Assembly: GCF_000337535.1 (NCBI RefSeq)
Contig: NZ_AOIP01000040.1
Coordinates: 61,339-122,965, forward strand
Direction: 5' to 3'
DNA: 61,627 nt
From: Natrialba aegyptia DSM 13077
Lineage (GTDB): Archaea; Halobacteriota; Halobacteria; Halobacteriales; Natrialbaceae
The notes beneath the pieces were generated by a model. It did no database searches. It saw only the letters and a program-made list of their open reading frames with translations, and was not told the origin of the DNA. Of the stretch, positions 1-61,627 are shown piece after piece. Position numbers and translations under genes: made by a program. Positions within the stretch are counted from its first letter, which is position 1. Each line of letters opens with the position of its first letter.

Positions 1-570
1 GCGATCAGCGGCGAGACGATCTACGTCGACCACGACGGCGAACTCGTGGCGCTTCGCGACGAAAGCGGCGGGGACGACCAGCCCGACGAGGGTGACGAGA
101 ACGACGAGAACGACGAGACGGACGGCGAAAACGACGAAGGAGACGGATCCGATGACAGTGGCGAGAACGACGACGCGGACGGCGGAAACGGCGAGCAGGA
201 TGGATCCGACGAGAGTGGCGGAAACAACGACACGGACGGCGGAAACGGCGAGGGAGACGGATCCGACGGAGGAGACGATCACCAAGACGGCGATGACGAC
301 AGCGACACGGTGGGAGATGACGGCGACGGCGACGACGGAGCGTCTGCCGACGGCAATGATAGCGATGCCGGAACCGGAAACGGCGGCATGGAGGACACTG
401 GAAACGAGTCGAACGCTGAAAACGAGACGGACACCGGGAACGACACTGACGACACCGTGCCCGGCTTCACGACCGGTACCGGCCTTCTCGGCGGAGCGTT
501 CGGCCTCGAGTGGCTGCGCCGGAAGGCCGGCGCTGACGAGTCGACCAGCGTGAACGAACCGTCTGAGTAA
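1..570 (+). CDS. C-terminal part of a surface PQQ-type beta-propeller protein with PGF-CTERM-like anchor (5' truncated)
   Basis: The frame is open from base 1, so the gene begins outside the window. The first residues (TIYVDHDGELVALR) look like the last strand of a PQQ/BamB-type propeller repeat. Next comes a low-complexity linker of about 125 residues made almost only of Asp, Glu, Gly, Asn and Ser, with short units such as DGGNGE and DGSD recurring. The C-terminus reads PGFTTGTGLLGGAFGLEW followed by LRRKA, matching the plan of haloarchaeal PGF-CTERM signals: a PGF motif, a short hydrophobic stretch and basic residues, processed by archaeosortase A. The hydrophobic stretch is short, so the sorting call is moderate. 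Inferred role: a cell-surface protein whose acidic stalk crosses the S-layer. The propeller's ligand cannot be judged from this piece. Confidence 0.72.
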   Translation, partial: AISGETIYVDHDGELVALRDESGGDDQPDEGDENDENDETDGENDEGDGSDDSGENDDADGGNGEQDGSDESGGNNDTDGGNGEGDGSDGGDDHQDGDDDSDTVGDDGDGDDGASADGNDSDAGTGNGGMEDTGNESNAENETDTGNDTDDTVPGFTTGTGLLGGAFGLEWLRRKAGADESTSVNEPSE

Positions 571-800
571 GGGGTTTTCGGGTCGGGCAAAGTAGGGTGA
601 GAGCGCCGAACACGTATCTGAATCCTCGCCTTTCCGATTACGATTTCACCGTGTTCGAGGACTCAGATAGTCTGTCTGTGTTCGTGAAACGTTCTCAGTC
701 GATCACGAGCCATTTCGTCACATCGGGCCCTGTACTGACCGTTTGTCGAGTCGTCACGGGGTGATATCGGAACTGTTCTATGAACTCTGGACACTAGCAA

Positions 801-809
801 TGTATTTAC
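801..809 (+). promoter_or_regulatory. TATA-box-like element for the ABC exporter operon
   Basis: The sequence tgtatttac is centred about 27 bases before the ATG at 833. This is the spacing expected for an archaeal TATA box and a transcript starting at or next to the start codon. It favours 833 over an upstream in-frame start at 743. Confidence 0.5.
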
Positions 810-832
810 CGATCGGAAAACATGGGTGTGGT

Positions 833-1810
833 ATGGATGCCATTACAACGAATTCGCTTAGTCGGCGGTTTGGCGATGTGAACGCCGTTGAGTCACTGGA
901 CCTCACGGTCCAGACAGGAGAGATCTACGGATTTCTCGGACCGAATGGGGCCGGAAAGTCGACGACAATCAATATGCTCCTCGGGTTTACCCCACCGTCG
1001 ACGGGATCGGGAACAGTGCTCGGCTCCGATCTCGAGCACGAATCGGTGGCCGTTCGCCAATCAATTGGTGTCCTCCCGGAGGATTTCGGGGTATACGGTC
1101 GTCTGACCGCGCGAAAGCACGTTCGCTTTGCTATCGAGACGAAGGGCGCGAACGACGATCCGGACGACCTTCTAGCGCGTGTCGAACTCGCGGACGTAGC
1201 TGACCGGACCGCCGGCGGCTTTTCAACCGGGATGAAGCAACGTCTCGCGCTGGCGATGGCGCTGGCCGGAAGTCCGGACCTCCTTATTCTGGACGAACCC
1301 TCGTCCGGTCTCGATCCGAACGGAGCCAGGGAGATGCGCGCGATCATCCGTGAGGAGAACGAACGCGGGACGACCGTCTTCTTCTCGAGTCACGTCATGG
1401 AGCAAGTAGAGGCGATCTGCGACCGTGTCGGCATTATGCGTGACGGGCGCCTAATCGCCGAGGACGCCATCGACTCGCTCAAAGACAGATTCGACGCTGA
1501 TTCTCGACTCGTAGTCACGCTCGATACCGTTGCAGACGATATTGTTCCCACCTTAGAAACGATGAACGGCGTCACCGACGTCAACGTCGATGGAAACGAC
1601 GTGTCGGTCGTCGTGGCCGACGCCAGCCGGAAGGCACCTGTTATCGAGGCGGTCGGAGCAAGCGGCGTGACCATCGAGGACATCCGGATTGATGATTCCT
1701 CGCTCGAGGATCTCTTCGCGACGCTCACTACCGGCGAGCGTCCGACTTCACGGCATGCAGAAGAGAACGCCGCCAATACCACTCAACTGATCAGAGAGGC
1801 GGACCAATGA
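833..1810 (+). CDS. ABC transporter ATP-binding protein (ABC-2 export type)
   Basis: This is a cytoplasmic ATPase subunit that would drive the membrane protein encoded next. All nucleotide-binding motifs are visible: Walker A GPNGAGKST, signature region FSTGMKQRLALAMAL, Walker B LLILDEPSSGLDP and switch histidine in SSHV. Length is about 325 residues, normal for the CcmA/NatA-like subfamily, including the C-terminal extension after the core domain. The ATG at 833 is chosen because the domain starts directly there and a TATA-like element lies about 27 bases upstream. The stop overlaps the start of the permease gene by 4 bases, so the two are translationally coupled. The substrate is unknown; members of this group export drugs, sodium, lipids or peptides. 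Confidence 0.93.
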   Translation: MDAITTNSLSRRFGDVNAVESLDLTVQTGEIYGFLGPNGAGKSTTINMLLGFTPPSTGSGTVLGSDLEHESVAVRQSIGVLPEDFGVYGRLTARKHVRFAIETKGANDDPDDLLARVELADVADRTAGGFSTGMKQRLALAMALAGSPDLLILDEPSSGLDPNGAREMRAIIREENERGTTVFFSSHVMEQVEAICDRVGIMRDGRLIAEDAIDSLKDRFDADSRLVVTLDTVADDIVPTLETMNGVTDVNVDGNDVSVVVADASRKAPVIEAVGASGVTIEDIRIDDSSLEDLFATLTTGERPTSRHAEENAANTTQLIREADQ

Positions 1811-2658
1811 GCTGGATACACGTCGCCCGGAAGGACTTTGCGGACGCGCTTCGGTCGAAGTTACTCTGGGTTCTGTCGGCCCTCATGATTTTAGTCGTCG
1901 CAGGCATTTCTGCGATTCCTCAACTGTTGTATATTCCCGGCGAGGGGCCTGCTCCGGGCTTCGACGATGGGATGAGCTTCATGTTTACATGGATGACCAT
2001 GATGATCTCGCTCATCGGATTGGTCGTCGGGTATCGAGCGATCGTTGGAGAGCGCGAATCCGGCAGTATTCGATTTCTCCTCGGACTGCCGAACTCTCGA
2101 CGCGACGTCGTCGTCGGTAAGGTGCTCGGCCGTGCCACTGTCGTCGCGGTGCCAACAGTGATCGGCTTTCTCGTGGGTGCGGTCGTGATCCTCGCCCTCT
2201 ACGACGGCTTTGCCGTGACCGACTACATCGGCTTGCTGGTGTTCGCGCTCATCATCGGACTGGTATACGTCTCGGTTGCCGTCGCCGTCTCCGCTAGCGT
2301 CAACACACGAGCGAAAGCCGTCGGCGGCGTACTCGGAATCTACCTCATCTTTGATTTACTCTGGTGGGCGGTCCCGATGGCAATTTACTGGCTCCTTGAG
2401 CGCGAGTTACCCGGTTCGACGGATTTACCGGCGTGGTACGTCCTGGTCGAACGCCTCGGGATCTGGGAACCACTCGGGATACTTTCGGGGACGCTCGTCG
2501 ACATCGCCGGCGTGGAAACCGTCTCCACGGCCGACCGACTCGCGGGCGATGTCCCGTTCTTCCTCGAGACGTGGTTCGCCTGGGTGATCGTTGTCGCATG
2601 GATCGTGATTCCACTCGGTATTGGCTACTATCGGTTCAATCGAGCGGTGATGAGCTAA
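1807..2658 (+). CDS. ABC-2 family transporter permease
   Basis: This 283-residue membrane protein has about six hydrophobic segments. The first follows a short cytoplasmic start containing the typical motif of a small amphipathic helix (HVARKDFADALRSKLLW). The segment ERESGSIRFLLGLPNSRRDVV matches the conserved cytoplasmic loop of ABC-2 permeases. It overlaps the preceding ATPase gene by an ATGA junction and most likely forms a homodimeric exporter with it. No substrate can be assigned. Neighbouring genes downstream are unrelated, so the operon probably has only these two genes. Confidence 0.92.
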   Translation: MSWIHVARKDFADALRSKLLWVLSALMILVVAGISAIPQLLYIPGEGPAPGFDDGMSFMFTWMTMMISLIGLVVGYRAIVGERESGSIRFLLGLPNSRRDVVVGKVLGRATVVAVPTVIGFLVGAVVILALYDGFAVTDYIGLLVFALIIGLVYVSVAVAVSASVNTRAKAVGGVLGIYLIFDLLWWAVPMAIYWLLERELPGSTDLPAWYVLVERLGIWEPLGILSGTLVDIAGVETVSTADRLAGDVPFFLETWFAWVIVVAWIVIPLGIGYYRFNRAVMS

Positions 2659-3028
2659 CTTCTCGAAAACCGTTGGAAGCCGCGCAAACTGAACGGAGAA
2701 CGATCGAGAACTGGACGGAACCGACCACGTTGCTCGCCACCGCCTGTGTCACGCAGTGTCCGTCATCGGGGTACTCTGGTAGCCATCACGAGATGTGCGG
2801 CACCGTCGAGAAGGTGAGCTTCGAGACCACCAACATACCGGCTTTACAACCGTGCGCACAGAAGCAGCAGTTCAACATTCTGGTCTGTTGACGCTCCTCC
2901 AACTCTCCGCTGACCGTTACGTTTTCGGAAACGTCCGAGTGAACTGCGCTCGTTCAATCATCATCGAGTGTCTGCCGGAGCGAACTCCGTGCACAAAACT
3001 GTTGTGCGTAGGATGTGAGATCGGCCAT
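2659..3028. other. Intergenic stretch without a recognisable gene
   Basis: About 370 bases follow the ABC permease. Short frames exist on both strands but none shows haloarchaeal composition, a signal peptide or a known motif. No RNA gene or repeat was recognised. Confidence 0.5.
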
Positions 3029-3211
3029 ATGGGCACTACTACTGCAACGAAGCGCCTTCCGTCACGGGTAGCATGGGTGTTGGGAAGTATTTCCCTCGTA
3101 CTGGGAGTCACCGCTGCCGAGTATCTCGAAACGGGTCATGTCGGGGCAGTTGTCGGAACTGGTGTTCTGATGTTACTACTAGCGCTCGTGTATGAATCTG
3201 TGTCCTCCTGA
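3029..3211 (+). CDS. Small predicted membrane protein
   Basis: The 60-residue product starts with a short polar, basic N-terminus (MGTTTATKRLPSR). Two hydrophobic segments follow, roughly residues 14-30 and 38-55, separated by a short acidic turn (EYLETGH). The ATG at 3029 is chosen because the longer frame upstream is poor in acidic residues and contains no domain. The two-helix hairpin layout is common among uncharacterised haloarchaeal small membrane proteins, but no family was recognised. Neighbours give no functional hint. It may stand alone. Confidence 0.5.
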   Translation: MGTTTATKRLPSRVAWVLGSISLVLGVTAAEYLETGHVGAVVGTGVLMLLLALVYESVSS

Positions 3212-3461
3212 GATACCGTCTATTTCTGGTAGAAGAGTCGTAGGAGGAGAAGTGGGCCAGTTGTTCACTCCGCGAGGCAATAGCTATTCTCGCTGAATCA
3301 GGCGTTGAACGCTCTCACGGACCCGTTTGTAAGACTCTGTTGAAATCAGCAGCGGCTAACAAATTTTGAGCGGAAGTACAGAGCACTCACCTACCGTCGC
3401 GCAGTGATAGCTACGTTGCCGTCACCAAAGTTCATTTCATGATACGTAACCAAGGGAGCGT

Positions 3462-4541
3462 ATGGATACTCTCGAGCTTGTCTGTTCTTCGTGTGGGCGG
3501 ACCTATACCGATCAGTGGCGGTGTGAGTGTGGCGGCGTCCTTGACTTCACTCACCAACCACTTCCGGCGTCCGACCGGCCAGATCCCGGTCAGTTCGATA
3601 CGCGAGACGGACTCTGGTCGTTCGATATGTTCCTCCCCGTCGAGAAAGGCCCCTCTTTAGGTGAAGGGATGACGCCGCTTGTCTCGTCAACAACGTGGGA
3701 TGCCGAGTACAAACTCGAATACATCTCCCCGACGGGCAGCTTCAAAGATCGAGGTGCAACCACGACGATCAGCCATGCAATCCAGTGTGGCGCAGATCGA
3801 GCCGTCGAAGATTCATCGGGGAATGCTGGGGCTGCCATCGCGACCTATGCGGCTCACGCTGGACTCGACGCGGAGATCTACGTTCCAGCATCGGTGAAAG
3901 ACGCGAAACTCCAAGCAATCGAACGGGCCGGTGCAACGCCTGTTCGAATCGAAGGTGGACGCCAAGCCGTGACTAATGCATGCATCGAGGCTGTCGAATC
4001 GGGCGATGCATGGTACGCGAGTCACTCGTGGAGTCCAGCGTTCTTTGCTGGGACGGCGACGTTCGCATACGAAGTCGCACTCCAGCGTGACTGGAACGTC
4101 CCTGACGCGATCGTGATGCCACTCGGCCATGGAACGCTGTTCCTGGGCGTGTACCGTGGATTCAAGGCGTTGTCCGAAGCAGGGTGGATCGATACGGTAC
4201 CACGTCTGCTCGGCGCGCAAGCCGCAGGATATGCCCCGATTGCGAGCGAACTCAACGTAGTCCCCGAGAGCGAGAACGATGTCGCAGATGGCATTCAGAT
4301 CCGGGAGCCAACGCGAAAACAACAACTTCTGGATGCGATTGCTGAGACCGACGGTGATGCGATTGCGATTACGGAAGATGCGGTGCAAACGGAGTTAGAT
4401 CGACTCCACGAGCACGGATTCTACACAGAACCGACATCAGCGATTGCGCCTGCGGCACTTGCGGCGTATCGAGAGCGTGGAACGCTTGAGCCAGATGCAG
4501 ACGTGGTTATGCCACTCACGGAGCATGGATTAAAGACGTAA
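3462..4541 (+). CDS. PLP-dependent threonine-synthase-like enzyme
   Basis: This is a fold-type II pyridoxal-phosphate enzyme of 359 residues. The N-terminus carries a zinc-ribbon-like pair (CSSCG near residue 9 and CEC near 22), typical of archaeal threonine synthases. SFKDRGA (about residue 92) holds the PLP-binding lysine and EDSSGNAGAA is the substrate/phosphate loop. PLGHGTLFLGVYRGF and the terminal PLTEHGLKT also fit the family. Threonine synthase converts O-phosphohomoserine to threonine. Haloarchaea often hold several paralogues, so this copy could act on another substrate, such as diaminopropionate or cysteate-type compounds. It sits alone, without other threonine genes, which makes the paralogue option realistic. 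Start chosen at the ATG just before the zinc ribbon. Confidence 0.85.
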   Translation: MDTLELVCSSCGRTYTDQWRCECGGVLDFTHQPLPASDRPDPGQFDTRDGLWSFDMFLPVEKGPSLGEGMTPLVSSTTWDAEYKLEYISPTGSFKDRGATTTISHAIQCGADRAVEDSSGNAGAAIATYAAHAGLDAEIYVPASVKDAKLQAIERAGATPVRIEGGRQAVTNACIEAVESGDAWYASHSWSPAFFAGTATFAYEVALQRDWNVPDAIVMPLGHGTLFLGVYRGFKALSEAGWIDTVPRLLGAQAAGYAPIASELNVVPESENDVADGIQIREPTRKQQLLDAIAETDGDAIAITEDAVQTELDRLHEHGFYTEPTSAIAPAALAAYRERGTLEPDADVVMPLTEHGLKT

Positions 4542-4645
4542 CCGGACGGAACGCTCATCGATACGTTCGCATCTGTAGTGTGCGTGTGTTTCACGCTAAA
4601 ATATGTCTGAGAGATATTATTTAAACAGAGACGTTTGTAATTAGG

Positions 4646-4800
4646 TATGGCGGCTGGCTGATAGCGACTCTGGCCTGCCGGTGCCTAGGAGAGCAGTGCT
4701 CTCGTGCGGTTCATCGGAACGCTCCGCGTTCTGAGGACGTTTCACCGTCGCGGGTCACTATTGGTGAAATCGCTGTCAAGATTAACGGTGAGTGGTCTTC
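4646..4800 (+). mobile_element. Remnant of an IS6-family element with hairpin insert
   Basis: The stretch aligns by eye with the middle of the IS6-type transposase gene at 53.6 kb. Both have a ctggctgayagcg segment, then a hairpin with stem GAGAGC/GCTCTC (4689-4703), then a hairpin with stem GAACGC/GCGTTC (4717-4731), then a tcgcgggtc segment. After these comes a frame reading AVKINGEWS, similar to the start of the IS6 catalytic domain. No intact frame or terminal repeat remains, so this is a decayed fragment between two housekeeping genes. Confidence 0.6.
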
Positions 4801-4933
4801 CAAAGTTGAAGACGACAGTGAGTTGGACTCAGGTGTTTGTGAGAGGCGCCAGCGAAGAGTTAACACGGGACTTTTAAACACAGCACCGAGTTTCTGTGCG
4901 AAATCATGCCGATTCGGATCGAAGTCCGTATTG

Positions 4934-5728
4934 ATGGCGACTCTTACAACCAACGATGGTGTCGAACTGTACTACGAAACACAGGGTGAGGGACCACCGC
5001 TCGTATTCGTCACTGCCTGGTCCAGCACGTTACGATTCTTCGAGAAAAACATCCCCGACCTCGCTGAAGACTACCAAGTAGTCGCATTCGATCATCGGGG
5101 CCACGGCGAATCGGAGAGACCCGGACACGGTTATCGCATCTCACGACTTGCGATGGATCTCAAAGAATTAGTAGATCACCTGGATCTCACTGATGTTACC
5201 GCAGTCGGATGGTCAATGGGAGCAGTCGTACTGTGGTCGCATCTGGAACTATTCGGCAGTGATCGCATTTCGAAACTGGTCTGTATCGATCAATCCCCAA
5301 AAGAAAATCTCGTCCCACAAGACTGGGACCAACAGCGGTGCTTCGATGTCGAAGCGTTCACGAAACTTGCGAAGGACATCGAATACGCCGAAGAAGACGT
5401 CTTCAGTCGGATGGCCGGTCGGTACGATTCCCTAACGCTCGGAGAATCAGGGTTTGTGGACGAGATGGTGAACTGCTCGAAGACGGCGAAAATCGAACTC
5501 ATGCGGGATATTCTCAATCTTGATTGGCGAACATTCCTTTCCGAGATCGAAATCCCGACGCTGGTGTTCGTCGGCAGAGATAGCCGAGCAACGCCTCCGG
5601 AAGAGAGCGCGTACGTCGGCGACCAAATACCCAATGCTGAAACTGTGTTCTTCGACGACGCTGGCCATATGCTGTTCTGGGAGAACCCGGAGCAATTCAA
5701 CGAAATAGTCCGAAACTTCACTAACTGA
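4934..5728 (+). CDS. Alpha/beta-fold hydrolase
   Basis: This 264-residue protein has the complete catalytic layout of the family. The nucleophile elbow is GWSMG (Ser-94), the acid is in GRDSRATP (Asp-216) and the histidine is in AGHMLFWENP (His-245). The oxyanion region follows PPLVFVTAWSS, and DHRGHGESERP is the classical strand-loop motif seen in haloperoxidase, esterase and epoxide-hydrolase relatives. No signal peptide is present, so it acts in the cytoplasm. The ATG at 4934 (MATLTTNDGVELYYE) is chosen because the longer frame upstream runs into the IS6 remnant. The substrate is unknown. The neighbouring regulator and SnoaL-like gene could share a pathway, but this is only proximity. Confidence 0.88.
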   Translation: MATLTTNDGVELYYETQGEGPPLVFVTAWSSTLRFFEKNIPDLAEDYQVVAFDHRGHGESERPGHGYRISRLAMDLKELVDHLDLTDVTAVGWSMGAVVLWSHLELFGSDRISKLVCIDQSPKENLVPQDWDQQRCFDVEAFTKLAKDIEYAEEDVFSRMAGRYDSLTLGESGFVDEMVNCSKTAKIELMRDILNLDWRTFLSEIEIPTLVFVGRDSRATPPEESAYVGDQIPNAETVFFDDAGHMLFWENPEQFNEIVRNFTN

Positions 5729-5757
5729 AGAGCAGGTACTTAGTCGTTATTTGTCTC

Positions 5758-6393
5758 CTATTGTGCTGCTTCTGCGACGAAATTCTTGATAACCCGACTC
5801 TCGGCTCGGTGGCGCAACCGACTTACCGCGGATTTGTGGATGTCAAGAACGTCCCCCAACTCGGCGAGCGTACAGTTCCGAGGAGTCTCGTAGAACCCCC
5901 GCTCGACTGCCTCGGTAATGAACTCCCATTGGCGGTCCGTGAGTATCTCACTTACAGTGTGTGATTGGACGAGCGACACAATCTCGTACGGAATGCCAGC
6001 CGCTGCTAACTCGTCGGTATACTTCGATAGCCGTTCGTGGGAGGCCGCTAGTTCGACGGAAAACCATCCATTGCGTAGGATCGTTGGGTAAATCGAGATA
6101 TTCTTCGACTTGCGAAGCGGATCATACGACTTCGTTGCTGAGGTCTGAAACTGGAGCAACACCATCCGCTCATCGGTATGGTAAACATCAACTGCGTCTA
6201 CTTCGGGTGTATTCTCGAATCGGCGAACGAGTTCATCTCCCTTGGGCGTCAGTACTTCGAGAATAACGAACGCACCGTCGTCCCGTAGCTGGGTCGCCAG
6301 CAATCTGAACTCGGCATCGGGGAACTCGCTCGAAATCGTTGCCAGCCAACCGTCCACCGCTGTCCCATCGAGTTTCACCTGAATTTGGGGCAT
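5758..6393 (-). CDS. Bacterio-opsin-activator-type HTH regulator
   Basis: This 211-residue protein has a divergent N-terminal sensor-like region. Its C-terminal HTH_10 (Bat-type) domain, about residues 150-205, begins with LTDRQWEFITEAVERGFYE and contains the helix-turn-helix TLAELGDVLDIHKSAVSRLRHRAES. This is a haloarchaeal hallmark family of DNA-binding regulators. A ctttaagt element lies about 27-30 bases before the ATG at 6393 on the minus strand, supporting the start. The gene is convergent with the alpha/beta hydrolase and divergent from the SnoaL-like gene, so either could be a target. The signal sensed is not visible. Confidence 0.88.
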   Translation of the reverse strand: MPQIQVKLDGTAVDGWLATISSEFPDAEFRLLATQLRDDGAFVILEVLTPKGDELVRRFENTPEVDAVDVYHTDERMVLLQFQTSATKSYDPLRKSKNISIYPTILRNGWFSVELAASHERLSKYTDELAAAGIPYEIVSLVQSHTVSEILTDRQWEFITEAVERGFYETPRNCTLAELGDVLDIHKSAVSRLRHRAESRVIKNFVAEAAQ

Positions 6394-6539
6394 GTCAGTA
6401 AAGAGTCTGCACTCGGTCTACTTAAAGGCGTAACCATGTTCCTCCACAAACTCACGCTTGTTTCCCACCAACTACCAGATGTGGTTGCAATGAATTCACA
6501 GACGGAGATCCGTGCTGCTACCGACGAAGAACGGTATCC

Positions 6540-6983
6540 ATGACAGACTTACCATCAACTTCTCAAGTAGAAGCGAATAAGCGGCTTGTCCGCCGCATTC
6601 CCGAAGAGATTTTTGCGAAGGGCGACCTCGATCTGCTTGACGAACTGTACTCCGAAGACGCTGTCGAACGCAATGCGATGGGAACTCACCAGGGTCGACC
6701 GGAGATTCGAGAGTCCTATAACAGTTTTCTTACTGCGTTCCCCGATGTCTCGCAGACCGTCGAGAATATTGTTGCGGAAGGAGATCTGGTCGCGGTGCGT
6801 ATCACGAGTCGTGGGACACACACGGGTGAGCTTGGAGGGATTGAACCAACCGGAAAGGAAATCGAGGTTCAACAGATGTTTTTTGCCCGCATAGAGGACG
6901 GGGTAATCGCTGAACGATGGTTCTTGCCGGATAACCTCAGTCTCTTGCAACAGCTTGGTGTCATCGACTTTCCACCGACGTGA
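6540..6983 (+). CDS. SnoaL-like / ester cyclase family protein
   Basis: The 147-residue product has the cystatin-like cone fold signature of the NTF2/SnoaL group. The family pattern is seen in DLLDELYSEDAVERNA, then HQGRPEIRESYNSFLTAFPD, DLVAVRITSRGTHTGEL and a C-terminal AERWFLPDNLSLLQQLGV. Many relatives in prokaryotic genomes have no known reaction; named members cyclise polyketide esters or act as small-molecule isomerases. The start is the first ATG of the frame and is followed directly by the first helix. No secretion signal. Its closest neighbour is the divergently transcribed Bat-type regulator. Confidence 0.85.
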   Translation: MTDLPSTSQVEANKRLVRRIPEEIFAKGDLDLLDELYSEDAVERNAMGTHQGRPEIRESYNSFLTAFPDVSQTVENIVAEGDLVAVRITSRGTHTGELGGIEPTGKEIEVQQMFFARIEDGVIAERWFLPDNLSLLQQLGVIDFPPT

Positions 6984-7574
6984 TACCCGAAGACGCACCG
7001 CGTTACTGAGCAGGAGTCGAAGTATCAGTACCTCACAAAGCATCGCCAGTTAGCCTAACCTAAGCCACCTGTTCTGTTGTGATGAGTCGTCAGTAACGGT
7101 CGAGCAACGCTGATCGAAGATGGAGCTGTCGGCGGCGGTCAGCCGCCGACGCGACAGCATTGTCACTTGCGAAGACGCTTGCTCGGTCAATGACTACCGG
7201 TAGAACCGGTCATCAGGTGGTCGGTTCGCGGGGACGGCCCTCGTGGTGCGTCGGGCCATCCACACGGCCCGTCGAACCATATTTACGAACTCTTTGTATG
7301 GCCACTACGTGGATTTCACTGTCTGCTTGTTGGGTCTTGAACACACCTTCAGCAAGCAGACGTTCTAACTAACCGGCTTTGTGAAGTACTGAGATTGTCA
7401 CAACTTGCCTTATATGGGAGCGGATTTTAGCAGAACCGTCAATTCTGTTCCTGTCACGGCAGAACGGACGAGTGAACCTGGTCTACTATCTCGCCTGCTC
7501 TCGCCGCTCTACTGGCAGTATTGTGCTCTTTATGCGAATACTTTTGAGCGCCGCGACCCTAGTACGGATAACAG
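6984..7574. other. Intergenic region with a long perfect hairpin
   Basis: No credible gene was found in about 590 bases. A perfect 9-bp stem with a 5-base loop lies at 7128-7150 (GTCGGCGGC paired with GCCGCCGAC), nested in an outer ctgtcg/cgacag pairing. A palindromic ctaccggtag follows about 50 bases later. One open stretch on the minus strand, about 7220-7370, has no stop for about 50 codons but matches no family I know. Confidence 0.45.
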
Positions 7575-8039
7575 ATGGCTGACTCAATGAGCGAAATGCT
7601 CCGTCAGGACATGCAGTGTGAGGGGCTGCTGGAGTGTTTCCACGACCTCAAGGAGATCGACAAAGAGGTATTCCAATTGCTCAGCGACGAAGCGGAGCCG
7701 CTGACGGTCGACGAAATCGGTGACCACATCGATCGCGAACGCTCGACGGCCTATCGCTCCGTCAACCGCCTGCTGCAGGCTGGCTTCCTCCAGAAGAAAC
7801 AGATCAACTACGACCAGGGCGGATACTATCACGTCTATCACCCGCGAGATGCCGAGGATATCTCCCAGGAGATGCAACGGCTGCTCAACGACTGGTACGC
7901 GAAAATGGGCCAGTTGATCGCCGAGTTCAGCGAGACGTACGCCGTTGAACCGGAACCGGAATCAGAATCGGAATCGGAATCGGAGTCAGGGTCGGACTCG
8001 GACTCGGAATCTAAGCCGGTTGCGTCTCCCGACCAGTAG
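7575..8039 (+). CDS. TrmB-like winged-helix transcriptional regulator with Glu/Ser repeat tail
   Basis: The 154-residue protein has a winged helix at about residues 25-85: LTVDEIGDHIDRERSTAYRS gives the helix-turn-helix, followed by VNRLLQAGFLQKKQ and a beta wing. Helix DISQEMQRLLNDWYAKMGQLIAEF may dimerise. The C-terminus is a simple acidic tail of alternating Glu/Ser then Ser/Asp (about residues 128-148), encoded by an imperfect 6-base repeat. Such tails vary in length between relatives. It most resembles haloarchaeal TrmB/HTH regulators; target genes are not evident. The ATG at 7575 is used; a second in-frame ATG lies four codons later. Confidence 0.82.
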   Translation: MADSMSEMLRQDMQCEGLLECFHDLKEIDKEVFQLLSDEAEPLTVDEIGDHIDRERSTAYRSVNRLLQAGFLQKKQINYDQGGYYHVYHPRDAEDISQEMQRLLNDWYAKMGQLIAEFSETYAVEPEPESESESESESGSDSDSESKPVASPDQ

Positions 8040-8215
8040 TTGTCGTGCTCGCTGTCGTCACTACTATCTCCCGGTACTCTCTATCTCCGCGATATCCGTA
8101 CAGCGGTCACCGAATGCTGTCCTCTCCGCGGATGATCGCTTGTGAAATCGAGACGGTCACGGTCACAGTCACGGTCATCGGTAGCCGCCACGAGTAACAC
8201 TACTCACGGTCGACG

Positions 8216-9100
8216 CTACTCGCCCTGATCGGATCGGTCGGACGGCTCGGACCGGCCGAGTCCGCCGCCAGTCCCCGGTAACGTCGTCTGCGTGCCCCGC
8301 TGGAAGCGTCCCGTCTCCTCAATCTCGTAATTCATCACCAGTCGCTCCGTCGCCGCCGTCGACCGACTCGCGTCGTCGTGTTGCTTGTTCATAAACTGCG
8401 AGCGGTCCTGTTCGACGACCGTATACTCATCCAGATGCTCCGGTAACCGCTGATACGACACTGCCCACCGCCCTTCGAGTTCACGGAGCGTCTCGACGAA
8501 TCGTTCGTGATCGAACTCGCCGTGGCGATACAGGATATCGCCCTCGTCGACGTACGGCGGATCGGCGTAGAAGAACGTCTGTTCCCCGTCGTACTGGGCC
8601 ATGAGATCGGCGTAATCGAGGTTCTCGATCTGCACGTTCTGAAAGCGCCCGGCGAACTCGTGGAGGTGCTCGGTCGCGTTGCGGAACTTGCGGGCCTTGT
8701 TTCGCTGGTTGGCGGCGGCGAAGCCGGACGCGGTTCGGTACTTGGCGGCGTATTGGGAGTATCGGAGATAGAAGAAGCGCCCGGCGCGTTCGATGGGGTC
8801 GTCAGGTCGCTCGCCGTCGTAAAACGCCCGTTTCCAGGCTTCGTGTTGTTCGCGGGCGTAGGGCGTTTGCTGGAGCCACTCGACGAGTTCGTCCTCGCGC
8901 TCGCGGAGGGTGGTAAAGAACTGGACCAGATCGCCGTCACGGTCGTTGTAGACTTCGATGTGGCTCTCGTCTTTGGTGACGAGAACGGCTGCGCTGCCGC
9001 CGAAGACCTCGACGTAGCACCTGTGGGACGGAATGTGGTCGATAATCCACGGGGCGAGGTAGGATTTGCCGCCGGGATACGGGAATACCGACGTAGTCAC
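8216..9100 (-). CDS. DNA adenine methylase, D12 class (Dam-like)
   Basis: The enzyme would transfer methyl from S-adenosylmethionine to N6 of adenine in DNA. Motif I is FPYPGGKSYLAPWI near the start, followed by CYVEVFGGSAAVL. The catalytic motif IV is ADPPY in TFFYADPPYVDEGD. Both are diagnostic for D12-type methyltransferases. The GTG at 9100 is preferred because a TATA-like element lies 27 bases upstream and the conserved domain starts five codons later. A longer frame to 9385 exists, but its extra 95 residues are repetitive and overlap the divergent antiporter promoter region. No restriction endonuclease is adjacent, so it is a solitary methylase and may serve in regulation, repair or as an antirestriction relic. 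Confidence 0.85.
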   Translation of the reverse strand: MTTSVFPYPGGKSYLAPWIIDHIPSHRCYVEVFGGSAAVLVTKDESHIEVYNDRDGDLVQFFTTLREREDELVEWLQQTPYAREQHEAWKRAFYDGERPDDPIERAGRFFYLRYSQYAAKYRTASGFAAANQRNKARKFRNATEHLHEFAGRFQNVQIENLDYADLMAQYDGEQTFFYADPPYVDEGDILYRHGEFDHERFVETLRELEGRWAVSYQRLPEHLDEYTVVEQDRSQFMNKQHDDASRSTAATERLVMNYEIEETGRFQRGTQTTLPGTGGGLGRSEPSDRSDQGE

Positions 9101-9123
9101 AGCGGTTTGTTTCGGCCCTGCCG

Positions 9124-9130
9124 TTATAAT
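9124..9130 (-). promoter_or_regulatory. TATA box of the DNA methylase gene
   Basis: On the minus strand this reads attataa, centred 27 bases before the GTG at 9100. It argues for a leaderless transcript and for the short methylase start. Confidence 0.55.
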
Positions 9131-9379
9131 CCCTCTCTTCGACTTTTCGTCCGTCTTCGGTAACGTCTCCCGATGCGCCTCGTGTTCGATGTCGTGTTCG
9201 GGACTCTCGTTCGATGTCGTATTCGAGGGACTCTCGTTCGGATCCGGGACGATGATCGGAAGACGCGGGTTGACGCTTGCAAGGAATACCACTATTCCGA
9301 GAGGGAGAATACGGTTCCGTACGTGTCCGTCTTCTGGACGGACCCATCTTCGACGCCGCTTGATGTGAGATTTGCTCGC

Positions 9380-10660
9380 ATGCAAGACCTCAACATCGCG
9401 CTCGTCACGATCGGTGGACTCACGTTGCTACTGAGCCTCGTCGCCGGGCTGATGCGAAACAAGATTTACGTTCTCTCGGAACCCATGGCGGCGGTGATTC
9501 TGGGGGTCGTGATCGGTCCCTTCGGAGCGGATCTACTCGCGCTTGCGGAGTGGGGTGACCCGTTTCTGATCGTAGAACAGTTTGCCCGCCTCACGGTCGG
9601 GTTGGCCGTTATGGCCGCGGCGCTTCGGCTTCCCCGGCGATACTTCAGCGAGCGCGTCCGTTCGATGGCGATCGTCCTCCTCCCCGGAATGATCGTGATG
9701 TGGCTCGTGAGCGGACTCCTCGTCTTTTTCTTTCTGGGGGTTTCACTCTGGACTGCACTGCTTATCGGGGCGATCATTACGCCGACGGATCCGGTCCTCG
9801 CCGGAACGATCGTGATTGGATCCCTCGCGGAGCGGGATATCCCGGCGTCGGTCCGAAATCTCCTCAGCGGCGAAGCGGGCGCGAACGACGGGCTCGCGTA
9901 TCCGATCGTCTTTCTTCCGATTCTCGTCCTTCAGCATTCCTCCGAGCGGGCGGTCACCGAGTGGCTGCTCTCGACGGTACTCTGGGAAATCGGGACGGCA
10001 GTGGTGATCGGGGCTGCCGTCGGGGCGGCCGCCGGCTGGGTCGAACGCAAATCCCACGAACACGATTTTCTCGAGGAGACCTCGTTGCTCAGCGTAACCG
10101 TCGCCTTCACGTTCGCCGTGTTGGGCGGAGTCAAACTGCTCGGTAGCGACGGCATCCTCGCGGCGTTCGTGGCCGGATTGCTGTTCAATCGGTTCGCAGA
10201 CGCCAGCGACGAGGCTGACGAGCAGAAAGTCCAGGAGACGGTGCTTCGACTGTTCACGTTCCCGGTTTTCGTCTTCTTCGGCATGGTGATCCCGATATCC
10301 GAGTGGTTCGCGCTGGGGTGGGCTGGGATCGCCCTCACGGCGAGCGTCTTGCTCCTGCGCCGACTGCCGATGATGCTCCTGTTCCACCGGTTCATCCGGC
10401 CGATCAACGACGGTCGAGATGCGCTCTTTGCGGGCTGGTTCGGCCCGATCGGCATCGCGGCGCTCTTTTACGCGACGGTGACCCACCGAATCCTGGGCAC
10501 TGAACTCGTCTGGAGCGTGTCGACTCTCATTATCGCGAGTTCGGTGCTGGTTCACGGCGTTACGGCGACGCCGTTTACGAAATTGTACGGGAAGGTGATC
10601 GACCGCGATCATCCGCAGGCGGCCGACCACGACCAATCGTCGGCGTTCGTGGAGGGATAA
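9380..10660 (+). CDS. Cation:proton antiporter of the CPA1 (NhaP-like) type
   Basis: This 426-residue membrane protein has about 12 hydrophobic segments. The ion-binding region shows TPTDPV (in ALLIGAIITPTDPVLAGT), and the following conserved stretch SGEAGANDGLAYPIVFLP contains the Asn-Asp pair essential in CPA1 exchangers. It would exchange Na+ for H+ across the cell membrane and so serve pH and sodium homeostasis, which is central to haloarchaea. The ATG at 9380 (MQDLNIALVTIGGL) starts directly at the first membrane helix; upstream frame is repetitive. A frame-broken trkH follows about 75 bases downstream, so the pair once combined Na+ and K+ transport. Confidence 0.9.
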   Translation: MQDLNIALVTIGGLTLLLSLVAGLMRNKIYVLSEPMAAVILGVVIGPFGADLLALAEWGDPFLIVEQFARLTVGLAVMAAALRLPRRYFSERVRSMAIVLLPGMIVMWLVSGLLVFFFLGVSLWTALLIGAIITPTDPVLAGTIVIGSLAERDIPASVRNLLSGEAGANDGLAYPIVFLPILVLQHSSERAVTEWLLSTVLWEIGTAVVIGAAVGAAAGWVERKSHEHDFLEETSLLSVTVAFTFAVLGGVKLLGSDGILAAFVAGLLFNRFADASDEADEQKVQETVLRLFTFPVFVFFGMVIPISEWFALGWAGIALTASVLLLRRLPMMLLFHRFIRPINDGRDALFAGWFGPIGIAALFYATVTHRILGTELVWSVSTLIIASSVLVHGVTATPFTKLYGKVIDRDHPQAADHDQSSAFVEG

Positions 10661-10736
10661 TGCACTTGGGAGAACGGATATGGATATCAACGATTCTCAG
10701 AGACGGTGGTACGATCCGATCGTGTGAACTCTCGGT

Positions 10737-12159
10737 GTGGTTCTACCCAGGTTCGCCGTCGTCGTTTTGAGTCTCGTTGTGGTCTCAGTCATCAGGGACG
10801 AGTACTACGCGATTCTGGCCGAGTTGCTCTCAGCGACGGTCGTCTTCGGCGTCGGCAGGGTACTCCGCTACGGTACGTCAGGCACTGAGGAGACGTCCCC
10901 CGCGCAAGCGTTTGCGTCCACGGCACTCGTCTGGTGCCGTGGGGTTGCTCAGTTCACTCCCGTTCGCGCTTATCGCCCTCACCATCGCTCTCGACCCGGG
11001 TGGCGTCACACCGCCCCCGATGAATCCGACGATGCGCGCGTTTCTCTCTCCGACTAACGCGTTGTTCGAGGGTTTCAACGGGATCACGGGACCGGGACTG
11101 TCGGTGACGCGGAGTGCGATCGACTGCCGGCAACGCTGCAGTGGTGGCGGTCGCTCACTGAATGGCTCGGCGGAATTGGCATCACCGTCCTGATCCTCAC
11201 GGTCGTTCGACGGTCCGACGGCGGGGTGCTCGACCAGTACTACGAGGAGCGCTCACCCTGGGCCGATCCGGGGACGAAATCCCCGATCTGACGGCGATGG
11301 TGGAGCGCTTACCGTCTTCACGCTACTCGCAATTATTCTTCTCCGGGTAGCAGGAATGCCGCCGTGGGACGCCATCAACCACGGAATGATCGGCCTATCG
11401 ACCGGCGGGTTCGCCGTCACCGATAACAGTATCGCAACGTACGGGAGCCGCAGAATTCAGGTCGCTCTTTTACCGATCTACTACCTCTTGCTTCGGGGTC
11501 GCCTCGAAGGATTCGCGAGGGACCGGCAGACGCAGTGGCTGCTGCTCGTTATCGCGTGCGGGACGACGCTGGCCCCTCTCATTATGTTTACGACGGATTC
11601 TCTTCGCTCGACGGCTCACGACGCGATTACGGTGACGTTCCAATTCGTTTCCGCGATCACCTGCACCGGCTTCTCGACGACGAATCTGGATTCGATGTGG
11701 TCCCCGGGGACGGTGCTGTTGCTAACTGTCGCGATGATCGTGGGCGGTTCGGAGGGATCGACCGTCAGCGGCGTCAAGATCGTCCGCGTCGTGATTTTCG
11801 AAGCGGGAGTAGTCGAACGCATCGGAGAACCGTTTCCGGGGATCGATTCGTCCAGAGATATCGAGATCAGTGGCGAACACGTCTCGGCGAATTTCCACAA
11901 CGCGTCGGTCGTTCTGGTGCTCTGGTTGCTATTCCTGCTCGGTGGGATGGTTGCTCTGTTCGTGTTGCTTCCGCCCGAAAACGAATCATTTCAGCACGTC
12001 GTCTTCGAGGTTGCAAGCGCACAGAGGAACGTCGGTCTCTCGAGCGATCTTACTTCCCCGGGTCGATCTCGGGCCGTGAAATCAGTTCTCATCGGGAATA
12101 TGTGGGTCGGACGGCTGACGGTCCTTCCCGTTCTCGTATTGCTCCGGGGTTCGGTATGA
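10737..12159 (+). pseudogene. trkH: Frame-broken TrkH-type potassium uptake protein
   Basis: TrkH homology runs continuously but in changing frames. Recognisable parts are the N-terminal membrane helices, ALFEGFNGITGPGLSVT (first selectivity loop), EWLGGIGITVLILTVVRR, GMPPWDAINHGMIGLSTGGFAVTD (second loop), FQFVSAITCTGFSTTN (third loop) and GGSEGSTVSGVKIVR. The C-terminus MWVGRLTVLPVLVLLR ends where TrkH proteins normally end. Frame changes are needed near 10,925, near 11,130 and near 11,290. A normal segment before IYYLLLRGRLEGF also seems shortened. Several independent lesions favour a true pseudogene over a single sequencing error. It follows the antiporter gene. No TrkA partner is nearby. 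Confidence 0.82.
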
Positions 12160-12712
12160 TTTGAAACCCTCGTGTTCGGATACGGACCGAAACAGAATGA
12201 CAGATGGCTAACCTGAGGTGTTCTTTCGGACGGTTGAGTGAGAATGAGTGAACGAACCTCTCTCCGGGTACAGCCAGTACTCTGTTGACTTCGCCGTTTC
12301 CCGCCGAGATGATCGACGTCCTTACCCGCAAGTGCGAAGTCGTCAAGCGTGATCGGAGAATCGATCTTCGAATGCTAATCTAGACGCGTGGGCTATGCCA
12401 AAGAGCAAGGCGACGACCACACGCTCTCGAAAGAACGCTGGAAGAGACGCCCTTCCGGTCGTACGCCCAGTTGGTTCTCACGAAACTGGCTGAACTCTAC
12501 GAGTATTCTCCGTCAAATACCCTTGAATTTCTGGATGAAGACGCTATGCAACCTCCCCGGCGGGAATGGCACTCTTAGAGGTGGTGTCTCGACCTCTATT
12601 GCTGTTCTGAAGCTTAACCGGTGGTATATCGCCATTATTTGATGGACATAATTTACATCGATTTGTAATGGTGATGTTTACTAACTATATCGCCACGGTT
12701 GACTTTCGCGGA
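12160..12712. other. Intergenic region with a possible coding relic
   Basis: A stop-free stretch of about 45 codons around 12,420-12,560 reads LEETPFRSYAQLVLTKLAEL and continues into a Pro/Arg-poor acidic segment. Its composition looks coding, but it lacks a start and I cannot place it in a family. It may be the remains of a transposase or regulator. The rest shows nothing beyond AT-rich sequence just before the carboxypeptidase gene. Confidence 0.35.
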
Positions 12713-14020
12713 ATGGCAGATATGATCAGTACTGAACTCGACCGACGAAGATTCCTTCGTGGGACGGCTGTGGCGGGTCTCACGGGTGCAGTAGGGGTGA
12801 GTGGTATCACAAGCGGAGCCGAGGATGGAACTTCGATAACTGCGACCACGGACTTCGATTCAGGCGGTGGCGTCGAGATCGATCAAGAAAACGGTCGCAT
12901 AGAATTAACCAATATCGACGACGCGGGGTATAGTTTCCTCGGGTATATGCATTTCAGACTCGAAGGAGCAGCGAATACGGATGTTTCGTTTAACATCACA
13001 AACCTCGACGAGTCGAGAATGCCTGCGAACTACAGGCTTCTGTATACATCGAGCCTCGAATCCGGAGACTGGACCCGGATGGACGATGAAGTCGAGGACG
13101 GCTTTTCCCAGACGTTCGACTCCGATGAGGTGTATATCTCGGGCTACAGAGCCTATCCGTATCAACAGACGGTGCAGCGAGTGACTGAACTCGAGCGTAG
13201 CTATCCGAGATTTGTCGAAACGGATGTGATCGGCCAGAGTGCAAATGGACGGGATATGCACGCGATTCGTATCACTAATCCGGCCGTCCCCGACGAAGAG
13301 AAGGAGGATATCATTTCTATCACGAGACAACACCCCGGAGAAGTGGAGGGCTCGTGGCATATGGATGCCGCGATCGACTACGTGCTCGAAACCCTCTGTG
13401 ATTCGACGGTTGCATTCGAAGACGAGTTCTGTTTCCACTTCATTCCGAATGCGAATCCGGACGGGATGTACGAGGGACATCACAGACACACTCCACAAGG
13501 ATACGATTTGAACCGTGAGTGGAATACGGAGTCACCGGTTGAAATCGAGAACATGATGTCTTACATGCGGGAGAATCTGGACGATGTCCATTGGGGATTC
13601 GACTTCCATTCGACAACGAACTCCAACTGGGACGCCGTAGTCTACGGCGAGGATGCTGTCGATGACGACGATCTCGATACGATCGACGCGATTGCGTCTC
13701 ATTCACTCTCGTATCCAGACACGACACGGTCGAGCAACACAGATGGTACCGCGTACGCGTTCATCAACGACGAGTTCGATGCTGTGATGGTCGTGACCGA
13801 AGCGTGGACGTACCGCGAGTACGCGGCCGCAGAATTAGCGGCGGAAGGACGAAACTTCTTCAGCGAGGTCGCTCCACGGGAGGACTCCCCATCGGGTGGT
13901 CGTCGATCGCCGAAAAACACCTGTCCATCAGGTTCCTGTGGTGAGCATCCGTATCCGGTTGAACTGCCCAGTAGTCTTCCTTGGGGAAAGAATTTCGACC
14001 CGGTGGAGTATCTCCTCTGA
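12713..14020 (+). CDS. Secreted M14-family zinc carboxypeptidase (Tat signal)
   Basis: The precursor has about 435 residues. The N-terminus DRRRFLRGTAVAGLTGAVGV is a twin-arginine signal, so the protein is exported folded. After a beta-rich region (residues 40-165) comes the peptidase domain. Zinc ligands are His-207 and Glu-210 in the HPGE motif and His-299 in DFHSTTN. The substrate-binding region is NANPDGMYEGHHR and DLNREWN, and the catalytic Glu-363 is in VVTEAWTY. All key residues are present. It would remove C-terminal residues from peptides outside the cell. The last 50 residues are Pro/Ser/Cys-rich and unlike the rest, which may reflect a frameshift near 13,870. Start could also be the ATG at 12,722. 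Confidence 0.87.
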   Translation: MADMISTELDRRRFLRGTAVAGLTGAVGVSGITSGAEDGTSITATTDFDSGGGVEIDQENGRIELTNIDDAGYSFLGYMHFRLEGAANTDVSFNITNLDESRMPANYRLLYTSSLESGDWTRMDDEVEDGFSQTFDSDEVYISGYRAYPYQQTVQRVTELERSYPRFVETDVIGQSANGRDMHAIRITNPAVPDEEKEDIISITRQHPGEVEGSWHMDAAIDYVLETLCDSTVAFEDEFCFHFIPNANPDGMYEGHHRHTPQGYDLNREWNTESPVEIENMMSYMRENLDDVHWGFDFHSTTNSNWDAVVYGEDAVDDDDLDTIDAIASHSLSYPDTTRSSNTDGTAYAFINDEFDAVMVVTEAWTYREYAAAELAAEGRNFFSEVAPREDSPSGGRRSPKNTCPSGSCGEHPYPVELPSSLPWGKNFDPVEYLL

Positions 14021-14207
14021 TATAAGAACTCGTGAAAACGCTACGCACTACGGATCAGGTGGGTAACAGAGTACTGTGTCTTGATTGGTCGTTCAATGCG
14101 GACCATTCGACCCAATCTCTCGGCTGAACGTGCGGGGATGACCGGTTCGCTCCCGAACTCTGTTGGATGATGTCTCACTATATCTATCTATGTGGAATAA
14201 GAGTCAA

Positions 14208-14214
14208 CTATATG
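14208..14214 (+). promoter_or_regulatory. TATA-box-like element for the aminotransferase gene
   Basis: The sequence actatat is centred about 27 bases before the ATG at 14,239, consistent with a leaderless transcript. Confidence 0.5.
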
Positions 14215-14238
14215 TGGGATGCGTGAGATCGTTTTGAT

Positions 14239-15612
14239 ATGCCTATCGGTCCAGCAATCGACGACCTACACTTCAGTGACGAACCCGCTGTCGACGACGT
14301 TCCCGGTCCTCGATCAACCGACCTGTTGGAGCGCCAGCGCGAGGTTGATAGCAATGCCGTTGCGTATCCGCGCCGGATTCCCATCGCGCTGGATGAAGCA
14401 CGCGGTGCGACGGTTCGTGACGCCGACGGGAATACGTTTCTCGACTTCTTCGCCGGCATCGGCGTATTGAACGTCGGCCACTCCAACCCCTACGTTCTCG
14501 ATGGCGTCAAAGACCAGTTGGACGCCGTTACGCACACGATCGACTTTCCAACGGAGCCACGGGTTGACCTCATCGATAAACTGCGCGAGATCGCCCCCGG
14601 TGGCCTTCAGGGGTCGAGCAATGTTGTCTTCGGCGGCCCGAGCGGGAGCGACGCCATCGAGGGTTCGATCAAACTCGCAAAACAGCACACCGGTCGCCAC
14701 GGCCTGCTGGCGTTCGAAGGGGCCTACCACGGGACGACTGCCGGCGCGCTCAGCCTCACCGCCGCCAGGAAGTACAAGACCGACTACAGCCCGTTGCTCG
14801 CCGATGCCGTTCACGTGCCCTACCCGGACACGACTACCGGGACGGACGGCGATAGCGAAGCCGTCTCCTGTTCTCGGGCACTCGACGCCGTCAAACGGAA
14901 ATTCGAGGACCCGTACGGCGGTCACGAATCCCCCGCCGGCATCTGGGTCGAACCGATCCAGGGCGAGGGCGGTATCAACGTCCCTCCGGCCGAGTTCTTG
15001 GGCGGCCTTCGGGATATCGCCGACGACAACGATGCGCTGTTGATCGTCGACGAAATCCAGACCGGACTCGGGCGCACCGGCGAGTGGTTCGCGTCCGACC
15101 ACTTCGACGTCACCCCCGACGCGATCACGATGGCCAAGGCCCTCGGCGGCTCCGGACTCCCGATCGGTGCGATGCTCTATCACGAGGACTTCGACACGTG
15201 GGGGCCAGGCGGTCACGTCGGCACCTTCCGCGGAAACGCGCCCGCGATGGTCGGCGGTATTCGCGCCATCGAATACATTCAGGAACACGATCTCCTCTCG
15301 CACGCGACCGATCTCGGCGAGTTCATCCGCGGTCGATTCACGGAACTCGCCGAGACGACGCCCGAAATCGCCGACGTTCGCGGGAAGGGCCTGTTCATCG
15401 GCGTCGAACTCGTCGACGACGATGGCAGTCCCGCCGATGAACTCGTCAAAGCGGTCCAGACGGACTGTTACGAGAACGGCGTGTTGGTGTGGAGTGCGGG
15501 GCGTCACGGGAACGTCTTGCGGTTGATTCCGCCGCTGGTGCTTACCCGTCGACAGGCCGAGGTCGGAACGGAGATCATCTGTGAGGCGATCGAGGAGTGC
15601 ACCCGGGGATAG
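14239..15612 (+). CDS. Class III aminotransferase (4-aminobutyrate / diaminobutyrate type)
   Basis: This 457-residue PLP enzyme belongs to the acetylornithine/GABA aminotransferase group. Visible motifs are the cofactor phosphate loop VFGGPSGSDAIEGSIKLAK, AYHGTTAGALSLT, the cofactor Asp in LLIVDEIQTGLGRTG and the Schiff-base lysine in ITMAKALGGSGLPIGA. VWVEPIQGEGG-like sequence (IWVEPIQGEGGINVP) completes the active site. Such enzymes move an omega-amino group from GABA, ornithine or diaminobutyrate to 2-oxoglutarate or pyruvate. The GPSGSDA loop, rather than the more usual NSGTEA, resembles diaminobutyrate aminotransferases, but no ectoine genes are nearby. Operon partner possibly the SDR gene 60 bases downstream. 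Confidence 0.9.
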   Translation: MPIGPAIDDLHFSDEPAVDDVPGPRSTDLLERQREVDSNAVAYPRRIPIALDEARGATVRDADGNTFLDFFAGIGVLNVGHSNPYVLDGVKDQLDAVTHTIDFPTEPRVDLIDKLREIAPGGLQGSSNVVFGGPSGSDAIEGSIKLAKQHTGRHGLLAFEGAYHGTTAGALSLTAARKYKTDYSPLLADAVHVPYPDTTTGTDGDSEAVSCSRALDAVKRKFEDPYGGHESPAGIWVEPIQGEGGINVPPAEFLGGLRDIADDNDALLIVDEIQTGLGRTGEWFASDHFDVTPDAITMAKALGGSGLPIGAMLYHEDFDTWGPGGHVGTFRGNAPAMVGGIRAIEYIQEHDLLSHATDLGEFIRGRFTELAETTPEIADVRGKGLFIGVELVDDDGSPADELVKAVQTDCYENGVLVWSAGRHGNVLRLIPPLVLTRRQAEVGTEIICEAIEECTRG

Positions 15613-15671
15613 CGTGCATTCATCACCACCGGTAGAATAGTTACCCCGGACGCGAAACGGACGGGATACAA

Positions 15672-16430
15672 TTGTCTGAGAGTAATCGAGTCGTTGTCGT
15701 TACCGGTGCGAACGAGGGTATCGGCTATCACATGCTCACGTCGCTGGTCGCCGACGGCTACCGGGTCGCTGGGCTGGACAGTACCGTTGCAAATCTCGAA
15801 TCGCTCCAGGAAACCGAACCGAAGCGCGTCCGGTATTACGAATGTGATGTGACGGATCCGGACGACGTACAGGACGCCGTTTCCGGCGTCATCGAGACGT
15901 GGGATCGGATCGACATTCTCGTCAACAACGCCGGGATCTCCACCGTCGCTCCGTTCGGCGAGCTGGCGATGGAGGAGATGCGCCGCGAATTCGAGGTGAA
16001 CGTCTTCGGATACATGCAGATGATTCGGGCGGTACTCCCACATATGCGGGATCGCGGTGACGGTATCATCCACAACATGGGGTCCGGGACGGGCGATGTC
16101 GGTCATCCCGGACTGTCCGGATATGCCGCCACGAAGGGAGCAATTAAGGCGTTCGTTCGTTCACTACGACTCGAACTGCACCACACCGGCGTCTCGTGTA
16201 CTCTGATGGTGCCACCGACGACGAATACGCAGATGGTGGCCGGGCTTGAATACCCGTCGTGGATGACATCCGACCCCGATGCGGTCGGTCGCAAGTTGGC
16301 CAGTCACGTCGAATCGACGCAACCGGTGATCACACCCGACCGAAAAACAAAGTTCGGCCTCGCGCTCATCGACTGGTTCCCATCACTCTGGCGAAAGATC
16401 ACGGGCCGATTCGTTGAGCCCCCTGACTAG
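15672..16430 (+). CDS. Short-chain dehydrogenase/reductase (SDR)
   Basis: The classical SDR pattern is complete in 252 residues. The nucleotide-binding glycine motif is VTGANEGIGYHM at the start, NNAGIS follows strand 4, and the catalytic Ser lies in MGSGTGDVG with Tyr and Lys in GYAATKG. It would use NAD(P)H to interconvert a hydroxyl and a keto group on an unknown substrate. Translation starts at a TTG, supported because the Rossmann motif begins only about ten residues later. The C-terminus RFVEPPD follows a hydrophobic, membrane-surface-like helix (FGLALIDWFPSLWRKI) that also occurs in retinol/sphinganine-type SDRs. It may be co-transcribed with the aminotransferase upstream. Confidence 0.87.
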   Translation: MSESNRVVVVTGANEGIGYHMLTSLVADGYRVAGLDSTVANLESLQETEPKRVRYYECDVTDPDDVQDAVSGVIETWDRIDILVNNAGISTVAPFGELAMEEMRREFEVNVFGYMQMIRAVLPHMRDRGDGIIHNMGSGTGDVGHPGLSGYAATKGAIKAFVRSLRLELHHTGVSCTLMVPPTTNTQMVAGLEYPSWMTSDPDAVGRKLASHVESTQPVITPDRKTKFGLALIDWFPSLWRKITGRFVEPPD

Positions 16431-16432
16431 CT

Positions 16433-16448
16433 ATTTTTCTGTCTCTTT
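16433..16448 (+). terminator. T-rich stretch after the SDR gene
   Basis: The run tttttctgtctcttt directly follows the stop codon. Oligo-T tracts of this kind end transcripts in archaea. No hairpin was required or seen. Confidence 0.35.
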
Positions 16449-16730
16449 CGGCCTGGTTTCCGCGCCAGAGGTGTGGCTCCGCTCTTCTCCTGGGTTGTGG
16501 GGTGTGTGGTTTTACCCTCCATCCGATCACGGAACGTCGATGATTGGGTATCAATGGTCATATCTAGACAAAATTGGCAATTCAAATGTCCGTTAATTAT
16601 ATCACTCCGTTCGTGATTCCCTCCGAGTGTGATCACGCAGTGTGAAATAACACAAGAAAATCAATAATATCCGAAGAGACGTGAGACCCGCGTTGTGTGG
16701 CAATTACTGGGGTTCAAGAGACACATCTAC

Positions 16731-19700
16731 ATGACAGACACACGAGAACGGTTCATGGCTGTGCTGCTCTCCGTGCTGCTGGTGCTTTCGCTCGTCGCGA
16801 TCGCCGGTGCCGGACTGGCAGGCAGTGCAGTCGCAACAGAAGGAATCGAGACACAAGCAACCGATACATCGACCGGCCCCGCAACGGTCGATCCCGCACT
16901 CGACAATGCGGAGGGGACCGAGGAAGTCTACATCATCCTCGATCAGTACGACGGTGAACTCGGCGACGACCGCGAGCAGGCGATCGCCCGCCTCAAGGAG
17001 TTCGCGGCGGAGTCACAGGCCACCGTGACGGCGGATTTAGACACTCTGTCCGGCGTCGAGGTGATAAACACCTACTGGATCACGAACGCCGTCCGCGCCG
17101 AAGTCGACACAACCGCCGTCGACACGGCTGAACTCGCGTCGATCGAGGGCGTGCGGACGATCCAGCTCAAGCCGGAGTACCAGGTGCCGGAGCCGGCTAG
17201 CCAGTCCGCCGCCGACGCAACTCCCGACGCGGACGAGTTCACCTACGGCCTCGAGCAGGTCAACGCGTCCGAGACGTGGAACGACTTCGGCACGCAGGGC
17301 GAGGACGTCAAGGTCGCAGTGCTCGACACCGGCTTCGACGTCAGTCATCCGGACCTCGATCTCTACACCGAGGATGCGGACGATCCGACGTATCCGGGCG
17401 GCTGGGTCGAGATCGGCCCGGACGGTGAGCCGGTCGAGGGCTCCGAACCGCACGATACGCACTATCACGGAACGCACGTCGGCGGCACGGTCGGTGCCGA
17501 CGCGCCGACCGATGGCGAGACGCCCGCGTACGGCGTCGCACCGAACGTCGACTTGCAGCACGCACTCGTGTTGCCCGGCGGGTCGGGAGCCGACTCGGAC
17601 ACGCTCGCCGGCTTCGAGTACGTCATCGAAGAGATGGACACCGACGTCGTCAGCATGAGCTTCGGCGCGGGCTGTGGCCTCTTCGGTCCGGTCTACGACG
17701 ACGCCTGGATTCCGGCGATTCAGAACGCTAACGACGCCGGCGTCGTGGCGGTTACCTCGGCCGGCAACTCCGGCGAGGGCTGTGTCGGTTCGCCGGCGAA
17801 CATCTACGACTCGTTCGGCATCGGAGCCTCCGACGAGGACGGCAACATCGCCGACTTCTCGAGCGGCGACACGATCGCGGGCGACAACTGGGACGAACCG
17901 GATCCGGAGTGGCCCGACGAGTGGATCAAACCGGACGTCTCCGCACCGGGTGCGGACGTGCTGAGTGCCGCACCCGGCGGCGAGTACGACACGCTTTCGG
18001 GCACGTCGATGGCCGCCCCGCACACGTCGGGCGTCATCGCGCTCATGCTCGGGGCGAACGACGATCTCACCGCCGAGGAGGTCCAGTCGACGCTCGAAGA
18101 AACCGCCTGGAAACCCGACGACGCACCCGACGAGAAAGACGTTCGCTACGGCCACGGCATCATCGACGCCCACGCGGCCGTCGACGAGGTCGCCGCAGGC
18201 GCGCTCGAGTACGAACTCGGCGACGTCGACCAGGACGAATCACTCACCGTCCGCGACGTGCAGCTGACACAGCAGTACCTGCAGGATATGGAGCCCGAGC
18301 CGTTCGCCCAGGGACTCGCTGATCTGGACCGTGACGGCGAGGTCACCACGACCGACCTGAACCTGCTCCAGCAGAAGGTCCAGGGCACCCTCACGGAGGG
18401 CGAGATCACGATTTCCGACCTCGACGTTTCCGACGAGGTCGACCAGGGCGAGACACTCGAGGTCACCGTCGACCTCGAAAACCCCGGCGACGAAGGGGCA
18501 GTACAGGAACTCAACCTCTCCCTGAACGACACGAGTGATGAACCGGTCGCAACCGAAGTCGTCGACATGGCCGCACCCGGCGTCGACGATCCGATCGACC
18601 ACCCGGCCGAGACGACGATCACGGTCGAACTCGACACCGCGGCCATGGACGGCGATACATACACCCTTACGGTCACGAGCGAGGACGACGACGCGTCTGC
18701 CGAGTTCACCGTCCGGGCTTCGAACTTCGAGGTCACGTCCCTCGACGCGCCGGCCGAAGCCGACCGCGGCGAGGAGATCACCGTCAACGCGACGGTCGAA
18801 AACACGGGGAACGTCGATGACACCCAGTCCGTCGAGTACCGATTCGACGACCTGGACGACGCGCTCCACGCACAGAACGTCACGCTCGCGTCCGGTGCCG
18901 ACACGATGGTCTCCTTCGAAGCCGACACGGCGAACGTTTCGGCGGGGACCTACGAGCACGGCGTCTTCACTGACGACGACGCGGCGACGGACACGATCGA
19001 TATCCACGAAGCGTTCTTCAGCGTCGACATCACCGACGCGCCGGCCGAACTCGCGCCTGGCGAGTCTTACAACGTCAGCGCCGTCGTCGAGAACACTGGC
19101 GGCGCACCGGGCGACCAGGAGGTCGTCTACGAACTCGGCGAGGGCGGTGGCGACATCGCCGTCGTCGACGTTGCTGCGGATACCTCGCAGGGCGAGGCCG
19201 TCGCTAGCGTGTTAGACGAACGGCTCAACAACGACACCTACACGGTCGACGTCGTCACTGCGGATACGCTGCTCGACGCGATGGACGACTACGATACGTT
19301 CGTCATCCAGCGCTTCGGCAACGACACGATCGCGTCGGATTTCCTCGACGAACTCGAAGAGACCCAGAACGCGGTCTACCTCGACTCACACCAAGGCGGC
19401 ACGGCGGAGACCTACGCTGACGGCGTTTTCCGTCTCAACAACGTCCGCGAAGATCCCGCGGAGCGCGACTCCGAGGGACTCGGCACGTCGAGCGATCCCG
19501 TCACGATCGACATCGACCAGGATCACGCCATCTTCGCCGGCGTCGGCGAGCCTGGAGACGCGGTCGAGATGTACACCGGGACCACGACCTGGGGAAGCTG
19601 GTTCGACAACTACAGCGGCACGACGCTCGCGACCGCCGACTACGGCGGCGAGTACGCTGGTCCGTCGGTCGCCGTCAGCGACGACGGCAGCGAAGTCTTG

Positions 19701-21791
19701 CTCACCGCAACCGGTCGTGACTACTTCACCAACGAACCGGACTTCACCGACGAGGCGAACCAGTTGCTTGCAAACGCCGTCGAGTTCGCCACGACCGGCG
19801 GCGTGACGGCCGAGGCCGAGACGGTCGACAATACGACCCTCGTCTCCCTGGAGCCGGGAGAGGTCGAACAGCTGACGTTCTCGGATACCGTGCCCGCTGA
19901 CGCCGAAGCGGGCGATGCGAGCCACATCGTGGCCAGCGAGGACGAACAGGACTTCGTCTCGGCCACGATCGACGACGGTCCGAACTGGTCCGTCAAGGGA
20001 ACGGTCACCGACGCTGCGACCGACGAACCGATCGCAAACGCCAGCGTCGAACTCGACGCCGGAAACGAGACCTACGCGAACGTGACCGACGCCGACGGAC
20101 AGTACGGGCTCGCGAACGTCCCCGCGGGCGAACACGAGCTCACGGTCACGGCCGAGAACTACGCGGAGCAGACCGTCTCCGTCGACGTACCGGCAAACGA
20201 GACAGTCACCAAAGACGTCGCCCTCGACACGCTGTCGGGGACGATCAGCGGCGAGGTCGCGGCGAGTGACGACGGCGAACCCGTCGAAAACGTCACGGTC
20301 GTCGCCGAGAACGGCGACGGCGAAGTCTACGAGACGACGACCGACGAGAACGGCACGTACGAACTCGACGGCGTCTCGGCCGGCACGTACGTCGTCGATG
20401 TCGCCGACACGCCGCCGGGCTTCGAACCTGAGGAAGTCATCACCGTTGCGCCCGGCGAGCACGTCGACGGCGTCGACTTCGAGATCGACCGTACCGCCGG
20501 TTCGATCGAGGGTTACGTCACGAACGCCGCCGGCGTTCCGATCGCAGACGCGAACGTCGTCGACGCCGACGACGGCGCGTTCAACGCGACCACGAACGAG
20601 AGCGGCTACTACGAAATTACGACCGTCACGCCAGGCACCAACGCGCTCCGGGCGACCGCCGACGGCTACGACGACTCGAACGTCGAGTTCGTCGAGGTCG
20701 AGACCGGCGAGACGACGACCGCGAACCTCACCCTCGGCACCTACTTCGAGGTCGGCGACCTCGCAGCACCCGACACCGCCGCGCCCGGTGAGAACATCAC
20801 CGTCAACGCGACGGTCACCAACACCGGCGACCAGACGGACACCCGAACGGTGTTCTACTTCCCGCCGGGCACCGACTTCGGTCCCGACGTGATCGACACC
20901 CAGAACGGACTGTCCGAGACGGTCACGCTCGACGGCGGCGACTCGACGACGGTCGAGTTCACCTACGAGATCCCCGACGACGACGAGCCGGGCGAGTACG
21001 AACACGGCATCTCGGCCGACGAAGTCGCGTCGACGACGATCACGATCGAAGGGGACGACGGCGGCGACGCGACCTTCGACGTGAGTGAACTCGACGCGCC
21101 CGCGACGGCCGGTCCAGGTGAGACCGTGTCGGTCAACGCCACGGTCGAGAACACGGGCGACGCCGCCGGCACGCAGAACGTGACGTACGCGTTCGACAAC
21201 GAGACCGTCGACGAGACGATCCTCTCGCTCGACGCGAACGAGACGGCGATGCTCGAGTTCACCGCCGACCTTCCGGACGTCGAGGGAACGTACGAGCACG
21301 TCGTCGCCTCGGCAAACGCGTCGGCGACCGCACAGACGACCATCGAGAACGACAGCGAGCCGGACCCGGCGTACTTCGAAGTCACCGAACTCGCCGGGCC
21401 GGATGTCGTCGACTCCGGCGACGAACTGACGGTCAACGCGACGATCACCAACACCGGCGACGTACTCGACGAACAGGACGTGTTCCTGTTCTGGGACACC
21501 ACGGCGGCTGCGATCGATCTCGAAGACGGCGATCGCTCGGCCGACGAACGCCGCGAGGCCGGCGTCGACTCGATGGCGACGGTTGAACTCGACGGCGGCG
21601 AATCGGAGACGGTCTCGCTCACCTACGCGGTCGAGAACGATACCGAACCGGGTACCTACCAGTACACGGTCTCCACGCTGCAAGAGATGGTCGACGGCGA
21701 GGTTACCGTGGAAGCGTCCGATGACGTCTCGATTCTTCCGGTCCGCGGCGGGCACGGAATGCAGTCCGTCGGAACCGCGCTGCTCGGCTGA
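16731..21791 (+). CDS. Very large secreted subtilisin-like protease with dockerin, CARDB and carboxypeptidase-regulatory repeats
   Basis: The precursor has about 1,686 residues. Residues 1-36 form a Sec-type signal. Residues about 50-150 resemble an inhibitor-like propeptide. The S8 catalytic domain carries Asp-199 (VAVLDTGFD), His-246 (HGTHVGG) and Ser-426 (GTSMAAPH). A dockerin-like pair of calcium loops follows (GDVDQDESLTVRDVQL and ADLDRDGEVTTTDLN). Next come CARDB-type beta-sandwich repeats (motif VNATVENTG, at least five copies), a region resembling a glutamine-amidotransferase-like fold (YDTFVIQRFGND), and three carboxypeptidase-regulatory-like repeats (GTVTDAATDEPIANASVELD and variants). 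No C-terminal membrane anchor is seen. The codons are very GC-rich and acidic. Likely an extracellular protein degrader or sheath-forming surface enzyme. The ATG at 16,731 is chosen since the signal peptide begins there. Confidence 0.9.
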   Translation: MTDTRERFMAVLLSVLLVLSLVAIAGAGLAGSAVATEGIETQATDTSTGPATVDPALDNAEGTEEVYIILDQYDGELGDDREQAIARLKEFAAESQATVTADLDTLSGVEVINTYWITNAVRAEVDTTAVDTAELASIEGVRTIQLKPEYQVPEPASQSAADATPDADEFTYGLEQVNASETWNDFGTQGEDVKVAVLDTGFDVSHPDLDLYTEDADDPTYPGGWVEIGPDGEPVEGSEPHDTHYHGTHVGGTVGADAPTDGETPAYGVAPNVDLQHALVLPGGSGADSDTLAGFEYVIEEMDTDVVSMSFGAGCGLFGPVYDDAWIPAIQNANDAGVVAVTSAGNSGEGCVGSPANIYDSFGIGASDEDGNIADFSSGDTIAGDNWDEPDPEWPDEWIKPDVSAPGADVLSAAPGGEYDTLSGTSMAAPHTSGVIALMLGANDDLTAEEVQSTLEETAWKPDDAPDEKDVRYGHGIIDAHAAVDEVAAGALEYELGDVDQDESLTVRDVQLTQQYLQDMEPEPFAQGLADLDRDGEVTTTDLNLLQQKVQGTLTEGEITISDLDVSDEVDQGETLEVTVDLENPGDEGAVQELNLSLNDTSDEPVATEVVDMAAPGVDDPIDHPAETTITVELDTAAMDGDTYTLTVTSEDDDASAEFTVRASNFEVTSLDAPAEADRGEEITVNATVENTGNVDDTQSVEYRFDDLDDALHAQNVTLASGADTMVSFEADTANVSAGTYEHGVFTDDDAATDTIDIHEAFFSVDITDAPAELAPGESYNVSAVVENTGGAPGDQEVVYELGEGGGDIAVVDVAADTSQGEAVASVLDERLNNDTYTVDVVTADTLLDAMDDYDTFVIQRFGNDTIASDFLDELEETQNAVYLDSHQGGTAETYADGVFRLNNVREDPAERDSEGLGTSSDPVTIDIDQDHAIFAGVGEPGDAVEMYTGTTTWGSWFDNYSGTTLATADYGGEYAGPSVAVSDDGSEVLLTATGRDYFTNEPDFTDEANQLLANAVEFATTGGVTAEAETVDNTTLVSLEPGEVEQLTFSDTVPADAEAGDASHIVASEDEQDFVSATIDDGPNWSVKGTVTDAATDEPIANASVELDAGNETYANVTDADGQYGLANVPAGEHELTVTAENYAEQTVSVDVPANETVTKDVALDTLSGTISGEVAASDDGEPVENVTVVAENGDGEVYETTTDENGTYELDGVSAGTYVVDVADTPPGFEPEEVITVAPGEHVDGVDFEIDRTAGSIEGYVTNAAGVPIADANVVDADDGAFNATTNESGYYEITTVTPGTNALRATADGYDDSNVEFVEVETGETTTANLTLGTYFEVGDLAAPDTAAPGENITVNATVTNTGDQTDTRTVFYFPPGTDFGPDVIDTQNGLSETVTLDGGDSTTVEFTYEIPDDDEPGEYEHGISADEVASTTITIEGDDGGDATFDVSELDAPATAGPGETVSVNATVENTGDAAGTQNVTYAFDNETVDETILSLDANETAMLEFTADLPDVEGTYEHVVASANASATAQTTIENDSEPDPAYFEVTELAGPDVVDSGDELTVNATITNTGDVLDEQDVFLFWDTTAAAIDLEDGDRSADERREAGVDSMATVELDGGESETVSLTYAVENDTEPGTYQYTVSTLQEMVDGEVTVEASDDVSILPVRGGHGMQSVGTALLG

Positions 21792-22286
21792 GCGGTTCTG
21801 ACACACCACTCACGACGCCGATTTTTTCGAAGAGTATGGCGGATCGGTAGTCCATCCGGCTGTGAAACACCGTTCGTATGGGCGATTCCGTTTAAAATCT
21901 GCATACCGCAGCCGTGCATTCGTCTTTAGCTAAGAGAAGAACCGCAGTACAGCAGTAGCTCATCGCGTATTCTTCTCGAGAGAAATGGGGTGGGAATAGA
22001 TGCGTCCAACAGTAATTCCATTTATGAATAATTAATAATAGGTTTGTAGGCAGTGTGGAACGGGTGTATACTGTGCCCAATCCTCTTGAGAGATCTTCTT
22101 CACCGTGAACTGTGTAGATTTCTTGTTAATTGTATAATTAGAGATATTCACTACATATAGTAATTAACTACTAGATGATAGTCGATATTTTTGTTATTTC
22201 ACTATTTTAGGAGTATAATAATACATTTTGTTATAAAGATTTAAGTCTCATAGCAGTTGACCTATTCTTGGAATGAATCTCCGCCG
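21792..22286. other. AT-rich upstream region of the poly-gamma-glutamate locus
   Basis: No gene is visible. From about 22,010 to 22,250 the sequence is dominated by A and T, with repeated taatta, tataat and ttataa motifs, in sharp contrast to the flanking GC-rich genes. A T6 run near 21,822 may end the protease transcript. A ttataaag element near 22,235 is a candidate TATA box for the capsule operon. Confidence 0.55.
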
Positions 22287-23477
22287 ATGCAGCAAATGCA
22301 GATTTTGGAAGGTGACCGAGTTATGATTGCTGCCGCATTAGTCATGATCGTTGGTCTCGCCATCGGGGCTGTCGTAACTCATATGACTGGACTTCGGTTA
22401 GGTGGTGTGATTGTAGCACCGCTACTCGCAGTCTACTCTCTTTACTCCTTTGTTGCACTCCCGATGTTTCTCATTAGCGGGGCCATCGCGTACTGTCTCG
22501 TTGGGATCATACGAGCACGCACGCTTATCTACGGGCGGCAGTTGCTACTCACAAGTCTTGTCGTTGGAGCAATCACACCAATCACTGCCCACGTGATCAT
22601 TAGCTCGTGGTCTCTCGGAATTTCAGAGATGGCGTTCTTCGGCGCGGTTCTCCCCGGCATCACGGCCTACAACTACCATAAACTCGAGCCGGAAGACCGC
22701 TGGTCTGACCTGGCATTGAGCGGTGGATTGGTTGCCGGTCTCATCGTCTTCGGTGCGGCGATTGTGAATCCTACGGTCGCCACGCAATTGGGGTCGGGAT
22801 TAACTTCTGTGCTGTTCACTCCTGGATCAGACATTGCAGCGTTCCGCGACGCTATCCAGGGAGTTCCGTCGTCAGGGGGCGTTGTCGGCCAGATATGGCT
22901 GATCGTTCTACTCGGGTTTGGCCTACTGATCTCCGAGGCAGCGCACTCTCGGTGGGGCGTTCGGCTGGGTGGGTTAGTTGCTGTCCCACTCCTCGCCACC
23001 ATGGCGCTCACGAACGCGTGGACCGTCGGAGTGTACGTAATTGTGCTGTCAGCCACCTTTACAGCTATCACGGCCATCAACAGACTCACACTCATCTACG
23101 GCCGGGCGCTGTTGAACCTCGGACTCATCATTTCGATGATGTCAGGAATACTCATCGCGTCAGCCACAACTACGGTTTCAGGATTCACGTTATTCTTCGT
23201 GGTTCTGCTCTCCGGGGTTGGGGCCTATAATTTTCACCGAGTCGCACCTGCCGAACGATTCGAATCGCTCAGTCTGTCGGCAGGACTATTCGCGAGTCTA
23301 CTGGTCGGTATTAGACTATTCATCGACCCGACAGCTGATGGCCTCTTAGCTGATCCATCAGTACCTGAAATCTCAGTAATCGTCAGCGTACTCGTGCTCG
23401 CAGCCTATTGCGTATGGACGCTTGAACAGCGCCGTATGACCGTTGCGAAACACCACGCGAGGGGGATATCTGCATGA
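22287..23477 (+). CDS. Poly-gamma-glutamate biosynthesis protein PgsC/CapC, internally duplicated
   Basis: PgsC/CapC is the membrane partner of the CapB amide ligase in making poly-gamma-glutamate. Bacillus CapC has about 150 residues; this one has about 396. Two homologous halves explain the length. The first contains GLRLGGVIVAPLLAVYSL and later LIYGRQLLLTSLVVG. The second contains GVRLGGLVAVPLLATMAL and later LIYGRALLNLGLIIS. Both halves are strongly hydrophobic with about five helices each. The stop overlaps the capB start (ATGA). The ATG at 22,287 is chosen; a TTG at 22,257 and an ATG at 22,323 are alternatives. Codon use is less GC-biased than the protease upstream, suggesting transfer or a distinct history. 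Confidence 0.85.
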   Translation: MQQMQILEGDRVMIAAALVMIVGLAIGAVVTHMTGLRLGGVIVAPLLAVYSLYSFVALPMFLISGAIAYCLVGIIRARTLIYGRQLLLTSLVVGAITPITAHVIISSWSLGISEMAFFGAVLPGITAYNYHKLEPEDRWSDLALSGGLVAGLIVFGAAIVNPTVATQLGSGLTSVLFTPGSDIAAFRDAIQGVPSSGGVVGQIWLIVLLGFGLLISEAAHSRWGVRLGGLVAVPLLATMALTNAWTVGVYVIVLSATFTAITAINRLTLIYGRALLNLGLIISMMSGILIASATTTVSGFTLFFVVLLSGVGAYNFHRVAPAERFESLSLSAGLFASLLVGIRLFIDPTADGLLADPSVPEISVIVSVLVLAAYCVWTLEQRRMTVAKHHARGISA

Positions 23478-24682
23478 GCGGAAAACGATACTCAACCCAA
23501 GACATCACTAACGGTGTCAGCAACTCTATCAAACACACCGCTCGAGCGCTCTTCCGTGGGATAACTCATAAACGTCGGCTCGACGGTATCGATGCCAAGA
23601 TCGTTATCTCCGGCACCCGGGGGAAGTCGTCTCTCACGAAGTGGACACACGATATTCTCTATGACCGGGAGTACGACGTCATGGCGAAGATTACTGGCAA
23701 TAACCCGATTACGGTCCACAACGCTGTCAAGAAGCCTATCTTACGCGGGTCCCAAGTCCGGTTATACGAAAACGCGAGAGAACTCTCGCAGCACACGCCG
23801 AAGGACGTGATGATTCTCGAGAACCAAGCGATTAGTTCCTACACCACGCGGATGTTCAACAGTGTGTTTTCCCATCCCGACGTGGTCGTCTTGAGTAACA
23901 TCCGCGAAGACCATCTATCAACGTTGGGTACTGACAGATACAAAGTAGCTCGAGGATTGGTCAGAGCAATTCCAGAGGGGACCCATGTCGTCAACGCGGA
24001 ACAGGATCCGAACTTACAGGAGTACATCGAGACTGAGATAGAGCGGCGTGGCGCGACCGTAAGCCACGTCTCTGTCCCCGATAAGTACGCCACCATCCCC
24101 GGTATCGAATCAGTTTATGCACTCAATGAGATACTTCGGGCGATCGGGCTGAATCCGCTATCAGACGATAAACTCGCAGTATACCGGAAGAAGATGTCCG
24201 TTGAGTGGACTCGTCTCACCAACGGAAGGATCCACAATGCGGCCGAGGTCAACGACGTCCAAAGTACCGAGATGATCCGAGAGGCACTGGTCTCAAAGGA
24301 CCCCTCCATCGATAAGATTACACCGTTTGTCTATCTTCGAGGTGATCGACGTGGACGGACAGTGTCCTTCTTACACTATCTTACAGAACTCTATGAGGAT
24401 GGTGCCATCGACGACGTCCACATCGCCGGTGAGACCACGAAAGCGTTCAGTCAAAAGGCTAATTTCCCAGTCATTATCCACGACGATACGAAGGATCCTG
24501 CGGACGAGGTACTTGGCTCGCTGCTCGCTGAGGAACGCCCTGTGATCATTATGGGCAACACAGTTGCTGACTGGATGCGCGACCTCGAGCGTGCGATCGA
24601 CGCTCGAACAGTCGATACTGACCAATTGGTCGGCCTCACTCGCGAGGAAAAATCCGAGCAACAGCCGGTTGTGACCAGATAG
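23474..24682 (+). CDS. capB: Poly-gamma-glutamate synthase ligase PgsB/CapB
   Basis: This 402-residue protein is a Mur-ligase-like amide ligase. The P-loop is ISGTRGKSSLTKW (residues 45-57), and NNPITVHN, ENQAISSYTTRMF, VVVLSNIREDHLSTLG and VNAEQD follow the CapB pattern. It activates the growing chain with ATP and adds glutamate through its gamma-carboxyl group, working at the membrane with CapC. The start overlaps the capC stop by four bases, so synthesis is coupled. The late motif GNTVADWMRDLE matches the end of other CapB proteins. Haloarchaea such as Natrialba are known to make this polymer. CapA, the usual third protein, is not present in the next gene. Confidence 0.92.
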   Translation: MSGKRYSTQDITNGVSNSIKHTARALFRGITHKRRLDGIDAKIVISGTRGKSSLTKWTHDILYDREYDVMAKITGNNPITVHNAVKKPILRGSQVRLYENARELSQHTPKDVMILENQAISSYTTRMFNSVFSHPDVVVLSNIREDHLSTLGTDRYKVARGLVRAIPEGTHVVNAEQDPNLQEYIETEIERRGATVSHVSVPDKYATIPGIESVYALNEILRAIGLNPLSDDKLAVYRKKMSVEWTRLTNGRIHNAAEVNDVQSTEMIREALVSKDPSIDKITPFVYLRGDRRGRTVSFLHYLTELYEDGAIDDVHIAGETTKAFSQKANFPVIIHDDTKDPADEVLGSLLAEERPVIIMGNTVADWMRDLERAIDARTVDTDQLVGLTREEKSEQQPVVTR

Positions 24683-24759
24683 CACACCCCCTCGAACCGG
24701 CGCCTTCCTCTTTATATATAGACATTTCTACACTAATATTTTTAGGACGGAAACGGTAT

Positions 24760-24767
24760 TTTTAATA
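24760..24767 (+). promoter_or_regulatory. TATA-box-like element for the PGA hydrolase-like gene
   Basis: The sequence tttttaata is centred about 27 bases before the ATG at 24,790. It suggests that this gene has its own promoter, separate from capC-capB. Confidence 0.5.
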
Positions 24768-24789
24768 GGTATCGGTAATATGTAATACC

Positions 24790-25902
24790 ATGGCTGAAAA
24801 ACAGTCTGGTAATACAACACGGCGCGCATTGATGGGCGGACTAGTAAGTACCCCTCTTCTGGTCGGTGGGGCCGTTGCTGGATACGAGGCAACCTCACGA
24901 AGGAACACCATCGAATCTGTTAACCAGAAGGCAGTTGACCGAGACGGCGAACTCACGCAAACGACGCTCGGAAAGACCGACTCCGGATCAACCGGTGATG
25001 GTGACGCTTTCACGTATCTGAGCGCAACGTCTGACCTACTGAACAACGTTGGTCGAATGGTCGGCGAACAGGTCCGCGTCCAACGGAATGATAATGAGGT
25101 CGCCGTCTACACGATCCAGGGTGAACTCTCCGGGGACGGGCCGGGGGTTGCTGGTAACGCTCTCTCGCGGGCGCGCCTTGACCTCAATAATAGTAACTGG
25201 GAAGTCAACAATAGCGACCAGGAAAACCTCGGAGACTGCCGCCTGGCCTGTCCACGACCAGAGGCGTCGGTCCCGATCAACGATGACGACGAAGTCGATG
25301 TCGATGTTAATCCAATGGTCGTCAACCCGGATCTGAGCGTCGAGGAAGCTCAGGAATCGGACGATTACGTTGAGGTGAGCAAGCAAACAGACTCGGATGT
25401 TATCGTGCTCTCGCCCCACGGCGGAGACGTGCAGCCACATACTGGCGAGCAAGCCGAGACAGTTGTCGATGAACTGAACGGCGATGTCGATCACTGGGGC
25501 ACCCGTGGATATCGTAACGGCAGTGGTGCGTTCGTCAGATGGTACGTCCCGTCCTACAATATGTCCGAGGCGTCGTATCCCGAACTTGCAGAGGTTAGCG
25601 AGAATGAATACGAGTACGCAATTGCGTTCCACGGTACCTGCGACCCCACGATCCAGATTGGGGGTCAGGCACCCCAGTCGTTCCGCGAAGAGGTTCGTGA
25701 TGCAATTAACGATGCGCTCGAGGGAACGGACCTGAACGCAGTGCTGGGAACTGACGAGTACCGTGTCGATGGAGACAATACGCTAGTGAACCGTCTCGCC
25801 ATGCGCTGTGCGATCTGGATCGGCCAAGACGAAGAGTCGCGAGAGCAGTACGGTATGGAGATTGCTGAAGCCGTCGCTGGCGTCCTTGAATCGCGCGTAT
25901 AA
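24790..25902 (+). CDS. Exported poly-gamma-glutamate hydrolase-like protein
   Basis: The 370-residue precursor begins with a twin-arginine-type signal (TTRRALMGGLVSTPLLVGG). The C-terminal half, from about residue 195, resembles the PghP/DUF867 family of poly-gamma-glutamate hydrolases: VIVLSPHGGDVQPHTGEQAE holds the HGG metal-site motif with a downstream Glu, and YAIAFHGTCDPTIQIGGQ supplies a second conserved histidine. PghP relatives are zinc enzymes that cut gamma-glutamyl bonds. Position straight after capB supports a role in trimming or releasing the capsule polymer. The middle region, residues 50-190, is acidic and unmatched. The family call rests on motifs, not on a full alignment. Confidence 0.75.
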   Translation: MAEKQSGNTTRRALMGGLVSTPLLVGGAVAGYEATSRRNTIESVNQKAVDRDGELTQTTLGKTDSGSTGDGDAFTYLSATSDLLNNVGRMVGEQVRVQRNDNEVAVYTIQGELSGDGPGVAGNALSRARLDLNNSNWEVNNSDQENLGDCRLACPRPEASVPINDDDEVDVDVNPMVVNPDLSVEEAQESDDYVEVSKQTDSDVIVLSPHGGDVQPHTGEQAETVVDELNGDVDHWGTRGYRNGSGAFVRWYVPSYNMSEASYPELAEVSENEYEYAIAFHGTCDPTIQIGGQAPQSFREEVRDAINDALEGTDLNAVLGTDEYRVDGDNTLVNRLAMRCAIWIGQDEESREQYGMEIAEAVAGVLESRV

Positions 25903-26139
25903 CTGAAGTACTGAATAGAAGAACAGACTCGCTCCTCGGTGACCGTCCAACAGAAACAGTACTCGGTCGCCGAATCGTGGGCGAACTCTACCACGTACTC
26001 CCTTCTATTGTGAGGCGCTGTCTAGTTACTTGACTTCGCACGTTATGCTGCTGAAGCGTGTAGAGAGCGTGTGAACCGAACATATTTCCGATTACGTCTT
26101 TCTTGTCGTCTACTGAGCCAATCGATCAGTTAGTGTCTT

Positions 26140-27008
26140 TCTCGAAGAGGCAGAAATATCACGCGAAAACGCGCGTCACGAGAAGCGGCTGGAGCGACGT
26201 TCCACCTACTCCACAACGTCACCGACCAGACGGTCGAACATTTCAGCGTCACAGACGAGAAAACGCACGACAGTATAGAGTTTGAGACAGGATTGGGGCT
26301 GGAAGGACGATTAGCGATCTTCGATCTCGCCTCCTTCAAGTATCGGCGGTTCGCGCCTTCCTTTAGAAAGCGAGAAAATCTTCGCCATCGTGGACGAACT
26401 CTCCCGCAAGTACATCGGCGTGGAAGTCGAGATTGAACTCGACCGGAGAGAGTATGCGGGACGCAGTCACGAGAAACGGTTCCGCGTCGTCGGCGTTATC
26501 GTTACGGACGCCGATGACTACCATCTGTACATCACGACCCTCTCTCGGGAGGAGTTTCGCCCGGCTAATCTAGCGACGATCTACCGGTGCCGGTGGGGTG
26601 GAGTTGCTGTTCTGGGAGCTCAAAATGCAGTACAAGCTGGATGAGTTCGATACGACAAAGAAGCACATTGTAGAGATTCTGCTGTACGCAGTGTTGTTAT
26701 CTTTGGTCGTGAGTCGTGATTTACTCGGTCTGGTCATAGAACATGCTGATGGTGGGTCGTGTTGCGCCGGAACGCTGGGCAGCAACTTCCGGTTGCACGC
26801 CAAGCTCATCCTCCGCGAACTGAGGGAATATTTCGCCACCGCTAGAGCGACTGATCGAAGACGCTCAGAAGATCCACAAGCAACGACCGATCCTTCAAGA
26901 ACAGCTCGCTACTACCATCCAACCGACTGCTGAGGCTTATCTAAAGACCAATGCTGCAGCCGTGTCGTGTGGAGTTGTGCACCGACCAATTTTATCTTCG
27001 CTCCCGTG
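26140..27008 (+). pseudogene. Decayed IS4-family (ISH8-like) transposase
   Basis: Pieces in different frames follow the order of a haloarchaeal IS4 transposase. They read AGATFHLLHNVTDQTVEHFS, LGLEGRLAIFDLASFKYRRF, then DELSRKYIGVEVEIELDRRE, DADDYHLYITTLSREEF, ATIYRCRW, LLFWELKMQYKLDEFDTTKK and EDAQKIHKQRPILQEQLA. Frame changes are needed near 26,350, 26,600 and 26,850, and a stretch before DELSRK is deleted. The catalytic Glu of the YREK-type motif lies in LLFWELK, but the protein cannot be made. The relic runs almost to the start of the methyltransferase gene. The 5' end is uncertain; 25,903-26,140 shows no other gene. Confidence 0.8.
26989..26996 (+). promoter_or_regulatory. TATA-box-like element for the methyltransferase gene
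   Basis: The sequence attttatc is centred 27-28 bases before the GTG at 27,021 and lies in the tail of the IS4 relic. It favours the 27,021 start. Confidence 0.4.
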
Positions 27009-27020
27009 AAAACCGCCTTC

Positions 27021-27635
27021 GTGAACTTCGAAGACAGAGAGCGAGTTTATGGGCGAGATGAGTATTATTGGGGCACTGAAGCAAACGAGATGGCGGTACA
27101 AACGCTCGAGTTCGCCCCGGAAACGACCGATTCGACAACGGCGATCGATCTCGGTGCCGGCGAAGGACGGGATGCCGTGTTCTTCGCCGAGCAGGGCTGG
27201 GATGTCTGTGCGGTGGACGTTTCCCCGAACGGCCTCCGGAAGGCTCAGCGACTCGCCGACCGGCGGGGCGTGACGGTTCAGCCGATCCAGGCCGATGCGA
27301 ACGACGTTTCGATCTCGGGTCCGGTCGACGTGATCTATTCGGCGGGTGCGATCCAGTATATCGTCCCGGAAAATCGTCCCCAACAGTTCGCTCACCTCAA
27401 ACGGAACACGGCCGAAAACGGAATCCACGCGATGTTCGCGTTCGTCGATCACCCCGACGTGCCGACGCCGCCGGACTGGACCGACAACGAGTTCTTCTAC
27501 GCACCGGGCGAGTTGCTGGAGTACTACGATGGGTGGACCGTCCTCGAGACTGAGCGTCTCATCTTCGACGACGATTCCGGGGCCGAACCCCACCAACACG
27601 CGGCTGAACTCGTGTTTGCACGGAACTCGAACTGA
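27021..27635 (+). CDS. TehB-like SAM-dependent methyltransferase
   Basis: The protein has about 204 residues and a class I methyltransferase fold. Motif I is AIDLGAGEGRDAVFFAEQG, the acidic end of strand 2 is VCAVDVSPNGLRKA, and motif post-I is DVIYSAGAIQYI. The YYWGTEANEMA start matches the N-terminus of TehB/tellurite-resistance-type methyltransferases. Substrate unknown; relatives methylate tellurite or small thiols. Both candidate starts are GTG (27,006 or 27,021); the later one is preferred for its distance to a TATA-like element. It lies immediately after the IS4 relic, so its original promoter may have been lost or replaced. Confidence 0.82.
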   Translation: MNFEDRERVYGRDEYYWGTEANEMAVQTLEFAPETTDSTTAIDLGAGEGRDAVFFAEQGWDVCAVDVSPNGLRKAQRLADRRGVTVQPIQADANDVSISGPVDVIYSAGAIQYIVPENRPQQFAHLKRNTAENGIHAMFAFVDHPDVPTPPDWTDNEFFYAPGELLEYYDGWTVLETERLIFDDDSGAEPHQHAAELVFARNSN

Positions 27636-27748
27636 CCGGCCCTGTTGAACCCCTTGGGGAGTTACAAGTTAGACCAGTCGGTTAACCGAATACAGTCCCG
27701 GCCGGCAGATTCGTTATCTACGTCTGATGAAGGGAGTAATTCTGCTTC

Positions 27749-28954
27749 CTATCCGTCTATCAGCGCGTACAAATCTCCAGTAGCTGTAGCGATATACGCA
27801 ACCCCGTCAAGAACGATCGGTTCGTGCGTGATACCGGATCGTGTATAGTCTCCGAAGTCGACGTTGCGAGTCTCGAACTGCCAGCGTTTCGTTCCATCCG
27901 CAACGTCAAATGCGAATACGTTCCCGCCGATGCTTCGTGGCGACTCTCCAACGTAGACTGTGTCGCCGGCGATGATCGGCGCACCGAGTTTGTACGCATC
28001 GGTCGTTTGTCGCCACTCGATCCGGCCAGTAGCAGCGTCGAGAGCAACAACCGTTCCTGCAGTGGTTCCGACAACAGTTCCGTCGGTAGCGGCGATCGCT
28101 TCGTCAATTTGATCGTCTTTCTCGCTGGCTTGTTCCCAGTCTACTGCGCCGTCTGCAGTATTCACGGCACGAATTGATCCGTCCATGGATCCGAGAAAGA
28201 GGTGGTCGTTCACGACGGCCGGAATCGATCGCCAACAGTCAACATTTTGGGATGCTCGCCAGCGTTCCTCACCGGTTTCGGCGGCGACTGCATAGAGCGT
28301 ATTCGTCGTATCAACGACGTATATAACCCCGTCGTCGACCGCCGGTGTTGTTTCAATCCGACCAGCCGTGTCGAACTGCCATCGTTCAGTCCCAGTACTC
28401 GCGTCGACAGCGTACAGGGTTGCATCGGTCGCTGGTACGTAGACCGTTTCGGTTGTGATAGTCGGAATTGTTTGGATCGCCCCACGACCATCCGATTGAG
28501 GTTCCCACTGCCACTGTTCAACGCCAGTTTCAGCATCGCAGGCTATGAGTCCGTTTCCGATGACGTATATGGTCTCCTCGACAACAGTAGGGTTGCCGCT
28601 TAGATCGCTGCCGGTCTCGCCGATCCGTTCCCCAGTGTGGGCGTTTACGACTCCATCCCCGGCGTGGATCCGACCATTACTGCTAACGACCTGCCAGTCT
28701 GCTTCGGTACAGGCGCTGTACCGCCACGCTGTCTCGATGCTCGCCTTCGGACCGGTGGCATTCGGATTGTAGCCGGTGTTCGCCGTATCGTACCGGAACA
28801 TCGGCCACGACGCGTTTTGATCGAGCGAAACGTCCGCTGTATGCGCTGATCGGCCGTCTGAACACGCCGATTCCGAACCGAGTTCAGCGAGACAGCCGGC
28901 CAGCGATAGTACCCCGGTACTGGCGAGAACGTGTCGTCGCGAGTGGAGGGTCAT
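27749..28954 (-). CDS. Exported PQQ-like beta-propeller lipoprotein
   Basis: The 401-residue precursor starts MTLHSRRHVLASTGVLSLAG followed by Cys-21, so it has a twin-arginine signal and lipobox and is a lipid-anchored protein on the outer face of the membrane. From residue 45 on, repeats of about 40 residues follow the BamB/PQQ pattern, with DAETGVEQWQW, DASTGTERWQF, AAETGEERWRA, NTADGAVDWEQ, DAATGRIEWRQ and DVADGTKRWQF. Six to eight blades form a propeller. Relatives act as scaffolds, and PQQ binding is not implied. The ATG at 28,954 is chosen over one at 28,966 because the signal begins there. It stands alone. Confidence 0.9.
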   Translation of the reverse strand: MTLHSRRHVLASTGVLSLAGCLAELGSESACSDGRSAHTADVSLDQNASWPMFRYDTANTGYNPNATGPKASIETAWRYSACTEADWQVVSSNGRIHAGDGVVNAHTGERIGETGSDLSGNPTVVEETIYVIGNGLIACDAETGVEQWQWEPQSDGRGAIQTIPTITTETVYVPATDATLYAVDASTGTERWQFDTAGRIETTPAVDDGVIYVVDTTNTLYAVAAETGEERWRASQNVDCWRSIPAVVNDHLFLGSMDGSIRAVNTADGAVDWEQASEKDDQIDEAIAATDGTVVGTTAGTVVALDAATGRIEWRQTTDAYKLGAPIIAGDTVYVGESPRSIGGNVFAFDVADGTKRWQFETRNVDFGDYTRSGITHEPIVLDGVAYIATATGDLYALIDG

Positions 28955-29138
28955 ATATCCACACAATCACGTCAAACAATAATCAGTCCCATGTCGTTCG
29001 GCGTTACTATCCGATACTGACCAGTATTCTATTCGAAATACCGATGCCTGCCACAGGTTCAGAGCGAATATGGACGCGCTGCTCACGCTACAAAAACGAG
29101 GGGCGGGTCTCGGGGGGTTGACCCGAGCAGTTCACGCG

Positions 29139-29924
29139 CTAGATGTCCCGTCGCTGGAACAGTATCTGGCCGATGAGCAGTAACACGACAAAGGCCGCGA
29201 GCAACACGCCGGTATCAAGCAGTTCGTACGACCCATCGATGAGGATCGGCGTCGGATCGTAGTAATACGTCGGGCTTATATACTGAATCCACTCGAACTC
29301 GCTCGCCCCGCCGACGACCGATTCGACGAGGAAGAGCACGAATATGAGTCCGATGGCGGCCCGCTCTGCGATCGCCGCCCGATCGACGAGGACCGAGAGG
29401 ACGACGCCGATCGCGATACAGACGAGTAGATACGGGATCGATAGTGCGTGAGCCAACACGAGGTACATCGGGTCGATCGACTCGCCGATCGCCTGCACCA
29501 GCACGTAGATGACGACTCCAACGACGACGTTGAGCGTGACGAGCGGGAGCAGCAACGAGAGCGTCTTCTCGACGAGCAGCCGCGATCGAGATACCGGAAA
29601 CGAGAGCAACAGGTCCATGCGCTCGTGTTCGATATCACCCGCGATGAGCCCTCCTGCCGCGTACGCGAAGTACAGTCCTAGCCCGAGCAACCACACGAAG
29701 TTGTATATTTGCGTCCCGAGGAAGCCGCCGATCGTCGCTAGGGACTCGATTCCAAACGCCTCGATCATCGCCGGCGGCATCGACTCGAACACCGCCTCGT
29801 AATCGACGCCCTCCAGGATGGTGAAATACCAGACGATAAAGGCAGCATAGAGGCTGATCGCGATCGTGAGGATCGCCGTTCCTCGCACCCGCCGATTCGC
29901 CTCGTACCGAGTGGTTTCAAACAT
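29139..29924 (-). CDS. ABC transporter permease (ABC-2 type)
   Basis: This 261-residue protein has six hydrophobic segments and an ABC-2 layout. The cytoplasmic loop AGDIEHERMDLLLSFPVSRSRLLVEK is the conserved coupling element. The ATG at 29,924 is used; it overlaps the upstream ATPase gene by 8 bases, so the two are made together as one exporter. Substrate unknown. The TetR regulator across the divergent promoter may respond to the exported compound, as in many drug-efflux systems. Confidence 0.9.
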   Translation of the reverse strand: MFETTRYEANRRVRGTAILTIAISLYAAFIVWYFTILEGVDYEAVFESMPPAMIEAFGIESLATIGGFLGTQIYNFVWLLGLGLYFAYAAGGLIAGDIEHERMDLLLSFPVSRSRLLVEKTLSLLLPLVTLNVVVGVVIYVLVQAIGESIDPMYLVLAHALSIPYLLVCIAIGVVLSVLVDRAAIAERAAIGLIFVLFLVESVVGGASEFEWIQYISPTYYYDPTPILIDGSYELLDTGVLLAAFVVLLLIGQILFQRRDI

Positions 29925-30834
29925 TGGATTCCACCTCTTGGTTGGCCCGTGTCGATTCATCGTCGCCGTAGTAGTGCATGAACACGTCCTCGAGCGGCGG
30001 TTCACTGATCTCGATTTCGCGGATATCGTGGGATGCGAGTTCACGAAGGAGTGTGTTGTACTCACCAGTGTAGATGAACTGCACGCCGTCGGCGAACGAG
30101 TTCACGTCGACGACGCCGTCGAGAGCCGGTAGCGACGACTCGAGGTCGTCGGTCGTCTCGACCTGGACCCGCTTGCCGCCCTGGTCGAGTAGCGTCTCGA
30201 TATCCTCCAGTCCGACGAGTTCGCCGTCGCGGAGGATGCCGACGCGATCGCAGACGCGTCGCACTTCGCTCAGGACGTGCGACGAGAAGAAAATCGTCGT
30301 CCCGCGCTCGCGTTCGCCGCGAATGAACTCGTTGAACTCTTCTTGTTTGAGGGGGTCGAGCCCGGCGGTCGGCTCGTCCATGATCACGAGTTCGGGATCG
30401 TGCATGAACGCCTGGACGATGCCGAGCATTCGCTCGTTTCCGGTCGAGTACTCTCGAATCGGACGCTCGACGGGCGGCGTGAATATCTCGAGGAGTTCCT
30501 CGCGGCGACGATCGCCTTTGACCGACGCGTGGTAGTCGAGGACCTGCTCGCCGGTCACCTCCTCGTTGAATCCCAGCTGTGCCGGGAGGTACCCGATTCG
30601 TCGTTTTGCGTCGATGAACTCGCCGTCATCGCGAACGTCTGCGCCGAGTACCGTCGCGGTTCCGTCGGTCGGCGCGAGCAAGCCCAGAAGCGTTCGAATC
30701 GTCGTCGTCTTTCCCGCCCCGTTTGGCCCGAGAAAGCCGAATATCTCCCCCTGTTCGACGCTGAACGAGACGGAGTCGACGCCGAGAACGCTTCCGTAAT
30801 CCTTCGTCAGGTCCGTCACTTCAATCGTCGCCAT
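29917..30834 (-). CDS. ABC transporter ATP-binding protein
   Basis: This 305-residue ATPase contains Walker A GPNGAGKTTTIRT, a signature-like YSTGNERMLGIVQAF, Walker B LVIMDEPTAGLDP and switch His in SSHVLSEV. The signature loop reads STGNE rather than the usual LSGGQ, seen also in some exporter ATPases of this subgroup. It pairs with the overlapping permease. A TATA-like sequence (tatttagttat on the minus strand) lies about 27 bases before its ATG and falls inside the first copy of the operator-like repeat at 30,852-30,876, so repression by the neighbouring TetR protein is likely. Confidence 0.93.
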   Translation of the reverse strand: MATIEVTDLTKDYGSVLGVDSVSFSVEQGEIFGFLGPNGAGKTTTIRTLLGLLAPTDGTATVLGADVRDDGEFIDAKRRIGYLPAQLGFNEEVTGEQVLDYHASVKGDRRREELLEIFTPPVERPIREYSTGNERMLGIVQAFMHDPELVIMDEPTAGLDPLKQEEFNEFIRGERERGTTIFFSSHVLSEVRRVCDRVGILRDGELVGLEDIETLLDQGGKRVQVETTDDLESSLPALDGVVDVNSFADGVQFIYTGEYNTLLRELASHDIREIEISEPPLEDVFMHYYGDDESTRANQEVESNV

Positions 30835-30851
30835 ACGTGTTCAAAAGGCCT

Positions 30852-30906
30852 ATAACTAAATACCGTTTTCGGTTATAGAGTAATAACTGAAAACCGATTT
30901 GGTTAT
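30852..30906. promoter_or_regulatory. Paired operator-like inverted repeats between the ABC operon and the TetR gene
   Basis: Two similar sites, 30,852-30,876 and 30,883-30,906, each begin with ATAAC and end with GTTAT. Reading each towards its own gene, they share ATAAC-GAAAAC-ATTT-GTTAT. Each site overlaps the position expected for the TATA box of the gene it faces, about 27 bases before the ATGs at 30,834 (minus) and 30,932 (plus). This is the expected layout for a regulator that represses both its own gene and the exporter. Confidence 0.6.
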
Positions 30907-30931
30907 GAGTTTGTAGAGCGGTTGTATAGAC

Positions 30932-31570
30932 ATGCGTACATTCAGTGACGAAGAGCGAGAGCAAATACGGGAACAGCTCATCCAGACCGGACAGGAACTG
31001 GTGCTTACGTACGGCCCGACGAAAACGACCGTCAAAGATATCACTGACCCGGTCGGAATCGCCAAACCGACCTTCTACCAGTTCTTCGACGCCAAAGCGG
31101 ACCTCTATCTCGTCATCCTCGAGCGAGAGAGTCGGACGTTTCTCGAAAACGTGCGCGATGCTCTGGACGGGGTCGAGGACCCGCAGGAGGGGCTCGAACG
31201 ACTGTTCTGGTGTTACGTCGAGTTCGGCGAGGAAAACCCGTTTATCCAGCAACTAGTCATCGAAGGGAACTACCAGGATATCATCGGCGACGGCTCGTGG
31301 GACACGCTCGACGAGATTCAACGGGAGATGTGGTCGGAGTTAATCCCGCTGATCGAAGACCTCCAAGAACGGTGTGACGGCCCGCTTACCGAGATGGATC
31401 TGCTCACGATCTCCGGGCTCATGTCCGCCTCGCTCGGCTGGTTGATGGTTCACAAAGCGGAGTACGAGCAGTACGAGGCTGAACTCGAAATGATAGACGA
31501 GGGCTATTACGACCACATTCAGGAGACGATGATTTCCGTTCTGGCAAACGGGCTTACATCTCCTGCGTAG
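30932..31570 (+). CDS. TetR/AcrR-family transcriptional regulator
   Basis: The 212-residue protein has the TetR N-terminal helix-turn-helix at residues 25-65: GQELVLTYGPTKTTVKDITD, then VGIAKPTFYQFFDAKADLYL, the recognition helix and following tyrosine-phenylalanine motif. The rest is an alpha-helical ligand and dimer domain, acidic as usual in haloarchaea. It is transcribed away from the ABC exporter operon; the intergenic repeats suggest it controls both. Bacteria use the same arrangement for drug export. The ligand cannot be predicted. Confidence 0.9.
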   Translation: MRTFSDEEREQIREQLIQTGQELVLTYGPTKTTVKDITDPVGIAKPTFYQFFDAKADLYLVILERESRTFLENVRDALDGVEDPQEGLERLFWCYVEFGEENPFIQQLVIEGNYQDIIGDGSWDTLDEIQREMWSELIPLIEDLQERCDGPLTEMDLLTISGLMSASLGWLMVHKAEYEQYEAELEMIDEGYYDHIQETMISVLANGLTSPA

Positions 31571-31580
31571 CGATCGGCCT

Positions 31581-32549
31581 TCAATTTCGATCGAGCACTC
31601 GCCTGATTCCCGCTTCGATTCGATCCGCGTCGGGGAGGTACGCATCCTCGCGGGCGAACAGCGGGACGGGGACGTCGTAGCCGGTGATTCGTTCGACCGG
31701 TGTTTCGAGATAGTAAAACGCGTCCTCGGTGATGCGCGCGATGATCTCGCCGGCCATTCCGGACGTTCGCGGGGCTTCGTGGACGACGACGCAGCGGCCG
31801 GTCTTTCGAACTGACTCGACGATCGTTTCGGTGTCCAGCGGGGAGATCGTCCGCGGATCGATCACTTCGATATCGGCGTCGAGTTCAGCGGTGGCCTCGA
31901 GTGTTTCGCGAAGCATCGACCCCCAGGCGACGACGGTGAGATCCTCGCCGGAGTCGACGATCCGCGCCTCGCCCAGCGGGAGTTCGTGATCGGCCGGCAC
32001 TTCCTCGCGGAACGACCGGTACAGTCGCGTCGGCTCCAGGAAGACGACTGGATCGGGGGAGCGAACGCTGGCGGTGAGTAAGCCAGCGGTTTCGGCCGGC
32101 GAGGCGGGCACGACGACCGTGAGGCCGGGAACGTGCGCGAATCCGGCTTCGAAGCTCTCGGAGTGCAGTTCCAAAGCGTGGATGCCGCCACCGTAGGGCG
32201 TCCGAATCGTCATCGGACAGGTGACCGTACCCCGCGTTCGGCTTCGGATTCGGGCGACGTGTTGGGCGAGCTGGTGAAACCCCTGATAGAGAAAACTTTG
32301 GAACTGAATTTCGGCGACCGGCCGGAGTCCCGTGGCGGCGAGTCCGACGCCGACGCCGACGATGCCCGCCTCCGCGACGGGCGAGTCGAAGACGCGGTCC
32401 GGGTACGCGTCCAGCAGTCCCTCGGTCGCTCGGAAGACGCCGCCGGCGCGACCGACGTCCTCCCCGTAGACGACGACGCTGTCGTCGCGTTCGAGTTCGG
32501 CGCGGAGGGTTTCGCGGACGGCTTCGACCATCCGGAGTCGATCAGCCAT
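31581..32549 (-). CDS. 2-oxoacid dehydrogenase E1 component, beta subunit
   Basis: The 322-residue protein shows the E1-beta pattern of pyruvate, acetoin or branched-chain 2-oxoacid dehydrogenases. VVVYGEDVGRAGGVFRATEG is the thiamine-diphosphate interface region. EAGIVGVGVGLAATGLRPVAEIQF, RTPYGGGIHALELHSESFEA and VIDPRTISPLDTETI are further family blocks. It forms a heterotetramer with the E1-alpha subunit encoded just upstream, whose stop overlaps this start by 8 bases. No E2 or E3 gene follows, so the partner subunits must be elsewhere. The substrate is therefore open. Haloarchaea have several such complexes of unproven specificity. Confidence 0.9.
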   Translation of the reverse strand: MADRLRMVEAVRETLRAELERDDSVVVYGEDVGRAGGVFRATEGLLDAYPDRVFDSPVAEAGIVGVGVGLAATGLRPVAEIQFQSFLYQGFHQLAQHVARIRSRTRGTVTCPMTIRTPYGGGIHALELHSESFEAGFAHVPGLTVVVPASPAETAGLLTASVRSPDPVVFLEPTRLYRSFREEVPADHELPLGEARIVDSGEDLTVVAWGSMLRETLEATAELDADIEVIDPRTISPLDTETIVESVRKTGRCVVVHEAPRTSGMAGEIIARITEDAFYYLETPVERITGYDVPVPLFAREDAYLPDADRIEAGIRRVLDRN

Positions 32550-33621
32550 CGCGATCACCCTTCCTCTCGAACGCCGCGGCCTGTCGCTCGAGTTCGGGCG
32601 GTTGTTCGGCGTAGACGTGACGGAACATGTCCGCGGGATCGAGTTCGTCGCGGGCCGCGTTCACCCGGTCGATCGCATCGGCGATTTCCGATTCCACCCG
32701 TTCGTCTATCGTCGCCTTGGTCTCCTCGTCTAGCAGGCCCCGGTTCTCTAAGTACACCTGAAAGCGCACGATCGGGTCACGCGCCTCCCACTCGTCCTCC
32801 TCGGCAGCCTCGCGGTAGACAGATGGATCGTCGGAAGTCGTGTGCATCGACCGGCGGTAGGTCAGCGCCTCGACGAGGGTCGGGTCGCCGTCTCGCGCCC
32901 GCTCGATCGCCTCGGAGACGACGCGATAGACGCCCAGGACGTCGTTGCCGTCGACTCGAACGCCGTCGATACCCGCCGCGATCGCCTTCTGTGCGAGCGT
33001 CTCCGCCGCGGTCTGATCCTCGAGTCTGGTCGAGATCGCGTACCGGTTGTTCTGACAGAGAAAGACCGTCTGGGCGTCGTACACGCCGGCGAAGTTGAGC
33101 GCCTCGTAGACGTCTCCCTCGCTGGTCGCGCCGTCGCCGAAGTACGTGAGTGCGACGTTCGGGCTTTCCTGGATCGCCTCGCCCCAGCCGACGCCGGCGG
33201 CGTGAAGCGGCTGGGTTCCGACGGGAATCGCCGGCGGAAGCGCGTGCTCGTCGACTGGAATCTCGGCTCCTTCTTCCATCCCCATCGCGTACTCGAGGAT
33301 CTGCTGCGGTGGCGTTTCACGAACCATGAGCGCCGATTGCTCGCGAAACGAGGGGACGATCCAGTCGTCTTCGTCCATCGCGAACGCGCTGCCAACCTGC
33401 GCCGCTTCCTGGCCGATCGCGGGGGCGTACGTCCCGAGTTCACCGCGGCGTTGCAACGAAATCGCGCGCTCGTCGAGTCGGCGGGCGCGTTTCATCGCTT
33501 CGTAACAGTCGAGCAGTTCGTCGTCGGACAGCGATGGAGCCAGGTCCTCGTCGACCGTCCCGTCCTCGGCGAGCACCTGTACGGACCGGATCGTAAACTG
33601 TGCGATGTCCTCGCGTGGCAT
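32542..33621 (-). CDS. 2-oxoacid dehydrogenase E1 component, alpha subunit
   Basis: The 359-residue protein contains the thiamine-diphosphate motif GDGATSEGDVYEALNFAGVY, with NNRYAISTR completing the binding loop. YAPAIGQEAAQVGSAFAM and PSFREQSALMVR match the family. RRSMHTTSDDPSVYR is the phosphorylation-loop region of E1-alpha, containing the His-Thr-Thr-Ser-Asp-Asp motif typical of branched-chain or acetoin types. Decarboxylation of a 2-oxoacid is its expected role. It is the first gene of a two-gene minus-strand operon. No lipoyl E2 is seen. Confidence 0.92.
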   Translation of the reverse strand: MPREDIAQFTIRSVQVLAEDGTVDEDLAPSLSDDELLDCYEAMKRARRLDERAISLQRRGELGTYAPAIGQEAAQVGSAFAMDEDDWIVPSFREQSALMVRETPPQQILEYAMGMEEGAEIPVDEHALPPAIPVGTQPLHAAGVGWGEAIQESPNVALTYFGDGATSEGDVYEALNFAGVYDAQTVFLCQNNRYAISTRLEDQTAAETLAQKAIAAGIDGVRVDGNDVLGVYRVVSEAIERARDGDPTLVEALTYRRSMHTTSDDPSVYREAAEEDEWEARDPIVRFQVYLENRGLLDEETKATIDERVESEIADAIDRVNAARDELDPADMFRHVYAEQPPELERQAAAFERKGDRDG

Positions 33622-33759
33622 AGTCCGGATACGCCGCCGAGCGAGTTAATGCGACCCCCGGTGCACGACGGCCCCGTCGTTCTATCAACAATGACCATCA
33701 CTGTTGGCAATACAGTCCGCTGTCCCGACATTGAATAGCGGGGATGGGGTACGGCGGAT

Positions 33760-34209
33760 ATGAACGACTCACTCAGTCCCTCTCCAGAAGCGTACGAACA
33801 ACCGGTCTACGCCGTCTTTCGCGTCCTCGTCGGACTCCTCTTTTTCCAGCACGGTGCACAGAAACTGCTCGGGCTGTTCGGCGGCGTCGACGGCAGCGGC
33901 GCGACCGCCTCGCTAACCAGCATGTACGGTGTCGCCGGCGTCGTCGAACTGCTCGGCGGCCTGCTCATCGCCTTCGGTGTCCTCACTCGAGTCGTCGCCG
34001 TCGTGACGGCCGGACAGATGGCCGTCGCTCAGGTCCTCGAACACCTCCCGGAAGGGGTCGTTCCCATCCAGAACGGCGGCGAACTCGGCTTGCTTTACAT
34101 CGCAGCGTTTCTCGCCCTCATCGCGTACGGCAGCGGGCGGTACAGCCTCGACGCCCTCCTGTTCGACCGCGACTCCGCGACCGAGAGCCGGGCGTCGGTT
34201 AGCTCATAA
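33760..34209 (+). CDS. DoxX-family membrane protein
   Basis: This 149-residue protein has four hydrophobic segments and the DoxX pattern. The start RVLVGLLFFQHGAQKLLGLFGG is the first conserved helix with its His-Gly and Lys. ASLTSMYGVAGVVELLGGLLIAFG and a GELGLLYIAAFLALIAYGSGRYSLD end complete the fold. DoxX relatives are linked to quinone-dependent thiosulfate oxidation or to oxidative stress membrane complexes, but most have no assigned activity. It is convergent with the urease operon; its stop overlaps the ureF stop by 11 bases. Confidence 0.88.
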   Translation: MNDSLSPSPEAYEQPVYAVFRVLVGLLFFQHGAQKLLGLFGGVDGSGATASLTSMYGVAGVVELLGGLLIAFGVLTRVVAVVTAGQMAVAQVLEHLPEGVVPIQNGGELGLLYIAAFLALIAYGSGRYSLDALLFDRDSATESRASVSS

Positions 34210-34960
34210 ACAGCCGTCTGCCGGCCCGTTCGTGGCGCATACCCATGATCTCGGCCATCGGTGCGAACGCGGCCATCGTCGTCACGTCGTCGTCGACGTG
34301 GTGCTCGCAAACGTCGGTAATCACCGGTTCTAGCGATTCGAGCACCGACTGTATCTCGGTGTGACTGAACCGACCGAGTCGCTGTGCCGCCCCGAGCAGT
34401 CCCGTAACAAACGAATATGCGTGCGCGAGGCAGGCCGACAGTTGCGGGAGACCGCGGGCCGCGGCGACGACGCCGAAGACGATCGGATAGTGCCCCGGCG
34501 TCGCGTCGCTGTGGATTGCGTCGGCGAACGGAGCCACGAGTTCGCCGCCGTCGGCGACCGACGACCCCGTTCCGGCTGACGGATCCTCGCGCCCATCTGC
34601 AGCTGAACTAGTCGCGGTCGCCGGCCCGAGGAGTTCACAGAGCTTCGCCCCTGCCTTCGTCGAACTCTCGCGGAACTCGCGCGGCATCGTCACCGCGTGC
34701 AGACGCTCGTCGACCGCGAACAGCCGCTCGATATCGCCCGCAGCAGCTCCAGCGTGGGCGTTCGCCAGCGCGACGGTTTCGCAGGGTCCGACCACGCGCC
34801 GAAGGTAAGCCGCGAGCAACGCTTGGAGGTCCTCGCCGTCTTCGAGCCGATCCTCGTTGAGATACTGCTCTACCCCGTAGGAGGCCGTGTACCCGCCGAC
34901 CGGAAGAAACGAGTCCGAGAGCCGGAGTGCAGTCAAAAACGAACTGGAGTCTGATGTCAT
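34199..34960 (-). CDS. ureF: Urease accessory protein UreF
   Basis: This 253-residue helical protein is the last gene of the urease operon. Family blocks are LRLSDSFLPVGGYTASYGVEQYL at the start, AYLRRVVGPCETVALANAH, SHPIVFGVVAAARGL-like sequence (YPIVFGVVAAARGLPQLSA) and a C-terminal APMAEIMGMRHERAGRRLF. UreF acts as a GTPase-activating or checkpoint partner in the UreD-UreF-UreG nickel-insertion complex. A Ser/Ala/Gly-rich loop (about residues 118-142) is longer than in bacterial proteins. The start overlaps the ureE stop by four bases. The stop overlaps the convergent doxX stop. Confidence 0.93.
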   Translation of the reverse strand: MTSDSSSFLTALRLSDSFLPVGGYTASYGVEQYLNEDRLEDGEDLQALLAAYLRRVVGPCETVALANAHAGAAAGDIERLFAVDERLHAVTMPREFRESSTKAGAKLCELLGPATATSSAADGREDPSAGTGSSVADGGELVAPFADAIHSDATPGHYPIVFGVVAAARGLPQLSACLAHAYSFVTGLLGAAQRLGRFSHTEIQSVLESLEPVITDVCEHHVDDDVTTMAAFAPMAEIMGMRHERAGRRLFMS

Positions 34961-35646
34961 TCGTGTCGGTGTTCCCGTCGTGAACTCGTGTCGTGGTCGT
35001 GCCTGGTGCCGTGCTGGTGGTCTCCGGTATGACTGTGCTGGTGATCGGTATTGTGACTGGTGTGGCCAAGCCCGCGCGTATGCTGGTGGTCTCCATCGTG
35101 AGTATGCTCGTGCTCACGCTCGCGTTCGCCGCCGTGAGCGTGACCGTCGTTTCCTTCTTTGCGGTCTGTCACGAACAGATCAGCATCGACCGTCGTCTTC
35201 CGGATCTCCGCAGCGGGAGCAACATCGGTGATGACGCGCTCGATGATGTGCTGATCCGCCTCCAGCGGGACGTAGGCTACTCCGTCCGTGACGGCAAGAT
35301 CCCAATGGTGGTTTCCGAGCCGATGCCCGAGTTCGATCGCCGTCGGTAGCGCCTCCGGAGTGGCTTCGGGAAGCGAAATCGCGATCGCCTCGCGGGGCTC
35401 GAACGCGACGACGATCATTCGGTCGTCTTCGACGAGCAGCACGTCTCCAGCCGACACTGCCGGAGCGTCGACGATGACGCCGAGTTCGGTCCCGTCGTCA
35501 GTCGTTGCCCGGAACCGCGATCGACGGCGGTTCTCGGCGTCGATGACGACCCGTTCGAGGGTCCCGTTCTCCTCATGGGTTGCACGAAGCGCCGCGAGTT
35601 CGTCGTCGGCGTGGACGTTGCCGACGATGGTGTCGATGCGCTCCAT
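34957..35646 (-). CDS. ureE: Urease accessory protein UreE with His-rich nickel-binding tail
   Basis: The 229-residue protein is a nickel metallochaperone. The N-terminal and central domains match UreE: VLLVEDDRMIVVAFEPREAI, ELGHRLGNHHWDLAVTDGVAYVP with the conserved His pair, and a QHIIERVI block. The last about 65 residues are unusually rich in His, Asp and Glu, with repeated DHQHxH and HDHDT-like units. Such tails store nickel; this one is long. The ATG at 35,646 is chosen: it shares an ATGA with the ureD stop. A longer in-frame start at 35,706 would overlap ureD heavily and is rejected. Confidence 0.92.
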   Translation of the reverse strand: MERIDTIVGNVHADDELAALRATHEENGTLERVVIDAENRRRSRFRATTDDGTELGVIVDAPAVSAGDVLLVEDDRMIVVAFEPREAIAISLPEATPEALPTAIELGHRLGNHHWDLAVTDGVAYVPLEADQHIIERVITDVAPAAEIRKTTVDADLFVTDRKEGNDGHAHGGEREREHEHTHDGDHQHTRGLGHTSHNTDHQHSHTGDHQHGTRHDHDTSSRREHRHE

Positions 35647-36620
35647 CAGTATCGCCGGTCGGCGGGCGCGCCGACCCCGAGTGTTCGGTGTCTGAGTTCG
35701 TCCCACGCATCGCGGAGGAGTTCGGTGACGTCCGCCTCCCGGTGGCCGAGGAGGCGAACGATTGCACCGGCGTCCGCTGGCAGCCGAGACACGCCGGCCC
35801 GAACGCGCTCGTCGGCTCCAATTCGGTCGTGAATGGCGTCAGCGAGCGGTTCGAGGGCCGGTCGATGCGTATCGGCAGTCGCTTTGGCCGCCTGATCGGA
35901 GACAGGCCCGTCCTTGCCCGGCGCGAAAACGTACAGCGAGCCGACGACACTGAACTCGCCGATACTGGCCGGATCCCGCGGATCGCGCTCGTCCGGCCGA
36001 AGATCGACGGCGTCGGCGCAAACCAGGCGGCCGTCGTATTCGGCCTCGACGCGCGCGTGGTAGTGATCGAAGCCGAACGGTTCGTGATCGGTCAAGCCGT
36101 CCGGAACGAGCACGTCCGCGACGACGACCACCGCCTCGTCGGCGAGATCGACCGTCACCGTCTGGAGACAGCGGGCGTCTTCGTTGACGATCGTCGGTCC
36201 CGGGATGTACTCGAGGTAACTTCCCTCCGCCGCTCGGAGCGAGGCGTCGAGGTGGGCGTAGTTTGCCGCCATGCTGTGGACTTTCGTCGCACTCTGGGTC
36301 GTCACGTGCACACGAGCACCGGAGTGTGCGTCGATAGCCATTCGGTGGCGGTCCCCCTGTGCGACGCCGCCGGTTGGCTCCTGCGCGACCAGCGTTGCGA
36401 GCCCCCGTGCCGGATCGGTGTCGAGGGTGCCGGTCAGATGATACGGCACCGTCACGCGGTCCCGAATTAGCCGCGTTGGCCCGTCGCCAGCGCGGGCGAC
36501 CGTCGCCTCGAGCAGACCGTTCTTTCCCGTCCCGCCGGCGGGTGCCTGCGCGAGGGATTCGTCGGCGTAGTCCTCGAACGCGGGGGGGAGCCGCGCCGAG
36601 TCGACCGTCCCCGCGCTCAC
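35646..36620 (-). CDS. ureD: Urease accessory protein UreD (UreH)
   Basis: This 324-residue scaffold protein joins the apo-urease with UreF and UreG for nickel delivery. Family blocks are [40 protein letters not shown] (the TQ-S-xKV-H signature), [20 protein letters not shown] and GREADV-like C-terminus. Translation starts at a GTG in a GTGA overlap with the ureG stop. The linker before the UreD core is about 25 residues longer than in bacteria, with a Gly/Glu-rich stretch. The gene order G-D-E-F is the one common in haloarchaea. Confidence 0.92.
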
Positions 36621-37237
36621 GCGAACAACACCTCCCGCTCGACGTGTTCGAGCACCGCATCGACCCCCTCCCCGTCCTTGCAGTTCGTGAAGACGAACGG
36701 GTCCTCACCCCGGACCGTTGCGGCGTCCTCGTCGATCACGTCCAGATCGGCATCGACGTGGGGCGCAAGATCCGTCTTGTTAACGACCAGCAGATCGGCC
36801 TGCGTGACGCCCGGCCCCCGCTTTCGCGGAATGTCCTCTCCCTCTGCAACCGAGATGACGAACAGGAAGTAATCGGCCAGTTCCGGATTAAAGGTCGCGG
36901 CCAGGTTGTCGCCGCCGCTCTCGATCAGCACCACGTCCAACTCCGGATGGCGCTCGGTGAACTCGTCGATCGTCGCCAGGTTCATCGACGGATCCTCGCG
37001 GATACCCGTGTGCGGGCAGGCACCGGTTTCGACGCCCTCGACGAGTTCGTCCGGGATCAGTCCGTCGAAGGACTCCCGGAACACGTCGGCGTCCTCCTGG
37101 GTCATGATGTCGTTGGCGATGACGCCGACCTCGTAATCGCGCTCGACGAGTTCAGGGACGAGTCGGCGAACCATCGCCGTTTTGCCCGAGCCGACGGGGC
37201 CACCGAGGCCGACTTTTGCGACGTCGCGGTAGCCCAT
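36617..37237 (-). CDS. ureG: Urease accessory GTPase UreG
   Basis: The 206-residue SIMIBI-class GTPase supplies energy for nickel insertion. Its P-loop is [14 protein letters not shown] (residues 10-23). The metal-binding Cys-Pro-His motif occurs in [31 protein letters not shown] is the switch region and [13 protein letters not shown] gives the guanine specificity NKTD. All key residues are present. The start overlaps the ureA stop by one base, and its stop forms GTGA with the ureD start. Confidence 0.95.
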
Positions 37238-37677
37238 CAGCGGTCCCCCCGCGGCGTGTCAGTGCCACCGGTTTCCGGCGTCTCTCGGTCACTCCTCGCG
37301 GTGCCGTCGTCCTCGACTGGCGCTCGTTCAGCATCCGGCCTCGGATCGGCCGTCTCGAGTTGTTCCGGACTATCGGCCCGGATCGGATCGTGAACGGTGA
37401 CGAGCTTGGTGCCGTCCGGGAAGACCGGTTCGACCTGAATCATATCGATCAGTTCGGGAACGCCGTCCATGACGTCCTCGCGTGTGAGCAGCCGGGCCGC
37501 CTCAGTGCGAATCTGTGAGACGGACTTGCCGTCGCGGGCGGCCTCGCAGGCCCAGTCCGAAATGTAGGCGACCGACTCCGGATGGTTGAGCTTCACGCCG
37601 CGGTCCTTTCGCCGCCGGGCGAGTTCGGCAGCCATGAAGACCGTCAGACGCTCCATCTCCTTCGGCGAGAGGTTCAT
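37237..37677 (-). CDS. ureA: Urease gamma subunit UreA with acidic C-terminal extension
   Basis: The first about 100 residues are the standard urease gamma subunit: [20 protein letters not shown], then [20 protein letters not shown] and [20 protein letters not shown]. The typical subunit has 100 residues; this one has 146 because of an acidic, Pro/Thr-rich tail ([20 protein letters not shown]). The gene begins at an ATG, but the frame is open upstream for 58 further codons right back to the ureC stop. That stretch has no normal start codon. The subunit caps the alpha-beta urease core. UreA follows ureC in transcription order (ureB, ureC, ureA), a haloarchaeal arrangement. Confidence 0.92.
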
Positions 37678-37851
37678 CGGCGTCGACGCACCTCCGCCTG
37701 GGCCGGCGACTGAACTCGTCGGGTCGCGGGCTCCGATCGCGTTGCGGGTTCCGGTCGTGTCGCGGGGACTGGTTGCGTCGTCGATGCGGTCGTGATTGGC
37801 GTCGGTGCCGGTGAAATCGTCGGTGTCAGTGTGTGGGTGGCAATCATTGAT
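37678..37851 (-). other. Open, coding-like linker between the ureC stop and the ureA ATG
   Basis: Exactly 58 codons separate the UreC stop TGA from the ureA ATG, in the same frame as both genes and without a further stop. Composition is haloarchaeal (Asp/Thr-rich near the beginning, then Gly-rich) with mostly C or G at third positions. No ATG, GTG or TTG occurs in this frame. A competing 57-codon ATG frame in another register (start near 37,845) gives an unlikely Pro/Thr/Arg-rich peptide. Possible readings are given in the findings. Confidence 0.5.
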
Positions 37852-39558
37852 TCAGAGAAGGTACCGCTGTGCGAGGGGAATTCCCTCGGCGGGGTCGCAG
37901 GTGACGTGTTCGCCGTCGACCGCTACTTCGAAGGTTTGGGCGTCGATGTCGATGTCGTCGGGGCAGCGGTCGTTGTGAAGCATGTCCGATTTCTCGACGG
38001 AACGTGTACCGCTAACGGGTCGGACCGGCGTTTTGAGATCGTACGTGTCGCCGACGTCGTTCTCGGACGCGGCCTGGCTCACGAAGGTGAGTGAGAGGCC
38101 GTGTTTCGCTCGGCCCTGTGCACCGGCGCGTTCGCGGCCCATGACGGGTTCGCAGGTCATCAGCGAGCCGTTGGCTTCGCCCATCTGGGACCAGACCGGG
38201 AAGCCGCCCTTGATCACGGTCTCGGGTTTGATGCCGAAGAAGGCCGGATCCCACAGGGCGATGTCAGCCAGTTTGCCCGGTTCGAGCGAGCCGACGTAAT
38301 CGTCGATCCCCGCGGTGATCGCGGGGTTGATCGTGTACTTGGCGACGTACCGTTTGATGCGAGCGTTGTCGGCGTCGGTCCCTTCGTCCGCCTCGAGCGG
38401 TCCACGCTGGGCTTTCATCTTGTGGGCGGTCTGCCAGGTGCGACAGATCAGTTCGGCCATCCGACCCATCGCCTGGGAGTCCGTGGTCATCATCGAGATC
38501 GCGCCGGTGTCGTGGAGCACGTCCTCCGCGCCGATCGTCTCCGCGCGGATGCGCGATTCGGCGAAGGCGACGTCTTCGGGAACGTCGGGATTGAGGTGAT
38601 GACAGACCATCACCATGTCCAGGTGTTCGTCGAACGTGTTCTCGGTGTAGGGCATCGAGGGGTTCGTCGACGACGGGAGCATGTGCTCGTGGCCGATCAA
38701 CTCGAGCACGTCGGGCGCGTGGCCGCCGCCGGCCCCCTCGATGTGGAAGGTGTGGATCGCGCGACCGTCGATGGCCGCGAAGGTGTCTTCGACGAACCCC
38801 GACTCGTTTAACGTGTCCGTGTGGATACAGACCTGCACGTCTTCCTCGTCGGCGACTTCGAGACAGGTGTCGATCGCGGCGGGGGTCGACCCCCAATCCT
38901 CGTGGAGTTTGAGCCCGGCCGCACCGGCCTCGATCTGTTCGAAGAGCGCCTCGGGTTCGCTACTGTTCCCCTTTCCGTAGAAGCCGACGTTGACCGGCCA
39001 GTCCTCGGCGGCCTGCAGAAACCGCTGCACGTTTTGCGGCCCGGGCGTACAGGTCGTCGCGCCGCCGCCGAAGCCTCCGCCGAGCATGGTCGTGATTCCC
39101 GACGCGAGCGCGTGCTCGACCAGTTGCGGACTGTTGAAGTGAACGTGAATGTCGAGTGCCCCCGGCGTTGCAATTAACCCGTCCGCCGGGATCGTGTCCG
39201 TGCTCGGACCGATAACCATGTCGACGCCGTCCATCGTATCGGGGTTGCCGGCCTTCCCGACGCCGGCGATTTCCCCGTTTCGGACGCCGATGTCGCCCTT
39301 TCGGATTCCCAGGACGGGATCGATGATCACGACGTTCGTAAAGACCCAGTCGAGAGTTCCGTCGGCCTGCGTCGTTCCCGATTGCATCCCCATCCCGTCG
39401 CGCATCGTCTTTCCGCCGCCAAAGACCGCTTCTTCGCCGGGGACGGCGTGATCGGTTTCGATCTTTGCCAACAGGTTCGTATCGCCGAGTCGAACTCGAT
39501 CGCCTTCGGTCGGTCCGAACAGTTCCGTGTACTCCGCCCGCGGGAGTTCTCGACTCAT
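37852..39558 (-). CDS. ureC: Urease alpha (catalytic) subunit UreC
   Basis: This 568-residue nickel enzyme hydrolyses urea to ammonia and carbamate. The first nickel-ligand pair is HVHFNSP (HxH), the carbamylated lysine is in GLKLHEDWG, further ligand and substrate histidines are in [11 protein letters not shown] and [14 protein letters not shown], the flap is MVCHHLNP (with the flap Cys-His) and the metal-binding aspartate follows in [11 protein letters not shown]. All required residues are present and the length is normal (about 570). The start overlaps the ureB stop by 4 bases. A single in-frame TGA ends it. Confidence 0.97.
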
Positions 39559-39944
39559 GGTGTATCCTTCACGGACAGATATCCCCGTTTTCGGGCGCGC
39601 TCGAGCGCCGTTTCTTTCACGTCCTCGTCGTCGAGTTCGCCGTCGACCAGGCCGCCCATGCCGCGGACGATTCGATCACCGCCGATGTCGACGAGGTCGA
39701 CGTCGCGTTCGCAGCCCGGTTCGAATCTGATGGCCGTACCCGCCGGGATGTCGAGTCGCATTCCGTAGGCGGTCTCGCGGTCGAACGCGAGGCCCGGGTT
39801 GACCTCGAAGAAGTGAAAGTGCGAGCCGACCTGGACGGGTCGGTCGCCGGTATTTTCGACCGTAACGGTCGCCGTCGGGCGTCCCTCGTTTATCGTCACC
39901 GGGTCGTCCGCCGGGAGCAGTTCGCCCGGCGTGAACTCGCTCAT
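39555..39944 (-). CDS. ureB: Urease beta subunit UreB
   Basis: The 129-residue subunit shows the family blocks [17 protein letters not shown], the characteristic [20 protein letters not shown] and [21 protein letters not shown]. It packs against UreC in the heteromeric core. The C-terminal 25 residues ([20 protein letters not shown]) are slightly longer than in bacteria. It is the first gene of the ureBCAGDEF operon. The ATG at 39,944 is preceded by no clear TATA box. Confidence 0.94.
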
Positions 39945-40275
39945 TTTACGACCGCCCCGATTTCGGGACCGGAACGTTCGGCAAAACTGTTTTCTATCAC
40001 ATGGGTGATTATGAGTGTGAACAACGTAAATACAAGCGGGGACAACAATATTTGCGAAAAGATGTTCGGCTATACATCTGTATAGGGAAACAAGCAGAGA
40101 GTTCCACCGCCCGGTCGAACTGCACTCCGGTGAGCGGTCGGTTCGAGATTCCAGAGCGGATCAGCACCGAGTGCGGATCGGACTGCGAGTAAACATCGAA
40201 CCAGGATGTTTTCGGCCGTCATTTATCTATTTCATATCATCAGTTAGAAGTGAGCTCTCATAGTATACAGACAGC
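39945..40275. other. Intergenic region upstream of ureB and the methyltransferase gene
   Basis: This 331-base divergent region must hold the urease promoter (minus) and that of the methyltransferase (plus). No open gene or strong repeat was seen. The stretch from about 40,215 to 40,260 is AT-rich with tttatctatttcatatc, a candidate TATA region for the plus-strand gene. Confidence 0.45.
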
Positions 40276-41055
40276 ATGAAGAAGTCGGGTACGGAGTCCG
40301 CAAACGAGTGGAACACCGATAGCTACGACGAGGGTCACTCCTTCGTCTTCGAATACGGTGAAGGCGTGGTGGATCTTTTGGATCCGGACACCGGGGAGCG
40401 AATACTCGATCTCGGTTGTGGGACCGGCCACCTCACAGCGCAGATTTCCGAGTCGGGAGCAGCTACTGTCGGCCTTGACGCCTCGGAGGAGATGATTACG
40501 ACGGCCAGCGATACCCACCCTGAGTGCGAATTCGTTCACGAGGACGCCCGCGACTTTTCGTTCGACGAGCCGTTCGACGCGGTGTTTTCCAACGCAGCAC
40601 TCCACTGGATTCCGGACCAGGACGCCGTTCTCGATTCGGTCGCCGAAGCACTCGTCCCCGGTGGCCGATTCGTTGCCGAACTCGGCGGCACCGGAAATGT
40701 CGCCGCCATCGTCGACGCAGTTCGTACAGAAGCAACCGAGCGCGGCTACGATGTCCAGAGCCCGTGGTACTTCCCAAGTATCGGCGAATACGCTTCGAAG
40801 CTGGAGTCACACGGTTTCGAGACGCACTACGCGACGCTTTTTGACCGGCCAACAGAACTCGAGAACGGAACGGACGGACTTGCAGAGTGGCTCGGAATGT
40901 TCGGTGACAGTCTCCTGTCTGCGATCCCGGCTGAAGAACGGTCATCGGTCATCTCTGCCGTTGAAGACCGACTCCGCGAAGACTATCTCCAGGACGGAAC
41001 GTGGACCGCGGACTATCGACGCCTTCGCATCGTGGCCGTGAAGGGCCACGAGTAG
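40276..41055 (+). CDS. Class I SAM-dependent methyltransferase (trans-aconitate-methyltransferase-like)
   Basis: The 259-residue protein has motif I ILDLGCGTGHLTAQISESG, strand-2 acid VGLDASEEMI, motif II DAVFSNAALHWIPDQDAVL and motif III LVPGGRFVAELGG. The order NAALHWIPD is typical of the Tam/UbiE-like group acting on small carboxylic acids or quinones. The substrate is unknown. It is separated from the urease operon by a divergent intergenic region, so no functional link is implied. Confidence 0.88.
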   Translation: MKKSGTESANEWNTDSYDEGHSFVFEYGEGVVDLLDPDTGERILDLGCGTGHLTAQISESGAATVGLDASEEMITTASDTHPECEFVHEDARDFSFDEPFDAVFSNAALHWIPDQDAVLDSVAEALVPGGRFVAELGGTGNVAAIVDAVRTEATERGYDVQSPWYFPSIGEYASKLESHGFETHYATLFDRPTELENGTDGLAEWLGMFGDSLLSAIPAEERSSVISAVEDRLREDYLQDGTWTADYRRLRIVAVKGHE

Positions 41056-41272
41056 GGGACTAGCTCGTCGATCGGAGTCGAGGTTCCTTTTCGATCCGGA
41101 CCCCAAGTGGCACAAGGTACGTCGGGTACGCAGACTCCCTCCGGCCACAGCTATCCAATACACCTCGGACGGATCAATTTTTGAGATCCTTCCGTCCCTG
41201 ATCGATATCGGTGCTTCGTCGCGCGCAGACGAGTTCAAGCGGCGTAAGCGATGGACGCGGTCGGAACTGGGA

Positions 41273-41431
41273 TCAGTCGTTCGATGCGGTCTGACTCTGA
41301 TCGAAAACGTTGCGCAATCGTCCGGAGGTCGCTCCGATACCGAGGCCCGCGGCGAACGAGAGGAGGCTCGGAAGGAGCACCCAGACGAGATTCGGGTGGT
41401 GTGAACCGGTATGCAGTACTGTGTCGATCAT
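41273..41431 (-). CDS. Small haloarchaeal membrane protein
   Basis: The frame from the ATG at 41,431 gives 52 residues: MIDTVLHTGSHHPNLVWVLL at the start, then a hydrophobic helix and a basic-then-acidic tail. One membrane helix (about residues 15-35) follows a His-rich N-terminus. I recall uncharacterised haloarchaeal proteins with the same HTG-HHP-L-W-V-PSLLSFAAGL plan, but cannot verify it here. No function can be assigned. An ATG at 41,512 would add 27 residues of poor composition and is rejected. Confidence 0.55.
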   Translation of the reverse strand: MIDTVLHTGSHHPNLVWVLLPSLLSFAAGLGIGATSGRLRNVFDQSQTASND

Positions 41432-41854
41432 CCAGCCGTATATTGTCGGATGATAGCCCTTACTATCATGATGACGGCCATATTTACCCTGCTTTCGACG
41501 GGTTCCTACCACTTGTCCGCTCTATTCGGCTATTACTTGAATTTCTAGTGTCTTTCCGGAGAAATCCACTCAAACAGGAGACGGCTCTCATCCACGGATA
41601 GCCGCGGTATTTCACCGGAAACCCGGTGTGGGGCCGCGTCGAAGTGACGTCTGTAACCGAGGTATTCGATTTCGCTCTCCGTAACTACCGGTCAGCTTCA
41701 CGAGAGCGATTTCGATACCCGTCGCGACCGGCATAGCCGCATTCAGGCTGGCAAGGCCGAGTACGCGATCATCTTGTCTTGAGCGCTCTCCACGTCGCGT
41801 GCCTGCCGGCAGCGCCGGGATTTATGTCGCCTACGGTAAATACAGTACTTATTC
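41432..41854. other. Intergenic region, no gene seen
   Basis: Only short frames of unconvincing composition occur. A CACCGG/CCGGTG pairing lies near 41,614-41,629. A tttatg element near 41,820 is a possible TATA box for the M24 gene. Confidence 0.4.
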
Positions 41855-43129
41855 ATGACGTTTTATGACAGGGAGTTCATGGAAGGTACTCGTGGCACGC
41901 AGGCTGTCGACTGGGAACAGCGCATCGACACGCAGCGACTCCGCGAGGAGCGCATGGAAAAGGCGCTCGAGCGCCTTCGGGACACTGAACTCGGCGCGAT
42001 GTTGCTCGTCTCGGACCCGAACATTCGGTACGTCACGGGGCTCGCGATGACCGGCGGCAGCGGTGCGGACCACTACACGCTACTCACCGAGAACGGCGAT
42101 ATCGTCCACTGGGACACCGCGGATCACGCGAGCAACCAGCGATTCAACTGCCCCTGGCTCCACGATATCCGCTATGCCTGTCCGGGTCTCGGGAACGTGC
42201 CGCGAGCCTCCGGGAGCGCCTCCGCCCGCGAGTTCTTGCGCTCGAAAATGGCCGAGACCGTCTTCGAGGCCATGGACGACTACGGCGTCGCCGACGAGAC
42301 GCTCGGGATCGACATCGGCAACGGAAACCTGGTTTCGGCGTTCGAGGACCGCGGCGTCTCCGTCGACATCTCCACTGCACAGGCGGTGATGGAAGACGCT
42401 CGGAAGACCAAGACCGACGACGAGATCGAGTGTTTGCGGATGGTCGCCGCGATCTGTGAGGCGGGTTTCCAGACGATTACGGACACTGCGAAGCCGGGGA
42501 TGCGCGAGACCGAAGTCTGGGGCGAAGCCGTCCGTGAACTCTGGCGTCACGGCGCGTTCGTCGGCGGCGGCTACGTCACGTCGGGGCCGAACACGTGGCC
42601 CAAACACCAGGCCAACACCACCGATCGGATGATCCGCCCCGGTGACCTCGTCTATGCCGACTTCTACAACATCGGCTACCTCGGCTACCGGTCGTGTTAC
42701 TACCGGACCTTCTCGATGGGCGAGCCGACGCAGGCCCAGCAGGAAGCCTACGAGAAAGCGCGGAACGATCTCTACGACGTGCTCGAACGCATCGAACCCG
42801 GGGCGACGACCGACGAGATCTGCCGGGGATTCCCGGACGAGGAAGGCGAGCACATGGACTGGTACGACGCCGACGAGTTCTGGCAGATGACGACGAACCA
42901 CTGGGCGCACGGCCTCGGATTACAGCTCTATGAGGTGCCGTTGATCTGGCGCGGCCTCTCGCCCGACCACCCGATCGAGATCGAGGAGGGGATGACGATG
43001 GCCGTCGAGACGATGCAACCGGCCGACAGACAGGGCGTTCGCGTCGAGGAGATGGTCGTCGTCCGCGAGAACGGCGTCGAAATCTTGAGCCAGTGGCCCG
43101 TCGAGGAGATCACGGTGATCGATCACTGA
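41855..43129 (+). CDS. M24-family (aminopeptidase P / creatinase fold) protein with altered metal site
   Basis: The 424-residue protein has a creatinase-like N-terminal domain (residues 30-180) and a pita-bread catalytic domain. Metal-site positions are Asp-269 (VYADFY), a position where Asp is expected but Ser-280/Cys-281 occurs (GYRSCYYRTF instead of GYxSDxTRTF), His-352 (HWAHGLG), Glu-385 (AVETM) and Glu-398 or -399 (VRVEEM). With one ligand lost it may bind one metal only, or act as a non-peptidase like creatinase or DddP-type lyases. No signal peptide. Its neighbours are a beta-helix enzyme, a carbohydrate ABC importer and an IclR gene, so it may act on a small metabolite. Start at the first ATG of the frame. 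Confidence 0.83.
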   Translation: MTFYDREFMEGTRGTQAVDWEQRIDTQRLREERMEKALERLRDTELGAMLLVSDPNIRYVTGLAMTGGSGADHYTLLTENGDIVHWDTADHASNQRFNCPWLHDIRYACPGLGNVPRASGSASAREFLRSKMAETVFEAMDDYGVADETLGIDIGNGNLVSAFEDRGVSVDISTAQAVMEDARKTKTDDEIECLRMVAAICEAGFQTITDTAKPGMRETEVWGEAVRELWRHGAFVGGGYVTSGPNTWPKHQANTTDRMIRPGDLVYADFYNIGYLGYRSCYYRTFSMGEPTQAQQEAYEKARNDLYDVLERIEPGATTDEICRGFPDEEGEHMDWYDADEFWQMTTNHWAHGLGLQLYEVPLIWRGLSPDHPIEIEEGMTMAVETMQPADRQGVRVEEMVVVRENGVEILSQWPVEEITVIDH

Positions 43130-43308
43130 CGGGACCGTCGAACGGCTCTTTGTAGCGGCGCTGACTGGTGGGTTCCATCGAGTTGCAGACGAGCGGCCAT
43201 CCTCTCGCGTTCGGACGATTGCTCGGTTCACCCTTGTATTGCAGTTTCCACCGGTCGCTGAACTCATCAGATAATCATTCTTATGTACTATCGGAATAAT
43301 TCGGATCT

Positions 43309-43470
43309 GTGAGTAATTCTGGAATCGGGCGGCGGACCGTCCTTATCGCCGTTTCCGGGGGATACGGTGCGATCGCGGGATGTTCGAGCGGCGACGTATC
43401 GGAGTCGGCTGAACGTGCCAGTCGATCCGGATACGGAACGGCGTACGGGCAGGAATACGGGGCGACATAA
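43309..43470 (+). CDS. Tiny Tat lipoprotein, or the detached signal peptide of the beta-helix protein
   Basis: A GTG at 43,309 opens a 53-codon frame. It begins VSNSGIGRRTVLIAVSGG and continues to the lipobox IAGC (Cys-25), then reads SSGDVSESAERASR. This is a complete twin-arginine lipoprotein signal plus a short Ser/Gly-rich stretch. A TATA-like ttatgta lies about 27 bases before the GTG. The TAA at 43,468-43,470 is one base before the ATG of the next gene, which lies in another frame. Either this is a short lipoprotein gene in an operon, or it is the true start of the following gene separated by a frameshift. Confidence 0.55.
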   Translation: MSNSGIGRRTVLIAVSGGYGAIAGCSSGDVSESAERASRSGYGTAYGQEYGAT

Positions 43471-43471
43471 T

Positions 43472-44977
43472 ATGGGTGAGCAAACGCCGCGTCTCGGACT
43501 CGGGACGTACGAAGCGGGGGAATCGTGGGATCACACCGATACGGTCGAGGCGGTCGACGAACACGCGATCGTGCGCGGTCCGATCGCCGACCGCCCGGCG
43601 ACGGGCGAGTACGACGACGAACTCTTCCACGCGACCGACCAGGGGATCACCTGGCGCTGGGACGCCGCGAGCGACGACTGGGTCTATTTCAGCGGCCAGG
43701 GGTGTGCCGAGCAACCGGTCCCTGGAACGAGTCACTTCGAGGCGGCGAATATCGTCGACGCCCGGACCGAGGAAACTCCCGTGTGGAACGTCGAAGCCCA
43801 CGGAATCGAGGGAGATGGAACAACCTACGTCGGACGGGCCGTCCACGAACTCCTCGGGACGGTCGCCCGGGCCGGCGGCGGCATCGTGTACTTCCCGCCC
43901 GGTCGATATCTTTTCGAGCGGACGCCGCTGATCGGCGACGATACGATCCTCCTCGGTGCGGGTCGCTCGACCGTCTTCGAGGGACCGCGTCCCGACGGTA
44001 CCGAGGGTCGAGCGCTCCTCTCTAACCGGGGGTACGACGCGACCGGCTACGACGGCGCGTCGAACTGGGGCGTTTGCAACGTTCGCATCGACGCCCCGGA
44101 GTCGACCGGGATCATGCCCGCTCACGCGGCAAACGTCAGAGTGGAGAATATCTACGGCGACGCGATCTACTATCACCACATCGACATCGTCTCATCCAAA
44201 AACGTCGTCGTAGACGGCTACTGGGCGACTCGCGGCGGCGAGGGCGACTCGAACGCGCCGATACAGTTCGACAGCCAACAGTCGGGAACCGGCTGGAATA
44301 GCATCTGGACCGGCAGCGACGATGAACTCGTCACCGACGACGATACGCCGTCCAGGAATTGCACTCTCACGAACTTCCAGATCGACCCGGCGAACGGCCC
44401 CGAGTACGGTATCCACCTGCACCGCGGGCCGAACGAATCGATCACGATCAAAGACGGCTATATCGCGGGGTGTCAATATACGGCAATCAGAGCCGATCCC
44501 AGCGAGGAAGTCGAAAATTTGACCATCGACGACGTTTCCTGCATCGACAACGCGAGGGGAATCACGCTGGGTCACAGCAAGCGTGGACGGCGCGACCTGA
44601 CGATCAACAACACTACGGTCAGAACCGATGACAGTGAGGTAGCTGGCGGGTCTGGGCTGTACGCAAGTGGGTTTGACGGAGCCGCGATATCGAACGTCAC
44701 CGTCGACGGTCCGTTCACGAACGCGATCATTTTCGACGACATGGTCGACCTGAAGATGAACACAGTAACTGCGACCGGGGCAGACGACCAGTCGTTCCGA
44801 TTCCGGGAAAACGTCGATGTCACACTCACAACCGCTCGCGCGGCGAACTGTGGCAGTACTGCCGTCTACGCCGGTCCCGAAAGCAGTGTCTCCTACGGCG
44901 GTGTCACGTTCGACGATGTGGGCCAGCGGGTCGAAGTCGATGCAGCTGGGGAACTTCGGGAATGGGCTACCTCGTGA
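43472..44977 (+). CDS. Right-handed parallel beta-helix protein (pectate-lyase superfamily)
   Basis: The protein is about 501 residues from the ATG at 43,472. After about 110 residues comes the pectate-lyase-3-type start: TTYVGRAVHELLGTVARAGG followed by GIVYFPPGRYLFERTPLIGDD and LLGAGRSTVFEG. Many short coils with Asn, Asp and Gly turns then run to the end (VENIYGDAIYYHHIDIVSSK, LTINNTTV). The fold binds or cleaves acidic polysaccharides, but the reaction is not evident. This start lacks a signal peptide, whereas a Tat lipoprotein signal lies directly upstream in another frame. Placement next to an ABC importer supports carbohydrate breakdown outside the cell. Confidence 0.8.
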   Translation: MGEQTPRLGLGTYEAGESWDHTDTVEAVDEHAIVRGPIADRPATGEYDDELFHATDQGITWRWDAASDDWVYFSGQGCAEQPVPGTSHFEAANIVDARTEETPVWNVEAHGIEGDGTTYVGRAVHELLGTVARAGGGIVYFPPGRYLFERTPLIGDDTILLGAGRSTVFEGPRPDGTEGRALLSNRGYDATGYDGASNWGVCNVRIDAPESTGIMPAHAANVRVENIYGDAIYYHHIDIVSSKNVVVDGYWATRGGEGDSNAPIQFDSQQSGTGWNSIWTGSDDELVTDDDTPSRNCTLTNFQIDPANGPEYGIHLHRGPNESITIKDGYIAGCQYTAIRADPSEEVENLTIDDVSCIDNARGITLGHSKRGRRDLTINNTTVRTDDSEVAGGSGLYASGFDGAAISNVTVDGPFTNAIIFDDMVDLKMNTVTATGADDQSFRFRENVDVTLTTARAANCGSTAVYAGPESSVSYGGVTFDDVGQRVEVDAAGELREWATS

Positions 44978-45904
44978 GTATCTATACCCTGTAATCAGTC
45001 ACTTTTCAGTAATCTGTCTGCTTTAGAACTTCCACTGGAAATTGTTTATCGAGTGATTTGTGCTGTTGTTGTCTGTTATGAGAATCCATGAATAGAACAA
45101 TACTCTCTCTAACACTCACCCAACTACCCGCCCACGAGTTCTGGTAGCGGCAGTGACTATCTTGAATATAAGAACCCAATTTTCGATCCCGTTCCGATGA
45201 ATATGACAAAACAGCCGGTATTAATCTGAAAGCCCAATTAATTTGCTGTATGCATCGGATACAGGGCCCTATAATCCACGGTCGATTCATTGATGCGGAA
45301 CCACAGTTGTTGGGTCTGAAACGGTCCGCCTGGACCGTTTCCCGTTGGAAACTACTTACCTATAGTGTTGTACAAATCACACAATATAAATGACCATCTT
45401 TCTTATCGAAATTAGTACTACTGGATTCTCGAGTCACCACCTTGCTGTTTATATCTGTATTTTCTGACATATACCAGTTCCAATTTGAGGCTGTTCGATC
45501 CAGAACGAGTTCACAAGGGAAAACCGTAGCCCGATCACCGACTGTGTGGTTCTGAACCGGGTGTGTCTCGAACGGTCAGAGACGTTCTCAGGGTGTTGAC
45601 GAGGACTGCATCTTGAGAGGGAGTACTGACCATCAGGCGGAACACAACAATCTTGAACAGAGAATTCATGGTGGTAATAATTCTGGACATCGGTGGCCGA
45701 GAACAATTATTCCCGGCTGCGAATCGCGTGTAACCGCGCAATCGTCCCGAAGATACTGATAGTACAGACCGTTAGATTACAACTGTATGTGTGTAAAGAA
45801 CGCGGGTTGGTATTGATGAGCGAAGCAGTGGCTGGGAACGCGTTCAGCATCATTGAACGGCCAATCCGATCACGCATCTCAGATAACGATGACGGAACTC
45901 GAGT
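44978..45904. other. Long AT-rich intergenic region
   Basis: About 930 bases without a convincing gene. A minus-strand frame at 45,535-45,741 (68 codons) has coding-like hydrophobic content but no family I recognise. A perfect palindrome lies at 45,318-45,341. The AT content is clearly higher than in flanking genes. Old insertion or decay is the likely explanation. Confidence 0.45.
45318..45341. repeat. Perfect 10-bp inverted repeat
   Basis: GAAACGGTCC pairs with GGACCGTTTC around a 4-base loop (gcct). It could be a terminator-like hairpin or an element end. No second copy was seen in the window. Confidence 0.6.
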
Positions 45905-46687
45905 TCAGTAGTGCGAGTAGCGAAGTTCGATCACGTTCGCCGCCTTCTTGACTGCTGCCACGAGTTCGTCGAACCGATCGTGGTCGTCCAGGTGATTCTT
46001 CGGTCCGGATACCGATACCGAACTGATGACCTCGTCCGATTGCCGATCCACGATCGGGGCGGCGATCGTGAGCACGCCGTGTCTTCGATCCTGATCCTCC
46101 ACGGAGTAGCCGCGTTCGCGGATGTCCTCGAGTTCTGTAACGAGTTCGTCGGCGTCCGTGATGGTGTGCTCGTTCGCACGCGGCAACCCGTGGGTGTCGA
46201 TGATCGACTCGACGCGGCTCGTCGGGTAGTGGGCCAACATCGCCTTTCCGAGGGCCGTCCAGTGCATGTGCGCGTACTCTCCGATCGGGGCGTTGTCGTG
46301 GATCGCCTCGGGCCCCTCCGACTTGTAGAGGAGAACTCGAAGGCCGTTCTCTTCGATACCGAGGTTTGCCACCTCGCCGGTTTCGGACGCGAGTTTGTCT
46401 ACTTCCGGTCGCGCGACTTCGTACAGCCGCGATCGATTCCTGTGCTCGCCGCCGTACTCCAGAAACCGGTAGCTCAACGCGTACTCGCCGTCGTCCTGGA
46501 CGACGAAGTCCTGCTTCCGTAGCGTCTGTAGGTAGATGTGAATCGTGCTTTTGGGGATCTCGAGTGCCGTCGCCAGCTCGGAGACTCCGATCGTCCCCGA
46601 TCGTCTGAGTTGTTCGAGGATGGTGAAGGCTTTCTCGACCGATCCGAGCGTGTTGTTCGCCGTCGATTCGGATGCGTTGTCGAACAT
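45905..46687 (-). CDS. IclR-family transcriptional regulator
   Basis: The 260-residue protein has an N-terminal winged helix (residues 12-75: TLGSVEKAFTILEQLRRSGT, then IGVSELATALEIPKSTIHIY). A C-terminal effector domain follows (KAMLAHYPTSRVESIIDTHG, RERGYSVEDQDRRHGVLTIA, PIVDRQSDEVISSVSVSGP). Haloarchaeal IclR proteins such as XacR control sugar breakdown. It is transcribed in the same direction as the hydroxyacid dehydrogenase gene and lies beside a carbohydrate ABC importer, so it probably controls this cluster. The ATG at 46,687 is chosen; upstream residues are Arg/Ser-rich and unlike the family. Confidence 0.92.
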   Translation of the reverse strand: MFDNASESTANNTLGSVEKAFTILEQLRRSGTIGVSELATALEIPKSTIHIYLQTLRKQDFVVQDDGEYALSYRFLEYGGEHRNRSRLYEVARPEVDKLASETGEVANLGIEENGLRVLLYKSEGPEAIHDNAPIGEYAHMHWTALGKAMLAHYPTSRVESIIDTHGLPRANEHTITDADELVTELEDIRERGYSVEDQDRRHGVLTIAAPIVDRQSDEVISSVSVSGPKNHLDDHDRFDELVAAVKKAANVIELRYSHY

Positions 46688-46805
46688 ATCTCCGTCATCG
46701 ACTCGCACGCCTTTAACGATGCCTCTCGACGAGGAGCGCGACGGTGTTTTGGGCATTCGAACCGGGACCTCGCCTTTGCCGTCAATCGTCGGCTCGCGGT
46801 GTCGA

Positions 46806-47771
46806 TCAGACGAGATTCGTGAGGGTCTCCGTGTCGCCGGTTTCGGACAGTTCCGTTACGTTTCCGGCGACGATATCGGCCAGTCGATCCCAGTGTTTCG
46901 GACTGTGACCGGCGTTGTGCGGGGTGATGATGACGTTCTCGAAGTCCCACAGCGGGTGATCCGCGGGCAGCGGTTCGGGGTCGGTCACGTCGAGTGCGGC
47001 CCCGTCGATCTGATTCGTCCGAATCGCGGATACGAGCGCGTCGGTGTCGACGATCTTCCCGCGACCGACATTGATCAGCTTCGCGTCCGGCGGCAGCGTC
47101 TCGAACTCGGCGCTTGCGAGCAATCCGCGCGTCGTCTCCGTCAGCGGCGCGGCGACGATCAGGTATTCGGTTCGCGCCAGCGCGTCGTGTACGGCCTCTC
47201 GGTCGAATCCGACGACTTCGTCCGTCGGGCCGCCCTTCTCGGGCGTGTATCGAATGCCGATCGTTTCGACGTCGAATCCGGAGAGTCGTTCGACGACGGC
47301 CGTCCCGATCGCGCCGAGGCCGACGACGGTGACCGTACTTCCCATCAGTTCGTGGCCCTGATAGTGGCGCCATTCGTGGCGATTCTGCCGCCGTCGCCCC
47401 TCCTGTAGCCGCCGCGAGAAGGTCAGTACGTATCCGACGACCTGCTCCGCGATATTCGGCGCGTGGATCCCGGAGGCGTTGGTGACGGCGACGTCCATCT
47501 CGCGCAGGGTATCGAGCGGCAGATGGTTGTAGCCCGCGGCGATGCCCGCGAACAGTTCGAGATTTTCCGCCCGCTCTAGCAGCGACTCGTTGATGTCGAC
47601 GCCGGAGACGACGGTGGCGTGTTCGATGTATTCGCGCTCTTCGGCCGGCGTCCGGGCGAGCCGTACGTCGTGATCCGGGAGTTGTTCGTCGAGCAGGTCG
47701 GCGTACTCGCGCGCTGGCAGTCCGTGCGTGTCGGAGCGTAGGACGAGAACGTCCGGTGTATCGTTGCTCAT
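46806..47771 (-). CDS. D-2-hydroxyacid dehydrogenase (NAD-dependent)
   Basis: The 321-residue protein has the nucleotide-binding motif VVGLGAIGTAVVERLSGFD and the catalytic triad: Arg in NVGRGKIVD, Glu in DPEPLPADHP and His in TPHNAGHSP. Family members reduce 2-oxoacids such as glyoxylate, hydroxypyruvate or 2-keto sugar acids. Divergent from the ABC importer across a 170-base region, and downstream-neighbour to the IclR gene, it probably processes a product of the imported carbohydrate. The NAD-binding loop carries a Tyr-Thr rather than Asp after the strand (IRYTPE), which would favour NADP; this is inference. Confidence 0.9.
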   Translation of the reverse strand: MSNDTPDVLVLRSDTHGLPAREYADLLDEQLPDHDVRLARTPAEEREYIEHATVVSGVDINESLLERAENLELFAGIAAGYNHLPLDTLREMDVAVTNASGIHAPNIAEQVVGYVLTFSRRLQEGRRRQNRHEWRHYQGHELMGSTVTVVGLGAIGTAVVERLSGFDVETIGIRYTPEKGGPTDEVVGFDREAVHDALARTEYLIVAAPLTETTRGLLASAEFETLPPDAKLINVGRGKIVDTDALVSAIRTNQIDGAALDVTDPEPLPADHPLWDFENVIITPHNAGHSPKHWDRLADIVAGNVTELSETGDTETLTNLV

Positions 47772-47911
47772 AGTAGACTCCGCCGCCGGGAGATCGAGTG
47801 TACCCCGCGACAGCGTCCTACCAAACTTGCGGTGGGGTTATTAATTCTGGCCAATCGGCACGCGCTGTGAGCGATCGGTCCGCTATAATTGATAATGATC
47901 TAATCCAAATG

Positions 47912-47917
47912 TTTATT
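47912..47917 (+). promoter_or_regulatory. TATA-box-like element for the ABC importer operon
   Basis: The sequence tttatt is centred about 27 bases before the ATG at 47,942 and supports a leaderless message for the binding protein gene. Confidence 0.45.
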
Positions 47918-47941
47918 GGAGTCGATACTGCATGTGCCTGT

Positions 47942-49327
47942 ATGGCAAGCCAGATGCCGAGACGCCAGTTTGTCGTAACTGCTGGTAGCGTCGGGGCTGC
48001 AGGCTCAGCCGGCTGCCTCAGCGATATCGTCGACAGATCGACCGGCGCGGGAAATACCAACGAGTACTGGGAGTACTTTCACTCGCAATCGGAAGTCGCC
48101 GCGGAGTTGATGGAAACGTCCGTCGAGGAGTTCCAGCGCGAGCAGGACGCGCAACTCGAGATGAACTGGTCGACCTGGGACGACATCAACGGCGGCAAGT
48201 GGAAGAACAACATCCAGAACGGCAATCGGCCGCTTCTCTACGACTCGACGAACTCGCTCACCGGGCAGTTCATCGAACCCGGCTGGGTCAAGCCCGTCAG
48301 CGAGTACAGGGACAGGCTCGACGACAGGGCGCTCGAGAACGTCGAGTGGGCGCTGGAGATGGCCCGGAGTTGCTATCGCGGATTCGACGAGGAGTTGTAC
48401 GAAATTCCGATCGGTCTCGAGGTCGGGGCACCGTTCATCGCCCGGGCGGATCACTTCGACGCGGCCGGTCTCTCGATCGAGGACGATTTTCCCCCCGAGA
48501 ATTACGAGCACCTCGTCCAGGTGGCGACGCAGCTTCAGGAGGAGGGCCCGGGCGAGTACGGGTTCCAGATCTACGGCGAGCACGGAGACGTTACCGACGA
48601 GGCGCTCGTGACGTGGACCGCCTCCAAGGGCGGGTACGACGGGATGTACCTCGACGAAGAGTGGTCGGACGTCAACTACGACAACGACATCTGGAAGGAG
48701 GCGACCGAACAGTACGTCGACCTCTACCGGGAACACGGACTTTCCTCCGAGAAGGCGGCGACGGCATCGAACGAGGGTGCCGCCCAGATGCTGATTCAGG
48801 GAGAGGTGAGTATGTACCAGGGGAGCACGAAGGGTTTCGGGCAGTTCATGAGCCGAGCGGAGGAGATGATCAGGGACGGAACCATCGTATTCGGTCCGTC
48901 CTGGGAGGGCGATGCGGGCAATCGCGGCGACTTCTTCACGCAGTGTGTCGCGCTCATGCGAAAGCCCGACGGCGTCTCGGAAGACGCTTGGCAAGAGCGC
49001 GAGGAGATGGCGATCCAGTGGATCAACAAACTGCTCTCGGCGGACTTCCAGGCGGAGGTGCCGAAGTCACTGGCGACGCTTCCGGTTCGAAGGGACGTGT
49101 GGCCGGACCTCGAAGACGACGAGGCGCTCTCCCGGAGTAATTACATCTCGACGCTCGAAACGACCGTCGAGGGAATGGAACACGGCTGGTCGAGCCACCC
49201 CAAGATGAACGCGATCCAGTACAATATCGCCGGTCCGCGGTTCCAGGAGGCTATCCGTGGGAAGATCAGCGCCGAAGAGGCTTGCACTCTGACTGCCGAA
49301 GAAATACGTAATCAGGTGGATCTCTGA
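47942..49327 (+). CDS. Carbohydrate ABC importer, substrate-binding lipoprotein
   Basis: The 461-residue precursor begins MASQMPRRQFVVTAGSVGAA and continues to Cys-25 in a lipobox (SAGC), so it is a Tat-exported, lipid-anchored protein. The body follows family-1 extracellular solute-binding proteins: SQSEVAAELMETSVEEFQRE, WTASKGGYDG, then NEGAAQMLIQGEVSMYQGST and a C-terminal KMNAIQYNIAGPRFQEAI. Such proteins bind mono- or oligosaccharides or glycerol-3-phosphate-type molecules. The ligand cannot be fixed. It leads a tight operon with two permeases and an ATPase. Regulated perhaps by the IclR protein on the other strand. Confidence 0.9.
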   Translation: MASQMPRRQFVVTAGSVGAAGSAGCLSDIVDRSTGAGNTNEYWEYFHSQSEVAAELMETSVEEFQREQDAQLEMNWSTWDDINGGKWKNNIQNGNRPLLYDSTNSLTGQFIEPGWVKPVSEYRDRLDDRALENVEWALEMARSCYRGFDEELYEIPIGLEVGAPFIARADHFDAAGLSIEDDFPPENYEHLVQVATQLQEEGPGEYGFQIYGEHGDVTDEALVTWTASKGGYDGMYLDEEWSDVNYDNDIWKEATEQYVDLYREHGLSSEKAATASNEGAAQMLIQGEVSMYQGSTKGFGQFMSRAEEMIRDGTIVFGPSWEGDAGNRGDFFTQCVALMRKPDGVSEDAWQEREEMAIQWINKLLSADFQAEVPKSLATLPVRRDVWPDLEDDEALSRSNYISTLETTVEGMEHGWSSHPKMNAIQYNIAGPRFQEAIRGKISAEEACTLTAEEIRNQVDL

Positions 49328-49328
49328 A

Positions 49329-50258
49329 ATGTCGACACGACGTCTCTTCGACATCGACGGGAGAACCGAACGCTACCGATCGGTTCTCAGAGAGAACTGG
49401 TTCACCTATCTGTTGATCATGCCGGTGTTACTGTTCCTGATCGTGCTCATGTGGCTTCCCTTCCTGCAGGGTATCTACATGAGCTTCAACGAGTGGCCCT
49501 TCGGCGGCGACCCGACGTGGATCGGGGCAGCGAATTACGAGTTCCTGTTGAACTGGGAGCCGTTCTACACGTCCCTGAAGGCGACCGCGATCTTCTCGCT
49601 GACGACGGTGTTCCAGCTGGGTGTCGCACTCGCAGCGGCGCTCGCCGTGCGGGAACTTCGCCGCGGGAAGAGCTTCGTCAGTGCGGCGTTTCTGCTCTCC
49701 TACACGATGCCGCCGCTGGTCATCGGGACCATCTGGGCGTATCTGCTCGAACCGGACTTCGGGCCCGTCTTCGGCTATCTCACCGAGTTGAACGTTCTCG
49801 GGGAGACGATCTACTGGGGGAGCAGCGGTCCCATGTCGCTCGCGGTCGTGATGTTCGTGACGACCTGGACCTTCTGGCCGTTCATGTTTCTCATCATCTC
49901 GGCCAGCCTCGAGAGCATCCCGGAAGAACTGTACGAAAGCGCCCGTATGTACGGTGCAGGCCCGGTCCAGACGTTCCTTCGCGTGACGCTCCCCCAGCTC
50001 AAAAGCGCCATCCTGGTCGCACTGAGTATCCGAATCATCTGGAACATGACGAAGATTTCGCAGGTGCTCCAGCTTACGAACGGCGGGCCGGGATACGATA
50101 CGTCCATCCTGGCGGTGTTACTGTACCAATTCGCCTACGAGCGAGGGCAGATGGGGATCTCGTATGCTATTGGGATCGTCTTGCTCGTGATGACCCTCGG
50201 CTTCGTCTTCGTGTTCATTCGCGAGTTCGAACGCGCGAGTGAGGGGGCGGGAGCATGA
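49329..50258 (+). CDS. Carbohydrate ABC importer permease, MalF-like
   Basis: This 309-residue membrane protein has six helices. The EAA coupling loop is SIPEELYESARMYGAGPVQT followed by FLRVTLPQLKSAIL. The N-terminal helix with a cytoplasmic tail (RENWFTYLLIMPVLLFLIVL) is typical of the MalF/UgpA group. It starts one base after the stop of the binding-protein gene and overlaps the next permease by four bases. With its partner it forms the membrane channel. Confidence 0.93.
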   Translation: MSTRRLFDIDGRTERYRSVLRENWFTYLLIMPVLLFLIVLMWLPFLQGIYMSFNEWPFGGDPTWIGAANYEFLLNWEPFYTSLKATAIFSLTTVFQLGVALAAALAVRELRRGKSFVSAAFLLSYTMPPLVIGTIWAYLLEPDFGPVFGYLTELNVLGETIYWGSSGPMSLAVVMFVTTWTFWPFMFLIISASLESIPEELYESARMYGAGPVQTFLRVTLPQLKSAILVALSIRIIWNMTKISQVLQLTNGGPGYDTSILAVLLYQFAYERGQMGISYAIGIVLLVMTLGFVFVFIREFERASEGAGA

Positions 50259-51088
50259 GCACGACCGGCTACGACGCGACCGGCGTGACGCTGAAAGCGA
50301 CCGCGTACGGCGTCGTCGCGTTTCTCGTGCTCGCGAACCTCGTTCCGTTTCTGTTCATCCTCTCGGTGTCGTTCATGCCGCCGAGCGAGTTCTTTACCGA
50401 TCCGCACCTCGTCCCGTACGAGCCGACGCTGGAAGCGTGGACGAGCGGGTTCGAGGAACTACGGGGCAATCTCGTCAACAGCTTCCTGATCGGTGCGGGC
50501 ACCGCGTTGCTGGCGCTAGTCATCACGATTCCCGGCGCCTACGCGTTCGCCCGGAAGGAGTTCTACGGGAAAACGGCCGGGTTCTACGCGATCATCTCGG
50601 CGATGATGTTCCCGTACATCCTCCTAGTCATCCCAATCATGGACCTGTGGACTGCACTGGGAGTGTACAACACAATCTTCGGAATGATCCTGGCGTACCA
50701 GGTGTTCGTCACCCCGTTTTCCATCTGGATTCTCCGGGATTTCTTCGAAAACCTCCCGACGGACATCGAGGAGGCCGCACAGGTGTACGGGTGTACGCAG
50801 TTCACCGCATTCGTTCGCGTTATTCTGCCGCTGGCGGCACCCGGGATCGTCGCCGTCGGGTTCCTCGCGTTTCTCACGGGATGGAACGATTTCCTCTTCG
50901 CCAATCTCTTGACCACCGGCACGGGGCCGGTTCCAGCCGTGCCGGTACTGTACGGTACCATCGGCGGCGGGTCGGGTGAACGCGTCTACTGGGGGAAGCT
51001 GATGGCCGAAACGCTCATCATCGGCACCCCACCGACGATCATCTACCTCGTCGCGCGCAACTACCTGGAAAGTGCGTTCAGCGTATGA
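50255..51088 (+). CDS. Carbohydrate ABC importer permease, MalG-like
   Basis: The 277-residue permease has six helices. The EAA loop is LPTDIEEAAQVYGCTQFTAF followed by VRVILPLAAPGIVAVG. The motif FSIWILRDFFENLP precedes it, as in MalG/UgpE. It overlaps the upstream permease by ATGA and the downstream ATPase gene by four bases, so the operon is tightly coupled. The C-terminus NYLESAFSV is short, as usual for the subgroup. Confidence 0.93.
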   Translation: MSTTGYDATGVTLKATAYGVVAFLVLANLVPFLFILSVSFMPPSEFFTDPHLVPYEPTLEAWTSGFEELRGNLVNSFLIGAGTALLALVITIPGAYAFARKEFYGKTAGFYAIISAMMFPYILLVIPIMDLWTALGVYNTIFGMILAYQVFVTPFSIWILRDFFENLPTDIEEAAQVYGCTQFTAFVRVILPLAAPGIVAVGFLAFLTGWNDFLFANLLTTGTGPVPAVPVLYGTIGGGSGERVYWGKLMAETLIIGTPPTIIYLVARNYLESAFSV

Positions 51089-52281
51089 GTCGAGAACCCA
51101 TGAAACAGACAGAAGACACCAGTTCGGATACCCGAACGGAACGATCGGGAGCATCGAGCGGGAACCAGAACGCCGTCGACGCGAGCGTCTCGGGCAACCG
51201 GATTCGTCTCGACGGCGTTCGAAAGACGTTCAACGAGGGGTCGGTCGTCGCCTGTGACGACGTGAACATCGAAATCGACGAGGGCGAGTTCGTCGTGCTC
51301 GTCGGTCCCTCCGGCTGCGGCAAGACGACGACGCTCCGGTGTATCGCCGGGCTCGAGGAGCCGGACCGGGGGTCGATCACCGTCGACGGCGAGGATATCA
51401 CCGGGTTGAAATCCAAGGACCGGAACCTCGCGTTCGTCTTCCAGAGTATCGCGCTGTTCCCGCACATGAGCGTCCGAAAGAACATCCGCTTCGGACTGGA
51501 CATGAATACCGACCTCTCGGGCGAGGAGAAGCGAGGCCGCGTCGAGGACGTCGCGGAGACGCTCGGGCTTTCCGACGCCCTCGACCGGAAGCCCTCGGAA
51601 CTGTCGGGCGGCCAACAGCAACGCGTCTCGCTCGGGCGTGCGATGGTGATGGAGCCCGCGGCGTTCCTGCTCGACGAGCCGTTCTCGGCGCTGGATGCGA
51701 ACCTCCGCGATCACATGCGCGTCGAGGTCAAAAAGATTCAGCGGGAGTTGCACACGGCGATGATCTTCGTAACCCACGATCAGGAGGAGGCGATGACGCT
51801 GGGAGACAAGATCGTCGTAATGAACAACGGATACGTCCAGCAGATCGGCACGCCCTACGAGATTTACAACGAACCAGCGAACCGCTTCGTCGCCGGATTT
51901 ATCGGCTCTCCGTCCCCCAATCTCGTCGAATGCACCGTCGAACGGACGGCCGATGGAATCGCGCTCGCGTCCGACTTCTACACGATTCCGGCCACGGAGA
52001 CGCAAGCCGAACACCTCGAGCCGTCCGTCGGAGAGACGGTCATCTACGGAATCCGCCCGGAGTACCTGGATCTCGAGACCGACCGCGGCGCGTTCGTCGC
52101 AGACCTCGATGTCGTCGAACCGCTCGGCGATCGGGACGCCGTCCACTTGTCCGCCGGTAGTACCGATCTGTCGGCGGTCACGCCACAGGGCCAAATCGCG
52201 AGGGATACCGATCGAGTTCACGTCGACATCCAGACCGAGGAGGCGTGGTTGTTCGAGGAGGACGGGACGCGAATCGTCTAA
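51085..52281 (+). CDS. Carbohydrate ABC importer ATPase, MalK/UgpC-like
   Basis: The 398-residue ATPase has an acidic N-terminal leader of about 35 residues, then Walker A GPSGCGKTTTLRCIAGLEEP, Q-loop VFQSIALFPHMSV, signature LSGGQQQRVSLGRAMV, Walker B AAFLLDEPFSALD and His in FVTHDQEEAMTL. The C-terminal TOBE-type regulatory domain (PSPNLVECTVERTADGIALA) is present, as in MalK. The long leader (GASSGNQNAVDASVSGNR) is unusual; the ATG at 51,085 forms the overlap with the permease, and an internal ATG six codons on is an alternative. Confidence 0.94.
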   Translation: MSREPMKQTEDTSSDTRTERSGASSGNQNAVDASVSGNRIRLDGVRKTFNEGSVVACDDVNIEIDEGEFVVLVGPSGCGKTTTLRCIAGLEEPDRGSITVDGEDITGLKSKDRNLAFVFQSIALFPHMSVRKNIRFGLDMNTDLSGEEKRGRVEDVAETLGLSDALDRKPSELSGGQQQRVSLGRAMVMEPAAFLLDEPFSALDANLRDHMRVEVKKIQRELHTAMIFVTHDQEEAMTLGDKIVVMNNGYVQQIGTPYEIYNEPANRFVAGFIGSPSPNLVECTVERTADGIALASDFYTIPATETQAEHLEPSVGETVIYGIRPEYLDLETDRGAFVADLDVVEPLGDRDAVHLSAGSTDLSAVTPQGQIARDTDRVHVDIQTEEAWLFEEDGTRIV

Positions 52282-52342
52282 CGCCTTCTCCGCAAACTCA
52301 CCACCATTTAGAAACCAGACCACGAATACCGATCCGATTACG

Positions 52343-53128
52343 ATGACACGACACGACACAGCGTACGAAGCGGCGATTGCGGGGTCCGAGATCGCACACG
52401 AGCGCTTTCGCACCGAGCTGGATGTCGCGACCAAGAACTCGAAGATGGACTTCGTTACCGAAGCCGACACTGAGACCCAACACCGCGTTATCGAGGTCGT
52501 TCGAGACGCGTACCCGGATGCGACGATCGTCGGCGAGGAAGAGGACGAACTGAAGTCCGTTCCCGAGGACGGCAACGCCTGGGTGATCGATCCAATTGAT
52601 GGGACGACGAACTTCGTCCGCGGCGTTCCGCTGTGGACGACGACGGTCGCCGCCGTTCGCGACCACGAAACCGTCGCGGCGGTGACCGTCGTCCCGGCGC
52701 TCGGGGAGACGTTCGTGGCGGATTCCACCGATGCAACGCTGAACGACGAGCCCATCTCCGTCAGCGATCAAGCGGATCTCGAGCGGTTCGTCGTCGCGCC
52801 GATCCTTCGATACGGATCCGAACGCGACCGACAGTTCGGCAACCTCCTCCGGGAGTCGATACTCGAGTTCGGCGATCTGCGCCGATTTGGCTGCGCTCAA
52901 GTGACGCTTGCGATGGTCGCCCGCGGCACGCTCGATGCAGCCGTGTCGCCTCAACCGGAGCCGAACCCGTGGGACACGATCGCCGGTATCGCGCTGGTCG
53001 AACGGGCCGGTGGAGTGGTAACCGATCTCGAGGGAAACCCGTGGAAGCCGGGTTGTGAGGGTCTCGTGGCATCGAACGGGAGCGCCCACGACGAAATCGT
53101 CGAACGCGTGCGGGCTGCGGTAGCGTAA
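52343..53128 (+). CDS. Inositol-monophosphatase-family phosphatase
   Basis: The 261-residue protein contains the metal-binding motifs: DFVTEADTETQHRVIE, then GEEED, DPIDGTTNFVRGVPLW and NPWDTIAGIALVERAGGVVTDL. Together they define the lithium-sensitive phosphatase family, which removes phosphate from inositol-1-phosphate or fructose-1,6-bisphosphate. It lies 61 bases after the ABC ATPase gene and probably belongs to its operon. In this setting a sugar phosphate made from the imported compound is a plausible substrate. No signal peptide. Start ATG is directly followed by the family N-terminal helix. Confidence 0.9.
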   Translation: MTRHDTAYEAAIAGSEIAHERFRTELDVATKNSKMDFVTEADTETQHRVIEVVRDAYPDATIVGEEEDELKSVPEDGNAWVIDPIDGTTNFVRGVPLWTTTVAAVRDHETVAAVTVVPALGETFVADSTDATLNDEPISVSDQADLERFVVAPILRYGSERDRQFGNLLRESILEFGDLRRFGCAQVTLAMVARGTLDAAVSPQPEPNPWDTIAGIALVERAGGVVTDLEGNPWKPGCEGLVASNGSAHDEIVERVRAAVA

Positions 53129-53212
53129 GCGAACCTTCGTTCGCTTGAGAGTTCAGCGCTCGTCGAGCCGGTGTCGTGCATTTATCGTCTCACCGGACCG
53201 CTATCGGATATT

Positions 53213-53399
53213 TCAGTACCGACACCACCACGTGCGGATCGCTGCCGCGACAGTTCTAGTGAGACCAGTTCGAATCGCCTTCGTGAAGTCGGTTGTTTCC
53301 TTCGTGTGATGCGAACGAGTCTTCGATTTCTCCCCGTAGATCTCTCTTAGAAAGCCATATACCACCGGAAAGACAACCATCTGATAACTCCTCAGATCC
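53213..53399 (-). pseudogene. Gene fragment cut off by the IS6 element
   Basis: A frame of about 60 codons on the minus strand ends at 53,213 and is cut at the left end of the IS6 element. It reads RSYQMVVFPVVYGFLREIYG, then a basic stretch and AIRTGLTRTVAAAIRTWWCR. It has no start of its own outside the IS. No family was recognised. It may be the C-terminus of a gene split or deleted by the insertion. Confidence 0.35.
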
Positions 53400-53458
53400 G
53401 GCACTGTCTAGTTAGCGCAGTTTGAGGAACGAGCAGGTCGTAGAGTTAGTTCGGATCC

Positions 53459-54207
53459 ATGCTCGCAGACCTGCTCAGCAAGAGCTACGCGGCGGAATTT
53501 GATGAATGGTGGGAGCGTTCGCCGTCGGGCACCACGCGACCGGTTGTTCGCTTCGAGAAACACAAGCGATTCTTCGCTCACTCGGCGTTGAACCCTCTCA
53601 TCAAGCGATCTGGCACTGGTACATCGCCTGGCTGACAGCGTCCCAGACCCGCCGACGTCCACGAGAGCGGCGCTCTCGTGCGGCCTCTTGGAGCGCAAAG
53701 CGCTCCAACGGTCGGCGAACCGAAGATTCGCTCGACAGCAGAACGCTTTGCGTTCTGCGGACGGCGCAGCCGTCGCGGGTCGCGGTTGATGAACCCGCTG
53801 TCAGGATTACTGGCATCCGATCTTGGGAGTACGCTGCAATAGACCTTGACACGAATCTCATTCTCGATGTAGTGCTCTTTGGACGGCGAGACACCGATCC
53901 AGCTGCTGCGTTTCTGCATGGACTTACCGAGAAACACGATCTCTCCGACGCTGAGTTTCTCGTCGATGGTGCTGGCTATCTGACTGCCCTCTCTCGAGTA
54001 GGATTGAGCGGTTACCTCACCTATGTCGACCGAAGCCACATCGAAAAGTGGTTTCATACCCTCAAAATTCGGATTGGCCGCTTCCATAACTCATGGGTCG
54101 GCAGCCGGGCGAGCGGCAGAGAATGGCTTGAACAGTTCGTACACGACTATAACACACAGCGGCCGAATTAGTCACTCAACGGACAGACGCTAGCGGAGGT
54201 GCTAAGC
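53459..54207 (+). pseudogene. IS6-family transposase, broken by frameshift, hairpin insert and nonsense codon
   Basis: Homology starts MLADLLSKSYAAEFDEWWER and, after a frame change near 53,506, continues VGAFAVGHHATGCSLRETQA. The catalytic domain begins at PSRVAVDEPAVRITG (first Asp of DDE), then TNLILDVVLFGRRDTDPAAA, DAEFLVDGAGYLTAL with the second Asp and HIEKWFHTLKIRIGRFHNSW with the Glu. A TAG at about 54,169 replaces the Gln codon of the usual RPNQSLNGQT; the reading frame then continues SLNGQTLAEVLS to the final stop. Before the catalytic domain, about 37 codons (RERRSRAASWSAKRSN and onward) of palindromic DNA are inserted in frame. Confidence 0.85.
53662..53774. repeat. Block of four perfect hairpins inserted in the transposase gene
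   Basis: Four consecutive perfect stems are present: CGAGAGC/GCTCTCG (53,662-53,678), TTGGAGCG/CGCTCCAA (53,688-53,708), CAGAACGC/GCGTTCTG (53,739-53,757) and GACGGC/GCCGTC (53,760-53,774). Two of them recur, in the same order and position, in the IS6 remnant near 4.7 kb. The whole block reads in frame without a stop. Confidence 0.8.
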
Positions 54208-54218
54208 TAGACAGTGCC

Positions 54219-54357
54219 ATCAACCGTTTTCACACGAGTTCAGCGGGCAGCCGACTGGTAGACGGTGGTTCCAGCAGTTCAGCAAGTATCCCAATCAACA
54301 ACGACCGAATCACGCACTTGATGAACGAATACCTGCGGAGATTGTTTAGTCAGTGCC
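54219..54357 (+). mobile_element. Older IS6-family relic abutting the IS6 element
   Basis: Right of the IS6 element, one frame reads NRFHTSSAGSR and another RRWFQQFSKYPNQQRPNHAL followed by DERIPAEIV. These match the transposase C-terminus (DRFHNSWVGSR and EWLEQFxxYNxQRPNQSL). A TIR-like ttagtcagtgcc ends the relic at about 54,357. It is the tail of a second, more decayed copy. Confidence 0.65.
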
Positions 54358-54468
54358 GACGAAATCTGTGAATGGAGATAGATCCACCGCTGCTACCAAC
54401 GGCGAACTCGACTACCGTAGATCAGGGTACTCGAAGGGCAGTAAGGCGTAGTGAGTGAGTATCTCCGG

Positions 54469-54891
54469 TCAGTCCATCGGGTGGCGAATAAGCCGGCCAT
54501 GTTCGACCTTCATACAGTGATCTTGAACCACTTCTAACCCGGCTGCTTCTGCCGTTTGTGTAGCCTCATCGTGCCGTATCCCAAGTTGCATCCAGATTAC
54601 CTTCACGTCGTCCCGAGCGAGCGCCTGTTCTACTATTTCCGGAACCTCCTCGCTTGGCCGAAAGATTTCGACAATATCGATCGGCTCCGTAACGTCGGCC
54701 AGCGAGTCGTACGCCCGTTCACCGAATATCTCGTCCGCATTTGGATTGATAGGAGTGATTTCGTAGCCGTGACGCTGAAGATACGCCGGTACGATGTGTG
54801 CTGCCTTCTCGTGCGACGTCGACGCTCCGACGACTGCAACCCGGTCGTACTCAAGGATTCGTCGGAGTTCGTCCGTCTCTTCGATTGGCAT
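54469..54891 (-). CDS. CoA-binding domain protein
   Basis: The 140-residue protein is a single CoA-binding (Rossmann-like) domain: YDRVAVVGASTSHEKAAHIV at the start, then GYEITPINPNADEIFGERAY, SLADVTEPIDIVEIFRPSEE and KVIWMQLGIRHDEATQTAEA, ending QDHCMKVEHGRL. The conserved Cys in HCMKVEH is present. Such stand-alone domains are widespread and bind coenzyme A or nucleotides, but have no proven role. The gene stands alone. Confidence 0.92.
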   Translation of the reverse strand: MPIEETDELRRILEYDRVAVVGASTSHEKAAHIVPAYLQRHGYEITPINPNADEIFGERAYDSLADVTEPIDIVEIFRPSEEVPEIVEQALARDDVKVIWMQLGIRHDEATQTAEAAGLEVVQDHCMKVEHGRLIRHPMD

Positions 54892-55266
54892 ACCTGCACT
54901 ACTGGAGTCGGAACGATCAGTCTATCGCCACAACTCACCCCATACTATCTGTCTGACCGGTATAGAATACATGGCAACTGATTGGTGCTGTCTTTCGATC
55001 AGCACTCAGTCTTCTTCGAGCATAGTGGGAGTACAACGAGTGCCCGTGCGTCTCGTGAGCAGCATCGACTGCGAGTTCTACAGTAGCCGCTGCAAGTCAG
55101 TGCACACCCGACCGCATGAGGGTTATGCGATCGATGTGGGAATCGACTCGTTTCAGTTGTTACTATCGCTGTTCTGTCGCGAGTTCAAACGAGATGCCGC
55201 CGGGTTTGCGGACGGACAGCGAGGGAAGGAGTAAGCAGAGATCTAAACGCGGTCTGATTGTACGAA
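54892..55266. other. Intergenic region, no gene seen
   Basis: A plus-strand frame ending near 55,234 is open but has Ser/Cys-rich, weakly acidic composition unlike its neighbours. No repeat or RNA gene was recognised. Confidence 0.4.
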
Positions 55267-55635
55267 TCAAATATCGTCGGGTTTGGTGATTTCGTGTGTG
55301 CCAGATGGGCCCTGATCCTCGGTTGGGCGAGCGGGTGCGATCAAACACAACGTCTTCGATGGTTCATCCCCAACGACCTCGAATTTGTGCTCGGTGTCTG
55401 GCGGCGTAACGATCGTGTCACCGGGCGTGGCATGGAACTCCTCGTCACCAACTTCCCAGTGCATTTCTCCTGTCCGCATGAAGATGATATGGGTTTCATC
55501 GTGCGTGTGGAGTTCACTGGCCTTGTCCGACTCGTGAGTCCGTGCGTCGATCTCACAATCTTCGAGGATGGTGTGTTCGCCTGCTGCCTCTCTTTCGATG
55601 AACGGGTGGTACGCTGTTGTGTTGGAATCAGCCAT
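55267..55635 (-). CDS. Cupin-domain protein
   Basis: This 122-residue protein is a single cupin barrel. Motif 1 is HTHDETHIIFMRTGEMHWEV (metal-binding His-His-Glu positions) and motif 2 is GDTIVTPPDTEHKFEVVG with the last His. Metal binding is therefore expected. It could be a small dioxygenase, an isomerase or a sensing protein. The ATG at 55,635 is chosen because the longer frame upstream has unsuitable composition. A 7-bp inverted repeat (ACAGCAC/GTGCTGT) lies just before the start, near 55,663. Confidence 0.85.
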   Translation of the reverse strand: MADSNTTAYHPFIEREAAGEHTILEDCEIDARTHESDKASELHTHDETHIIFMRTGEMHWEVGDEEFHATPGDTIVTPPDTEHKFEVVGDEPSKTLCLIAPARPTEDQGPSGTHEITKPDDI

Positions 55636-55922
55636 TGTGATGTCCCCGGTTCGTAAACCCAGTACAGCACTCGTGCTGTGGAGCATTAGTTCTTCTGTCG
55701 GGGGAACAGACGGTGTCGAGTTTTGAAGTCGCCGCGACGCTGTCCGGCGAGCCGCACCGGAATTCTTCCCTCCATTTCTGGGTAGAAAATTCATTTGTGG
55801 TGAACTCGTCCAGGCTGGGAGTCAGCCGTCACACGACAGCCGCGTCCGACTCATTTGATTCGCGATTCAATTGAATATCCACTCATACATACCCCATAAA
55901 CTCTTTGGTCGGGTTCCAAAAC

Positions 55923-55984
55923 GAGCACCGCATCGTATAGCTCCTTACCGGTTGAGCACCGTATTGTATAGCTCTTCACCGGTT
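55923..55984. promoter_or_regulatory. Tandem 31-bp repeat upstream of the arsenic operon
   Basis: Two head-to-tail copies (55,923-55,953 and 55,954-55,984) differ at five positions. Each contains GAGC, a spacer and GCTC as an inverted pair, and ends ACCGGTT. They sit about 100 bases before arsR. A direct repeat of a palindrome in front of a regulator gene is the usual operator layout, so they are candidate ArsR sites. Confidence 0.6.
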
Positions 55985-56080
55985 GTATATTGATACGTGG
56001 GTAATACAGTGTTTTCTCGACGCATTCCTCCGTGGGGTTCTCCGGAAGGCTTAATTGAGACAATGTTCAAGTCAGTCTCG

Positions 56081-56482
56081 ATGGCACAATCAACCGAACG
56101 GCTTCGACGCTATCTCGATGACGAACTCGAGGAGTGTCGAAGCGAGGATATCGAGCGTCGGCTCGACGAGCTAGGGACGCTCGAGGCGGGACTTGGGACG
56201 GCACAGGCCGACGCTGAACTCGATGTCCTCTCGGCACTCGGGAACGAGACGCGTTACACGCTCGTGCGCGTACTGGTTGCAGCACAGGAGGAACTCTGCG
56301 TTTGCGAGTTGAACGCGGTCGTTGACGTGACCGAGAGCGGTCTCAGTCACGCCCTCTCGAAACTCGTCGATGCGGGTCTCGTCGACGGCCGGAAGGACGG
56401 GCGCTGGAAGAAGTACCGGGCAACCAATCGTGCGATAGCACTCGTCACGGTCCTCGAAGGGAGCGTGAACGGTGATGAGTAA
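56081..56482 (+). CDS. arsR: ArsR/SmtB-family regulator
   Basis: The 133-residue protein contains a winged helix (residues 45-115): DAELDVLSALGNETRYTLVR, then ELCVCELNAVVDVTESGLSH and ALSKLVDAGLVDGRKDGRW. The metal-binding CVC (Cys-73 and Cys-75) follows the ELCVCDL pattern of arsenic sensors. It should repress the operon until arsenite binds. ATG at 56,081 is favoured by a ttaatt element 28 bases upstream; ATG at 56,063 is an alternative. The end overlaps the efflux gene by 8 bases. Confidence 0.92.
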   Translation: MAQSTERLRRYLDDELEECRSEDIERRLDELGTLEAGLGTAQADAELDVLSALGNETRYTLVRVLVAAQEELCVCELNAVVDVTESGLSHALSKLVDAGLVDGRKDGRWKKYRATNRAIALVTVLEGSVNGDE

Positions 56483-57635
56483 CGTCGAACACGAACACGG
56501 CCCGAACTGCGACTGTCCGGATTGTGGGGACCCGCGGTCGATGGATTTCCTCGATAAGTACCTCACCGTCTGGATCTTCGTCGCGATGGCAGTCGGTGTG
56601 GGATTGGGATACGTCGCCCCGTCGGTCACCGAGCCGATTCAGAACCTCCACTTCGTGGAAATCGGGTTGGTACTGATGATGTATCCGCCGCTGGCGAAAG
56701 CCGATTACTCGCAGCTCCGGGCGGTGTTCAGTAACTGGCGAGTGCTCGGGCTCAGCCTCGTCCAGAACTGGCTCATCGGCCCAACCCTCATGTTCGGGCT
56801 CGCGGTGATCTTCTTCAGCGGACTCGTCCCCGGTCTTCCGGCTCGCCCCGAGTTCTTCCTCGGACTCGTGTTCATCGGGATGGCCCGGTGTATCGCGATG
56901 GTGCTCGTTTGGAACGAACTCGCCGAGGGCTCGACCGAGTACGTGACCGGCCTGGTCGCGTTTAACAGCCTCTTCCAGATCATCACGTACGGGGTGTACG
57001 TCTGGTTCTTCGCGTTGTTCCTCCCGCCGTTGCTCGGCATGGACGCGCTTGTCACCGGGATTACGACCTTCGAGATCACGCCGTGGGACGTATTCAAAGC
57101 GATCGTCATCTTCCTCGGAATTCCGTTTGCTGGCGGCTTCCTTACCCGCTACGTCGGAACGCGGGCCAAGGGAGAGGAGTGGTACGACGAGGAGTTCATC
57201 CCGAAAATAGATCCCCTCACCCTCGTTGCACTGCTGTTTACCGTGATCGTCATGTTCGCCACGCAGGGGGAGAACATCGTCGCCTCGCCGGGTGATGTCT
57301 TGTTGATCGCCGTTCCGTTGACGATCTACTTCGTCGTGATGTTCCTCGTGAGCTTCGGGATGGGCCGCGGCATCGGCGCGGACTACTCGACGACGACCGC
57401 GATTGGATTCACGGCTGCCTCGAACAACTTCGAGTTAGCAATCGCGGTCGCAGTCGCCGTGTTCGGTGTCGGTTCTGGCGTCGCGTTCGCGACCGTCGTC
57501 GGTCCGCTCATCGAGGTCCCGGTCCTGCTTGCGTTGGTCAATGTCGCCCTGTGCTTCCAGCGGAAATTTGACTGGCCCGGATCCAATACCGGCAGTCTCG
57601 ATGCATCAGCGCCCGATCCAGCAGCCAACGATTAA
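56475..57635 (+). CDS. Arsenite efflux transporter, ACR3 family
   Basis: The 386-residue protein has ten hydrophobic segments and the ACR3 pattern. FIGMARCIAMVLVWNELAEG carries the conserved cysteine, YGVYVWFFALFLPP and GIPFAGGFLTRYVGTRAKG follow, and GFTAASNNFELAIAVAVAVF is the second signature. The N-terminus has an acidic, Cys-rich stretch (CDCPDCGD) that may bind metal. It pumps arsenite out of the cell. It follows arsR in the same operon and precedes the arsenate reductase gene. Confidence 0.94.
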   Translation: MSNVEHEHGPNCDCPDCGDPRSMDFLDKYLTVWIFVAMAVGVGLGYVAPSVTEPIQNLHFVEIGLVLMMYPPLAKADYSQLRAVFSNWRVLGLSLVQNWLIGPTLMFGLAVIFFSGLVPGLPARPEFFLGLVFIGMARCIAMVLVWNELAEGSTEYVTGLVAFNSLFQIITYGVYVWFFALFLPPLLGMDALVTGITTFEITPWDVFKAIVIFLGIPFAGGFLTRYVGTRAKGEEWYDEEFIPKIDPLTLVALLFTVIVMFATQGENIVASPGDVLLIAVPLTIYFVVMFLVSFGMGRGIGADYSTTTAIGFTAASNNFELAIAVAVAVFGVGSGVAFATVVGPLIEVPVLLALVNVALCFQRKFDWPGSNTGSLDASAPDPAAND

Positions 57636-57648
57636 TCATACGACAATC

Positions 57649-58095
57649 ATGTCCACTTACAGCGCTTCAGACGACCCGATCCGTATCGCCTTCATGTGCG
57701 TCCAGAACGCTGGCCGCTCCCAGATGTCCACGGCCTTTGCAGAGCGCGAACGGGACCGCCGTGGTCTCTCCGACCGCGTCGAAATTCTCACCGGTGGGAC
57801 CCATCCGGCTGACCACGTCCACGAGGAAGTAATCGAGGTAATGGACGAAGCGGGATTCGACCTCTCCGATCGAACGCCCCGTGAAATCACGATCGACGAA
57901 CTGCAGTCCTGCGACTACGTCGCCACGATGGGCTGTTCGACACTCGACGTCGGCGACGTTGGCGAAGCCGTCGACATCCGTGATTGGGCGCTCGAGGATC
58001 CCGATGGAAAGGATTTCGACCGAGTACGCGAGATCCGTGATGAAATCGAACAGCGAGTCATTACACTGTTCGACGAGTTCAATACGTCGACCTGA
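57649..58095 (+). CDS. arsC: Arsenate reductase of the low-molecular-weight phosphatase type
   Basis: The 148-residue protein has the phosphatase-type loop CVQNAGRS (Cys-17 and Arg-23) near the start. Cys-88 and Cys-96 (LQSCDYVATMGCS) give the redox pair that completes the three-cysteine relay of thioredoxin-linked ArsC, and DWALEDPDGKDFDRVREI supplies the acid-motif Asp-Pro. It reduces arsenate to arsenite, which the ACR3 pump then exports. Start 14 bases after the efflux gene stop. Confidence 0.9.
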   Translation: MSTYSASDDPIRIAFMCVQNAGRSQMSTAFAERERDRRGLSDRVEILTGGTHPADHVHEEVIEVMDEAGFDLSDRTPREITIDELQSCDYVATMGCSTLDVGDVGEAVDIRDWALEDPDGKDFDRVREIRDEIEQRVITLFDEFNTST

Positions 58096-58360
58096 GCAAC
58101 GGTACTACCGCACCTAGTACCCGGTTTTTGATGGGTCCGAACAACTATCGCGAGCACAGTTGTGACCGCTATCGCGGAGAGCCGTGAGCTGCGCTGACGG
58201 GCGACAGGCTGTTGAACGACGTCGCAGCGACTTCGGTTCGCCGGTCGACCCTTTCGAATGCGACAGCGGTCGACTTCCGGTTCGGGTTGCTGCCATCGGT
58301 AAGCAGTTCGTGTCGGTCCGTGATGTCAAGGGAACTGCGTCGGAACGGACGGCATCGATC

Positions 58361-61300
58361 TCACCGATCCTGCTGTCCTGTTGAAGTGTTTCCGGGTTTC
58401 CTCTTGGGATTCGGCTCTGGCTCGCTATCGGAGTCGTCACTCCTTTCGCCGTCGAACACATCGTTTGCAAGGTCTTCGGAACCCGTTTTCCGTAGTCCGC
58501 GATCGAGGCGTCTCATGTAGTCGCCGCGGTTCCGGACGTCGGCCGTCAACAACGTCTCGGCCACTCGTGAGATCGTTCGCTCGAAGGCGTCGTTCGAACG
58601 GATCACGTCCCCGTCGGTCGCGGCCCGGATCGATTCGCTCACGGCCTCGATGCACGTTTCGATTCGTCTCTCGGACCCGTGTCTCTTTGCACCCTTGACG
58701 ACTACATCGGCGTAGACCCCTTCCAGAAACGCCGCCGGATCGTCGACTGACGGGCCATTCGCGTACTCGCGGAGTTCCGCGTCGAGCCGCTGGTACCATC
58801 CGTCGGCACCGTTCTGTGCGGTTTGAAAGAGCGATCGAACGTACACGGCGGCGACGAACGCGGCCGAACGTTCCTGCGTTTGCTCCGTTGCGATCGCTTC
58901 GATCGTGGTGGAGACGATTTCGAGCCACGCCGCCGCCTCCGAGGCATCGGTGTGGGTTCGACTGACGTTCGCGAACGCCTCTGCGTACACCCGTTCGAAA
59001 ACCTCGGTTCGCTCGGTCCCGTCCCGCTCGAGCGAGACCCCGTCGTCGAGGACTGCCAGGGCTTCGGTGACGCCGAACCGTACCCCCTCGGGCGGAGCGT
59101 CGGCGGCGAGTGCGAGTGCGCCACCGAAGACCGACACGACGTACTCGACGGGGTGGGGCGGATTGTCCGGGGCTGTGGCCGCAGCTTCGATCCGGGACAG
59201 CACTGCCTCGACCAGGCGTTCGTGCGTCCGTTCACCGACATCGGTCCGGGTCAGTACTGCCACCAGAATCTCGGCGTCCGCCGATGCGAACGCGTCGTAC
59301 CACTCCGTCGTGCTCGGCCCGTCGACGGACTTCCGACTGGTCCGCAGCGACCGGACGAGCACCTCGATCCACTCCCGGGTGCGACTCGATTCCCCGTTGG
59401 CCGCCCAGTGCACGGCAGCCCCGCCGAATACGTCCGCTAGGAAGGTAAGCGGATCGTCGACCGAGTCAGTCGTAGTCGCCCTCGCTTCGATCCGCTCCGT
59501 GAGGCCTGTATACCACGTCCGCTCCCTGCGCGGTCTCACTCCGTCGTTCGAACCGGCCGAATCGGGGTCGTAACCCCGGACGTGCGTCGACAGCGCCCCG
59601 CAGTAGATATCCGTTAGATACCGCCTCGTCTCGGCTGTCGATGCGTCGGATGCTGCTCCTCGCATCGCTGCTTCGTCGTATCGTTCTATCCAGTCCTCGA
59701 AACCGAGGGAGTCGTCGAACGGGATCGAATCACTGCCGTAAGGGTACTGATTGACTTCGTCTGGATGGTCCCGCTCTACGTCGCCGAAGGACGCAAGCGC
59801 CTTCGCGTGCAGCGATGCCCGGAGTTCCCACTCGTTTGCGAAGTGATTCGAACTCGCGATCGTATCGACGAGCCGATGACAGTTCGAGAACAACTGTTCC
59901 GCTCGGTCGAGTTCGCCCGTTCGGATGACGGCCCGAACAGCGCGGCCGTATGCGTCGACCACGAACGTTTCAGGGTCGTCGAGGTCCGCCTTGACTGCTG
60001 TTTGACACATGCTGTGGCCGACAGCGTCGAGCCAGGGGGCAAACACGTCGTCCGGACAGCCGTGTTCGAACACCCACAGACCGATCCCGGCGGCGTAACT
60101 TTCTTCGAGTATCGCTGTTCGGGCGTCTGGATCATTGATGAGCGCTGTCGCGTCCCCGACACGCGACTCGATATCGGCTATCCAGGCCGACAGCTCCTCT
60201 GGAGGACACTCGAGGCCCGCTACAGCTCCGATCATGGAGCCAACGGAGTTCTGGAGCACCACTGCCGTGGACCGGTCGGAGGGGCTCATCGCGTACTGGC
60301 GAACGAGTGAGAATAGTGTGGTGAGGCCGCCGTTGGCCGTCGTGGGATCCTCGGCCCGGTGGACGATTTGCTCGACTGCACTCCCGTAGACGAAGTGGAG
60401 CGGAAACTGTCGCACGTCATCCGAGACTGCATCGTGAAGGGCCTGGTCGACACACCCGATTGCACCGTGGTTTACCCTCGTTCCGTCCGGCGGCTGTGCG
60501 AGCGTCGCCAATGCACCCGAGAACGCGGTGGCAAACGGTTCCAGATCTCCGCCGGCGGATTCCTGACCGCGCGGGGTCGCGGTTTCGTTGGTGAGGGTCA
60601 GGACACCCCGCGCGACCGCGTGGACCCACTCGTCCGTCGTCGGCTCTGCTGTCGCCACGGCAGCGATCGCGGTCCCGTAGACCTCGCCTCGATACCGGAC
60701 GGATTCATCGGTGTCGGAACTCCGATTGCGCCCGACATCTGCCACAAGGTCGTCGATGAACGAGAGCCACTGCTGTGCCGCGTCGGGGCCGTGCGTGGTC
60801 GAGATGATATCGACGGCCTCAGCGACGACGTGGCCGACGAACTCGCCAGTCAGTGCGTGATCCGGAACCCCCGAAACCGCTGCCAGTGTGCTCTGGTCCG
60901 TGACCGACTCGACATCGACGGTCCGACGAGACGGTGACTGGACCTCGTTCCAGCCGATTGCATCGAGCAGGTCGCCGGCGACGGTTTCTGGATCGCGGTC
61001 AGAAACAGCGTTCGGCTCGTCGAGTGAGAACTCGACGCGGTCGTTCCAGGCTGCCAGTTCGTCACAGCCAGCCCGCTCACAGGTGTCGTCGAGTCGCTCA
61101 CGGTCGCTGTCGTCGCAGATGAGCAGCGCGCCCGTACAACTTCCCTCCGTAACCCATTCGGGAAGCGCTCGAACGCCGTCGTCGCTGGTGATCCTCGCCG
61201 GCCCGGCACCGTACGTCGCGACGACGACCGCGTTCGGCGTTGCGTCGATTCCAGTCCGAATGTGGTCCGGATGTGTGAGGTCGGGGAGGACGACGGTTGT

Positions 61301-61610
61301 GCCCCACTCCTCCAGTTCCGAGGCGAGCGACGCAGCGAGCCGTCGCTTTCCGCTCGCTTTCGGTCCGGAAAGCACCACAAGCCCCCCGTCAAGTGCGTCG
61401 AGGAACTCGTCTCCATCGACGAGCGATGTCCAATCCGTTGCTGTCTCGCCGGGGGTTTCGTCTGGCTCCTGGGGCGGTGCTGGCAGCTCGCGCTCAGCTG
61501 CCGACTCGCGCAACGCTTGCGGTCCATCCCAGTGCCAAGCACCGACGAGTCGAGACGAACCGTACTCCTCGGGCCCCGTCGAAATCTCGTCGAACGACGA
61601 ACCCGCCGAC
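58361..61610 (-). CDS. Large P-loop and helical-repeat protein, 5' end missing
   Basis: Frame is open to the contig end, so the true N-terminus is lost. The first about 1,080 residues available contain a P-loop NTPase-like start: VVLSGPKASGKRRLAASLAS (Walker A) followed by GALLICDDSDRERL (Walker-B-like). After about residue 230 come helical units of about 65-80 residues. Each carries a pattern such as FLADVFGGAAVHWA, FLEGVYADVVVKGA, FVAAVYVRSLFQTA, FERVYAEAFANVS and YVVSVFGGALALAA; at least eight can be counted. Composition is acidic and haloarchaeal. No signal peptide. The fold recalls STAND-like ATPases with helical repeats, which include sensors and phage-defence proteins, but no known motif proves this. 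The six residues MCIRDR encoded by the adapter must not be counted. Confidence 0.75.
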
Positions 61611-61627
61611 CTGTCTCTTATACACAT
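61611..61627. other. Tn5/Nextera transposase-end adapter (sequencing artefact)
   Basis: The last 17 bases, CTGTCTCTTATACACAT, are the mosaic-end adapter used in transposase-based library kits. On the minus strand this codes MCIRDR, a well-known false N-terminus in databases. It is not genomic DNA and marks the contig edge. Confidence 0.95.

Follow-up and report, generated by a model that had tools for sequence, protein, structure and literature searches.

The hairpin block found inside an IS6 transposase gene of the window (the whole stretch of Natrialba aegyptia DSM 13077 DNA that was analysed, 61,627 nts) appears, from comparison of its copies, to belong to a transposase-free family of mobile palindromic DNA in Halobacteria, in which modules of ~50-57 nts with two hairpins each are nested in one another. 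We give this reading a probability of roughly 85%. The core of this element is precisely present or absent, without target duplication, at several different sites and, being 17 codons long and frequently free of stops, it can persist within proteins as a segment in frame. Whether or not it holds the core, the outer module breaks the transposase in IS6.

The gene belongs to a decayed, ISHtu2-like IS6 insertion sequence (53400-54218, on the forward strand like all the window features given here, with the inverted repeats GGCACTGTCTAG and CTAGACAGTGCC). Compared to block-free IS6 copies, the whole insert is 106 nts long (53654-53759, boundaries set against the block-free relative L041 from Natribaculum longum), while it is 107 nts long in most long IS6 copies. 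It separates the HTH part of the gene from the DDE domain (PF13610 DDE_Tnp_IS240, E = 5.5e-7) and consists of two nested modules. The outer two-hairpin unit (CGTCC...GGACG) is formed by H1 (53660-53680, CACGAGAGC-GGC-GCTCTCGTG) and H3 (53738-53758, GCAGAACGC-TTT-GCGTTCTGC, then GGACG), and the core (TCTTGG...CCAAYGGTC...TCGA, 53686-53735) carries H2 (53688-53708, TTGGAGCGC-AAA-GCGCTCCAA) and Hmid (53714-53731, GGCGAACC-GAA-GATTCGC), which is imperfect in the window copy. One base of the core has been lost here, giving 50 nts instead of the 51 nts found elsewhere. The block folds very stably as RNA, at -88.7 kcal/mol compared to -64.6 kcal/mol for shuffled sequences (z = -5.7), and none of 200 shuffles folded as well.

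A reading made from the sequence alone had described this block as four perfect hairpins over 113 bases, interrupting the transposase just before its catalytic domain. The array is real and is inserted before the DDE domain; however, the insert contains H1, H2, H3 and the imperfect Hmid within 106 nts, and the fourth hairpin of that description (GACGGC-GCA-GCCGTC, 53760-53774) was ruled out as part of it, as the same palindrome is found in block-free IS6 relatives, including L041. This is the native IS6 palindrome and the insertion target, its arms being extended by GACCCGC (53646-53652) and GCGGGTC (53775-53781). Together, the native hairpin and these outer arms make up the IS6 codons D-P-P-T-A-K-P-S-R-V, which are present in the block-free copies. 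This IS6 copy is a damaged pseudogene: ahead of the block it has lost 1 nt (CACT-GGT) and, farther upstream, 27 nts, and there is a premature TAG at 54169. At the second locus noted in the sequence-only reading, an IS6 remnant (4646-4800), a homologous block does lie at the homologous place (4687-4738, E = 4.6e-4 with R1, a covariance model of the whole block), but in a short form with H1 and H3 and without the core.

We then compared IS6 copies with and without the block. In 56 block-bearing records, in which a few loci are represented twice, the inserts measured 56 nts (27 copies), 107 nts (18), 106 nts (8), 105 nts (2) and 53 nts (1), the short and long forms differing by one 51-nt unit. 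The length is 56 or 107 nts in 45 of the 56 and equals 2 mod 3 in 46 of them, so that the transposase frame is normally broken; both halves of the gene are intact in only seven copies. The reading frame that had seemed to be kept through the block in the window is an accident of decay. All the IS6 blocks belong to one sequence subfamily and share a single insertion point, identical to the nucleotide, which falls within the 5′ arm of the native palindrome (GACCCGCCGACG^GC-GAA-GCCGTCGCGGGTC), where a 4-nt GACG duplication may accompany the outer module. In a tree of 50 copies with 14 block-free rows, calculated with the insert left out of the alignment and with rough bootstrap support, block presence or absence changes at least 13 times, which for 14 block-free rows means no clustering. 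A single clade of block-bearing copies was rejected (p-AU 3.7e-73), and near neighbours can have opposite block states (L122/L041, L149/L011 and L040/L330). This scattered presence implies that the block was gained, or precisely lost, many times at one position within a single native palindrome, by repeated insertion or excision. Hence, the comparison of transposases with and without the block, which the sequence-only reading had proposed, does not bear out its notion of an IS6 lineage with an in-frame cargo, since the usual insert breaks the frame and the block-bearing copies form no lineage.

The presence of a single block subfamily at a single IS6 nucleotide position could also mean that the block is not mobile and was captured once in the past, spreading since then by gene conversion and only among IS6 copies. 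We consider this unlikely as an account of the block, as the core has several further locations, among them host genes for which clean empty sites exist, and as no allele linked to the block was found near the IS6 junction, leaving no trace of the flank co-conversion that such a process would produce. Within IS6, short-tract gene conversion between copies is an alternative to fresh transposition, given that all the IS6 blocks are of one subfamily.

Evidence for a mobile palindromic family comes from outside IS6. With BLAST and two covariance models, R1 and R2 (the latter built on the core), the element was found over the class Halobacteria, with R2 matches in 97 of 391 genomes at E <= 1e-4 and ~80 copies scoring more than 45 bits. 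Among the named carriers are Haloterrigena, Natrinema, Natrialba, Natronococcus, Haloarcula, Halorientalis, Halapricum and Haloglomus, and in a phylum-wide sample of 197 genomes (E <= 1e-6) only Halobacteria gave matches. Matches to R1 that were weak (42-60 bits), some of them to other hairpin arrays, were left out of the family count. The low-match genomes G165 and G222 had weak matches only, there was no R1 match in the Haloquadratum walsbyi plasmid PL47, and a phage collection gave no real match to the element. The core aligns without gaps over 51 columns in sets of 27 and 43 copies taken from different contexts, and it is open in all six frames in 34 of 68 cores, compared to 0.7% of mononucleotide shuffles. 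The base following the core is C in most insertions, and no fixed target tetranucleotide of the IS605 type was found at core insertions. Beside block copies, weak matches to HgcC RNA (RF00062, below the gathering score) were seen in L152 (1171-1285) and L108 (849-931).

The genome searches found copies inside other genes, which the sequence-only reading had proposed to look for. Besides the linker of the outer module, the core occurs by itself in the N-terminal region of TnpB (GTGG^CAACGA), in TnpB C-termini ('GDA|PVDVR' and 'DDS|PQDG'), between HSE and PVET in TnpB C-termini together with an outer module, and also in host genes and intergenic DNA. Pfam identified carrier genes as TnpB (OrfB_IS605, Cas12f1-like_TNB), anthranilate synthase and flavin amine oxidoreductase. 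The copies in TnpB, TrpE, PurL and an FAD oxidoreductase are in frame, in keeping with the likeness to the in-frame palindromic elements of Rickettsia that had been proposed, and the small mobile element that had been one of the options put forward is supported by these copies and by empty sites for TnpB, TrpE and PurL.

At the empty site in the N-terminal part of TnpB (GTGG^CAACGA), the DNA alignment shows exactly 51 nts extra and no target duplication. A query with the L228 TnpB matched 81 plasmid records and, among the matches listed, the alignment starts at residue 22, past the 17-aa segment. Some copies share a site by descent and not by independent insertion, as at this TnpB position. 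In six of its seven copies (L217, L219, L227, L236, L242 and L246), the Hmid loop GTA gives an in-frame TAG, and in the L228 copy the loop is GAA and the 478-aa TnpB ORF is open; three loop bases thereby decide whether the gene stays open.

At GCCACG^CGCCGCGG, TrpE orthologs from two species of one genus (L320 and L321) are distinguished by precisely the 51-nt core, with no target duplication and with both ORFs open, and three more congeners are also without most of the outer palindrome at this site. When aligned to PDB 7bvd, the TrpE insert falls between two consecutive residues of the structure. In PurL, a 102-nt in-frame composite adds 34 codons that are missing from five of five congeners, giving an ORF of 765 aa compared to 717-733 aa, and the alignment with solved PurL structures runs up to ~residue 433 and resumes past the insert. 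The insertions in IS6 and TrpE lie in palindrome arms, and targets without a palindrome are TnpB (GTGG^CAAC) and the outer-module linker. As the inserted segments lie between domains, where length varies, one might take them for ordinary variable protein linkers or low-complexity sequence with no mobility. We give this almost no credence: the same 51-nt length and the same ends recur in genes unrelated to one another, on either strand and in more than one frame, precise empty sites exist in congeneric orthologs (TrpE L320/L321 contradict it directly), and in IS6 the frame is broken.

We also examined the stems for compensatory changes. In the core, 98.0% of the stem cells are paired, compared to 37-53% in slid controls. 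Double changes occur in 10 of 17 stem pairs, with 85 double-change cells compared to 20.8 ± 5.2 after shuffling, a value reached in none of 500 shuffles, so the covariation of stem bases that had been suggested as a check of the block is present. The contrary picture raised in the sequence-only reading, a conserved segment of the protein with no copies elsewhere and no compensatory changes, is contradicted on all three points. Among the ~730 stem cells, there are 6 G-T and 11 A-C, i.e., wobble letters are scarce on both strands. A selected RNA would be expected to have more wobble pairs on its own strand, and their scarcity on either strand points to DNA hairpins rather than RNA.

This bears on the possibility that the block controls transposase expression, of which an RNA structure limiting it had been raised in the sequence-only reading. 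Translation of the transposase would be limited or shifted by a cis-acting or small RNA, for example by programmed frameshifting across the hairpins. Such a role would be in line with the very stable RNA fold, the covarying stems and the predominance of 2 mod 3 inserts with both gene halves intact in 7 of the 56 copies. We nevertheless hold it to be very improbable, because of the scarcity of wobble letters, the occurrence of the core in both orientations relative to genes as well as in intergenic DNA, the fact that these are only seven of the 56 IS6 copies, and the outcome for 10 loci searched against Rfam 15, where no family exceeded its gathering score.

Most loops are GNA/TNC or AAA/TTT, and either orientation can be found at one and the same site. 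The d(GCGAAGC) mini-hairpin is very stable, and the GNA loops recall it. Template switching between inverted repeats has a published signature, namely homogenised arms together with an inverted spacer (PMC8604942). Given this signature and the two loop orientations, the covariation may be mutational and not selected; it could come from template switching alone.

For the mobile palindromic family, we propose that the element would move in a folded form, either single-stranded DNA or a cruciform, and would often settle in or beside other hairpins, with its enzymes probably supplied in trans, an IS200/IS605-type HUH transposase being a candidate. Polymerase template switching would then keep the arms identical and flip the loops. 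A bolder version, which we regard as doubtful, is that these are autonomous hairpin-directed DNA elements that enter existing hairpins without a dedicated transposase, with polymerase template switching or the ligation of hairpins as possible routes, nest in one another and add segments of 17 or 34 residues to archaeal proteins.

Several known systems resemble the family. The SMR-A elements of Haloquadratum walsbyi (HqIRS42/43/55) are ~110 bp long with terminal inverted repeats, cause no target duplication, have no known transposase and prefer palindromes and other mobile elements as targets, including the palindromes of IS605-type transposons/PATEs (PMC3119063). The present elements, likened to them by description, are also haloarchaeal and transposase-free, form composites of 102-107 nts, give no core target duplication and have a CGTCC/GGACG stem in the IS6-type outer module that recalls the SMR-A inverted repeats. 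Their insertions in IS6 and TrpE lie in palindrome arms and others lie in TnpB, which may correspond to the SMR-A targets. However, SMR-A elements lie mostly outside the transposase ORF and were described from one species (PMC3119063), whereas the present family has a nested 51-nt core, lies in frame in housekeeping genes and is spread over Halobacteria. The palindromic elements of Rickettsia (RPE) are ~150 bp long, rickettsial and dispersed, with an unknown transposase (PMC10969869, PMC3733652). Compared by description, both are palindromic and in frame in unrelated genes, including those of metabolic enzymes, but ours are archaeal, modularly nested and 51 nts long, or 102-107 nts as composites.

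CGTC-tagged REP elements/REPINs carry CGTC repeats in five bacterial phyla and have loops of 4-5 nts (PMC3733652). The outer module, most copies of which terminate in GGACG (CGTCC on the opposite strand), is like two such units placed face to face, but the loops here are of 3 nts and the core has no CGTC tag. PATEs include 52-bp terminal-only versions (PMC3119063) and are similar in having two near-terminal hairpins in ~52 bp and no target duplication; they have no inverted terminal repeats, in contrast to the outer module. In a non-systematic survey, we met no IS605 transposon bounded by these two hairpins, and a full-text search for haloarchaeal in-frame palindromic elements gave only the Haloquadratum paper and general reviews. 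On their descriptions, we place the family among the transposase-free palindromic mobile elements as a separate new form, rather than assigning it to SMR-A, RPE or CGTC REP. If this is true, protein-coding mobile palindromes, so far described from Rickettsia in the literature consulted, extend to Archaea. Congeners whose TrpE differs by exactly 17 codons, or whose PurL differs by 34, are natural experiments, and genetically tractable hosts become available for the long-open question of how transposase-less REP, RPE and SMR elements move.

Further modules were observed around the core. A third outer module (TCTCGCGGACGCTGTCCGCTCGANTCATCCGCGGAGC-NNN-GCTCCGCG) hosts it in host-gene regions, in the arm of the second hairpin (L307, G083:C2:30948; L308, G077:C2:3631328; L311, G023:C1:2991100; L306, G061:C2:152168). 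In L300, L301 and L225, the core lies within another outer module (GCAGCGAGGGACC..GGGCGC..GTGAGCAG), the unit of which is in tandem across an ambiguous base in L301. More hairpin modules and tandem arrays (GGCGTTCGCAAGACC..GGGGACG; GTCGTTCGAGAGAGC..) were seen in L205, L214, L215, L218 and L226, and in L213, L216, L220 and L222. These extra modules and arrays suggest that Halobacteria hold a large set of related palindromic modules.
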